Positions 1-64,000 of a stretch of 64,000 bases of DNA are shown in pieces. The notes under the pieces were generated by a model. The model was not told the DNA's origin and made no database searches. It was given only the letters and a program-made list of their open reading frames with translations. Made by a program: the position numbers and the translations under genes. The stretch spans positions 38,899,598 through 38,963,597 of the forward strand of contig NC_030385.2 of the NCBI RefSeq assembly GCF_001625215.2, in the 5' to 3' direction. How positions within the stretch are numbered: the first letter of the stretch is position 1; every line of letters begins with the position of its first letter. This stretch comes from Daucus carota subsp. sativus. Lineage: Eukaryota > Streptophyta > Magnoliopsida > Apiales > Apiaceae.

Positions 1-1213
1 AATACATGATCGAGACATTATCCCGTCCGAACAACGATTAACCAGCAGTTGAATTCCAGAAAATAGCCTAGTTCTATGTTAGTTCTATATTTGATCCGAG
101 GGAAATTCTAACATTAACAATTTCAAAGACAGGACAAAGTGTGGTTACATAACGTTTTCATTAAATAATATATGATGATAAGTATACTTGGTACCATTTT
201 TTTAATTGATGATTGGCTTTTTAACACGTATATTGAGGTGTAAAAAAATAAAATTTATTTTTAATAAAAAGTTTACTTTTTTTATTCAAATAAAAATTTA
301 GATTCTAAATTTTATTTTATATAAATTTTATAAAAAATAAATGGTTAGATGTAATTTTTCTAACATCTTTAAATATGTGCAGAAAAATAAAAAATAGTTA
401 AAATGTGTTGGAGAGAGTATTATATAAACTCTTAGTGGAGTTTATAAATTAATATTACTAATCTTGTATTATTTTTTTTAGAAGTCACATATTTGATTTT
501 ATTACATAAAATTCATAAATTTTAATACTTATCATATGCTTTTCGGCCCTAAATCCTACTCTTTCCGTCTCTTATTAGTTTTCCTATTTGTTTTGACACG
601 TTTGACAACGCACACAATATTTTTAGTTTCATATTAATATTAAATATAAAACTTTTATCGTATTAAAATACTCATAAATACGAATTAAACAAAATCACTC
701 CTAATTATATTTGATTTTATAAATTTAACGTAAATTAGTCATTTATCTTATGCTATGAATTTCCTTTCGAGTGATACAGTCTGTACAGATCTGCGTTAAA
801 ACTTAACGCATAAAATGTGTACTCATCAGTCATGACTCATGAACTTAATTAATACAGTACTACATAATATCATTGATGTATTTAAAATACAGTGATATAG
901 AGTATAAGAGTATATACTAGTTGTATTATTTTGACTTTAGGTTACATTTGTAAATGAGAATCCGTAACTGATGTATGTGCAGGCTCTGGCGCTCTGCTAT
1001 CGAGCACCTACCTATAAAAACCGTAACATCTGTATTTAAAACTCAGAAAGTACATATATTCCTGGGAACATTTCTGCCAAACTAACAGTACATTTTATTC
1101 AATGAAATAGTAGGGGTCTAATAATGGAGTGTTTTTTTTGCTCATATTTTTAAGTAGACTGTTTGAAAAGGAGAAAAATTCTTGCAAGAGTAACTATCGA
1201 AGTGATGGTTAAA
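1..1213. other. AT-rich intergenic DNA, no gene seen
   Basis: I see no coding exon, RNA gene or bounded mobile element here. Short open frames are unsupported and the DNA is AT-rich with many homopolymer runs, as expected for decayed plant intergenic sequence. Confidence 0.6.
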
Positions 1214-1215
1214 TA

Positions 1216-1435
1216 CTCCCTCCATCTCCATGAGTTGTATATATTGGGGAACGGAGAATATAGTTGTGCAATCTATTTTTAAAATTTTTCTTTTCTGAAT
1301 TAAAATTTGGATATTATATTTTTATACAGAAAAAGAAAATCTCAAAAATAAGTTACGGAACTATATTTTATAAGAGCATTGAAATGCGTGTCGAGCAGTT
1401 AAAAGAAACGTATAGAATTAAATGGACAGAGGGAG
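1216..1435. mobile_element. Stowaway-type MITE (diverged)
   Basis: The left end reads CTCCCTCCATC and the right end GACAGAGGGAG, an inverted pair of the Stowaway (Tc1/mariner) terminal type. TA dinucleotides lie immediately outside at 1214-1215 and 1436-1437, matching the TA target duplication. There is no transposase; the 71-codon open frame inside is incidental. Confidence 0.7.
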
Positions 1436-1482
1436 TATGCAATAAGGCTCGACAAAGTGACACTGTCGCTGTGCGCTAGGTC

Positions 1483-1724
1483 TAGGCCGTTTGGGTGAGC
1501 TTAAAATAAGTGCTTATTGCTTAAAGTAAAAAAGTGAAGTAAAAATTAGAAGCAAGTTAAGATGATAGAAGTGTTTGGGAAATAAGTATAAGTCGTGAGA
1601 CAAAAGCTAGTATTTGTAGCTTTTTTTAAATACTTCTGGACTTCTTACACAAACGATACAAATAAGTGCTTTTAACTTATAATTACAGAAGCCGGGTTAT
1701 AAGCCCGTGCCAAACACCCATCAA
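1483..1724. mobile_element. hAT-like MITE (TIR only)
   Basis: The left end contains GGCCGTTTGGGTGAGCTTA. The reverse complement of the right end reads GGGTGTTTGGCACGGGCTTA, an imperfect terminal inverted repeat of a common plant hAT-MITE style. Internal sequence is AT-rich and noncoding. I could not define a clean 8-bp target duplication, so the ends are approximate. Confidence 0.45.
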
Positions 1725-2865
1725 ATGTTTTTTCTAAAAATAAGTAATTTGAGATTAATTTTCGTAATAAAATAATTCTATTGAAGGTTGTTATCTCCGC
1801 TACGTATATACTATCTCCTCGATATTGATATTGTCGTGTAAAGAGACAATGCATATTTATCTTCTTTCTTTTTTGTTGTCATAACGCATATTTATCTTAA
1901 AATAGCGGAGTCCCTATCTTTTTTATGCATATTTATGAACGATCCTTCATGCTTATCTTTTCTTATTTATCATTTCTAATATATCATTTAGACTTAATTA
2001 AATTAAACAATATACATTCTACATCATTTAGAATAAAAATAAAATTGCGACAAATTTTGAAATACATAATATTACTCATTCATAAATCAATAATATTAGT
2101 GAAATGCGTCGGTGTCCTTACTCATATCTGATATTGAGATTGAAAGGAATGTATTTAAAAAAATTCAGTTAAATCTCATCAAATTCTTAAATAATCTCAA
2201 ATCTACTTATTCAAATGTCACAATTCGACTATTTGACAAATCCATCATAAGCAAACCAAAAGATTATAATTTATTATTAATATTCTATTACATTTATTTG
2301 TACACTGAACTATAATATTCTCTCAGTCGGGGCTGGATTAATGTTACTTTCTAGATCAAGATTCATAGTTTAGCACTTAAGTAACTAACACTGTCCATGA
2401 CGCTATTCTATAAATGATCGATGCGTACAAATTTTCTAAATATGTGGGCGCTAACTCCGCTCCGGTGCACTGTGTTGTTGTGTTGGAGTGCAAAGGACAT
2501 AAACAACGATTTGACCAACCATAAGAGGCCTTCAGTCGATATTTATGTTTGGATAAAGACAAGTGAAGCTTAAATTTTTATTCGATATTTTCCTTCATAG
2601 TATGTAACTGTAATCAACATTTACTTTATCGCGCATGGTAGTTTAAAAGTTAAAACCACCGAATCAAACAAACTAAGGGCTCTGGTTGATACTTCCCCCC
2701 GACCCTCCGGAATATATACATTCGTATTGAACACGAAGATTAAAAAAAATTATAAAATAACGTAAAGCAGCGAGAAAGAGAAAGAAAAGTAGTGGTGAGA
2801 CCCATTAATATTTAAGTGATAGATTTGGAAAGGCAGATGAAGTTAGTAGATGGGATTTTATATTA
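1725..2865. other. Intergenic, no feature seen
   Basis: AT-rich stretch between two MITEs. I find no splice-consistent coding exon, RNA gene or terminal repeat. Confidence 0.5.
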
Positions 2866-2867
2866 TA

Positions 2868-3101
2868 CTCCCTCCGTCCTAAAATACATGTCACTTTGAC
2901 TTTTTCACGTAATTTGAGATGCAAAAATAATATACTTCTGCATATTATTTTTCAAAATTTCATTTTCTGAATAAAAATTTAACATCGATATTTTTATTCA
3001 GAAAAGGAAATTTTGAAAAATAATATGTAGAAGTATATTATTTTTGCATCTCAAATCACGTGAAAAAAGTCAAAGAGACATGTATTTTGGGACGGAGGGA
3101 G
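2868..3101. mobile_element. Stowaway MITE, near-perfect palindrome
   Basis: This 234-bp element begins CTCCCTCCGTCC and ends GGGACGGAGGGAG, with TA duplications at 2866-2867 and 3102-3103. The arms match over nearly the full length: a left-arm stretch from the ACGT near 2908 through the TTTTTCA stretch is mirrored around about 3000-3065. A transcript would fold into one long hairpin. The high arm identity suggests a fairly recent insertion. Confidence 0.85.
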
Positions 3102-3103
3102 TA

Positions 3104-3760
3104 AAAGTTTACTACTTTGGGAAACTTTTGAAAAGTATAGAATTGAACGAGACATCCCGAAAAGAAAAATGCATAGAAATCAAAGAAATGGAGGGAGTAT
3201 TTGATATTGCTGCTAGTTTAAGCTATGCCTTACAATTTGACACGTAACACGCTAACACGAAACGAAACGACACGAAAAAAATGGATATAAGTTTTGATTT
3301 TCGATACACGAAACACGAAAGTACACGAACACGAAATTACACAATAAATTTCGTGTCGGATATGGGTTTTCATTTGGGGTACACAAATATACGAAATATT
3401 TGAACATAATATTTATTATATATATGTTATGATATATTAAATATATAATTGTGTATAAAATATATATTTATATGTATGTGTGGATATATATTGTAGATTC
3501 ATTAACAAATTTATAGAGAATTGTATACAAGTACAAATAATTATTCACATTTAATAAAATTATAAAGGAAAATATATATTAAATTTATTTTTTGATTAAA
3601 AAATATACTAATATTTTTATATATAATATTAAAAAAAACACGAAATGTTTCGGATCAGCTACAGATTTTAAATTAAGTACATGAAATTAATAACAGGCGA
3701 ATACGAGTTTCACTACACGAAATACGAAAATATATGAAACGAAACGATTGTGACCGGCTG
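3104..3760. repeat. MITE fragment and ACACGAAA-rich repeat
   Basis: A lone Stowaway right end (GGAGGGAGTA near 3190-3200) lies just beyond the intact MITE, suggesting nested or tandem insertion. From about 3239 to 3370 and again from 3620 to 3750 the DNA is made of degenerate ACACGAAA/ACGAAACG units, separated by AT-rich sequence. No gene is visible. Confidence 0.5.
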
Positions 3761-4221
3761 TTTAAGCCCAAAGAGGTGGGGCACGTACTGCGTACATAGT
3801 TAACAGAGTGATGAGACTGGAGTGGTTTTTAACCGTGAGTCAGTTTCTGACCATAGGACTTCTTTTACCTTTGACCAGAGACACGTACAGGACTCCCTTT
3901 GTACGGTTGTTTACGTTCGCATGTATTTTGTGTTTTTATATATAATTGTATAACATTATTTTAATTAATATTTTTTATAAAATTTTAAACATCAAATTTT
4001 TATTTAAAAAAATTAAAAAAAATTATGAAATTATATTTTATAGAAATCTCAAAATACGTTTCAAAAAATTATGTAAAAATCTGCTGAAATAAAGGGAGTA
4101 ATGCTTTTTCAAATACATCTTCAAAACAACCGTTAAGTAGTACTAAATTTTTATATGCGTAATTAGTTTAATTGAATTTTACTTTTCAATAATAATGAAC
4201 TTTTATATACTATAAAAACTA
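3761..4221. other. Intergenic flank of the Helitron
   Basis: AT-rich DNA with a lone AAGGGAGTA-like MITE end near 4093-4101. Nothing coding is recognisable. The final base, A4221, is the left host base of the Helitron insertion. Confidence 0.4.
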
Positions 4222-6619
4222 TCAATCAATATATATATATAAAGGAGGATGCGGGTGTCTCCAGAATTGTTCGATTGAGTCTTCTTATTTTTCCTAAATT
4301 TCGGATAGAAAAAATATAATTATAATTCAAAAAATCAGGTTCAAGAATTCTAAAAGTAATACAACTCTTTTCTTATCCGATTCTGAAGATAATACAATTC
4401 TTTTCTTATTTACAAATCTTAAAAGCAATAAAATTATATTTATTCAAACTAACAATCATAAATAAAATACAATTTAAAATTTGTAATGTACTTGCCCTCC
4501 TTCTCTCCACCCCCTCATCCCCGTCATAATCTTTCTTACTGTTAGTAGTATTCTTCTTCCCGCTGTCCAATTTCTCCATTATACCACACTCTCAGACCTC
4601 CCTCTAATCTTCAGTCCTCTACTTTGCCCGGAAGTTCAATGTTTGAAGGCAGTAAGCATACAAGAACGCAAAAAAGACTGTAAATTATATATAATATAAT
4701 AAAAAGAGATAAACATCTCTCTTTTCTCTCCCGTTTGCTTTCTCTCCTCTCTCGCAATCTCTCTTCTCTCGATCATCTCTCTTCCTCCTCTCGACCTCTC
4801 TCTCTCCCTCCTCACCTGAGAAAATAGCTAAAAGATAGTAATCGGTTGAGATATAAAATAAAAATCTTAACAAAAATATAATAACTAAAATTTGTGAAAT
4901 TCTGATTAGTTAACAAATAGAAATCTTACAAGAAAAGAAAGATAATTCTAAACAATTAAAAAATAAAATCTATGAAAATGGATATATTTATCCAATTATA
5001 ATTATAATTTTATCATAATATAAATGATTCTTGAGAGGATATGCAGGTTATAAAAGAAAAGAGATAATTTTAAACAATTAAAAAATAAAATATATGAAAA
5101 TGGATATATTTATCCAATTATAATTATAATTTTATCATAATGTAAATGATTCTTGTAAGGATGCGCAGGTTATGTGGAGTTTTTAGAAATTTTTCATTTA
5201 ATTTTTTTAATAGGTGAGTTAGCTAAAAAATAGTAATCGTAAAAGAGATATAATTCTAAGTAGTTAAGAAATAGGAATTTTAACAAAAATATAATAGTTA
5301 AAATTTATGAAATTCTAAGTAGTTAGTAGAATAGGAATACTAAAAGAAAAAAGAGATAATTCTAAACAATTAAGAAATAGGAATCTTATAGAAAAAAATA
5401 ATAGCTAAAATCTATGAAATTGGATATATTTATCCAATTATAATTATAATTTTATCATAATGTAAATGATTCTTGATTATTATTGTGTTTGAGGGGAGGG
5501 CGGCTCAAATTAATTTTTATCTAAATAATAATAAATTTTCTATTAGTGTTATGTTTGACGGGAAATCGGCTAAAATAATTTTTATTATCTAAATTATAAT
5601 ATATATATTTTTAAATAAAACAGGACCACAACTTAAAATAATTTTTATCCAATTATAATCTTTAACTTTATTATAATTATAATAATTTTTATTAGTATTG
5701 TGTACGGTCAGGCGACTCAAACTAATATCTATATTAAAATATTTTGTTATTAGTATTGTGTTTGATAAGAGAGTGGCTCAAACTGATTTTTATCTATATT
5801 ATTATATTTAATTTTATCATAATTATAATAATTATACATTAATATTGTCTTTGATGGGAGGGCGGGCCAAACAATTTTTTTTATTAGTATTGTGTTTGAC
5901 AGGAGGGCCACTTAAGCAAAATTTTATATTAATTATAATATTTTTTATTAATTATATGTTTAACAGGAACATGACTCAAAATAAAGTTTATGCAATTATA
6001 ATATTAATTCGTATCAAAATTTCTAAAAAAGATTCTTGATTAATATTATGTTTAAGGGGAGGGCGGCCCAAATTAATTTTTATCTTAATAATAATAAATT
6101 TTCTAGTAGTATTATGTTTGACGGGAAAGTGACTAAAACAAGCTTTTATCTAAGTTAGTATTTTTTTATTAAAACGGGACCATGGCTTAAAATAATTTTT
6201 ATTCAAATATAATATTTAACTTTATCATAATTATAATAATTTTTTATTAGTATTGTGTTTGATGGTAGGACGACTCAAACTAATATCTTTGTTATATTTT
6301 TTTGTTATTAGAATTGTGTTTGACAAGAGAGCGGCTCAAACTAATTATTATCTATTTTACTATATTTAATTTTATAATAATTATTGATTAATATTATCTT
6401 TGATGGGAGGACGGTCCAAACAATTTTTTTTAATAGTATTGTGTTTGATAGAAGGACCACTTAAACAAATTTTTATATTAATTATAATATTTTTTTATTA
6501 ATGATATGTTTAACGGGAACATGACTCAAAATAACTTTTATGCAATTATAATATTAATTCGTATCAAAATTTATAGAAAAATTCATAACGCCGCCGCGAA
6601 GCGCGACTTTATTCACTAG
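4222..6619 (+). mobile_element. Non-autonomous Helitron, complete
   Basis: The 5' end is TCAATCAATATAT followed by AAAGGAGGATGCG. The 3' end carries a GC-rich hairpin at about 6591-6606 (CGCG-AAG-CGCG), then a short T-rich spacer and the terminal CTAG at 6616-6619. It sits between host A4221 and T6620, the A|T insertion typical of Helitrons, with no target duplication. No RepHel protein is encoded. The interior is repetitive: a unit of about 90 bp near 4949-5040 recurs at 5069-5160 and partly at 5398-5475. A segment of about 550 bp is duplicated (about 5470-6030 and 6031-6580). A short motif resembling TATTAGTATTGTGTTTGA recurs roughly 14 times. A second copy begins at 63137. Confidence 0.85.
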
Positions 6620-8700
6620 TTCCAACTAAAATGAGTTATTTACACAAAATTAGCGCACATTAAACAATCCTATATAATATATGTTTTTTTTTACCGCCAC
6701 CGTTCTCCTTTCATATTTTCAGTATCATCATCACTGTCACTACCTACTGCTCCAAGTTTCATTATACGAATGTTCGTGAATACTCGAACGCGCCAGTTGA
6801 TATCTATTGACAAGTATCCTGCTTGTTCGAATTAGATATGTTCGACTATTATTCGTTTTATGTGACAAATCGCCCCTTCCTTTCTACTCCTTGTTATGTT
6901 CGTATGAGACGATTGAAGTCCGATTTCGGTATCCTTATACTGATATTGAATTTATGGGACATCAATATTATCAGACAACTTAATTCGATTTTTTGTCGAT
7001 ATTAAACTAAATTTGAGAATTCATAATTTCAGAAGCAAATGTCCCAGCTAGTTACATTATTTACTTTTAGTTCAGTTTATATGAGAAAAGATACTCTTGC
7101 ATGGATATTGGTCACGTATTTAACGAAGTTACATAAAATATATAATATAAAGAGTGAAATTTTCACGTTGTTGGTCAAAAATTTCAAAATTTTATAAAAT
7201 AATAGTTGAAATTTTAAAACAACTATCATCGGATTTTTTCTTCATTTTCGAAAGAGATAATTGCTGTCAATTCAGATCAATGATATGTCGTTAAAGATTA
7301 AAAATTAAGGGATAAATTTTAAGATGATGGTTAAAATTTTCATAAAATATTGACCAATTACCAACAAATTTTTATCTCCATCTTCAAAATACTTTTTAAT
7401 TTTTAATCTTTAACGATGTATATTAACGTAAACTTACGTTAATATACATCGTATATACACCACATCGTATCATTTCTTAACACCACATCATATAGGGTTA
7501 AAATGTTATTAGAATTGTGTTGGGTAATCTAATTTCATCTAACGCTATATCGAATAACATTTTACAACAGAAAAAATGTTACACAAAATATTTTTAGATT
7601 GTCACACCCTAGTTTTACCTTGTTGTCATACTCTGTGCACATAGATTTTAACCTCACGCACTTGCTTACAAAAGAGTTAGTTGTTAAATGATTGATGATG
7701 AGTACTTGAGGAGGGGATAATCAGTCAGAGGATTTGTAAAGAGGCGATTGCTCATTAGTTCTTGACAAGGGGAAATGCTACATGAAGTAGTGTTAAGTTG
7801 CTTTTAAAACCTACGATGCTACATAGTGTAACGTTCTATATTTAAAAAAAACCACGTTAGTGAATAGTATTGAGTGTCATTCTTGCAACTCTGTTATTTT
7901 GCAAATTACTTGTACATTTTGTGATATTTAGGGTCTTTTCCTCGACTAATGCCCAAAATAATAGAGTTAAAAGAAAGATCTCAACTATCATTTATTAACA
8001 TCAAATAATCTGATATTTTGATTTCAGTAGAAAATACAAGATCATGTTGCGTTTTAGGAACATCCTACAAAATGTTACAAAACGTTACATCATCGTTTTA
8101 AAAACAAAACGCAATATGAAATAGTCTTTAAAGTTTCAAAATACTTGATCGTGTAGCGTTACAAAGAAAAAGAGGATAAACATAATATTTTGAATTATAA
8201 AATGATAACTCACGGTCATATTCTGCAACATTGATATTTGAGACATTTTCTTGAAAATTATGATAAATTATGATAGTCCGGATAAACACAACATTCACGT
8301 CAACCGCTTACTTACACCATTTAAAACTAAATTTGAATAACTAACAAATATCTAAAGCATTTGTAAAAAAAAAAAAAAGTTACCATCTCTTAAATTTGAA
8401 TAACTTAAAAAAAAAAAAAAAAAACCCTAAACCATTTGCAAGGGGAAAAATAAACTTTTACCATCTGTTTGGAGCAGGGGGCTCAGTATGAATGATATTA
8501 GCAAGAAATGTTGGTGAAGCATGAGGAGAGTATAATTAAAGGAGAAATGCATATGATAAAAGGCATGACAAAGCAAAGTAGCCAACAAGTGTGTGTGTGT
8601 GTAAACTGTCCCCCACATACTCATATATCTCCATCTCTCTTGTACATTTTTCATGAGTCCAAAAAGCCACTGCCCATTGTCTTTTCTTTCACTATCTCCT
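6620..8700. other. Upstream region of ARF4; inverted repeats
   Basis: No gene seen. An inverted repeat spans about 7288-7416, with arms built around GTTAAAGATTAAAAATTAA and its complement. A second, perfect 19-bp palindrome with a 2-base spacer occupies 7413-7452. A-rich runs lie at 8368-8382 and 8408-8424. The last few hundred bases are the likely ARF4 promoter. Confidence 0.5.
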
Positions 8701-8703
8701 CTT

Positions 8704-8711
8704 CAATAAAT
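8704..8711 (+). promoter_or_regulatory. Possible TATA box for ARF4
   Basis: AATAAATA lies about 340 bases before the ARF4 start codon, in a CT-rich plant promoter setting. If used, transcription would begin near 8740 and the leader would contain several short upstream open frames (8743-8769, 8842-8859, 8892-8936, 8900-8917). No transcript evidence is available. Confidence 0.3.
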
Positions 8712-9019
8712 ACCATGTACATTTCTTAGAACTCTCTTGTTTATGCTCTCACTTGTGCAAATGGGTTAGCAAAGATTCATACTTTAAGCCTCTCTCTTTT
8801 TATTCACTCATCTTTTTGGCCTTCTGGGCTTCTTTCCAAACATGACTTTTTCTTCTTGAATTCACTACCCTTCTTTTTATTCACTGTACCCATGTCATCA
8901 TGTTTGAATACATGTAAGTCTTGTGCCAAGAATTGACTTTATTCTTGATAAAAATCCAATCTTTCTGCATTTGCTTCTTTTTGTGCATCACTTGTTTGAT
9001 ATTCCATCTGGGTGAAAAA

Positions 9020-9048
9020 AAACACACACAAAAAACAAGTGTGTGTTT
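9020..9048 (+). promoter_or_regulatory. Perfect hairpin abutting the ARF4 start codon
   Basis: AAACACACAC at 9020-9029 pairs perfectly with GTGTGTGTTT at 9039-9048 across a 9-base loop, and the ATG begins at 9049. In the mRNA this gives a 10-bp stem directly before the start codon. Structure is seen in the sequence; an effect on translation is inference. Confidence 0.4.
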
Positions 9049-12000
9049 ATGGACATTGATTTGAACCATGTTGTGAGTGAGGTGGAGGAGGCTGCAGTTT
9101 GCTGTTTGTCCTCTTTAACTTCTTTAAGCTCTTCTACTATTTCAACTACAATGACTGATGGTGGTGCTGCTGCTGCTCCAATGTTCATGGAGCTTTGGCA
9201 TGCTTGTGCTGGCCCTTTGATCACACTTCCCAAGAGAGGAGATTTAGTTGTTTATTTCCCACAAGGCCATTTGGAACAAGCTGCCTCTGACTTGAGTTTC
9301 CCACACATTGAAGCTTCTAACTTTGGCCTCAGCCCTCAGATTTTTTGCAAGATTATGGATGTTCAGCTACTGGTTGATATATTTTGTGCTTTCTTGCAAT
9401 GAACACATTGTTTTTCACTTGATTAGCTATATGGTATTGTGTTCATTCTCACATTATGGCTTGATATTTTGGATTTTTGTTGAAACAGGCAAATAAAGAT
9501 AATGATGAGGTCTACACACAGCTAACTCTCCTTCAGGTTCCAGAACCAGAGGTATATTTGTCACTTGCTTGTCAATTTATCATTAAATTATATGGAAATA
9601 TCTAGTCTTTGTTACTACTTTTTATAATCTGCATTGTTGGAAACTTCTATAATCCGCATTATTGGATAATTTATTTTTCTTATGTTCAGCCTTTTTTGTT
9701 GCAATGTTTTGTCCTTGTTTTGGAAGATTTAGCTCCCTCTTCACAATTGATACACTTGTTTGTTCTTTTTTCTGAAGATGAGATTTATGTGTTTGTAGCT
9801 TCTCAGGTTTTCTCCATTCATATATATCATTAGAGTTATCTTGTTAACGTTATGTCCACTCGAATGTTTTTTCTATTTCTTAGGAGGCTTAAAAGCATTT
9901 ATACACCCTGTTCATCTACATTTTGCGTACATTGAATGCACCTTGTTTAGTCCGAACTAGAACTTTTATAGTGTGTTTGGAACAAAACCTCTGCAGACCA
10001 ACTACTTTCTGGGTTAACTACCGAAGCAAGAAGATTAACAAGCTACGTGCATTAGTATGAAAATTAGATTCCAAAGATACACATACAGAATGCGAGTGAA
10101 CTTGTATTGTAATACACTATGAGTGGTTGGCAGGAGAGGTAGAAAATAGAATGATGAATTGATAAGTTTAATTAAGAATTCAAAAATGAAAACTACAGAC
10201 AAACTCCATGTTTGTTGCTTACTACCTCTTTCTGGACTTATATGCAATGATAAGATCCTAATGGTGACACATTTTGGTACATTCTTAGTTTCCGGCAACA
10301 AATTCAGACGAAAAGCAAAATGAATACCTTGGGTTGGACAATGAGGAGCGTGGTGCTACACCCACAAAAACAACCCCTCACATGTTCTGCAAGACCTTGA
10401 CTGCATCTGATACCAGCACCCATGGAGGATTTTCTGTTCCGCGTAGAGCTGCTGAAGACTGTTTTGCACCTCTGGTATTACCCTTTTTCCTACCCTTTTT
10501 CTAGACCAATTCATAATAATTCAAACGTGTTGCACATGTCATGTTGCAGGATTACACACAACAGAGGCCCTCTCAGGAGCTTGTTGCCAAGGATTTGCAT
10601 GGAGTGGAGTGGAGGTTCCGTCACATTTACAGAGGTTGTTGCTGGACATTTCACTGTGGATTATAGAAGAAGGGCTTTTTATTCAGTAAACTGTTGTTTC
10701 AGGTCAGCCAAGGCGACATCTGCTAACAACTGGGTGGACTAATTTTGTAAGCCAGAAGAATCTTGTTTCTGGAGATGCAGTCCTCTTTCTAAGGTATATA
10801 TATCATACATCTATATCAATATGGCTGCATCTGATGCCAACGTGTTTAATCTGTTGTTTTCCATCAACAACCAGAAAAGAAGTCAAGGTTACATTTGTTA
10901 GAGAAAACATGTGACCGTGAATATGAAATTTTAATAACCACAAATATGAAATTCTAATAATCACCTAGATGTCAGGACAGATTCAATGATAAAAAACAAA
11001 CAAAATGATGACTATCAGCTGACAGGAGTGTCTGATAGCAGAGGGCCAGAGTTTACTTGATTACTTTTTGATAATGTTTGGCTTAGCATTGTAATATATT
11101 ACATAATTAACAACTTTAGTTTCTGTCGAAAAAGTTATAATGTTCGACTAGTAGCAATGACTTGCTATTCAAGAACATCTGGAAAATATCAAACTATGGT
11201 TTTAAAATGACTAATATCTCTTCGCCCAGCTTACACTATGGAGACTTAATTTGTTTACTACATTTTTATGTAGGGGTGAAAATGGAGAGCTACGATTGGG
11301 AATCAGAAGGACTGTACGACCTAGAAACGAGCTTCCAGACTCAGTTCTTGGAAACCAGAAATCTTATCACACTGTTCTTTCCTCAGTAGCTAATGCTATA
11401 TCCACTAATAGCCCCTTTCACGTTTTCTACAACCCAAGGTACTACATTTATCTTTGTTTACTGAACTAAAAGAACTCTATTGATTGTTTCTTTGTCCAGC
11501 AACAGTCTCTTTGTTCTAGGCACTTCACCAATAAGTAAATAACTCGCAAACCGAAGTAGCGCAGGGAATTCATATCAAATTGACTTCTAGTTCTTAGAGT
11601 ACTGCATCAATAGTTCTCAGACATAACTTTACTTCATATTGCTTTGTAAGTTGTATCACACAATAATTTTTTTTTGTGGATTTTATTTTTTCCAATAAGT
11701 CGGAAGTGTAGTGATTGATTTTAAGAAACTGATATAGATGTAGTCTTACCATATGGGCACATGCCTTAAAAGGAGGGTTTTGATCGCTGTAAGCTGAAAC
11801 ACTCAAACTCTAAGCATAGGGTAATGATTGCATATAAGCACTACCTTCAGCCTCTCACCAGTAAGGTACCTTCTTCAGAAGAAAAAAATTTATAAAAGTG
11901 TGGAATAATTTACACTCATGCAACCGAAACACACTGGTGTCGGCCAATCTTCTTTTTGCATAAAAGGAACACAACCATGATGAGTTTGTTGGCAAGCTTT

Positions 12001-14806
12001 TTCACGGTAAAGAAAAAAAATTGTTATGCGTATTTCCATATGCATTGCAGGGCTAGTCATGCTAAATTTGTGGTGAGCTATCAGGATTATGTTAAAAGCA
12101 TCGCGAGTCAAATTCCCATAGGTGCAAGATTTAAGAAAAAGTTTGTTAAGGATGATTCCTCAGAAAGAAGGTTATCATCACATATATTTTCTCCTATCAT
12201 ATGTTTATGGTTATAGTCCATACGAAAATATTCTTCTAAGAAGATTTTAATTCTCTTGCAGGTTCGGGGGTGTGGTTTATGGTATTCAGGATCTAGATCC
12301 ATACAAATGGCCCAACTCAAAGTGGAGATGCTTACTGGTACACTCTACATTCCACCTATATCCCTTTTTGTTCAAGTTTCTTAGAGCTAATTAATACTAA
12401 ATATATTATTTCTGCTCAAACTTTTTTGTTGTGGTAACTAAATGTGACAATTTGCATCAACCCAGATGCACCCTGGGTATATCTGAGTAATTAGATCCTG
12501 CCATAGAACAGGCCTGCTGAAGTGTAGGCACACTTAGAAGTAGAGATGAACCTATATGAATTATCAGAATCTGGTGCAATATGAAAAATATAATATATAC
12601 CCCTTGGAATGCACGATGCTATCCACTTAAATTATAGCTATTGACTATTGTGGATACCAGGCTTTTGATTTGGCAGAGTTCCTGTTTAATACTGGTGACA
12701 TTAAGTTGAAAGGATGATGGCTTTGAAAGTTTTAACTTGCTGAAGATCTTTTAAATGATTGAAAAGAAGGCTAATATATACATGATTACCTCCTAGACTG
12801 TGTTGTAAAAAGCGTGAATCGGAATTGATCGGTGGAGGCACCGATTAGCGATTAATTGGAAATCGGCAATTAATTTAATATTACTTATAATTAAAACATA
12901 TATAAGTATGTTTAAAATTTTAAATTTTTTTCCAAATTTTAATATTCCAGCCAATTTTTGACCGAGTAATCACCAATTTAACTGATTTTTGCAAATCGCA
13001 TCAGAATTCATCTGATTATCGGTTAATTGGTTAATCGGCTAATTTGTAGGACACCTAGATTAAAATAGGTTCTTATGTAATTATGTAAATACACATATGG
13101 TATAATTGTAAATGTAGTGGGTGGACTCTCGATTTACAAAACTACCATTAACATTTAATTGTTATAGCATATAAGAAAGCAAGTCGAATTATTTGATATG
13201 TTGCATATCTTGCGCTTGTCAAGTCAAACAGTGTAATGACATCCAACAGGTCAGGTGGGATGAGAAGGGTACAACTGGTTGTCAAAATCGGGTGTCTCCA
13301 TGGGAGGTAGATCTTTATGTTTCACCCCCATCCCTGAGCATTCCGTCCTCTCCAGGGCTGAAGAATTATCGGAGCCAGGCAACTCCACAAGCGAACATTA
13401 TTTCTGGTACATAACTCTAGTCTTATCGTTAAAAATCTAGAAATTTATATCTCCAACTCTTACTGTGCTATATAAGTCATGAACGAAAACATTCATACCT
13501 TTTCTCCTTATTTTAAAACAAATCATATAACTCCCCAATTCTTCAACTGAGATTTTTTGTGGCAGCAAGGAATGGGTTCCTAGACTTTGAGGGATCTTCA
13601 ATATCCTCTAAGGTCTTGCAAGGTCAAGAAATAGGTTTAGTATCACCTTTTAATGGATGTGATAAACTAAACTACCCACATGATATTGAGATGCAATCCA
13701 TAATGCATCAAAGTATTGCATCACATTGGATGGGAAACACAGATTCACATGAATTTGCAAGGGCTCAGCCATCCAGTACTTACACAGGCTTTTTGGGATC
13801 CAATAAAATTCCAACGGTCTTGCAAGGTCAAGAAATTTGCTCATTGAAATTCCTGTCTGGAAAATCTAATGTCAAGCTTAGTGCTTGGGGTAAAGCAATT
13901 GGTTATGATGTCCTCGACATGCATCAAAGATCAAAAACCAATTTCTACCCACTAGCTTCAGAAGGTACTCGAAACATTTATTTTCCTCATAATGATGCCC
14001 ATAAAGCTGTTGACAATTATAACATGGGCGCATATACCAACTATGCAAATGAAAATGTTCTATTGAACCCTTATTGCCATCAAACTGGGGTCACCAACCA
14101 TGAAGCTGAAAAGTTAAATTCATCAAAGGAACCTCGGTCAGAGTGTATCATATCTTCATCTCCCAAATATAAGGCGAACTCTAAAATCGAGAAAGATGGC
14201 AGCTTACAAAGCACGGTGACAGATTGCAAACTATTCGGTTTCTCCTTGACCGGAGAAACATCAACTGCAAACTCCCAATTTTCATGCAAGAGGATTTGCA
14301 CGAAGGTAAGCATTAAAATTCAGCAGTTAACACCACATTTTTTTTGTGCTAGACTACTTTCCTTGGTCTTCTGACTATAAATATTGATTGTAGGTCCATA
14401 AAGAAGGAAACTTGGTTGGAAGATCCATTGATCTCTCAAAGCTGAATGGTTATAATGACCTACTCATTGAACTAGAATCGCTCTTTAGCATGGAAGGCCT
14501 CTTAACAGATCCTTCAAAAGGATGGTGTGTTCTGTCCAGTGATAATGAGAACGGCATAATGGCTGTTGGTGATGATCCTTGGAAGTAAGTACTTTACATG
14601 TATCAAGTAATTTCTTTTTTGATTGCCAGATAAATTACTTCCTAATTAAATATTTGAATGATTCGAATTATTCTGCATTCTGTTTCGTAATTTGTTGCAG
14701 CAATTTCTGTGAAATGGTATCCAAGATACATATATACACCCAAGAAGAAGTGGCGAAAATGATGGGTGGGATGATCAGTGACGACACTCCGGAAGCACTA
14801 CAGTAA
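9049..14806 (+). CDS. ARF4: Auxin response factor 4 (ARF4)
   Basis: Nuclear transcription factor binding auxin response elements; ARF3/ARF4 types repress transcription and specify abaxial organ identity. Exons: 9049-9372, 9489-9551, 10289-10474, 10550-10634, 10703-10793, 11274-11438, 12051-12170, 12262-12337, 13250-13406, 13566-14305, 14394-14584, 14701-14806. They encode 767 residues, close to the roughly 790 of Arabidopsis ARF4. The start MDIDLN resembles ARF4 N-termini. ELWHACAGP lies near residue 48, the B3 DNA-binding domain at about 160-262 ([21 protein letters not shown]), then the ARF domain. The middle region is not Q-rich, as in repressor ARFs. The C-terminal PB1 domain (about 670-750) has [14 protein letters not shown] and the acidic motif ending GDDPW. 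PB1 argues for ARF4 over ARF3. Exon 3 uses the acceptor at 10287-10288; the later CAG is out of frame. Confidence 0.93.
13610..13630 (+). promoter_or_regulatory. tasiARF target site A (perfect)
   Basis: A 21-base site in exon 10 contains GGTCTTGCAAGGTCAAGAA, fully complementary to the conserved TAS3-derived tasiARF as I know it. It encodes KVLQGQE in the ARF4 frame. In land plants miR390 triggers TAS3 tasiRNAs that cleave ARF2/3/4 transcripts at this position. Confidence 0.93.
13814..13834 (+). promoter_or_regulatory. tasiARF target site B (one mismatch)
   Basis: A second copy about 200 bases downstream shares the 19-base core GGTCTTGCAAGGTCAAGAA and differs from site A only at the second base (C for A). 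It again encodes VLQGQE. Paired sites are typical of ARF3 and ARF4, which supports the identification. Confidence 0.92.
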
Positions 14807-16387
14807 TGGATGCTATAGTATTCCTCGGTTAGGCAGCAATTTTTTCTGCAGTTCAATAATCTTCACAGGCCAGCCAGACTAATTACTTCCTCTACACTAA
14901 TCCAGTGTTAGAGTGTAGTAAGCTTGATGAGAATTTCAAATTATCAGTCTTGTTAATTTAGCCACAGACCCAAATCTTATGCAATATGTTTAATGTCTGT
15001 ATTTGAATTTGAAGGTGCAGTTTATTCAAAAGTGTGCTGTGTAACATGTACTACGATGCATTAACCTATGAATAGTTCCTTTATTAGATGGTTTTGTGGA
15101 AACATCAGATTTTGTTACTTGGTAATGTTGGCACAAAACTTTATAAGTATTCGGTCCACGCAGGGACCGATATAGAATTTTAAGCTCTTTGGGTGGGGGT
15201 TGTTTATGTACAATCTTCTCTCAAGTAATGAAGTGATAAAAATTTTAGGTGTCAAATATATCACATGCTCTAATGTATTTGGAACATCTCAAGTGGAGTT
15301 CGTTAAAATGATTAGTTAAATATAATAAAAAATTATTAATTATGTAAAATTTATGGGACTAGATGTATTGATTGATTTGAAGTAATATATTTTAAATAAG
15401 ATATATCACTTGATTATGATAAGAAATGATAGTTGATTATTGAGGATGTTCGAAAATATTGTCCAGCATCGGAAAATTGACTTAAGCTATGGATGAGAAA
15501 ACCACGTTGGAGTTGATTTATTTTTACTTAATTTCTATATTTTTTTTATCAATAATATATATATTAATTATTTTTAGCTACATGTTCCGTGCGGCCGGAG
15601 ATGTCTTAATCTCAAAAGAGGGGAAAATAATCCCATTCTTTCGTAAATGTATGTTTTGCTATCGACCTCCTCAAGTATGTTGTTCTATTCGAAAAAGTAG
15701 AATATATCAATCATTGTATATCTATTTTATAGGCATAACAATAAAAAGTATATTCTAGAGACCACGGTGACGTGAAAAAGACCCGGAATCGCTTATAATA
15801 AGTGGAAAGGGAGGCTGATCAGTTTAGAAAGATTGAAACTTTTTAATTCCACTTCCAAGACTTTGCAGCAACTAGAACATTACAAAAGAAGAAATGAAAG
15901 ACCACAACTTTTTCTATTTTGAAACTTGAAAGACCACAGCTTACACGCGGAACACTTAAAAATCTTTTTCAATCTCAATAGATACATCTAAAACAATCAT
16001 GTTAGAGATTTTATTGGATTTAATTTCTCCTTCATTAATTAAAGTAACAAACTAAAAGTGCATGTAAAATGTTCCAAGGTTCTAGCCATCCTTGTGGGCA
16101 AATTTATTATTCTTAGCAATTAATCGTACCTAAAAGAAAGTTAATTACTAGTCTGAGATTGTCAGACCATGTTTTTTCACAATATGCAGCTTTTGATTTA
16201 CTATCATTAGTTGCAACCAGATTTATCTATTACCTACTATTGTTGCTTGTTAATTAAGAGATCGTACAACAATAAAATTTAATTTTCCTCGACAAATTTA
16301 CCTAAAATTAGTGTGTCCAGTGACTATTATGGACTCTGCCAGCACTTGTCCCTGCGGCAGATTTCCTGTCTTCGAGGCTTAAATGAT
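14807..16387. other. Convergent 3' region between ARF4 and TMEM209
   Basis: ARF4 (+) and the TMEM209-like gene (-) end toward each other here. The first few hundred bases and the last hundred are likely 3' UTRs. I rejected the 89-codon open frame at 15489-15758: it has no family resemblance and lies in low-complexity AT-rich DNA. Confidence 0.5.
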
Positions 16388-19300
16388 TCAGTTTTCGTCA
16401 TCCTCATCAAGAATGGGAAGAATGTCCAATGCTGAAGAACCAAGGTGCACTCCTCGAACAATCCCTCCATATGCAATCTTAATCCTGTGGCATAGAAGCA
16501 ACATAGAATCCCACATGGCTGATCTTCCCTGAAACAGAATGCCAGTGTGTTTCAGATAATGGTACAATACACGGCAGCATATTCTAAAAAGAAAAAACTA
16601 AGGCCAAGTACCAATTAATTTCAAATAATTTGCAAATCAGATGAGGAGACAAGCATATGTTCAAAATAACTTGCCTGTAGAGAGAATTGTGCCTTTTTAT
16701 CCCAATATAAGGCAAATATTGGAGGACTTTGCTTTCCAACAGCCAAAAGAGAAGCTCCTGGATGAAGTACAGAAGGAACACCAGACACCACAGCCAAGTA
16801 TTTTTCAGGGAATCTTTCCTTTGGAGGCAGAATACCAAGAAATAAAGGGTTCTTGCTAGATTGTGCACCAGCATAAGGTGTAGGATCTACATGAAGCATC
16901 CAATTAGGATGTTCTAAGAACGCACAAAACAAATATAACAGCAAGTGAGAATCAGTAGGAAGCTCAAGGGTCCACTTCTTATTCACTTTGTCATAAACCT
17001 CCCCGCTCCCCAAATACTCGTAGTTCTTCACACAGCTTCCTTCAGCAAGCTCTATATATATAACATATTATGATGAAAAGTTAGAACTACTCGTACTCAA
17101 GGATACACATAATTAAAATTACCTTTTATCCTTTGAACAACGTAATCTGCTCGGACACTGCTGTGCGGTAGCAGACCTTTAACCCACTCTCCTCTCATCA
17201 AGGCATGAAGCCGTTGGTGCTCAGTGATGGCGTCAATACACTCCTGTAATATTGGTATTGAAGAATTCTGCTGTGGTGACTGTTGGAAATTGCCTATTGG
17301 CAGCTTAGCTGCAAATGAAGAAAATTTTAATGACATATAACAAGGCTCAAGCTCAACTTGAACCATTTAATCTTTGAGGTCCTGTCTTTTTACTTATAAT
17401 GAATCTTTAAGATGGATGCTTGGATTAAGTGGGTGGGAACTAAATACTAATGCATGGACAACAAATGAAGTAGATCAGAACTATTCAGAAGTATGAAGGT
17501 TAACCTGATCAAATGTAAGATCCTACTAATTCTTTCAGTATGCATGGTGCCAGAAGATATGAGAATACTTACGCATCGAAGCATCAAGAGCTTGAACAAG
17601 AGCAGCACGAAGTTGATGCAAAAGGCCTTCTTCGTCAACACTTAATGCTGGCTGCCAGTCATTAGTCCTCTTTATTGGAGAGGCAGCGGTGGTTGTTCCA
17701 GAACTTGGCAGATCAGTTCCAACTTGACTAATAGTAACTGATATATTAAGTTTTGCAGCAGCTTGCATAACCTGATACCAAATAAAGTTATCTGTCAAAA
17801 CTTGTTTCAGATTCTTACTAAGTTATAATTAGTTGTAAGACATAATCTCAACCATCTATGGTGCATTTTATAAAGCCTGACCCAATAAACAGTAGAAATA
17901 TTGCATCACACTACCCTAGAGCAATAATCAGTCAATATAGAAGTGTGCAACTCAAGAAGTATAGAAGTCCCGTCTGAAGATCTAGCATGTAATAAAATAA
18001 TACTTTGTTCTTAATTAATTTGGTGGAGTGGCAAACAAATGCAATTACAACCACCTGTCTCAGTTACAACCACATACAGGTCATAACAGAATTTTGTCCA
18101 CTTTCAGGTATAGTCTAATAGTAAACTAAATAAATAAGAATCTACCACCGTTTGCTGATAGAAGATTTGCCACTAAAGAGGTCCTCATATATCAACTTTT
18201 GCCTGAGATGAATTTCTAGGAATAGATCACTGCTTTTGGTGATCTGTACTTCTAAAATTACTGCATGTCTACCAAAGATCAGTGAGAACTCCTTCCTCGT
18301 ATAACATCCTGCCTATGGGGAATATATTGGATTGTGTATGGCATATTTCATTTACCCATATTCTCTATTGGAAGGAAGGATAGAGATAAGTGCTTAAGAT
18401 AATCAATCTTGCTAATATTCCTTGAGAAAGGGTATAGTGATGCACAGAAAAGAAATAATTAGGAGTTACATAAGTCATACCCTGACAAAATGGTATTCAT
18501 GATAACATATTACAAGTCATTCTCAGTTTTTTTGCAGTAAACAATTTAAATTTAATAAATATCAAACAAAACAAACTTAATATTCAAAGGTCCAATTCGG
18601 ACATTATTTGTGGGAAGGAAGTAACTAGGATGTTTATAACAAAGCAAAGTCAATTTTTCCAGATGTATATTTCATGAAGTTAAAACTTACATTACAACTG
18701 ATAAAACTTACCTTTATGTGACTGTTCTCAATCTTTGAAAGTAAAGGATTCAGTAGGACTGAAGAAAACCACTGCCTAAGGCGATCACGCCACTCCTCAA
18801 TCTGAGGATATATGCCAAGATGCTCATACGCTTGGATGGATTCTTCCATAGACATGGGTGGTGGAAGATCACCTTCTCCTTTCTTTGGGGGAGTACTAAA
18901 CTTCTGGGAACCAGGGGACATTCTGACAGGCCTCAAAGGCGTACTTCTAGTAGTTCCAGAAGTATTAGTTGAACTGGATATTGTATTAGGAGTTGCTACG
19001 CCAAAACCACTGCTTGTGGGCGGAGGAGTTGCCAATTTACTAGCTGATTCCGAAATCTTCTCATCGATATCAGCTAAAAACTGTTCAAACTCTTCTTCTG
19101 TTGTAATCTCTTTCGTAGAAGATGCTCGCTTATTTGACCAAGGGGATGCGACTAGTTGATCCGGACCAGGTGAATTACTTACTGATAGTGACTGTGTCGG
19201 TGTTGTAGGTACATTCATAAGAAATAAAGATTGAGAAGCTGTTGATTTGGTTGGAGTGCTAAAAGAATGAAATTTGCTCCCACCACTGCTATTTGATTTA

Positions 19301-20888
19301 TCACTGCTGCCTCGAGATAAACGACTGGAACTGACCATTGGCTGATGCAGCGGGATGAGGGGACTTGAAGGAGGTACTGTACTGGACTTAGTTTTTGAAA
19401 GTTTCTTAGAAGACTCTGATGCAACCTGCTCACTCCTTGGCCTTATTCCCAATAGCCCTAATTGACGATTTGTAAGGTGCATCTGCTCATCTAGTCCTTT
19501 AGATGGAGAATTGACTGTAACACCTGTAGTAATTTTTATTCTCCACAATGAAACAGCTTTGGCGAGAGCAATCATTGCTCCCATTAATATTAAACCCAAC
19601 ACAATCTGTATCGCTTTCGTGAAGAGATCTGAGAAGAGGAAAAAAAAAATAAAAAATAAGTTGGAGCAGTTCGAAAGACGAGTCTACACAGAAAAGAGAT
19701 TGATTTACTAACAGGCAACCCCTTGGGAGAAAAATCCAAGCTTCAAACCGTCAATAATCCCATTTTCCCTGATACAATAAAATATAAAAATTAAGCAAAC
19801 AAATCGGGCATCTGAAACCAAACATCTTGCAAAATGATCTTACTCTACAATTTGTATTTGATTTTTAGAATTACTGAAAATAAACAAAAAGCATACAGTA
19901 ACAACTAACGTATTATGTTGCTTAAGTATATCATATTAAAACCTATAAAAACAGCATTATTCGATTCTACAACATTGTGATGACGATGATCTCCAATTTG
20001 CGCCAAGGCATAGCCAACCAACTAATAGAGCTTACTATGAATGCTTAAGAGTCAAGACACTCCAAAACCTCTATAACATACAAATTTCAATGATAAGGCA
20101 TTGATCTTTAATCAATTACATCAGATTTACACCCCTGTTGGTCGTCATCAAATTACATTTCTTACACTGATTGATATATATAAATGCAATGGAATCGTGT
20201 CCTCTGTAGTTGGCTACCAACTAATAATACTACAAGCAAATATGCAAACAAGTGACTCTAATTTATAAAATTAAAAGAGTAAATATATAAGAACACTTAA
20301 AATTCTGCTACTCAATCTCAGCCATAACTCATACAGTAGCACACAAATATTGAGCAAATAGAAACCCTAGGTTCTATAACAGAGCTGCTGCTACAACATA
20401 GCAAGATACACACAGATTAATATACAAACAATGTGATTAGCTGCTGTGTCTGCTAATAATATATAAACATACAAATACACCTTGAATTCCTCTACTTAAT
20501 GTATATCATACCACACAATAGAAACCCTAGCTTGTATATATAATTTTGCTACATAGTGGTATAAAGAAATAAACAGATCACAATTCTATATAGAGAGATA
20601 TGGAAGAGAGACAGAGAGGGGGAGGGGGAGAGACAAAGATGGGGAGGGGATATAGAAAGATAGACAGAGAGGGAGGGAGAGGGGGAGAGGGAGAGAGAGG
20701 GAGAGAGAGAGAGAGATGTACCTGGTAATGAGAGTGAGGAGAGAGAAGGCAGAGGCAGTGGAGAGAGAGAGTATGACTAGAAAAGCATATTTCGAAGGAC
20801 GAAGACTGGTGGTATCGAGTGCGGCGGAGAGAGCAGGGTTCCGATACACCGCGAACTTCACTCCCTTCTCCATTCCCTTTCCCCTCAC
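16388..20888 (-). CDS. TMEM209 / cytochrome b561 N-terminal family membrane protein
   Basis: Exons in gene order: 20888-20722, 19768-19713, 19628-18712, 17771-17573, 17308-17123, 17051-16675, 16528-16388; 680 residues, in line with plant homologues. The family (CytochromB561_N; human TMEM209 is a nuclear envelope protein) has no proven catalytic role and its plant function is unclear. Two hydrophobic segments near the N-terminus (about residues 34-55 and 75-105) are probable membrane spans. NRQLGLLGIRP near 120 is a hallmark stretch. A long Ser/Thr/Pro-rich linker follows, then the conserved C-terminal domain with WTLELPTDSHLLLYLFCAFL and FALYWDKKAQFSLQ. The start was taken at 20888; an in-frame ATG at 20873 is possible. 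Intron 6 has a GC donor (CAG|GCAAGT at 16674-16673), needed to join FSLQ to GRSAMWDS. Confidence 0.88.
20590..20716. repeat. GA/GGGA purine-rich low-complexity tract
   Basis: Almost pure purine on the + strand, with runs of GAGAGAGA and GGGAGGG. On the minus strand it is a CT-rich tract at the 5' end of TMEM209 intron 1, directly after the donor at 20721. Confidence 0.85.
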
Positions 20889-21609
20889 TTTTCACACTCT
20901 CAGTATCCTTTTCTCAATAAACGAGTGTATCTATAATAATAACTTGTATACAACAGTATATAAGTAGTCTTATTCCGCCATAGATGAGCCTGCATAAACA
21001 CAATTTTTATCGTCTCTCTCTGTTGGAGAGGTAGCGATACTAGTATTAGGGCTAGTTTCTTTCACCTTATAATCAAGCTCCACGACCAACGGCCAGGCCA
21101 CATTGATGTTTTTAAATTTCGAATGGACGTCAAAAAATTTAAAAAGTCGTTTTTTAAAATTCAATTTTGTTTCAGTTTCAAAAAAAAAAATTTCAATTTT
21201 GTTTATTTGAGATTGTTTATATAAATTATTTTATTAGTTTTTAATCAATAAAACAATATTGTAAGATAAATTTAAAAGAAAGATTCTAAGACGTGTGTCT
21301 ATGTTTTGGTTTAAATTTTCAGTTATGAGATCATATATAAATCAGACATTAATTGTTTATCTGTGTATATAAGAAAATATGTATATTTTATAACATTCCC
21401 GTCCATCAACTCCAATCGATTATTATCATTTAATAACAAATATTAACTATTATTCAACTCTTAGTTTAAGAAAAACTATTATTTAACTCATTGTATATGA
21501 GTTGTAATCAAAATAATAAATTCATCTCAACAAATTAATAAATTTTTATTAGCTAGTCAAATTATTAGTTATTCTATCAATTTTCTATGAAATTAACATT
21601 TTCTATTAT
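20889..21609. other. Upstream region of the TMEM209-like gene
   Basis: Probable 5' UTR and promoter of the minus-strand gene, then AT-rich DNA. No other gene is visible. Confidence 0.4.
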
Positions 21610-21620
21610 ATATTAGTCGG

Positions 21621-22186
21621 CAGGGACGTCTCTAGGATTTTGTACTTATGGAGGCAGAATACTTAGGATTTCAAACTCATGGGGAAAATTAGAGGTTACA
21701 AAAAAAAATCTTAATGATTTGTGGTTCTTTTGCTTGAAGGGTGAAGTGTTTATTTCCTAAAAATACATGAAAAGGACATCCGGACATGAGCTTCAGTTTT
21801 GTTTTTTATTTAGTTATGCTGCTCTGCTGTAACCGGACAACAGAAGCCTGGGAGTTGTGGTTCTTTTGCTTAGGGTGAAGTGTTTATTTTCTAAAAATAC
21901 ATGAAAAGGACATCCGGACATAAGCTTCTGTTTTGCTTTTTATTTAGTTATGCTGCTCTGCTGTAACCGGACAACAGAAGCCTAGGAGTGAGCGCTTTAC
22001 TTCAAAAAAAAAAGGTCACAAAAAAGAAAAATATAGGAATTGAACCATGGTTGTTTCCATAACAAACTCCAACCTCAACCATAGGGGCAAGGATGTTAGC
22101 TTTAAAAATGCTATACTGAAACATAGTAAACACTAAACAAGATACTGGGGGCAAGTACTCCCACTGCCCCCGGTGTGAATCCGTCC
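21621..22186. mobile_element. 566-bp insertion with 11-bp target duplication
   Basis: The 11 bases ATATTAGTCGG occur at 21610-21620 and again, identical, at 22187-22197, exactly bracketing the segment. Ends are CAGGGACGTCTC and GTGAATCCGTCC; reverse complement of the latter (GGACGGATTCAC) resembles the left end only weakly. Duplication length fits a MULE or a LINE/SINE-type insertion. No intact protein. It contains a 136-bp tandem duplication. Confidence 0.75.
21719..21988. repeat. 136-bp tandem duplication
   Basis: The unit starting TTGTGGTTCTTTTGCTT at 21719 repeats at 21855 with a few substitutions and small indels. Both copies contain GACATCCGGACAT and end near CCGGACAACAGAAGCC. It lies inside the 566-bp insertion. 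Confidence 0.85.
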
Positions 22187-22197
22187 ATATTAGTCGG

Positions 22198-23153
22198 TGC
22201 ATATCTCCGACAAGATATGTATTTTTGATTATATACATATTTTCGCATATAATCGATCAAATTTGTTGTATGATCCAAGTATCATGCAATGTGATATCTC
22301 ATCCAAAAATCTTTGTTTTTGCAAGAACATGCAAATTAAAAGGCAAGATTTTTGTTATTATAATGTGATAATTCTTAGACTTGGATGCTTAGGGAAAAAA
22401 ATAATCATATTTGTATACATACAAATGTGTTCAGTAAAATAGACATCTTAAAATGACATTTTTGAGAGACATTTCACATTTTCGATCTGTAGAAGATACC
22501 GAAGTCCCCCGAATGCATGCAAAGTGGTTCTCATTTGAAGCTCAGCAAATAATGTACTAAAACTAAAGAGTGATAACTGAAATTTTCAACCGAAAGAAGA
22601 GGACTCATTGTAGTGTCTACAATGTAAACTGGATCATGAAAAGGGAGTAACAAGAGTGCTGAGGTTACATAGGGGGTGTTTATGTTTTGCTTAAAAACAT
22701 TTAGTACTTAAAGGGATCTAACATATAATAATATATAAACAATCCCATACTTAGATTTCTTTGAGAATGCCTCAAATGAAAAACCAGCTAGCATGAATAA
22801 AAGGAAAAGGAGAATTTTTGTGACTCGACCTGCAGAGGTGTAAGCACGGAGATAACAAGATACCTGTACATATACAAAATTAAAAAGATTAAATAGGTTA
22901 AAAGCTCACAATAAAATACATTTGCTTGGGCTCTACCTATCTTGATAACTGCAGATATTTTCATAGTTCTACTTTGCCCAATTCCTTTTCAGGCCTCTCA
23001 TTGACAAATTTAAAATCTTTTCAGGCTTGAACATTACAAGTCATCGGACAGTCCAACTGCTAACTCTAGTTATATCACAATATTAGCAGCCCAGGGGTTG
23101 TAACATATCAAAAGGCAGCGGTGAGAAAATTTGTTGCACATTGACAGAGCGCT
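22198..23153. other. 3' flank of SIZ1
   Basis: DNA downstream of the SIZ1 stop codon; part is likely 3' UTR, possibly spliced. Nothing else is recognised. Confidence 0.4.
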
Positions 23154-26100
23154 TTACTCGGATTCCGACTCAACAGAATGATAGAGTCTCTGTCTTACAG
23201 AACGCCGTTGTCGAGGAAATGTGAATGGGTCACCTGATTCTTGCCTACTTGTCTTTGCGGGCGTACTGCCATTTGTAGGGAGGTTAGAAGATCTATTGTC
23301 ATTCGTATCAGAAAGCAAAGAGGCTGCAGAAACATACGGGAAAAATTAGAAACATGCATGTCTCAAATTTTTGTAGGGAGTGGGAAAGATGGAAGTTAAG
23401 CTAAACAGTATCATAGGAATATAGGATGCGAAATGATATTAACATTAGATAATGAAAAAAAAATTATACCTAAATAACATACAAGTTCACCTATTTATCC
23501 AAAAATTATTCAGAAGAATACAGAATATCTGGAAAAGACTTGATGAAAAGTTTAATTTTGACCCATCTTCAAACAAAATATTAGCAGTGACAAATACATT
23601 TTTCGTAGGCTACCATTTGGGGTGTAAGCGAATCAAACCAAAGAGGCACACACTGCCAAGCTCGTTGAGCTCGACTTAAAACATTTGGGATCGAGTTCTG
23701 GACCAAGCCTTGAATTTCAAGCTTGAAACTCATCTCATCAATAGTTTGTAATGTTCGAACTAGGGTCAAAAGCTCATGATACAAGAACCATGTGAAGTGA
23801 AGCTCAAGCTCGGCTCGATAAAGTATTCGAATCCAGCTCGAGTTCGCTAGATTATTTACTAATATTCTTTAAACTCAGGTGACTGCCTGAGGGTGACTTC
23901 AGGGCCAGCAACCCCCCGACCCCCACCCACACACAGATATATAATAGAAGCTCGATAAAGCTCATGACGCGAGAAACAAGTAAAGTGAAGCTCAAACTCG
24001 GCTCGATAAAGTATTCGAATAGCTGGAGCTCGAGTTCGGCTAGATTATTATCTAACCAAATTCAAATATTTTAAGAAAGGAAGTGAAGGGCTTACAAACA
24101 TATTTGACTCGTTTTATAGCACATACAGTAGCTGTTTATAGCACATACAAAATCCAGGAGAACAAACAAAACACAGAAAAGTAACCAAGATGACAAATAA
24201 AAAAGCCCATACCTGTGTTGGCCAATGAAGCCAAAGCACCTTCTTTAGAGTGTAACTGCTTCTGTGAACTTGATCCAATTACAGGTGGAGGTTCATCATA
24301 AACTCTGCCGCGACAATTCCCTACCCTCAGGGAAATCCAATCCTCAGTAGGAATATTATTGGACATTATTGGTTGGTCATTCATACCAGCCTGTACTGCC
24401 GAATCTGCAGGCCTTGAACTATGCAATTGAAGAGAAGGATCATCGTTACCAAACACTAAAGGATTATCGACCAGGCTATCATTTAAATCAGCTCTAGAAT
24501 TATGAAGAGAAGAGTCGGGGAGAATAGAAGATGAACCCGATGCAGTTTCAGCATTCAGTGAGTAGCAATCCATCATTGGAAGCGAATCACGCGGCAGATC
24601 AAGCATGGCATCTGAGATATCTGGTTCAGGTCCAAATAACTGATCAGCAGAGAGTAAAGGCAGCCCGAATTCATCGTCATTATTACTGAAATATCCCAGA
24701 TGTGAACCTCCGTCAGGGCCAAGGGCAGAATTTTCGAGATAAGAATCAGGAACTGCCTGTGCAGGAATTTCATATGTAAATCCAGCATTTGTCCCGGTGC
24801 TCTTAGATATTGGGACAGAAGAGATAATGGGTTCGTTTTCTTCTTCCGAATCACTGAGGATAATAACATCTGCATCCCCTGCTGGTGCATTCTGAATTTG
24901 GCCTGTGAATTCATATATTGGCCCAACATTGGCAGGAACAGAGTCTAGCTCAATTCCATTATTTGTCGAGCCCCCTTCCTGATTAACACTGGCATCTTCA
25001 CCATCCCTACCACTACCAGTGATACTGCTGCTCATAATAATATGACCAATGTTTTCTATGTTATCTTGTCGTCTACTCACAGAGGAGTCATTAGTTTTGC
25101 TGACTTCCCAGATGCCATTTTTGTTCTTCTTGATTCCAAGCTTTAAACCAATATGGCCTCCTGAAGGGCATTCCTCTTTGACTTGTTTAATTATTTCAGA
25201 CTTAGAGATAGCTTCCTCAACTGTCTCCAGGCAGAGACTGCCGTCAGGAAAGTGCCATTGTTTAAGATCCCCAAGACACCTTCGGTCATTTACTGGCTTC
25301 ACACGCCAAGAACCATCAGGCTTCACTTCAATCTCTGTTACCTCTTCTCCACAAGTTTGCATCTTCAATCAGGAAAAACAAACATTACAATGATGTGTTA
25401 CAAATTATAACCTAACACATTCAGGCAGAGTACTGATTTACCTTTGAAGTAATGCGATTAAAATATGGGTCAATAATGATATTCTCCAGAGAATAATTCT
25501 TAAGACAAATGGGGCATTGCCACTGCAGACATAAAATGCTTGCTTAATTAACCACTACTAACATAAGAGACAACTGACCTGAGAATATAGAATATTATAA
25601 CTCATATATGCTTGCCTTTCTAGTTCGTTGGTTCATTTCCACAAAAACATTCAGATCAAAGCATCCCATGTGCAAACAAGGTTTAAATCTTCCGGCGACC
25701 TTCATCCTTAAGCCACTCATCTGTGCCACATGCATCAATCAATGTGAGACGTTACGTAATACATCACAGTTATGGAATAACTTAAACAAAGACCCCTTGT
25801 TATTCTTAGCAAAAAGAACCCCTTGTTATTCTCAGTAAAAAGGACCCCTTGCTGCAATAATTTATTTTCACTGCACACTTATACCAAATGTAGACATTAT
25901 TTTCATGCATGTTAAAATGAGTGCTATAAAGCGGTTAAAATGTGCAGATGTATAGAATTCATAATAATAACTAATACAGTAGAAATTTCCGGAACAATGA
26001 CATATTCCAGCTGCTGGCAAAGTTTTAGATGAATATAAACAATCACGAGGAAATTAAGGGCCATTCCCCATCCATTAGCATTCAGGTAATATTGTAAAAA

Positions 26101-29100
26101 TATATATCATAAATAGGAAATAGGAAAGCGGCACATGACGAAAGTGACTTAATATTTTAATGCAACTAGAATATTCTAAACACATTTAACAAGCACCCTT
26201 CCGTTCTAGCATTTTAGGTAAGCATAAACAGAGTGTTTCACAACTCACATATTTATGTCATAATATACCTCACAAATATTTATAAACACAAACAGAATAA
26301 GGCTAACTGTACAAATCAAGGATTGACATTTTAATCCAGGAACTAAAGTGTATGCATATATACTATGTTGCCCCAACTTTTACTTTCACGTCGTGTAGCC
26401 ATGCTACAGACTCAAACTCGAAAGTGGGTATGGACCCTTAGTCTCTTTATTTTAAGCGAAAAGCATGCCATAATTATCAAAATATAAATATAAAAGAAGC
26501 AAAACAATGGTTACACAATTATCGACAAAAAAACATTTCAGAGATACAGGGACATAACGAGGACACTTGTACAATTTATTATTAGTTGAAATTATACACA
26601 AGCACCTGGGCAAATTTTCCCTTAAGACTCTTTAATTCATAGTTACTCCATATGACGGCAGGAACTTTAGAGATCAAGGCATGAAACCTTTAAACAAAAG
26701 CAAATACAGAATAGCAAGTGTATCTGCCTCAATAAGAGGCTGTAATAAAAATAATGGAAATAAATATGAGAAAGGCGATCATAAGTACAAGCCCCGAAAA
26801 CAACTTCTTACAGATTTAGCAAAAAGAAAAAACAAATACTACTTACAGGGCAGCACAGCTTCACCAGTATAGAATCAGCAACAACTTCAATATCACTGTC
26901 ACTATCAGCATTCTCTGTGGCAGCTCCTCCACCAACGCATTGACGAACACGGGCAAGAGAATCCTCAAATCGCTCACCGTCACATTCCTTTGGAATCAGA
27001 CTGAGAATCTGTTAAACCATTTAAGAAAAAAAATAAGATAAACACAAGATGCAGATAGACGGGCAGATGTCCACAAGAAAGAGCATTATCTACCACCGGA
27101 GCTAGAAAGCTCGAAGAATTCTGATTGTCGGCATTATGGCAACAAAAATTATGAGGGAAATGATTTGTTGAACATAATATGCATACTAGTAGCAACATTG
27201 AATTTATATAGTAATATAATATATATGAAGCGGTACTGGAACGGAAAGTGCATATATTGGCAAGAAATGAAACCACAACCAAAGAATCACTGCCAGAGCA
27301 GAATAAAACAATCAGCAGTCGCTTAGCAAAAATAAAAATAAAATTCAACAGTCAGACATTGACGATTTATAAAGGACATCAAAAGTTGTAAAACGTTGCC
27401 AAATACGATGACAAGCATAACCATCATATGCAAGTACCAATATGTATGAGTGCAAAGTACTAGCTATGAGGTGGCTCCCCAGGCCACTCCCATATGCTGC
27501 AGCTTCCAATACTTCGAAAATGATATGCTAATCCATACAAATTAAGAGATGTTTTTTATACATAAATAATATGTTAATATTGTTAACCTGCTGACAAGCA
27601 TCCTATGGGCAACTTGGAGAGTGTTAAATGATCCCACATCTACTGGTTATCCTATGGGCTAACTTGTGGGGTTAAGATCAGCCAAGTAGGCTCCCAGTCC
27701 CATATCAGCCTAGGTAAAGCCGTCAGCCGCTACTTGAAATGGATCTGATAAGCGAATCGGGCGATTGCTGGTTTATACATCATCTTTATTCAAGGGCCAA
27801 GGAGCTAAGTGCAAAAAAAGTCCTCATCTCACGAGTCAAATTTTTGGGGTTAACATAGACTCAATAACACCATAACAAAGAGGCTTGATGCCACGTGAAC
27901 TTTTGAATGAGAGATTAACGCTAATAATCTTCCCAATCTCAGAAGATCACTGCATGCAAGCCTACACATCACTTCTGTGGACTGTGACATATAGGCAAGG
28001 TAACTTCGGGGACAGCTAGATGACATACTGGTAGTTATTTGTACAACCTGACGGCATATAACAGCACATCAAATATACAATATATGATAACACTGTTCCC
28101 TCTATTCCAAAACCGATGGTCCTGGTTACATTGCCAGCCATATAAATTTATATGGATTTATCTCATTCCAAATAGTTCTAATCTACTTGAAAACAACTCT
28201 TGCACTTGGCCTATTATGTCAATTTCACATGAGTACATGAGTACGTATATTAAATGTACTCGAACTTTGGCTGAAATACCACTCATTTATCTCAGCTAAT
28301 TATATGAGAATTTTACCATCAAATTCGTGTTTGAATGACTAAGACTGTATTCCACATGTTTGACCAGACCCAGACTAACATTAGTTAAAAAATGATGGAA
28401 ACGCCCGTATGAAGTTAACTAACAAGAAGCGCAGTAATGTAGTAAAGTGTGAAGTTTGGTTTGCAAGTGATGGTTTCAAAGGTGAAGTATTAAAAGGAAT
28501 ATGTTGGAAAAAAATACAAATACACAATCTAAGTAGCTTTTTAAAACTTGCAATTTTGGTATTGCATCTGAGAGTTTGTAATGAGGACACATAGAACTAA
28601 TATGTTTCCAACATCTTGTATCACTTAAAGCATTAGGTACTTAATGAATATAATGATTATACACGCCGAGCCCAATTCTTCTAGCTGAACACTTTATGCA
28701 TGGAGCTGCAATGAACTTTTCACATTTATGAAAGAGACAAGCCTACCTGTTGAACCGTACGTCTCCTTGCAATTCTGACGCCCATACAAAACAGTCGAGC
28801 GTCACATCCTGTTAAGGAAATCTTATTAACTCCGTCTTTGGTGCAAGGAGTTATCTGGCAGAAAAAGAAGTCGCTAACATAGTTAAAAAAAGGAGTTGCA
28901 CGTTGTTGTCCAAGGAAGTTAAAATGATTGTGATGTATTGAGGGCAAGCACTGCTCTCACTGATGAAACAAAGGCCAATACACAAAGGAATGGCACACCC
29001 AGCAATTATGGGAATTATAGGATCCAAGATTATGCAATATGAAAAGGTGGAAAACTTACAACAGGGCCATCATCACGACCATTGGCCCCTAACAATTGCG

Positions 29101-32100
29101 AGCCTGGTCTATTTATTACTCGCACGGGCACACCTATTAGGCCATGAAGAACGAAGAATTACTGAGAAGATAGCAATAAGGTGTAGAAATAATGACACAT
29201 TTAAGCCCACATATACAAATACTTCAGCTATAAGTAGGCTGTTTAAGGAAAACATCAAACAACAGGACTTATGAAGTTTGCAGAGTCCATACCATTAACC
29301 TGCAGATCTGCATATTGTGGCCATTGAAGTCTAAATGAAACCTTGTCATTAAGAAGAATACACCATGCCTACAAATTGATGACAACTACCATAAGAAAAT
29401 GGATTAATACAAAAACAGATATCTTGAGTAAGTTGGCAAGAAAGATCAACCTGAACATCATACTCTGGCTTTGCCAACAAGTCTTTGTCCGCTCTTGTGA
29501 GTTGAAATGTTTTTTCAATGCTCTGAACTGGATTGGTACTGAAAAATCATTTTAGCAGTTGGATCATAGGGTAAATCAATCTCATGTTCACCATCACTAA
29601 GCAATTATGCAGAGAAGATACTCAAATGTAACGACCAGAAAGATGATCCTTAGATGACCAGACATGTCTTTGTCAAACAAAATCTTTACAGAACAATATA
29701 TATTATCGTTATCCCTCAGTACGGAAATAAATATTTGAAAAATACATTTGTCTTGATCGTTCCCTGGTACTGAAGTTTTTCTTTTGACACATGGAAAATT
29801 GCTTCTGAAATGACTCTTATACTTATACATGATTATTTTTTTGTTACTGAAAAAAATTGTTTTAACTGTGCAACTTGCAAAGTCAATAATCTCATCAGGT
29901 TACAAGTCAACAAATCAAAAAAAAGATCATCTACAAACAAAGCAGCATCTATACGTTTAGGTTTGCGCTTCTAATCATTGACAATACATTTTTAAGGTAT
30001 GTTACTTGGTTTTCAATGCATTACTTGGTACATAAATAGAGAGTGAGGATTTCAACTTATAACCTTCATTAACGGAGGAGGGGGGAAGGAGCACTGTTAC
30101 TAAACTATTCTAAAGACATATATGCAACAACGCTACTCCCTAGTACAAGCACAAAAAAAGTATCGACTACGGCACAAAAAAACGCATGTCTGTCATTTTA
30201 TTGAGTGTTTACAAGTCTTTAATAGTGGAGGTAATAAAGATTACTTGAGTTTAAGATGAATTAGTAGATTTCTTTCTGTCGTTGCTTTTTGGAACTCCTT
30301 AGTCCTTACATTAACGAATCCCCTCCGGCAAGTCATACCGAATAAATCACAGGTCTTCACAATAGAAGTACACTATACATGATGCAATAACACATGAAAC
30401 TATTAACAAGAAATAATTTGCTCACCCGTCAGTTGGAAAATTTGAAGTATTCAATTTCACAGGATATAAAGGATGTGCAACTGTCACCCAGAATCTGCAA
30501 GGAAAATTATTCATAAGATCACAACTGATGGTATTTGTTGCCTTGAAATAGGAGTACGAAGAAAGACTGGTCTGCCCAAGTTAGGTGACAACCAGCATAA
30601 AACTCTCCTTGTGACCTGGACATCTAAAAGAAGTGTCACAAGACGAAGTCAACAGATGTAGGCACATATCATCCTGATATTTTTTTTCCTCAATCTGTCG
30701 TATTTTGTATTTTTGTTGGATGACATTAACATAATTAATGAGATTACAGCAGAAACTAACTCTAAGATGTTAATGTGGAAACAATATAAATTCAAGTACT
30801 GCACATTTAGTCAGTAAAACATACAAAATCTAAGTTCACCTAAGCAAGAAAATCAACATCATTTTGTGAATGATATACATAATACATGTGCATGAGATGA
30901 ATGTTTTCTTAGAAATATTGGAATTCATTAGTCTTGATAGACTGTGAAATAAATCAGGGTGTTCAACACTACTGAAATCTAATCCAAGTGAAAGAGAACA
31001 TTTTCTAGAACATCAAAATATACTCTCATCATTGTACTATTAATTATTCAGAATATAAATGGATTAGTTGAAAAGAATGGGACAAAAAAATTTCCCCTCG
31101 CATCAAGAACCTTCCCCATTAAAACTGACAGATAAAAATCAATACTCAATAGTTACTTATATTATACTGTTAGAATTGCACAAGGCTTCAAGATACTGTA
31201 GATCCCTACAGATACAGAAAAGAAAGCCAACAAGACACAACTAAATTAATACACAACATAAACAGAAATGCAAAATCTGACAAATTAACAATAAAATTAA
31301 GCATATACAACTTTGAAGAAATCCAATATTAGGTTAGACAAGTCAATTAAAAAATACAGTAAATTACAGCCAAATCAGTATAAAATCCACATAAAAATTG
31401 TCAGATTTATATACCTGGAAAGTGGCAACCATAATTTAACACACACACACGCACATATCAAAGTCTATTTAATTCACTTACGGGTCCGCACGACTTAGTC
31501 TACAGAGTTCACAGTAGAAGGTCTCTGGTGGAACTGGTACAACACCTTCCATAGATTTCTCCGGAATAATGACGCAGCCTAGATGCTGCCATATATTGCA
31601 TCTTGAGTCCACACACTGCAAAAAAAAGTACACTGGATCAAGAGAGGCATAACCGTAGAAGACAAAAGAATACAGATCATGTGTGCTTGGCAGAGCTGCT
31701 GGCTAGCACAGCAGACAATACATCCCCGTGAGACGATAAAATAAGTACCAATAATCATCATGCTCTAATAAATACCTGGTAATTTAAATTAATGTAGTAT
31801 AGATTAAAAGTTCTACACAGTGGCCGCATCAGGAACTGTTAGGGAAGATCTAGCCCACATCAGGAAGGTTTAGAAAAGGTCCGTTAGAAACCCACGCAAA
31901 GTTACTCTGATTTTAAAGGATACTGCATCCAGAGGATGGACACCATGCCAAACATTGTCTCACATTCCAGTATATAGTACTACTATAAAATACCAATCCA
32001 ACAAGATCCCCCCCCCCCCTCTCCCACAACCATCTTTGCTTTCTGCCACCAATAGGTAATTTGGAACAAATCTAGCTGAAGTCATCCTCATAGAAGTTGG

Positions 32101-35100
32101 AAACTATGCACTGCACAAAATCCTTCCCCTCAAATAAAAAATCCTGATCATTTACCAGATTCTCATTGAAAGATCATGAACTTGTTAAAAACTACAAGGA
32201 CCATCCAAAAAGTCACTTATGATTCCATGGTCATTTAGTAGATTCTCACTGAAAGATCATGAACTTGTTGCAAACTACACGACCATCCAAAAGTCACTTA
32301 CAATTCCATGATTCCCTTCTTTGGTCCCAACAAAAGATTCTCATTTCCAAAAAGCTCAAGGATAACCACCAAGTCTTTGTAATTATTTCTTATTCTTTTA
32401 AAGAAATTCTTGAACAAAAAAGAAAGTAACAGGGAAGAATAGCCACTCACATTAAGAGAGCTCAAGTGTAAGACAATCAGATTTCTACCAGTATAATAAC
32501 TGTCAATGACCATTGTACATAATTCTTATCGATTCACAAATCAGAGGACCAACATGTCCAAGTCAGCTCATACATGGCTGAAGAGAGACAAAGATGAAAG
32601 CTATGTTACCATCGTCCAAGTAAAATTCACAAAAAAAGTAATGGAGAAAGACATTCTAACACATGTGTTCTGTCTGACTGTGTTTGTGTATATACATACA
32701 CATCAATAGTAACCATAGGAGAGCGGGTTAATAGTAAAATAGAACAAGAAACTATTTATGTAACCTGAATCAATGAATTCCGCAATGAGCTACCACAGGG
32801 ACAGCGAATCTTCTCTATCTGATGATTATCCTCAGGTTCTTTACGCTTCACACTACTGCTATCCGAAATAGCCGTCCCTTTCGACTCTAAATCGGTTGTT
32901 GCACTAGACACCTGCATTTTTCTGGGGAAAGCACCAAAAGTAGTACAATGACATTAAAATATTATAGCAAATAAATAGATGTGTATCCAATAATTATATG
33001 AAGAAAAAAAATCAAATCTGAAGGAACGTAAAAACAAACAAGATACTGCTATGAAAAGCTTTGACATCCACAAATCCATTTCAAAGGGAAGTGGAGATAA
33101 AAACCTATAAGCAAGCAGAGATCTACTAGATCCCCAAAGATTTCGGTAACCAGGTAAACCACCTTATACAATAACTAAGCTGTTGCCATTGAACATTCAA
33201 TCATTTACTTTAGAAGGAAGGCAACAGACTACTGTGCAATTAGCAAAATCTTATCACACGGATCTGCTTTGTTTGAACACAATTAGCAGCAATTACTGAT
33301 TTATTGTGCTACTTCACCACAAAATTAATTTCCAAGATTCTTTGTAATATGTTATACGAGACCAAGTCCCCAAATCAACAAGAATGGTAATCTGGGGAAT
33401 TGCGTTTATATATAAAGGGAGATTGTGCATAAGACCATAGTTGTTAAAAGCTCGCTTAAGCCCAAAGCGGAGTGAAGCCCATTTTTTGGGCTTCATTTTA
33501 AAAAAAAAGTGAAGCTCGTTTCAATAAGTGAAGCTTAACTCAAAAAGCCCAACAGTGAAAAGGCCCACAAAAAGCGGGCTTCTGTAAAGAAGCATAAAAT
33601 AATTAAACATTTACTAACCTTCCTAGGTACAAACTATATTACCATATGGGCTTGGCCTAATATGACTTTTGTAAGAAAAATAGTGACTTTTTGTGCCTCA
33701 TATACATCAAAGCCGCCAAGAAACTAGGGTTTCTCAAAGAAGAAGAAAAAGAGAAGAAGACTCCGTTGTCGCTCCTTTAATTCACAATCAACTTTAGGAG
33801 TACCATGAAATATTATCATCTAGTAGGCGTCCAGTTGATGAAGATGATAAGTATTTAAAGGATATTGAAGCTTTGGAGAAAGACCATCCAAATTTAGGCT
33901 AATAGGCTATGATGATAATTTTGAGATATCTTGCGAGGAGGAGGATGCCTAAATATCTTAACTTAGTTCCACTATTATAAGTATTTCTAATATTGACTTT
34001 AAGCTTTTTGAACTACTATGGGTTCAATTATGTTAAAATATCTATTATCCTCCAAATATATATTAATTCAAATATTTTGTGCGCTTCGCTTTTCGTTTTT
34101 CGCTTAAGCCCCAGGACCCCCTTTGTGCTGCGGTGCGCTTTTTGCTTTTCACAACTATGGAAGGCCAAAGCTAAATCAGACACAAAAGCTTTTACAGACA
34201 AGAAGACAAATACAATACTCCGAATTTAAGCTAGGAGGATGTGACTTCATAAAATGAAGTGAGACCCTTATGTCAAATGCAGACAGGAGCTAGTATTATA
34301 ATTATTGCCACCTTACTAAGTCAAGACCAGCCTATTTCTAGTGGTAGAACTTCCCGATCGTAACTGTACTCCTGGAACTTATTGCACCAGAGGCTTTCAT
34401 GGACGCATTGCTAATAGTAGCAAAAAATTATGCTATCTATATTTTCTTTATTTCACTATCTCAACCATTTATTCGCTTTCCACAGAAATAATATAACCTA
34501 CTATATAAACTAAATAAACCAGATCACTACCCTTAATTTATTGCATAACAAAACAATCAATGTTGTGTACTAGCAATTATAATCAGTTTTGTCTTCTTGC
34601 CAAACAATTTAAGCTGGACAGTAAGCATCATGTTTACATATATAACAAACAACCACATAATAGAAGTATTGAAATAACCACAATTACAGAAACATCAAAG
34701 CATTGTGCAGCAGACTAATGTTGTCGTCATGTTTTTAACATATGCACACCTGTAAGTGTCATCTATAAGTTTTGTTACCACCTCCTTCCTGGCCAGCATT
34801 CCGGGAACTGCTATTGGCAAACAAAACCAGATTCAAACGAGTACTATAAAGGTCTAAACCTTGAACATTGAATGATTAACACATTAGACTACTAAAGAGG
34901 AATTCTAAATTTTTTAAAAGCTACAATAGAAAATAACAACAACAGCTACTTATTTGAAGGTTATCAAGAGTCCACATATATTATAATTTTATGTCATAAA
35001 AGTATCTTTGTCTTCACACATCATACATGTAGTTATCTACTCATCTCTCCCTTTTAGTCTAAATTCTAATTCTTTTAAATATATATAGCATGAAGGATGA

Positions 35101-37676
35101 AGGGAGGAGTTCTGTAGGTGGGAAATTATTTTATCAAAGTGGAAATAATTGGTTGACATGAATGTCAAAAGAAAATTCAGATTAGAGGTAAAATCTAATC
35201 CCCGAAGCTTTGTTCAACATGGAATATAAGTAACCATGCCGACCAAATTTTATGTTGGGGTTGCAATACAAGGAATGCGGATGTAGGAAGTAGGAACATC
35301 AACAAAGAAACAAATTTTTTTGATCAGTCAAAAACTCTGGCAATTGGATCCCAGCCGATTCACTAACCCAAAAAAGAAATGAGTACTAAAAGGTAGAGTC
35401 AACTTAAGAGAACTAGAAAGAGAATGGAGAGAACTAAGATTCTAAAAGTAATTCTGATGCAAAAAGTATTTACTTCCATACAATATGTAACATCCCACAT
35501 CGATTAGTTAAAGAGTATTTGAGCCCTTTATAAGTACAAGCAAATAACTAATGTATACCAATTTGCTAGCACTTTTGAGCCGACCTGTGGTGGGTTGTGG
35601 GTCCGGTATGCTTCTAGTTGTGGGCTTGGGATGTTATAAATGGTATCAGAGCTCTACCCGGCCGGAAGTGCAGAGGCACTGCCGGGTTTCGTAAGTTTGA
35701 TTGTGGGCTCGACGAGGACGTCGAGCATATAAGAGGGGGTGTTTGTAACATCCCACATCGATTAGTTAAAGAGTATTTAAGCCCTTTATAAGTACAAGCA
35801 AATAAACCAATTTGCTAGCACTTTTGGACCGACCTGTGGTGGGTCGTGGTATATTCTAGTTGTGGGCTTCCTGACTTTATGGTTGTGCTTAGTATCTAAT
35901 TTAAAGATAACGTGTTTGATATCCTAACATCGGATTGGTAACATTGATTTTAGATTAATAAGGAGTGACTTATAGCTACGTGTCTCATTTCGAGATTTCT
36001 TGATATTAGTGAGACACTTCGCAATTTAATTAAGGTACGGATTCTATTTCTTTCTAACCTTTTATTTAAATAATAAATATTTATTATATTTATTATCGTG
36101 ACATCCTTAAAATCTCTTTTGTTAATGCACGCTACTCTTTTCACTTAGCCTTCATGTATTTAAGTTATTGTTGCCTTGGCTCAGATTTAATTGTTTCCCT
36201 TTGCACTATGATTGCATCATTGTACTTATTTGTTTCTTGAGTCGGCAACTTTTGTAATTGTTTGGGCTCTGAAACTTATCCGTGTGGGTAAGTCACGGAC
36301 AATGTTCATATGGAGTTCGTAGTAAAGGTGAACTAGACACCAACTCGTATCGGTGACTTAAGCATACAAGCACGTTTCTGGGGTATGAGACGTGAGAAGA
36401 TCATGATCGTTATTGTTTTGTGGAATGTTTTATCCATTTTTTATTTCTTCTTGTGGATATCCGAAGAATAAATCATTGTTCAGTATTTGCTCGGTGATTG
36501 GAGTTGAGCAATTACAGTTTTGTGTAAAACACCCGTATTGTGTCATTTATTCACCATTGAGCCTTATTTGTAGTCCATTGTTTATCTCGATTATTGTGAC
36601 TAAAGGTACTTGTACCAATTTATTGTAATCATTGTTTCGAGATTATTGATACTCCTTGCACCTACATTACTTTTATATTCGTACTGGGCATTGGCTCACT
36701 CTCGTTTGTTTTCTTTTCGCAGGTAATCAGGGGTAGCGGGGAGAGTGATGAGTGACACCCACTCTAGTTGCTTTCTTTGTTAGGGGCTATATTAAGACTT
36801 TAGAGCTTATATTTATGTTGATTTATGACTTTGTTGGATTTATCATTTTGGAGTTTCAGACTTTATTATCCATTATGATTTTTGGTTTGTTAAATTATTA
36901 TTATTTCCGAATGAATTTAGAATCATTTAATTGTTTGGCCCTATTATTAAAGTGGGGTGTTGCACAATATATCCAAATTTACATCTCAACTATCTTTGTT
37001 ATATTAAATATTTATAATTAAAAAAAGATAGTTATTGGCTCTCTAAATAAGCCGCGATGCATTTGAATCTTTGGTTCGACAAAAATCAGTTCAAAATTGA
37101 TTAAGTTCACGGAAGAGTTTAAGATTTGTTTAATAAACAAGCTGAGCTTAATCATAGAATATTTCGACTCAACAGCATCATAGAATATTTCGGCTCAACA
37201 GCTCGTGAACAGGCTTGATAAGGGAATGATCCTTGTCAATAAAAAGGATCATAGGAAATTTCAATAACTAGGCTTGTGAGCAAATTCGATTAGTCAGTGA
37301 ACACTGAACATAAACAAACTTGATAATTAGTTTATGTGCTCTTCAATACAGGTTCGATTATTATAGACATTAATCTAGAAATTAAAATATATGTTGATAT
37401 TATTAAGAAGTAATCTTATTAATTTATTTATATAATAGTATATGTTACACTGAAGACTATATGTAATAGACGAATTTAGCTAGTATACTATTAAGTTACA
37501 CTTAGGTAACTCAGTTTGCAAATTTTATATTAAGTTTCAGTTACAAAAATTAAAATTAAAATTAACATCCTAAGCAAAAGAAAAAACAAACAAATCGCTC
37601 TATAATACTCTTTATAGTGACCTAGAATATTATAATATATTATAATTGCCTCTATTTCCAAATAATAGCAGAAGAT

Positions 37677-37740
<64 letters not shown>

Positions 37741-39522
37741 GTTAGTATTTTAATTTCGTGTTGCACATCACGATAAACCCTCGATAGTTAGGCCAAACAA
37801 GTTGAGTTACAATAATATAAGACCAGAATAATAACAAAGGAGACTAACAATTATACAGGTATAACTAAATCAAGGCCTGCTAACAAACTTCTCAAACAAA
37901 TTGCCACATGTCAAAATATTTTAAATATTTTCGTTGCCACATCTCTCCTCAATTATACTATAAGCATTTCACTAATTCTCTTTCGCTGCTTTTCTCATCA
38001 TCTTTTTTATTCCAATTCTTAAATTTTTTCAGCATATTATTTGCACATCTTAACTCATAGTATGTTCATTAAATTTAAACATTAATACTAAATATTTTTA
38101 GATTAACTATTTTATGGAAAAAAACAAGATAATAAGTTGATAACAATTATAGCTGTAAGAATTTAAACTATAACTAAAAGTAAAGAGCTACTACTTTAAA
38201 AACTATAACGTCAAGTACATTTTAAATAAACTATACTTGTTCAACTAAAATAAGATTTTACAAGTTATAACTCATAAAATGGCAACAAGACTTCTCATAT
38301 AACTCAGAGTGACTTCTTATATAATGCATCACACAACTGATTTAAGAGAATGACTTACCTTGTTCGTCGGAGATAGTTGTCAATATCCTGTCAAGTAGGT
38401 CCTACAATATAAGCATGCAACAAATCAGAAGAATGATTTACCTTGACAATCCAAACACAATACATTACATGGACTAGAAATTTGTAAAAAATAAATTAAT
38501 TAATTCCATGAATTTAATAAGCTAAGGATGGAACTAAAATAAGAAATAAGAAAGTACTCTACAATCTTCAATAGTTACTGAACAGATATCATTAAAATAG
38601 GACAAGTTTGACCCTGACCATGTAGCCCTTGGCACCCTTACACAGTTAAACTTCATAAGGACAAATATAGAAACTTCAAAGCCTTAATGAGCAATTGCGA
38701 ATGTGAGCCTAATATTACACAGTTGAAGACCAAGCACTGGCATCTATCTAAAACTAACAAGTACAACTGATTATTTTATAAAAATTTTGAAACAGGTATC
38801 AGAGGCCAAACTGTGTGACTGGATACCATTTTATAGCAAACATAGCAATTTTGAGAATCTGTAAGTGTAAAAAAGAAAGAAACATGGAAGTCTCCTGAAG
38901 TTAACGATTCCAACTATTGCTGCTTACTATCACAATCAACCAGGTTCGTGTGGAGTCAACAAGGAGGTTTAAGTTGTGTTTACCTACTACCGATTCAGCT
39001 AGTATTATATTCAACCCCGAAAGTCCAGAACTACAAAGAGAGAGTTTATTTCCAAACCATGTTTATCTATCATTGTTGACAAGTACAAACAACAACAATG
39101 AGCTAGGGAGATAAATCAGTTAAAGCACAGAATGGTTAATATCACACAACCATTCAACAGAACCGTATGGTCCCATCAACTATATCAGCGAGAAATTTTC
39201 CTTAATCAACTTGTTGAGGAAAATGAAGGCAATATGAACAAAAATTTCAAACACCTAACCTGCTTCCTTCCTTGCTTGGATAAACCGAGATGCGTCAAAA
39301 CATCCTTGAGCTCTTTTACCCGAAAATATGCTAATTTATCCTGCAGCAGAGAAAACTAATCAAAATAGCTTAAAAGAAATGTGCAAACAAGCAATTACAA
39401 TTAATAATCATAACTATAACGAATAAAATGAGCACAGGCTCGAGCATTTCACTTCCATGCAATAAAACATAAAAATGACCAAAACGAGGGAACAATACCT
39501 TGGAACTTAACTCGAAATCCAT
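23154..39522 (-). CDS. SIZ1: SIZ1 SUMO E3 ligase (PIAS type)
   Basis: Nuclear ligase transferring SUMO from the E2 to targets; in Arabidopsis it acts in phosphate, cold, ABA, salicylate and flowering responses. Exons in gene order: 39522-39499, 39340-39260, 38401-38359, 34807-34750, 32921-32765, 31615-31482, 30494-30426, 29538-29451, 29368-29293, 29133-29060, 28854-28747, 27008-26847, 25720-25616, 25522-25442, 25362-24213, 23323-23154; 859 residues against about 880 in Arabidopsis. Domains: SAP (about 11-45, [11 protein letters not shown]), PHD finger (about 107-163, CPCG to FYCELC), PINIT region (about 165-305), SP-RING (about 355-410, CLHMGC and CPIC), and a SUMO-interacting motif [10 protein letters not shown] near 586. 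Intron 13 needs a GC donor (AAG|GCAAGC). Intron 3 is 3.55 kb and transposon-filled. The first exon codes only MDFELSSK. Confidence 0.93.
23771..24049. repeat. Direct repeats in SIZ1 intron 15
   Basis: A segment of about 90 bases with AAGTGAAGCTCAA, CTCGGCTCGATAAAG and GCTCGAGTTCG occurs at 23771-23857 and again at about 23957-24049. It resembles the GAGCTCGAG-rich dispersed repeats of plant genomes; class unknown. Confidence 0.6.
32149..32312. repeat. 83-bp tandem duplication in SIZ1 intron 4-5 region
   Basis: Two adjacent copies carry GAAAGATCATGAACTTGTT, then GACCATCCAAAA and GATTCCATGG-like ends, offset by 83 bases (TCTCATTGAA at 32161, TCTCACTGAA at 32244). It lies in the intron between exons 5 and 6. 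Confidence 0.75.
33435..34160. mobile_element. TIR transposon remnant in SIZ1 intron 4
   Basis: The left end CCATAGTTGTTAAAAG matches the reverse complement of the right end (CCATAGTTGTGAAAAG) at 15 of 16 positions, followed on both sides by CGCTTAAGCCC-type sequence. Length is 726 bp. No intact transposase is seen. Target duplication is not clear. Confidence 0.7.
35486..35875 (+). mobile_element. TRIM-like mini LTR retrotransposon
   Basis: A direct repeat starts TGTAACATCCCACATCGATT at 35486 and again at 35746. Just after the first copy (about 35640) lies TGGTATCAGAGC, the usual plant primer binding site for initiator tRNA-Met. Just before the second is a purine-rich AAGAGGGGGTG tract. The layout (short LTR, PBS, about 100 bp interior, PPT, LTR) is that of terminal-repeat retrotransposons in miniature. 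The first repeat ends GGGATGTTATA; the second diverges after GTTGTGGGCTT near 35870, so the right LTR is broken or chimeric. Confidence 0.7.
35486..36964. mobile_element. TG...CA-bounded LTR composite with 5-bp TSD
   Basis: CAATA lies at 35481-35485 and 36965-36969. Between them the DNA starts TGTAACATCCC and ends GGGGTGTTGCA, whose reverse complement TGCAACACCCC mirrors the start. This is the anatomy of an LTR element or solo LTR. The segment after 35875 includes GAGTGATGAGTGACACCC, a gypsy-LTR-like stretch by my reading. The TRIM-like repeats occupy its left end. Confidence 0.5.
37679..37740. repeat. (AT)n microsatellite
   Basis: About 31 AT units with a single C interruption at 37724. It sits in the 3.55-kb SIZ1 intron 3 and is likely polymorphic in length. 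Confidence 0.97.
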
Positions 39523-41115
39523 ATCCGTTTCGAAAATGCGAAAAAAAAAAGCCCCTTGCCTCCGCCCAACCGGATTACAATCGGCAACCAATCCAATCAA
39601 AACAGGCAATCACCGCTCCGAAACATAATCAATCTAATCAACAAACAATCAAACCGCAAAACAAACGCTGATCAAAACCAACATTCACACCAATGCAAAC
39701 AAAAACACACACAAACACACACCACTTCCCTTGGAACATAATCATTACATTACATACATATATGTGTAACAGCAATTAATGAATTACAGCGAGAGTGTGC
39801 TTATATGTATATAAATATATGAATGTAGAGTCGGTTAAGGTGGGAGCTTACTGATGAGTGCGTGGCGTGTCGCTTGGAGGGTTTTACAAGTGAAATAAGA
39901 ATATATATGTTGGCGAGGTTTTGCTGCTGCGAAACGGACGTGCGGGCGATTATAAAATAGGGTTTAATGTAGGCAACCACATCCGGGTTCTGATTGTCTG
40001 TTTGCTATGCTGTGTGTATCTTTAGCGTAGATTAAAATTTTGGAATTTGTTCAAAATTCTCCTAAGATAGAAAGACAATTTAAATTTATTACTATCAAAA
40101 AAACAAAACGGCCCCGAGTGCTGGTTTGTCCGGTTTAAATCTTCGTGCCACCGGTCTTATGATATTTTTTTGGATTTATATTATATTTTATTTTGTAGTG
40201 CAATCTTAAATATTTTTTGTCATTTTAGTAACCATATTAACTGATTATTAGTAAAAGAATAATAATATTTTAATAAGTAGCCGATATTTTCTCATGAATC
40301 ACTGATTTAACGTTGGACGTAAAATAAAACATAAGATGCACAAAATGTCTGCATTCGAGAATTTATCTCCATCGGGCTTGGAAAAATTCGGAGAAGTTCG
40401 GTCCAGTCTAGGTCTGTCAGGGCACACTGCTGGTCTAGAGTCTTTCAGGAACACATATTTTTGTATAAAATTGGGTTTGATATGATAAAAAGCGGCTAGA
40501 ACTTCATGAAAATTTTTATTGTTCGATTTATTTTACGGGTCTAAAGAGTTTAACTATTTTGCATTTTACGAAATCCCAGATCAGGCAGAGTCAACACTGA
40601 TTTTCAACTATAAAAACTCGATTTTTAAAGCCCGCTTAAAAAGCGTCTTGATGACAATTTTATGCATATGTAATGTAATTTAAGTGGTTTTCTGATCCCC
40701 TAGTGGATGGTATCACGTGAGATTTTTCCTTTCCTTTATATTTGAAAAAATTTCTCTGGACATATAATTTTAAATAATATGATGTTTGTTTTTGTTAAAT
40801 TCTCACCAACATTTTCTGAATTTGACCCTTAAAAATTTGAAGCCATCTACCCGGCAAAGGAAGATGGGCCCTGATACAAAACGTGAAATATATATTTAGG
40901 TCCAGCAACGCTCCTGCCCAACTATACGGCTTACGCGGCCCATACAAAAAATGAAAACAATCACAAACCAAACACAGAGTCTGAATAATCAAACCAAACA
41001 GGGTCTTAGTTTTAGCTGGCTTTCTCACCCCCTCATCACCATTTCCCAAAGGTTCGTTCTTTTGCATCCTATTTTAATCGCTATTTTCAATCCCTTGTTC
41101 TAATTACACATCAAA
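39523..41115. other. Divergent promoter region, SIZ1 and PPR gene
   Basis: SIZ1 (-) and the PPR gene (+) start on either side. The first 350-400 bases are the likely SIZ1 5' UTR and promoter. The rest is AT-rich, with no feature I can name. Confidence 0.45.
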
Positions 41116-42381
41116 ATGATATTAAATCGTAGATATCTACTGCAACAACTAAAAAAAATCTCACCTTTTCAACTCCATTGTTTAGTACCAGTTCTTGATT
41201 ACTCTACTAGTACTTGTTATCTTGATTTTGTATGCAATCCAATGAGTTGTACACACAATTTTACTCTGACCCAGATGGCTAGAAATGCTAAAAAACCTGT
41301 TAGTGTTTGTGGGTACTCGTTTTATTCATCATACAGTAGACCCCCTACGAGGGCCTTAAGGAAAAGAATCAGTAAGAGGAACAGAGCTGCTTCGAAACCG
41401 GTTCTTGATGAATCCCGGTTTCAGAATGCGGTTTCACAGCTGCTACCAAGATTTAGCCCTGAAGAACTTTGCAATGTCATTACTATGCAGGATGATCCTT
41501 TAGTGTGCTTAGAGCTTTTTAATTATGCGGCGCAGCAGCCTAGGTTTAGGCATAATGTGTCGTCGTTTCATATTACGATAAAGAAACTTGGTGCTGCGAG
41601 AATGTATGAAGAAATGGATGTTATTGTTAATCAAGTGCTTGCTATTCGGTCAATTGGTTCAGAGGCGCTTTATAATACAATGATATATTATTTTACGGAA
41701 GCGAGGAAGTTGAATAGAGCTGTTAATATATTTATGCATATGAGAAGTAATATGAAGTTGAGCTGTAGGCCATCGATAAGAACTTACAATCTTCTCTTTG
41801 CGGCACTTGTTGGTAGGGAAGGGAATTCTTATGTGAACCATTTGTATATGCAGTCTATTAGAGGTCTTTTTAAGCTCATGGTAAATGACGGGGTTGAACC
41901 AGATATTTTCTCATTAAACACTATGATAAAGGGGTACGCGCTGTCGCTTCACCTTAACGAAGCCCTGAGGATATTTCATCAGATGGAAGTGGTTTATAAC
42001 TGTCCACCTAATTCGTTTTCCTATGATTATTTAATTCATGGATTGTGTGCTCAAGGCCGGACAAACAATGCTAGGGAGCTGTGTGACCAAATGAAAGAGA
42101 AAGGCTTTGTGCCTAGTAATAAATCATACAACTCTCTTGTAAATGCCCTGGCCCTTGGTGGAGAAATTGATGAAGCTGTAAAATATCTGTGGGAGATGAT
42201 TGCAGAAAGAAGGTTGGCTGATTTTATAACCTATAGGACACTCCTTGGTGAGATCCGCAGGCACCAAAGATCAGAAGACGGTATGAATTTGCTTAAAGAT
42301 TTGCAAGCGAAGGGCATAGTGGATGGGCACACTTACATAAAGCTTCAGAATGAACTGAAAGACAACTTTAGGAGATTATAG
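41116..42381 (+). CDS. P-class pentatricopeptide repeat protein, mitochondrial type
   Basis: Single-exon gene of 421 residues. PPR proteins bind organelle RNA in sequence-specific fashion and act in processing, stability or translation. The N-terminal 90 residues are rich in Ser, Arg and hydroxylated residues with few acids, as in a mitochondrial targeting peptide. Helical repeats run from about residue 184 to 405; the clearest are at 259-293 (EPDIFSLNTMIKGYALS), 299-333 (NSFSYDYLIHGLCAQGR) and 334-368 (SNKSYNSLVNALALGGEIDEA). No PLS pattern, E or DYW domain, so an editing role is unlikely. It resembles the At2g27800/At3g25210 group by memory; the exact orthologue and RNA target are unknown. 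An in-frame ATG at 41275 could give a shorter form. Confidence 0.85.
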   Translation: MILNRRYLLQQLKKISPFQLHCLVPVLDYSTSTCYLDFVCNPMSCTHNFTLTQMARNAKKPVSVCGYSFYSSYSRPPTRALRKRISKRNRAASKPVLDESRFQNAVSQLLPRFSPEELCNVITMQDDPLVCLELFNYAAQQPRFRHNVSSFHITIKKLGAARMYEEMDVIVNQVLAIRSIGSEALYNTMIYYFTEARKLNRAVNIFMHMRSNMKLSCRPSIRTYNLLFAALVGREGNSYVNHLYMQSIRGLFKLMVNDGVEPDIFSLNTMIKGYALSLHLNEALRIFHQMEVVYNCPPNSFSYDYLIHGLCAQGRTNNARELCDQMKEKGFVPSNKSYNSLVNALALGGEIDEAVKYLWEMIAERRLADFITYRTLLGEIRRHQRSEDGMNLLKDLQAKGIVDGHTYIKLQNELKDNFRRL

Positions 42382-44781
42382 TGATAGAAACAACTTGAGG
42401 TACTAGTAGCTTCAGATGAATATCACTAGTGATGTTTCCTAGAACTTATACATTGTTTCAGCCTTCAGGAGTCTGTTATTAATACTTGAGAGATAGTTAA
42501 GATTGAATTTTTCTTCCTTCAGTATTCAGATAATAAATGTTTGCACTGAATGTAGCAATGGTTTATTCTGTGTCCAGCTGTTTACAGGCAAACAAAAAAC
42601 CCTGAAATTACATTGGTAATTTCTACAGAGTCAACTTCATATGCATAAATGCTCAGTCAAAGCTCTCCTGATATTTTCCTTTAGCATTTATCCACTTGGG
42701 AGTTATCTGCTTTGTAATACTGTTCTCTACTTGTTAAATATATAAACTTTAGTAAATTGTATGAAATAAAGTCATAGAAAAAATGGTATAATTGCGTTCA
42801 TTGTGTATTGGAGTGATGTTCATCTCTTAGAGCATTCCTTCAAGTTTGAGCAAAAACCTATCTTAAATGCATTATTTTGGCAGAGGATACTAGTCGGGAC
42901 CAATAAAAAGTTTATATATAATATTCAGAATATTCTATATTTTGCATCTTAAAATTCAGAACGATGAATAAAATTGACGAAATCAAGATGTTTTTATGGA
43001 TATTGATCACACATGTGTTTCTGATCACCAAAATCCATCAGCAATCTGTATGTAGTCCTGTTCTGTCTTGTGCAGGTCATGTCAGCAAAATAGGATAGCT
43101 CTTTTGAGTTGGCTAGAAAGCTGCAGGTAGAAGTGCAAATGAAAGGGTGCAAGAGGTAATCTGAACTCATCCTTGGAGATAATTTTTAGTATGTACATGT
43201 AAGGTTGTGACTGAACACTTGATTGCAATATGATGCCAATTTTAAATAACTTTGCTAGCATTTATTCCCTTCTCCAGGGAACAAAGTAATTTTCCTGTCC
43301 TTTTTTCTCTGGGATGCGAGGGGTGTTTGTTTGAGGTTAAATGAAATGTAAAACTAGGGACATGTTTTTTTATGGGAAAGTTTTGGGCATATGGCCACAC
43401 TGAGTATTTCATGTTTTCTAGGCACGTGGAGGTCTTGTACCAATTTTATATCTACTAAGACTTACTATTTTGAGCAGAAGTTCCTTAGGAGATCACTAAC
43501 TTAAGTTACCTTTGGCTCTTCCCAACCTCTTCCTGTTATCGAGGGATGATGTTCCCTTTGCTTAATGAATCTAAATGTGTGATTATATTTTATGTAATAT
43601 AGGAGTGTATTAATGGTTTCTGACTTCTTTCCACAGTGTATATAACTATTGTGTTTGATTCTGTTCTGTCTAGATTTTATCCAGAGCTTCTCAATATGCT
43701 GGACTAGGTGCCTTGTGAACATGTAATTTATGCAGAATTTATGGGTGATATGTGCTTTATCTTTTTCTTACTGAACATTATGTTCATGTGGCCAGCCTTG
43801 TTTACCATAATAATTGCGAGTTTAGGCTTTTGAGCCATTGTGTAACATCCTTGTTTATCCTTATACAGAGACTCGGAATCTTAATCCAGGCTATACAGGG
43901 GTCAGGGAGTGAGAGAATATATATCTATTTGAAGATCAAAAACAGCACCGGAACCATCTCTTTAGTACCATAGAAATCATGTGCACTCTTAAAACTATAA
44001 GAGCAATGCTAGGGACGAGAAATGGTTCCTGAATTTATTCATGAATGTAAATGCAAGTGACCTGATTTCATCATATTATTCATATATGTGGCCAATTTTA
44101 GTTTATTTTATTTTAGTTGAGAAATGTAATTAATCAACTTGGGACACATATTTAGGGCCTTTTTGAACAACTTCTGGGCTTGCGGCAGTGAAATGTATAT
44201 ATTTTTAGAAGCGATACACAAATTACACGGCACATCCTGGAAGATTCATTTATAGTTGAATGCTTCAATACTGGGTTCAATGCAGTACTCAACTGCAATA
44301 CTATATTTGAGAAATGGTTAGCAAATTCAACGTAATCAAGTGGTTTATACAAAGGCTTGACAAAACAGAAGTGGTTTACACAAACACACACCCCAACTAG
44401 TGGTTTACAAATAATAATCCAATATTTATAGCTATATATAAAAATGTATGAGGTATAAAAAAAAATGAAAATTTCATATATTTTTCCGATCTTTTCATTT
44501 TGAATATTTTTTTATATCTGAAAATCCGTGCAACATACGAATTATGAATGCGAAAACACATGACACATATGTACAACACTTGACAGTTGACACTATGTCA
44601 GAGACCACTCATCAGCAGTCCCACTCCCATGCATAAACCTCAGCTATTTATCATTTGTTATTATCCTTCTCTATTATTACCACATATCTGCTCTCTCCTT
44701 GTGTATTTTCCCAGCCCCCTTATTCTTTCTTCTTTATATCTGCATAAATTTCAGTTCTTGCAAGTTCAAGAGGCCCAAAGA
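42382..44781. other. Intergenic between PPR and MRS2 genes
   Basis: The beginning is probably the PPR 3' UTR. The rest shows no coding exon or bounded element. Short open frames at 43501-44391 lack any family resemblance. The last 200 bases, with CT-rich DNA, are the probable MRS2 promoter and leader. Confidence 0.45.
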
Positions 44782-47239
44782 ATGAGCAAAAGACAGGAGG
44801 GGTTTATTGTGGAAGTGGATACTCAAGAATCTCTGAAAAAGAAAACAACAATTTCAAGAAGCTGGATTTTGATAGATACTAATGGAGAAAGCAAGATTTT
44901 GGAGATGGATAAGTATGATATCATGCAAAGAGTCCCCATTTATGCTAGAGATCTTCGAATCCTCGAACCTTTGTTGTCTTATCCTTCTGCCATCTTAGGC
45001 AGAGATAAAGCTATTGTTCTCAATTTGGAGGTCCTCAACATTTTTTCTTCAATACTGTTGCACATAGTGAATCTTACTTTTAATTAATTTAAACTTCTTT
45101 TTTGCAGCATATTAAAGCAATCATCACAACTGAAGAGGTATCCCTCTTTCTCTTATGTTCATCATATGTAATTTCATCTTCTTTTTGTGTCCGTTTAGTC
45201 TGTATTAAGTCCTCGAGAGTTGGTTACTTAAGATGGTAGCAGAGCTCCTTGATGCTATGGTCTCAGCTTCGGAGTCAAGATACATATAATTAAGTTATTA
45301 AGTCTTCAAAAGTTGTTAGCCACTAATTTTGCATAGAGTTTCTGGTACTATTTGGATGATTGGAGTAATGATTACTACATGTGTTGGTTGCACAGTACTG
45401 TTAATTTTATCATGTGTTTCTACTGTTCTTGGTTAGGTAATGCTTCAAGATCCACTTGATGATAATGTTGTTCCCATTGTAGAAGAATTTCAAAGAAGAT
45501 TGCCTTCAGTAAATCTCAATTCTCAAACCCAAGGAGAAGATGAAGAGAATTTGGGGCCTCAAAATGATTTAGAAACTAGTGAAGATAATGGTATAATTTC
45601 AGTTGAATTTTGTTCGAACACTCTTTTTGCAGTTGATGCTAATATGTGACAGGAGATCACTTTTTCCTGAATGTAGAATTTCCATTTGAGTTCCGAGCTC
45701 TAGAAGTCGCCCTTGAAGCTATCTGCAGTTTTCTTGATGCAAGAACAAGAGAATTGGAAGTTACTGCTTATCCGGCATTAGATGAACTGACGGCAAAGGT
45801 AACAACGCTATAATTATACAACTGTCTTGGCTTCTGTAGCTATTTCATGGCTGCAGAAGCTTATATTCCAATAACAATCAAAGTTGTAATTTATTGTTGA
45901 ACCTAACATCTTGAGTTCATTTGTACTATGTGAACTGTACCTGTTTAATCTGTTTCTCCTAGCAGTTACTTTCATTAACTGAATAAATGAGCAATATAAA
46001 TTTTCATCGGTGCTAAGTAGTTTTTTTTAAATCAGTTACTTCCACCTACTTGATGGATTATAAGAAGCATACGTACATAATGTGCAGATTAACAGCCGTA
46101 ATCTGGATCGAGTACGTAAACTGAAAAGTGCAATGACACGGCTGACCAGCAGGGTTCAGAAGGTATATATGATGGTCTCTTCTTTGTTTCCAGAGAAAAA
46201 TTTATTTTTAAAATTTGTCCCTGAAGCATGCTGGTTTCTAGGTAAGGGATGAACTTGAACAACTTTTGGATGATGATGATGACATGTCCGAACTTTACTT
46301 AACAAGGAAACTAGACGGTCTTTCTTCCCCGAGTAGTGACAATGGCGTCCATACTTGGTTGTCTGCCTCTCCAACTTTAGGCTCGAAGAGAAGCAGGGCA
46401 AGTGCAACAACACATGGAGGAAGTGACGTTGAAGAACTCGAAATGTTGCTTGAGGTTGTGGATTTTTCAGTGGTAATTTGTGTTGTGGACTACACGAAGT
46501 ATGCAGAAGTGCTTAATGATAGTTGTTTTGCAGGCTTACTTCACACAAGTGGAAGGCACATTAAACAAACTGACTACGGTAATAAGAACCAACTCAATCC
46601 TAACAAAGCTGTTGTAATAATATACTCCAGTTGTATTATTAGTAATATATATCTGACTAATTGAACTGATAATTTGTCTTTCCAGCTGCGAGAATACATC
46701 GATGACACAGAAGATTACATTAACATTCAGGTAGCCACTCTGCAGACAACACTCACATTCTGATTGTAAATTTGTACTAGTAATGGACACATTCTCTGTG
46801 AAATTGGTTATATGGCATTTGCTTGATGAACTTGATTTCCGCCTTTGTTGCAGCTGGACCATCATCGTAACCAACTGATTCAGGTAGCCTAGCTGCATAC
46901 GACGCAATATGTTGATTCTCCCTATGCTTGTTTGTTTGATCCCTGTATTTCCTCAGTTGGAGCTGTTCCTGAGTTCGGGGACTGTTTGTTTATCTATATA
47001 CTCACTGGTGGCTGCGATGTTTGGCATGAACATTCCGTATCCTTGGAATGAAGGCCACGGATACATATTTAAATGGGTAAGTACAGCATGCATCTCGGAG
47101 ATATTCCAAGTTGTAGTCTGTCTAGTTGATCATCTGTTGGTTTACATTTCAGGTGGTTATATTAACGGGCATGGTGTCAGCCTCCGTGTTCACGTCAATA
47201 ATGATCTATGCTCGGCACAAAGGTCTCATTGGATCTTGA
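44782..47239 (+). CDS. MRS2: MRS2/MGT-type magnesium transporter (CorA family)
   Basis: Homopentameric Mg2+ channel of an inner or plasma membrane. Exons: 44782-45030, 45108-45137, 45437-45590, 45677-45798, 46088-46162, 46242-46454, 46534-46578, 46686-46730, 46854-46883, 46957-47076, 47153-47239; 389 residues. The N-terminal domain includes [19 protein letters not shown] and [20 protein letters not shown]. Two membrane helices follow (about 326-343 and 362-381), with the invariant GMN loop motif at residues 344-346. The [19 protein letters not shown] stretch and 11-exon layout resemble the MRS2-3/MRS2-4 subgroup. The upstream ATG at 44587 gives an unlike extension, so I start at 44782. Exon 4 could begin at 45653 instead; both acceptors keep frame and differ by 8 residues. 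Confidence 0.9.
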
Positions 47240-47916
47240 TTATAATGTAACCGCTGCTCAAGTTAAGAATTTATTGGAAATAATCAATTCATCGTCACCA
47301 GTAGGATCTATGCAATAAACAAATCTCATGCTTCAAATCTTATCTTCAAACTCATCAAAAAGAGTTCAAATTTTGTCTTTACATTTTCTTCAAGGAAAAT
47401 CTTTTATTTTGTTGCATCTCAGAGTAGGATTTGAGTGTTGAGAATTCAAATCCTTCTAAAAATTCGAATGAAAGAGGGTTGTCGGAAGTGGGTATGTCGA
47501 AGATTCGGATTCTGAGGGTTTGTTGAAGTAGGATTCCAATGTTAAAAATTCATTCAATCCGAATCCTTTTAAAATCCTGAATCATGAGTATACTCAAATC
47601 TTTCTAAAAGTTCGAATCAAAGAGAGTTCGAAATCATAATGAAAGGGGTGTGCTGAGAAGAAGAAAATGTGTGTTGTCAATTTTCAAAAGAAAAACAAAT
47701 TGGCTAGCTGATCAAGTAAAGTCTCTCATTTTTATTAGTTCAAATATTCATCCTTCACACAACACCTTGCCAGTTTGTTCTACAGACAACACCTAGGTAA
47801 GTTGCAACTCTGAAGCCAACTTATTTAAGGAAACAAGAAACTAAGTACAAATCACATAAAACATAAGATTAACCACATAAACATGACAGAACGGAATCTG
47901 AAACACTTTTACACCT
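47240..47916. other. Convergent 3' region, MRS2 and vicilin gene
   Basis: 3' flanks of the two converging genes. Between about 47420 and 47640 phrases like GAATTCAAATCCTTCTAAAA-TTCGAAT recur two or three times in degenerate form. No gene is visible. Confidence 0.4.
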
Positions 47917-50599
47917 CTACTCAAAACCCATCATCATATCATTACTCAACTTCTTGGCTAACTTTGGTATCATCTTTTCTCTTTTTCCTTTCTTCAGAAT
48001 CACTCTGTTTACATCATCAGGCGGTGCCACAGATGCCGTGGACAGGATTGTGGATTCATTCTGTGCATAGATGAACTTTTCAAACTTCTTTTCAGTCGAG
48101 CCAAAAGAAACTACCAGTTCACGTCCAAACATGGTCTGAAACAGGGAGCCTCGTCCCACTAGGAACTGGGGATGGTTCCTCTGGGATGATGTCGTAAACC
48201 CGAAAAACTCCAAGGGGCCTGTTCTTGATGAAATTTGACAGAATGGGAAGTACCTCGGTATCCAGAACACATCTCCTTCATTCACTTTGGTATTCATAGC
48301 TAAAGTACCATTTGGAAATACAATCTGGATAGAGCCGCTTCCTCTCAACACAATGCCGTACTCTGACGCTGTTGGATTTATATGTGGCGCCATCATTGAT
48401 CCCTGGAAGACAAGATTAAACAGAGAACAATGTCAAAATAATGGAATTGATGTCCTGGCTCATAATGTTTATGCATGACATTATCATATGGATAAAGCTT
48501 GAACGTACCGCGGTGAGATTGACTAGATAGACACCAATGCCAGAGTGATTAAGAGGCTTATACTGGCTGTCATCAACAGCCAAGCTCCATCCATAACTGT
48601 TCTGGAAGTCTGGATTTCTGTCGTAAAGATTGTAAACATCATCTCCTGAATCCCTTACCTTGTCTTTGTTTTCCTTGTTTTCATTTATAAACAAGGATTT
48701 GACGAGCTTTCCAAGTGACCAACTTGGTCTTTCTTCTTTACTCTCTGTTACGTCAACGTCTCCCTCAAATAGCACAAATTTCTTGAGGTGTGCTTTCTTC
48801 TGATGATGTTCTAGATTGATGAAATGTGTCCACAAATTAGGAGATTTTGACTCTGGTGATATGTATACAATTGCGCCCGAAGGTTCTGGGCTCAGAAACT
48901 CCTCCAACTCTGACACTGATACCTATATTCAGCACAGAACATATCTCATATATGCCGGAAGAGAATCAATGGCAGTCCATACAAAGTGAGGTGCCAAAAT
49001 GCTAATTAAAGTATTCTCAATTGGCAAAAAAAGAGAGAATATTTTCTTACATTAAATGCAGTTGACAGTGTCTCCTTATCAAATCCAGCTAGTATGGAAG
49101 ATGGATTCCTTCCTCCTCCAATAAAGAAAGACTGCACGAAATCAAATGATGCACAAAAAGTCATTGTAAAAAATAAATAAGAATGTTGATTCATAGAAGT
49201 TGGGAGCTCTTAGATAGTGTGATCCAACATTGGAGTTCTCTGACAACCTAGTAGCGTGATGTTGATTCACATGAGTTCTCTGATGAGTGATTCAAAAAGG
49301 ACTTCTCAAGTAATCTGCTAGTGAATGCGTAATGGTGATGCACATCAGAGTTCTTTCATAATTTGATTTACATGGGACTTCTCTGGTGACTTAATAGGAC
49401 CGACACATTTGTACTAGTTTATTATTGCCATTTACACAGGACTTGTCTAGTGACCTAGTAGAGAAATTGTGATTTATTCAGGCCTGTAATGTGTCTAGGC
49501 AATATGAATATTACGGAAATCATCCAAATCTGAACTAATTAGTTGATAAGCATCCAAATCTGAACTAATTAGTTGATAAGCAAGCTATCAATCAAGATGT
49601 TGTCTTATCTGATGCAAAAATACACAGTTGAATGCATATTTCAGCAAGCAAGATGTGTGTATAGATAATCATAATTCTGTGCTGAGAATATCACCAATTT
49701 GAGTAGCAAACTTTCTCACAAAAAAACAACCAATGCAAAATGCTATCAATCCATCAAAGCCAACACCAAAGCAAAGCATTATATGTTCAAGTAACTAATG
49801 TTACGGTACCTGGAAGGCATGCCAGGTGAGGCTCTCAGATGTGTCAATGCTGCAGATGATTTGAAGTCTCTGTCCTTCCCCTGTATTCTCAATGTAAAAT
49901 ACGGAGCCAGCATCAATCGTGTATATATCTCCGGTCTTCAAGTCCTGCTCCACAAGCTTATCATTGCGAATCGATCCGACCTTTGCTTCCCCTATAACAA
50001 AATTTCCATTCATCAAAGACTCCTCTCCAAGTCCATCACACAAAATTGTTCTAAAGCAAAACCAGGTTCTTTACAAAAAGACTCTTTACTTCTGAAAAGT
50101 AAGACTCTGTCTGAACCAGACCAACCCTGTCTAGTTTTAACAAAATGGTGCATTACACAGTACCTCCTTGTAATAATAAAAATTTATGATCCCACTTCTA
50201 TACACTCTTTCTAAAATTAACCTCTATTTAAATAAAATAAAATAGTCGTAAAGTAATATTTTTTTCCGATCCCAACAATATCAATGTACAAGTCCTGGGA
50301 AAGAAAATTATACCTCTACGGATGAAGAGGATCAAGTTGGAATCAAGATACTGAGGGATGAAAAGACTCTTGGGCTCCATGTAAATAAAGCCAATATGCA
50401 TGGGCTTGTCCACAAACTTCCCTGTGATGCCCTTGACTACTTTCATTCCTCCTGCTTCTGATTTCACCACCTCCACTGAATCATGCAATATAAACAGTTT
50501 TCTCCCACTCCCCTCACTTCCACTTTCTTCTTCTTCTTCATACCCTTTAACTGAAATCACAAGTACCAGAACCAACAAAAAAGTTAAACCCTTCCCCAT
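47917..50599 (-). CDS. Vicilin-like (7S globulin) seed storage cupin
   Basis: Exons in gene order: 50599-50314, 49991-49810, 49131-49051, 48922-48509, 48402-47917; 482 residues. 7S globulins are trimeric storage proteins deposited in seed protein bodies. A signal peptide (residues 1-19, LTFLLVLVLVISVKG) precedes an acidic EEEEE stretch and two cupin domains. Cupin 1 (about 35-190) holds HIGFIYMEPKSLFIPQYLDS, GDIYTIDAGSVFYIENTGEG and FFIGGGRNPSSILAGFD. Cupin 2 (about 290-450) holds GIGVYLVNLTAGSMMAPHIN, EYGIVLRGSGSIQIVFPNG and GDVFWIPRYFPFCQI. It resembles the At2g28490 class of vicilin-like proteins. An RY element lies 135 bases upstream of the start. Five exons match the family. Transport or cupin roles other than storage cannot be excluded. 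Confidence 0.9.
49521..49580. repeat. Exact 30-bp tandem duplication
   Basis: CATCCAAATCTGAACTAATT and the following ten bases occur twice back to back (49521-49550, 49551-49580) without a difference. Located in vicilin intron 2. Confidence 0.97.
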
Positions 50600-50733
50600 A
50601 ATTCTTCTTTCTCTCTTTCAATGTGTGTGTTTTGCGGATTGTGGATAAGAAGAGAAGTGATGATGAATATGAAGTGTGATAGGATTGTTTAAGTAGAGGA
50701 AGCAGAGAGGAGCTAAGAGGGACAGGTGTTGAG

Positions 50734-50744
50734 CATGCATGCAT
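50734..50744 (-). promoter_or_regulatory. RY element (CATGCATG) in vicilin promoter
   Basis: CATGCATGCAT lies about 135 bases before the vicilin start codon. RY repeats are bound by the B3 factors ABI3, FUS3 and LEC2 and drive seed-specific storage-protein expression. A CACCTG E-box is next to it (50723-50730 region). The match between motif and gene type is good support for seed regulation. Confidence 0.75.
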
Positions 50745-50759
50745 ACATTGTTTGGTGTC

Positions 50760-51700
50760 ATGCTATGGTGAAGCCACAACATCAAGTCATTATGTTTGTT
50801 TTTAAGTGAGATGTGGCCTCCATGCTCTCACCACCCAACACCTCTGCTCTTTTCTTTGCATTTTACTGCTTGAAATTTGATTTCATATCTAAAATTAATA
50901 TTTTAAACTTTTTATAAAATAAAATACAAAAGTTATATTTTTATTAAAATAATTTAAAAAATAATAATTTCAGACTATTGGTTGAGACCATTATTTCTCT
51001 TCTTGCATATGTTTTGTAATCTCACTCTTTGGAAGTTTCTTATGACAATATATAGAGTATCTACTAAACATTTTATGTGTTTGTTGTGATTTAATAATAC
51101 TCCAGTTCAAGCAAATTTTGTGAAAGTCGTCACTAAGTTAGAATTTTTCAATACTGAAATTGAACAACTCCTCTAAAATTTACTTTTTATAGATAGGAAA
51201 AGGATAAGACTCTGTGGCATGAGAAAAACATATTTTTTTTGCTAGTAATAAATTATAGATAAGAATAAAAATAAATAAATATATTAATGGTCAGACAAGC
51301 ACCGTCTGCTGTTGTACAAATGAACACTTTCCTGCTATTAATTAATGTGACTATGTGATGTATTGTTTTATTTTTACTTAATATCGAAAAAGTACTAATA
51401 TTTTCTTACTCAGATTAATTGCAGAAATTGGAATAAGAATTACTATTATTAAAGATAATTGAAAAAGTGTACAGTAGTAAAATACTAAAATCCATCAATT
51501 TATTCTACATAATTTCAAGCGTAGAATACCTATTAATTTTGAACATTGTGGTCAATGGTCAAATAAAACTGTAGTCATGCGGTTTGTTTCTCAAGATTCC
51601 ATTTTCATTACAAAGGAGAAATGCATGTTGTGCGTGTGTCCTCAATTAGAGAAAAAAGAAAGAAAGAAAGAAAGAAATGCATGTTATGTCTCTGTCTGAG
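50760..51700. other. Intergenic, vicilin promoter to hairpin locus
   Basis: AT-rich DNA with no gene visible. A (GAAA)n microsatellite of about five units lies near 51655-51676. Confidence 0.5.
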
Positions 51701-51703
51701 GGC

Positions 51704-51711
51704 TATAAATA
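51704..51711 (+). promoter_or_regulatory. TATA box upstream of the hairpin cluster
   Basis: TATAAATA, a canonical plant TATA box (context GGCTATAAATACAGGG), lies about 35 bases before the first hairpin. Transcription would start near 51735, which fits a Pol II primary miRNA transcript. Confidence 0.6.
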
Positions 51712-51739
51712 CAGGGCAAAACATTGAATCAAACAGCAA

Positions 51740-51846
51740 CCACAGTGTAATCTCACAAGTGAGGATTGGTGGAAACTAAACATATTAGCACTGATTTTAT
51801 CACATGCTTAGTTCTCTCCAATATTTGTGACTTTCACTTGGTGTGG
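51740..51846 (+). ncRNA. Candidate pre-miRNA hairpin 1
   Basis: The 5' arm (51761-51782, GAGGATTGGTGGAAACTAAA) pairs with the 3' arm (51805-51826, TGCTTAGTTCTCTCCAATAT) with one or two mismatches and a G:U pair, around a loop of about 20 bases. CCACA at 51740 and TGTGG at 51842-51846 close the base. No peptide-coding signal. It is homologous to hairpins 2 and 3. I do not recognise the mature sequence as a conserved plant miRNA family. Confidence 0.55.
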
Positions 51847-51879
51847 TACATAAAACCTTAAAACCTTAATGTAGAAAAA

Positions 51880-51985
51880 GTGCAATGTCGAATGTGAGGA
51901 TTGGAGAAAATTAAACAAAAAAGCAATTGATTTCCTTTATTGATCTGTTTAATTTTCTCCAATATCTTATATCCGCCCTTTGCAC
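51880..51985 (+). ncRNA. Candidate pre-miRNA hairpin 2
   Basis: This is the best stem. ATTGGAGAAAATTAAACA in the 5' arm (51900-51917) is perfectly complementary to the 3' arm (51946-51963), and pairing resumes outward to GTGCAA (51880-51885) against TTGCAC (51980-51985). Total stem is about 38 bp with a few mismatches and one bulge; loop about 28 bases. Candidate 22-nt 3' product at 51946-51967 (begins TGTTTAATTTTCTCC), candidate 5' product at 51895-51916. Confidence 0.6.
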
Positions 51986-52120
51986 ATTTGCTCAAATCTG
52001 TCCATGTTCAGGGCATGGTCGAACATGAAAATCAGGTGAACCTGAAGAGAAAATGCAGCCTCTCTATACGACATTTTCTCATCCTATGAAGAATGAGAAA
52101 GAGAATATGCAACTGTGAAT

Positions 52121-52214
52121 GTTGAATGTGAGAATAGGATGAAACTAAACAGAGAGGTCTTGGATTTTTATTTCAAGCATTCTGTTTAGTTTTCTCCTAT
52201 ATCTCATCTTCAAC
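52121..52214 (+). ncRNA. Candidate pre-miRNA hairpin 3
   Basis: The 5' arm GTTGAATGTGAGAATAGGAT continuing to AACTAAACAGA (52121-52153) pairs with the 3' arm 52181-52214, with one bulge and about four mismatches, around a 27-base loop. Candidate 3' product at 52183-52204 begins TGTTTAGTTTTCTCC, so it keeps the core of hairpin 2 with matching changes on the other arm. Confidence 0.6.
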
Positions 52215-53813
52215 CTATACTCTTCTAGAGTTTTATTACTTATAAAATAGAAATTAGGATGTCCTTTCCCTCTATTTCTCATCTGACTCTCCAAGATAAA
52301 GAATACATGCATTGAAATTGCATAGATGGCTAAGATAACAAATCACAGAAAGCAATCCCTCATGCTTACTTGCATTTAGCAGCATGTCCATAAGAATTTG
52401 CATTAAGCATTTGCACCAATGCTTGCATTTAGCAGCAACGTGGTTTATGTGCAGCACCAAATGCATGTCCTCCTGTTTTTAGTTTACTCAATTATATCTT
52501 AGGAGGTAACTGTTTCAGCTTACGCCCAACAAATTCATATAGAACAGCCTATGTTCCATTTTCCTGACATTTAGTGTCAAACTCAATCACTCAGATCCCC
52601 ATCCAGTAAATTGCAAGGTTTAATACTAAGAGTTCAAAGATATAGATCAGAGTGTTACCATGCTTGATAAGTTAGTGAATATAAGGAGCAGGGTATGGTA
52701 GGCGTGCCCGAAGTAACTGCCATGAAAGGAGATAGGTTAAAAGTAGCATCACTCAATGGTCCTTAGTTGGTTCCAAATATGCATATAATTTGTCATCTAG
52801 TATTGTGAATGCATATCTGGTTCTAGGATAGTTCTTCTCAGCAGCAATATCTGCAGAATCCATTATGTACATGAGTGAAACTACTCTTTTCAACACATTA
52901 TGATAAAGGATGACATAATTATGGAATATAGTAACTTACAGAGTTGTGGCCAAACTGAACCCCGTTTAGCACCTTGGTGGCCGGAGTTTCAAATTTGCAA
53001 TATCATGGCCATATATTGTTTTTATGTTCTAAAAAGGGCTAAGGGTCACTTTTCTGAGGAGAAAAACTACTCTTTGTCTCAAAAAAGTGGCCCTTAGCCA
53101 CCAAAATGCTAAAACATGAAAGTTCAGCCACCACTTTGAAATATACTCTTATGGAATATTATAAATTATTAAGCTGGAACTTTAATATTTGTATTAGGTA
53201 AATATATAATATACAATTTAATAAGCTTGAGCACCCTCGATAAACACTTGCAAAAAGAATACAAAAACATTTATCTATTCCAAAAACAAATTAGCATGCA
53301 TAAAGAAGTGAATTTTATAGACGAACCATAAACTTGGTGCAAACAGATCTTCCAGCATTGAGACCTCCAGCTACTTATTATCTTCCCAGCTTTGGGATGC
53401 CTGGCCACTTATAATCTTTCCACCATTTACCTTACACACACAGCCATAATCATATGTTCGATCCTGTTCTTAGTAACTCTGCTCATATATTATATATACA
53501 CAATCCGAGTGGATTCCTGTCAATTGGTTTCAGATAGAATTCAACATCTTTAGCCAGAGAAGTATATTCATATTACATAGAGGCCTTTTCTTGTAATTCT
53601 GATTTCTTGTACCTTCTCTGAAAGTGCAAAAATGCCATATCTCACAGAATTCAACTATACCTAAAACACTCAGTTTAAACCAAGAGTGGAATAGGAACAT
53701 TGGAAGACTGGTCATCCTCAATGGATTAGGATACACATGAGTGCAGAACAACTACAAATTAGATATGACTTCAAATTAATGAATAGCAGAATCAGCTTCA
53801 GATGAAAGAACTT
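52215..53813. other. Intergenic between hairpin locus and PPR gene
   Basis: No coding exon is seen. CTTGCATTTAGCAGCA occurs near 52371 and near 52424 as a short direct repeat. The last few hundred bases are likely 3' UTR of the minus-strand PPR gene. Confidence 0.45.
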
Positions 53814-55838
53814 TTAACCATCCATCCAACTACACCCAGCGTTCTTTCTTATTTTCATATCATTCATCAATTTTCTAACCTGTTCTGAACGCTCCCATTC
53901 CCCAGAAATGGCAAATATACCAGATAGTTGCACATATGCCCCTGAGTTTTCAGGATCAAGTTTTGTAAGTCGCTTCACTATGTTCTTCCCAAGAGTTTTA
54001 TCTCCATGAGCAACACACCCTCTCAAAACTGATGCCCACATACTTTCATCGCATTTAAATGGCATTTGCTCAATAAGTCTCATAGCTTCCCCAAGGCAAC
54101 CTGCCCTCGAAAAGAGATCTACCATGCAGGAGAAATGCTCAATCCCTGGCTCGATACCATAATCATGTTTCATTGCATAAAACCATTTCCGTCCATCTTC
54201 AACCAGTCCACAATGATCGCAGGCAGATAATACTGCAGTGAATGTAATCTCTGTGGGAACAAAAGCACCACATCTCATCTCGGTAAATAAAGCCAATGCC
54301 TCAAACCCATAGCCATTAGTTGCATATCCCATTAACATAGAATTCCATGAAGCTTCATCATATTTAATTATTTGGTCAAATACATTCCTACCAGTTTGAA
54401 CAAATCCACACTTGCAATAGAAGTCAACAAGTGTAGTAGATACGATCTGATCAGATTCCAGTCCAATGATAGTAGCTTTTGCAAAAATCTGCTCACCAAG
54501 CTCAAGTGACGAAATGCTGGCACAAGCACTGATCACACTGGCAAGGCTATACTTATCTATTTTCAAGTTCATTTCATTCATCTTGCAGAAGAGATTCAAT
54601 GCTTCTATTGCACACCCATTTTGACTCAATCCCACTAGCATCGAATTCCACGAAATTAGACTTTTACATGGCATATTGTCAAAGACTTGTCTTGCATCCT
54701 CAAGCCTACCACAACTAAAATATATTGTTATCATAGAATTTAACAAAACAGTGTCATATATCTCCAACTCACTATATAGTTTACAAGCATCATTAGGGCA
54801 TCTACACTTAGCATACATGTCGACAAGTCCAGTTGCAACTAAAAGGTCATTGACAACTCCAAATTTATGAGCATGACCATGCACTTGTTTACTATACCCT
54901 AGATTACCCAAAGATCCACAGGCACTCAATAAACTAGCAAAAGTAGAGAAGTCTTCCTTGATTCTTAATTCTCTCATCTTACCATAAAAGTCTAATGCTT
55001 CCAAGACTTCATTGTTATTAACATATCCCGCAATCATAGAATTCCATAAGATCACACAATCATTATCACTTCTACTGCAAAAAATCCTTCTTGCATCATT
55101 CATTCTACCACAATTTGCATATCCCGAGATTAATGCTGACACAGAAAAGTCATCTACATCACTCATTTTACTCAAAACATGGCTTGCCTCATCAATATCA
55201 CCACATTTCCCATACATATTTATAAGCGCACTTCCAAGCACAGAATCAAACTCCACATCATTAACAATTATACGCGCATGAATTTGCTTTCCCCACTCCA
55301 GAGCTAACAAATCAGTACAAGCACCAATAACCGTAGCCAAAACAAACGAATCATCGCCACACAATTCAACATCCCTAAAAACTCTAACAGCTTCTTCTGG
55401 ACGCCCACCCCGAACATACCCATGTATCACTGAATTCAAAACAACCCCATTCTTATCAGGCATTTCATCAAACAATCTTCTCCCAATTTCCACTTCACCC
55501 AACTTGATCAAACCAGTAATAACAAGATTCCAAGAAAACTCATTCTTGTCCGGAATTGAATGAAACAAGCTCAAAGATGCATCCTTGTTGCATGTTTTCA
55601 GATACCCTTCAATCATAGTATTCCAAGTGAAGCAATTTCTGTGGGGCATTTCATCAAACAGTTTGTGTGCATCGTTTAAGTTGCTAAATTTCACATACAT
55701 TTGCACAATGCGGTTGACTATAGTGAGAGCAGAGGGAATGACACCGCGTTTGAGAAAAAGAAGGTGGAGCTGCCTGCCTGCATTGATTGTTTTGATGTTT
55801 TGTAGTAAACGTGCGCAGTGGTGTATATCAAGGTTCAT
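53814..55838 (-). CDS. PLS-type PPR protein with E domain, At1g77010-like
   Basis: Single-exon gene of 674 residues. PLS-class PPR proteins bind organelle transcripts, many as specificity factors in C-to-U editing. About 17 repeats run through the protein, with repeated NSMIxGY and DAxxxFDEMP modules such as NCFTWNTMIEGYLKT and SWNSMLVGLSQNGCAIEAL. The end (PFKCDESMWASVLRGCVAHG to KNAGCSWMDG) is an E-type extension, and there is no DYW deaminase domain. Sequence order and ends agree with Arabidopsis At1g77010 as I recall it, including SACASISSLELGEQ. Mitochondrial location is expected from the family. No strong targeting peptide is obvious at MNLDIHHCARLLQ. Target RNA unknown. Confidence 0.9.
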   Translation of the reverse strand: MNLDIHHCARLLQNIKTINAGRQLHLLFLKRGVIPSALTIVNRIVQMYVKFSNLNDAHKLFDEMPHRNCFTWNTMIEGYLKTCNKDASLSLFHSIPDKNEFSWNLVITGLIKLGEVEIGRRLFDEMPDKNGVVLNSVIHGYVRGGRPEEAVRVFRDVELCGDDSFVLATVIGACTDLLALEWGKQIHARIIVNDVEFDSVLGSALINMYGKCGDIDEASHVLSKMSDVDDFSVSALISGYANCGRMNDARRIFCSRSDNDCVILWNSMIAGYVNNNEVLEALDFYGKMRELRIKEDFSTFASLLSACGSLGNLGYSKQVHGHAHKFGVVNDLLVATGLVDMYAKCRCPNDACKLYSELEIYDTVLLNSMITIYFSCGRLEDARQVFDNMPCKSLISWNSMLVGLSQNGCAIEALNLFCKMNEMNLKIDKYSLASVISACASISSLELGEQIFAKATIIGLESDQIVSTTLVDFYCKCGFVQTGRNVFDQIIKYDEASWNSMLMGYATNGYGFEALALFTEMRCGAFVPTEITFTAVLSACDHCGLVEDGRKWFYAMKHDYGIEPGIEHFSCMVDLFSRAGCLGEAMRLIEQMPFKCDESMWASVLRGCVAHGDKTLGKNIVKRLTKLDPENSGAYVQLSGIFAISGEWERSEQVRKLMNDMKIRKNAGCSWMDG

Positions 55839-56463
55839 GACTACATGGTTGTGAAGTTTTTTTTTGTACTTCTAATGTCTTATCTACAATTTTTAAGTTA
55901 TATTTAAAAAATAGATTTTATTTATTAATAATAAATGTTGCTTTTTTAAAAATAAAATATATATTTTTAAATATGTAGTGTATTAAAATATTTGCATCTC
56001 ATATTATTAATTCTAAAAAATAACATAAATATATTTTTTTAAATATAAATGCTTATTTTAGAAATGGTTTTTCCTCCAAAGAACCTCGCAGAGCGATTGG
56101 TCCATGTATATAGTAAACTCACATGTTCCATTTCATACATGCTTTTAGAAGTATATTTATTGAGCAGTTGCCTTGTGCGTATAAGGTATTCATTGATGCT
56201 TAAGCTGATGATTTGCTTATTTTGCTTAGAGATCGATCATATGAATACAATCACAGAAATTTAGAGGTAAACATTTCTTTACAGGTAAAATGTTCGTTGT
56301 GTTACTTACAACTGATGTGTAGTCTTCCTGTTTTATGCCACAAGTTCCGGGTTTTCAAATTTTCAACCTATATACTCTGGGAACGAACCCGAAGACCAAA
56401 AATGCTAACCAGGATCGCGTTTCTGCTCCAGTGGAGCAAACCTGTTGTGTATTCATATTTTTA
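55839..56463. other. Intergenic between PPR and hydrolase genes
   Basis: Holds the PPR 5' region and the hydrolase 3' UTR. No feature of its own is seen. Confidence 0.45.
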
Positions 56464-59400
56464 CTACTCTAATGAAGCTATCTTATTTTCCGGTGAATCA
56501 ATTGTCACCTCTTCGACATCATCACTATCCTTGAGCACTACTGATTTGTCATTCAAGTACATGACAACTGGCCCTTGAGGGTCTCCAAACACAGTATTGA
56601 ATATCTGTCTGTGGCATTCATCGCAGAAGTAGAAGTATGTGAAATGGCCATGGTTAAGGAGCTTATGCACCATGGCTCCTGGTAGAATCCGCTCTGTAAA
56701 ATCAACCATCGATGGTGGGACAACCATATCATCCATCCCCTAATCAACATCAAGCAATAAATATCAATTAAGAAGGATTTCAACTGACATGTAGATCAAG
56801 AATGACACAAGATCACAGCTGATGTGAAAGCTCATCTTTCTGAGAGTTTTACATCTTCTAGATATAGACTATAATTCTTACAAAATCTAACTTATGGAGC
56901 GTCCCTTCAACGCCTCTCTGCTAGGCAATAATTTACGTAAATACTGTTCCAGCACCCCTATTTATTCTAAAATGAGATCACAAAGCATGTCCCCTGATCA
57001 GAGAGATGATAAAAAAAACTTGTTCATAGATGAGAAAGCTGACTGATCAGTTGTCACACTACTCACGCAATCGTAAAACAAAAACTGCCACAACACGTTT
57101 GAAAGTAGAAATGCAATTTCATAAAGGTGCAGATTATAGATAAAAAGATAAAATAGTATTTGAACTAATCCTTGTGGTGTAAGTGCACAATTACTAATTA
57201 AATTTAGACAAAGGAACATTAAACAGAAGCCTTTACCAACCTGCCATATATGTATCGGACCAACAAAGCCAGTCAGTTCATCCTCAGCTTGACCGTATGT
57301 CGTCTTGAGCCAGTGGAGGATGCCTTTCCTTTTGGGTTTCTTTTTTAGTTTCAGGTCTACTAGGCTGAACCCCCAACTTGAAACTTGCAAGATTGCTTCC
57401 TCCATATATGGTCTTGCATTTCCTTGGCGAACTGATTCCTCCACATCCCTTTGCCAAAATTCTTGAAACATTTGCCCCTCTATAAAATCTCTATCCTAGA
57501 CAAAAAAAAAAAAGGCTTTCCAATAAAAATCACCAAAAAACCAAAGCTTTTGGAACTCAATCCTTCAAGACAAGTACCTCTACATATAGCTCTGGTAGCA
57601 AAGTTAAAAGATAACAATTCAAAAAACACAAGCGTCATAGTGAATATAAAATACAAACTACAGAATGAGCAGTTGGTAGGGAAAGCAAGATAATGTTGTT
57701 GTCTAACCCTCTTTCCAAGCGACAATGATAGCCATTTATCTATTTGACCCAGGTTGCCAGATAAAAAGCTTCGACGATAAAAGTAGGGCAGAATTCTGGG
57801 AAATTTTCGAGCTAGGATGTACATTATTTTCCTTTTAACTGTCCACTTATTCCAGGTTCTGCGTCTCTCATCTTTGGTCATGCCTGGTTCATATGGATTA
57901 ATCATTGGAGCAACCATGAATGCACCTGCGTATTTGGTTAAAGACAGATCAGGAATTGTTCAACATATTATGAGTATTACAATATCTCCTTTTAAAATAT
58001 CACAACAGCAGGAATCATAAACATCAAAACAGTACCTGCTAATGAATTGTTCTACTTTTGATATAATCAGAATTCGTCAACAGCCAAAGGCAACATGATA
58101 CAATTTAATCATATAAATACAGGGAAGTCACTGGGGATAATAAGAGTTTATATTCATGAGCTTAATGATACAACATAATAAGAGTTTAGAAATCATGTAT
58201 TTACCAAAATAGACAACAAAAGTCACCGGTGTCTTTGTTATGTATGATCTTATGGAAATTCATTTAGCACAGAGATTCTCAGGTTATGAAATTAAAACAT
58301 TTTTCCAACACTGCATATGCATTTTAAACAATAAAGTTAATCCAAGCTAGTTTTCTGAGAAACTTAGTTATTTGCAGCTTTGGCTGGTCTTGAAAAGCTC
58401 AGCTAATTATGTTGAATGTAAGAACATCATATGCTCACAATGGATAGTAAGTGAAAGCAAAAGATAGAAAATTACCTGCAAGCCGATCAGGTATATATTT
58501 AAGTGCAGCCCAAGCATGCATGCTTCCACTTGAGTATGCCACCACCCAAAACTTGTCAGTGACACCCACAGCATATGACAAGTGGAGCATATCATCAGCT
58601 GATGATTTGAGATTTCTATTGGGATGAGGATCACTTTCCCCGAACCCCGGAATGTCATATGTTATCAAGCGAACACCAAACTCTTGCATTAGTGAAACCT
58701 CAAGACCAGGTATTCCTATTTTTGCAAACATTTTAGAGGAATATCACCTATTAGTGCAAGGCATGTCAGCAATAAACTTTAAGAGAAAACCTTAATATAC
58801 ATGGTATCATAATAAGATATTAGCACCTGCAAGACGGGATGACAGAAAAGCATGTGGAGCAATCAGGGAAAATCTAGCCATTTCAGCCGGAACACCTTGC
58901 TCCAGATAAGCGATGCGTCTACCATCCGGTAAAAGTATACGAGTCGCATTCGGGGGATGTATACATAACTTTTTAATCAAAGGACTGGTTGCATCACTTT
59001 TAGAATTCATATATAATGCTGCCATGCGATTTTGATGGTATAAGATGATTGATAGTAAAAATACAAATCAAACTATAGAACTACTATTCAATTATATAAA
59101 TAGAAAATAGTAAAAGAGTCAAATGATTAACCAATAGCGAGACTTCTAGTTTGACTTGCAGGATTTGAATCAGAAATGCCTTGTACTATAAACCAGATAA
59201 ATAACAATAATCTAATCACTATGAAAAAAGTATAGGGTTCCAGGAGTGCAAAGAGAGAATTTCAAATGCAAAACTCCCAGAAACCACAAAATGTCTCAAC
59301 TCCATCACCTTAATTGATTTCTTGATCTTAATAGTTTAATGGGCCTAAAAATTATATTACCGCATATACTTCTAATGCTCCTGTGTAAGATTCATATAAA

Positions 59401-60893
59401 TTTAAGTTTTTACAGCTGATATAAGTAAAAAAAAGTGATCACCAGGGCTGCTTATCATGGCCTAAGTTGCTTGCATTTTTTTCCATGTTGACCTCGTGAA
59501 TGAGCACCCCCTTAAATTATTCTAAGAAGCTTAAAGCACTCCATGGAACATGTGAATTTTAATCGGAAGTATTATGAAGTGGTAACCAATTCTTCGAGGA
59601 GGTGGTCAATATTAGTTGACTTTGTTTCCCATAACATTAGGATTATAATAACAATGAAGGGAAAACCTAAGACTAACTATTAAATGGTAATTTAAGCTGT
59701 TCTGACGATTGGGATAAAACAGTGAATCATCAATATCAAAGTTCCTGACAGAAGAAATCTGCTTATTAAACCTTGGACACTTCCCCATCCCAAAATGAGA
59801 GTTCAGAATTCAGCCTCAAAATGCAGTGGAACAAAATATTTCTCAACCTAAATTGCATATTGGTTACAGTGAGCAGGTTTTTGACGTCAATCAACTGTAA
59901 TTTTAAAATTTTGGTTCTGATTATTATAAAGTGCAAACTGACATTATGTCCCCTCATTCAGAACCAAAGGAGTAGCATTCTCCAAGTACTCAAGTACTTA
60001 TAAACTAAAGTTGAAAGCACCAATCCCTAGAATAAATCACTTATAAACTGTTCATCTATTACTATAATATTGAAATTGTACAACTCAACACTAAGTTGCA
60101 GCAATCTCAAACTCTTGAAATCGAATGTCAACTCAAAAATTCTTGATGAAGCTCAGAAACCATGTTCAGTAAAATAACAACTCTGTAACTATCACTGCCA
60201 ACATAAAAATTTGGCACAAAGTGTAATCGACAAACATTCATACGTAAAACAACATATGAACAGATAATATAAATCGAACATTCAACTAATATCAATTTCA
60301 CAAAACATTCACAAATTATAATCATAGAAATCAAACTAAACTAAAGCAATAAACTCCTAAAATACTTATCATATGCATAATCGAAGACACTAGCTATAAA
60401 CAAAATCTGAAACTATTCTAAAAAATCAAAAGTTTCCGCAAATTATAGTATCTTACAAACAAATGCATATATGCACAAACGAGAAATCAACAAATGCATA
60501 TATGCACAAACGAGAAATCAAACACGCAATACAGCAAAACCTCGTTAAATTAAAAATCTCGATAAAATAATAGAATCAACATATAGAAGTGAAAGAATTA
60601 CCGGCAAAAGTGAAGAAGAAGACGAAGAAGATAACGGACCAGGAGTGCATCGGATGGCGATCTTCCGGCAAATACTCATTGAGAAACATCAATTTTGTAC
60701 AAATTTTGTCAACAGGCGGCCCTAATTTTCGCACGATAAGCGAATTCTCCTTGATGACATTCTGTTTAATCACATCTCTAACTGCTTTGCCGAACTCAAC
60801 GCTCATCTCCACCAGGCCTTTGGCGAACTCCACCGCGTGGAACTTCCAGTTGTCCTCATACTCCGGCGTTGACTCGTTGACCTGCGCTGACAT
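56464..60893 (-). CDS. Membrane-anchored alpha/beta hydrolase
   Basis: Exons in gene order: 60893-60602, 59018-58827, 58715-58476, 57925-57708, 57495-57241, 56739-56464; 490 residues. Plant alpha/beta hydrolase superfamily member of unknown substrate. A hydrophobic segment at about 84-97 (WSVIFFVFFFTFAGA) is a likely membrane anchor after an 80-residue N-terminal part. The fold follows: the DGRRIAYLEQG strand, DIPGFGESDPHP, the nucleophile elbow at 219-225, the cap region with SFLSGNLGQIDKWLSLSLG, GMDDMVVPPS (acid about D403) and NHGHFTYF (H431). Relatives I recall have GYSGGS at the elbow; here it is AYSSGS, so the first Gly of GxSxG is Ala and the nucleophile would be S223. Exon 2 starts at an AG inside ATGGCAG. 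Confidence 0.88.
60459..60520. repeat. Exact 31-bp tandem duplication
   Basis: ACAAATGCATATATGCACAA followed by ACGAGAAATCA is present twice in a row (60459-60489, 60490-60520), in hydrolase intron 1. Confidence 0.95.
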
Positions 60894-61091
60894 GTCAGTA
60901 GCTGATATGTGTGTTGTAGTCGCGTGAAGTTGAAGAAGAAGATTGATTATGAAGAGATCATATTATTTATGTGTGTGTTCAAGTGGCGAGAGTGGTGAAA
61001 GAGGGATTAAATTGGGAGATATAGATACAGGGCTGTAGTGGGAGGATGATGTGTGAGAGACAAAAAGGTGGGCGGAGATGGAGAAGGGGTG

Positions 61092-61099
61092 ACACGTGG
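61092..61099 (-). promoter_or_regulatory. ABRE/G-box-like ACACGTGG upstream of hydrolase
   Basis: ACACGTGG contains the ACGTG core bound by bZIP factors of the ABF type. It is about 200 bases before the hydrolase start, and a CTATTTAAAT TATA-like element on the minus strand is at 61115-61124. Function is inferred from motif only. Confidence 0.35.
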
Positions 61100-61286
61100 A
61101 GGAGTGGTGGGGGGATTTAAATAGTGGGGTGGAAGTGACTAGTTGGTTGGTTCTGGATTTCAGAAGCGTAACGGTCCTTTCTACCCTGTCGTTTTCGCTT
61201 TAATTCGCTCGTACATTAGATTAATGCGCTTCCCGTTTCATGTTAATTATTTCTCCATCACAAATTACATATTTATTTAAATTTTA

Positions 61287-61948
61287 GACTTTATTGCATT
61301 TTGTAACCCCACACTTTGGCTAATTAGCAAATCAGACCCCACATTTTGAAACGTGACAGTTTGTAACCTTAAGTTTCATTTAGGTTTCGGTTTGTAACTC
61401 TGACCCACACAACCGTTAAAAACAGCCGTTAACTTTAACTTGTTTGAGAGGTAACAATATGTATATTAGTTTCTAACAGTTACTTTACTCCACGTGACCC
61501 CTCAAAGTTTATGTATCATATTTGAAAATTATTTCTAAACACACACAACAACGTAAAACAATTTTTAAAATACGTATTTAGATTTAGAATCTGAAAATTT
61601 ATTTATTTTTACATAAACGATGTAACTTATTTTTAAATTTTAAAATAAATACATATTTTAAAAATTATTTGTAATTTAATATATATTGTTGTGTGTGTTT
61701 AGAAATAATTTTAAAATATAATACATAAATTTTGAGAGGTCACGAGGGGTAAAGTAGCTGTTAGAAACTAATATACACACTGTTAACTCTCAAACAGTTA
61801 AAGAACGGTTGTTTTAACGGATATGTGTGGGCCAGGGTTACAAGCCGAAAGCCAAATGAAACTTAGGATTACAAACTGTCATATTTCAAAGTGTGGGGTC
61901 TGATTTGCTAATCAGCCAGAGTGGGGGGTTACAAAGTGCAATAAGCTC
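61287..61948. mobile_element. Fold-back MULE-like element, 9-bp TSD
   Basis: The 662-bp element is one giant inverted repeat. The left end GACTTTATTGCATTTTGTAA matches the reverse complement of the right end (GAGCTTATTGCACTTTGTAA), and pairing runs almost to the middle near 61620. TAAATTTTA is duplicated exactly at 61278-61286 and 61949-61957. A 9-bp duplication with long inverted arms indicates a Mutator-like non-autonomous element. It carries no gene. It lies about 390 bases upstream of the hydrolase start. Confidence 0.88.
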
Positions 61949-62043
61949 TAAATTTTAAGAAGTCAAATTTATCAATTTTTAACTTAAGTATTAAAAAAAA
62001 AATATGTATTTGTTAGAAAATCTGAAGTTACATACTAAATTAA

Positions 62044-62418
62044 GGGGTGTATTTGATTGGAATTTTAATGGATTGTTTTTAGTTTATGGATTTTAAGAGA
62101 TTGTATGTGATTTTGATTTTATACATAAGCATAATGCTTCAAAATCTCATGGATTGTGGTGGGATTTTAAAAGACTTAAAATACACTGAAAAATCCCACA
62201 AATTTAACCAGTTTATGAAATCCAAAAAAATCAATCAGCATATGAATACAATCAGATTTTAAACAATCCCAATTGAATATCATCGGATTTTAAAACATAA
62301 TTTAAAATTCTAATTGAATACCATCAAATTTTAATGGATTTTAAACAATCCCAATCGAATATACTCGGATTTCATGAATGAAAAAAATGTTTTAAAATCC
62401 CAATCCAATACACCCCTG
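62044..62418. mobile_element. hAT-like MITE, 8-bp TSD
   Basis: The left end GGGGTGTATTTGATTGGAAT matches the reverse complement of the right end, CAGGGGTGTATTGGATTGGG. TAAATTAA flanks it at 62036-62043 and 62419-62426. An 8-bp duplication and a (CA)GGGGTG end suit hAT. The left CA appears lost. Confidence 0.75.
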
Positions 62419-62426
62419 TAAATTAA

Positions 62427-63081
62427 ACTTGATATAATTTTTGATTATATATGTTTTTTAGGTTTTTATTTATATAACATGTATAAATTCAATTAAGATA
62501 TAGTGAATTGTTGCGAAGGAATAGATGAGGGGAGGGAGGGGGAAGGAGAGAGAGGGGGTGAGCGATGGTGAGAATGCATGAAAGAGAGAGGGAGAGGGAG
62601 AAATTAGTCGGATTTCCTGGCCGGTTTCTTGGGCAGTCTCGTGGTGGACTATTTGTTCCGTCCAACGTGTTTGGGTTGTTGAGAGGCTTGGGATAGAACA
62701 TAGGTTTTTTTATCATTCGTGTTGGTGTCGGCGGAGATCACCGAGTAGCCGGGTTCTGAAAACAAATAAAAGCGGTTGTTTTTCATGGGAGAGTTACACC
62801 GCCAAGAAAGAAACAGAAGCACGCAGGACGAAATAAACAATCCATCCAACAAACCGATCGACTAATTTCTCTACCGATTCAAGATTTATCGGAGGTTTTT
62901 TTTGAAAAATTGGGAATTTTTAGTCAAATAGGAATGCAGTCGGTAAATCATGAAATATTTTTTATCGGTGGATCGGTAAAATAGTAAAATATTTTTTATC
63001 GGTGAATCGGTAAAATATTTTTTTTAAGGGTTAATCGAGTTTTTTTTCAATAATTCGAGGATCTTTAAAACATAGATCATA
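62427..63081. other. Intergenic, CT-rich tract and CGGTAAAT repeats
   Basis: A purine-rich GAGAGAGGGAG tract lies at about 62526-62600. From about 62880 to 63060, units like TTTTTTATCGGTGAATCGGTAAAATA repeat two or three times, resembling CGATTAATTGG-rich DNA in ARF4 intron 8 (12806-13060). No gene model is supported. Confidence 0.4.
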
Positions 63082-63136
63082 CTCCCTCCATCCCAATCAT
63101 TTCTTTACACTTTCCTTTTTGGATTGTCTCATCTAA
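63082..63136. mobile_element. Stowaway MITE left end, split by Helitron
   Basis: CTCCCTCCATCCC follows a TA at 63080-63081, the Stowaway left end. The MITE sequence runs to 63136 and then the Helitron 5' end begins. The right half of the MITE would lie beyond the window. Confidence 0.6.
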
Positions 63137-64000
63137 TCAATCAATATATATATATAAAGGAGGATGCGAGCGTCTCTAGGATTGTTCGATTTAGTCTTCT
63201 AAATTTTCTTGAATTTCGGAGATAAAATATAATTATAATTCAAAAAATCAGGTCCAAGAATTCTAAAAGTAATACAATTCTTTTCTTATTTAATTCTAAA
63301 GATGATACAGTTCTTTTCTTATTTGGTATTTCTTATTAAATTCTAAAGATGATACAATAGTATTTCTTATTGAATTCTAAAGATGATACAATTTTTTTCT
63401 TATTTATTCAAACTAATAATAATAGATAAAATACAATTTATATTTAAGATATGTAAAGTAATATATACAATTCTTATTTTCGATAAGATATATTGAAGAT
63501 ATGTTTCAAGAATTCTAAAAATAATACAATTCTTTTCTTACTAGATTCAGTGTCTCTAGAAACTCTCCGTTTAATTTTTCTAATTTTTGAGAGAAAATAG
63601 ATAAATTAGATAAAAAATAACAATCATAAGAGAGATATAATTCTAAGTAGTTAAGAAGTAGGAATCTAAAATTTGTGAAATTCTAAGCAGTTAACAAATA
63701 GGATTCTTAAAAAAAAAGAGAAAGAATTCTAAACAATTAAAAAATAGGAATCTTAAGAAAAATCTAATCTATATTATAATATTCAATTTTATCATTATTA
63801 TAATAATCATTGATAAATATTGTCTTTGATTGGAGGGCGGGTCAAACAATTTTTTTATTAGTATTGTGTTTGACAGGAGGGCCACTTAAACAAATTTTAT
63901 ATTAATTATAATATTTTTTATTAATGATATGTTTAACGGAAATATGACTCAAAATAACTTTTATGCAATTTTAATATTAATTCGTATCAAAATTTATAAA
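63137..64000 (+). mobile_element. Second Helitron copy, cut by window end
   Basis: It starts TCAATCAATATATATATATA followed by AAAGGAGGATGCGAG, the same 5' end as the element at 4222. Its last bases match the region around 6540-6570 of that element (ATTCGTATCAAAATTTATA), so only about 50 bases, with the hairpin and CTAG, are missing. It is much shorter than the first copy because internal repeats are fewer. No coding capacity. Confidence 0.82.

Follow-up and report, generated by a model that had tools for sequence, protein, structure and literature searches.

Introduction

miR2275 is the trigger of 24-nt phasiRNAs in meiotic anthers, and from grasses to eudicots a single precursor carries a cluster of its stem-loops, tens of nucleotides apart (Xia et al. 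2019, PMC6367383). In that survey of 209 plant genomes, the strawberry precursor carried up to six stem-loops, bulges in the miR2275 duplex were marked in the figure legends, and DCL3 was put forward as a hypothesis for the eudicot dicer of 24-nt phasiRNAs (PMC6367383). miR2275 was undetected in Brassicaceae, Solanaceae, Cucurbitaceae and Fabaceae and was absent in Lamiales; carrot, Daucus and Apiaceae are not named in the main text of the paper (PMC6367383). The MIR2118/482 and MIR11308 clusters are likewise polycistronic triggers of reproductive phasiRNAs and differ in that their products are 21-nt phasiRNAs (Pokhrel et al. 2021, accessible part of PMC8368212).

The print evidence for miR2275 in Apiaceae is weak. 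The accessible part of a carrot TCP paper includes a miR2275 sequence in its target table (PMC12980029), and that of a cumin paper gives two 19-nt miR2275-like sequences with the values 3 and 1, apparently read counts (PMC10180537). miR2275 is unnamed in the main text of a water dropwort paper (PMC8633011). It is also unnamed in the accessible main text of a carrot salt-stress miRNA paper (PMC10700493), which covers root and leaves, tissues where an anther RNA is not expected. For Panax notoginseng, 90 loci with 24-nt phasiRNAs have been described, and the two mentions of miR2275 in the accessible part of that paper concern rice and maize (PMC5780745). A literature search on carrot and 24-nt phasiRNAs found no paper.

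Results

Three similar stem-loops on one strand

We analyzed a 64,000-nt stretch of carrot DNA (hereafter, the window), in which positions 51704-52217 contain the motif TATAAATA and three mutually similar hairpins on the + strand, i.e., H1 (51756-51840), H2 (51885-51979) and H3 (52119-52216). The three stem-loops lie inside 461 bases, and the gaps between the model matches are 44 and 139 bases. Clustering of stem-loops on one strand, a trait of MIR2275, is thus found here, with three stem-loops in place of the up to six of strawberry and with an H2 to H3 distance of 139 bases, unlike the tens of nucleotides described for the family. By analogy with other MIR2275 loci, H1, H2 and H3 would share a common transcript.

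The 50-nt 5' arms (starting at 51749, 51884 and 52118) align without gaps, the outer two matching the middle one at 72% and 74%, and the 20-nt 3' arms (at 51805, 51946 and 52183) do so as well, the second and third at 85% to the first. H2 and H3 have similar 5' outer stems, contrary to the first-pass annotation of this DNA, which had described the outer stems as different. The TATA-like element reported there is an exact match to TATAAATA at 51704-51711 on the + strand, 44 bases upstream of H1. Judged from its position it is a possible TATA box, and the spacing to H1 would suit a promoter; the motif occurs 13 times in the window vs 10.5 expected by chance, so it is not rarer than expected. Directly downstream of the cluster, an exact 16-nt repeat, CTTGCATTTAGCAGCA, is present at 52369-52384 and 52422-52437.

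Folding of the hairpins

Folding of each hairpin, suggested as a check in the first-pass annotation, gave clear results for H2 (-38.5 kcal/mol, z -7.64) and H3 (-43.9 kcal/mol, z -7.37), with 0 of 200 shuffles as good in either case, and a weak one for H1 (-26.5 kcal/mol, z -1.85; 7 of 200 shuffles as good). A stable single stem-loop that holds the miRNA duplex in its stem was found for two of the three hairpins (H2 and H3). The inner duplex energies were -24.7 kcal/mol for H2, -24.1 kcal/mol for H3 and -12.0 kcal/mol for H1, whose duplex has three internal mismatches. H1 is a divergent copy, probably decayed or poorly processed and likely weak or dead.

Inverted arms were searched for with 20-nt arms, at least 18 complementary positions and a 10-59-nt loop. 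Five places in the window were retrieved, i.e., H2, H3, a MITE-like foldback, an AT repeat and one further foldback, and the same criteria retrieved none in each of three Markov random sequences. The three related hairpins proposed earlier are present, and by this count and their folds H2 and H3 exceed what chance would yield. When 105-nt segments were scanned along the window (8520 folds), H3 ranked second, and H2 and H1 were outside the best 25 of 8520, in the case of H2 probably because the 15-base grid cut its basal stem. The strongest of the 8520 folds (-45.6 kcal/mol at 35656) is surrounded by a TGGGATGTTA-type repeat, with copies at 35478, 35627 and 35742 in inverted order (region 35478-35755). 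A candidate fourth hairpin between H2 and H3, at a short inverted repeat (52044-52083), was rejected (51990-52120: z -1.02, 26 of 200 shuffles as good).

Assignment to MIR2275

Among 4227 Rfam families, the sole match of the window at curated cut-offs was MIR2275 (RF03896) at H3, with 68.3 bits against a gathering cut-off of 60.5 (E 3e-11 on the window). At a threshold looser than the curated cut-off, H2 matched the same model with 58.9 bits, 1.6 below the gathering score (E 1.3e-10 on 1.2 kb), and H1 with 30.0 bits, far under 60.5 (E 0.003 for a 1.2-kb segment and 0.16 for the whole window). The curated gathering score was therefore reached by one of the three hairpins, H3 alone, and H2 and H1 were assigned to MIR2275 by their register, their likeness to H3 and their neighborhood. 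All three hairpins span the full model (positions 1-95) in register. RF03896 also matched antisense, with 40.1, 38.6 and 21.4 bits, and the sense score was higher for each hairpin. In the first-pass annotation the mature sequences were not recognized as a conserved family; the RF03896 matches of the three hairpins place them in one. We are highly confident that the locus is a MIR2275 cluster by identity, a claim that applies equally to a cluster that no longer works. Both the family and the architecture are known, and what is new is one more member, not a family.

Matches to mir-4782, MIR171_1, MIR1507, MIR8007, MIR8562, mir-3478 and MIR5638 were all under their own cut-offs and were set aside, as was the MIR2118 model, which scored 19 bits vs a cut-off of 85. 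A tRNA scan found no tRNA gene, a result without bearing on the hairpin question.

Predicted mature and star RNAs

Placed in the register of the family, the predicted mature miR2275 sequences are 22 nt long and lie on the + strand in the 3' arms, UUUAAUUUUCUCCAAUAUCUUA at 51948-51969 (H2) and UUUAGUUUUCUCCUAUAUCUCA at 52185-52206 (H3). The predicted 21-nt stars, placed by the 2-nt overhang geometry on the predicted folds, are at 51897-51917 (H2) and 52131-52151 (H3). For H1, aligning the repeat with its H2 and H3 counterparts puts CUUAGUUCUCUCCAAUAUUUGU (51807-51828, + strand) in the mature register. Relative to this register, the ends given in the first-pass annotation are shifted 2 nt upstream. 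The predicted H2 duplex has a single bulge, at mature position 17, and in that of H3 position 10 is unpaired and position 17 bulged; at this place the RF03896 consensus has two unpaired positions against one. It is because of the bulge at position 17 that a predicted 22-nt mature lies opposite a 21-nt star in H2 and H3. This 22/21 geometry was found on the predicted folds of these two of the three hairpins and not on that of H1. Asymmetric duplexes of this kind are known to characterize 22-nt phasiRNA triggers.

The locus thus resembles MIR2275 (RF03896; the litchi, strawberry and grass clusters) in its predicted 22-nt mature on the 3' arm, its duplex bulge, the CUCCNAUAUCU core of H2 and H3, and its several close stem-loops on one strand. 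Differences to the Rfam consensus mature amount to 4 of 22 positions in H2, 3 of 22 in H3 and 7 of 22 in H1. At positions 4-5, where the consensus has GG, H2 has AA and H3 has AG. H3 further differs from the consensus by a U at mature position 14, a change within the CUCCAAUAU core that is matched on the star arm. Compared with the miR2275 given in the accessible part of PMC12980029, the predicted matures of H2 and H3 show 3 differences each over 22 positions.

Ungapped target sites with a score of 5.5 or better were searched for in the window. For H2 and H3 these were confined to the cluster itself, and for H1 there was, besides its own complement, a single site at 35417 (score 3.5); as a control, each of three random sequences per query contained 0 or 1 site. 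It is conceivable, though we think it unlikely, that H2 and H3 are distinct miR2275 variants with separate target sets and that the position-14 change of H3 co-evolved with its own 24-PHAS group. If true, one transcript would supply two non-redundant triggers in this plant lineage.

Covariation between hairpins

With the 30 base pairs of H3 as reference and in ungapped register, H2 has 21 pairs unchanged, 3 with two-sided change, 3 with one-sided change and 3 broken, and H1 has 14 unchanged, 3 two-sided, 2 one-sided and 11 broken. RNAalifold of the three hairpins gave 24 pairs, of which 3 changed on both sides; its covariation term was +0.45, which taken alone does not speak for the structure. 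The claim that the two arms change together between hairpins is therefore borne out in part, as two-sided changes are present, among them the ATTGG/ATAGG example with its partner, but the effect is small. Across three sequences, covariation offers modest support.

Neighboring genes and other features of the window

The MIR2275 cluster is flanked by a cupin gene on one side and a PPR gene on the other, both on the - strand, and it overlaps none of the listed open frames of at least 120 aa. To the left, 47917-48432 (- strand) matches Pfam Cupin_1 and a vicilin in PDB (E 2.5e-10). The open frame at 48416-48922 (- strand) had no Pfam match, and it and 50228-50617 may be parts of the same cupin gene. 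To the right is an At1g77010-like PPR gene (53814-55871, - strand). Among the best 120 of 5325 matches, the closest relatives of its protein after one 100% identical entry were from Heracleum sosnowskyi (87%), another at 86%, and Apium (81%); one match reached 73% over 88% of the query, and the other named ones were at most 68%, with Lonicera first. These protein relatives point to a placement of the window in Apiaceae.

Elsewhere in the window, tandem duplications are present at 21719-21989 (~134 bases, 94%) and 4930-5173 (~122 bases, 92%). A foldback at 2863-3106 has the ends CTCCCTCCGTCC and GGACGGAGGGAG adjoining TA and resembles a Stowaway MITE; a sub-threshold MIR6224 match (66 bits vs 171) falls at 2867-3102. 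Another foldback, at 53037-53099, ~820 bases downstream of the cluster, has 22-nt arms that are 91% complementary and belongs, on both strands, to the strongest folds in the scan.

Copy number and alternative readings

We considered whether the hairpins could be transposon-derived inverted repeats of a MITE that yield 24-nt siRNAs. Two foldbacks of the window, near 2863-3106 and 53037-53099, are indeed MITE-like, and the cluster is flanked by two inverted pairs, 51230-51252 with 52232-52254 (23 nt, 74%) and 51562-51574 with 52225-52237 (13 nt, 92%), but both pairs are short and AT-rich and were taken for chance. The hairpin has three copies within the window, all in the cluster. A covariance model built from the three hairpins and run over the window with default filters found no fourth copy on the + strand; its other matches were the reverse complements and two weak ones (E 3.4 and 4.1). 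BLASTN of the region against the window returned the cluster and one 14-nt match at E 0.33. With no further copy in the window and the sense-strand match to a microRNA family, an origin from a MITE seems extremely improbable. A new lineage-specific microRNA family that merely resembles MIR2275 would be consistent with H2 scoring just under, and H1 far under, the gathering score. This reading is at odds with H3, which passes the curated cut-off, with the match of all three hairpins to the full model in register, and with an arrangement clustered as described for MIR2275, and we regard it as very unlikely.

A closer contender is a cluster that descends from MIR2275 but has lost its function, with hairpins that persist by chance or have begun to decay and are silent in anthers. 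H1 is visibly degraded, and several eudicot lineages lack the family (PMC6367383), both of which agree with such a loss. The inner stems of H2 and H3, on the other hand, are near-perfect, the bulge at position 17 is kept in both, and the comparison of H2 with the H3 reference gave as many pairs with two-sided change as broken ones (three each, of 30). We therefore judge a defunct cluster to be unlikely, and favor a MIR2275 cluster that also works as described for the family.

Discussion

The first-pass annotation had proposed that one polycistronic microRNA gene carries tandem paralogous hairpins, as in plant miRNA clusters, and this stands as the best reading of the locus in light of the Rfam MIR2275 match and the clustering. 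In plants, microRNAs are released from stem-loops by a DCL1-type enzyme. On the model of MIR2275, a single Pol II transcript from the + strand would carry the three stem-loops, and a DCL1-type enzyme would excise 22-nt miR2275 from H2 and H3, in each case from the 3' arm. Once loaded into Argonaute, the 22-nt RNA may slice 24-PHAS transcripts in meiotic-stage anthers, and the sliced transcripts would be made double-stranded and then diced into 24-nt phasiRNAs. Transcription, processing, timing and targets are here drawn from what is known of the family, and we put the probability that the cluster works in this way at roughly 0.8.

With two good hairpins and one degraded, the locus is of moderate use and low surprise. 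In the carrot family it may represent an intact trigger for the pathway that makes 24-nt phasiRNAs at meiosis, in contrast to Solanaceae and Lamiales, in which the trigger is reported missing (Xia et al. 2019, PMC6367383). Because disrupted 24-nt phasiRNA production in maize leads to conditional male sterility (stated in PMC6367383), the locus could serve studies of male fertility in Apiaceae crops.
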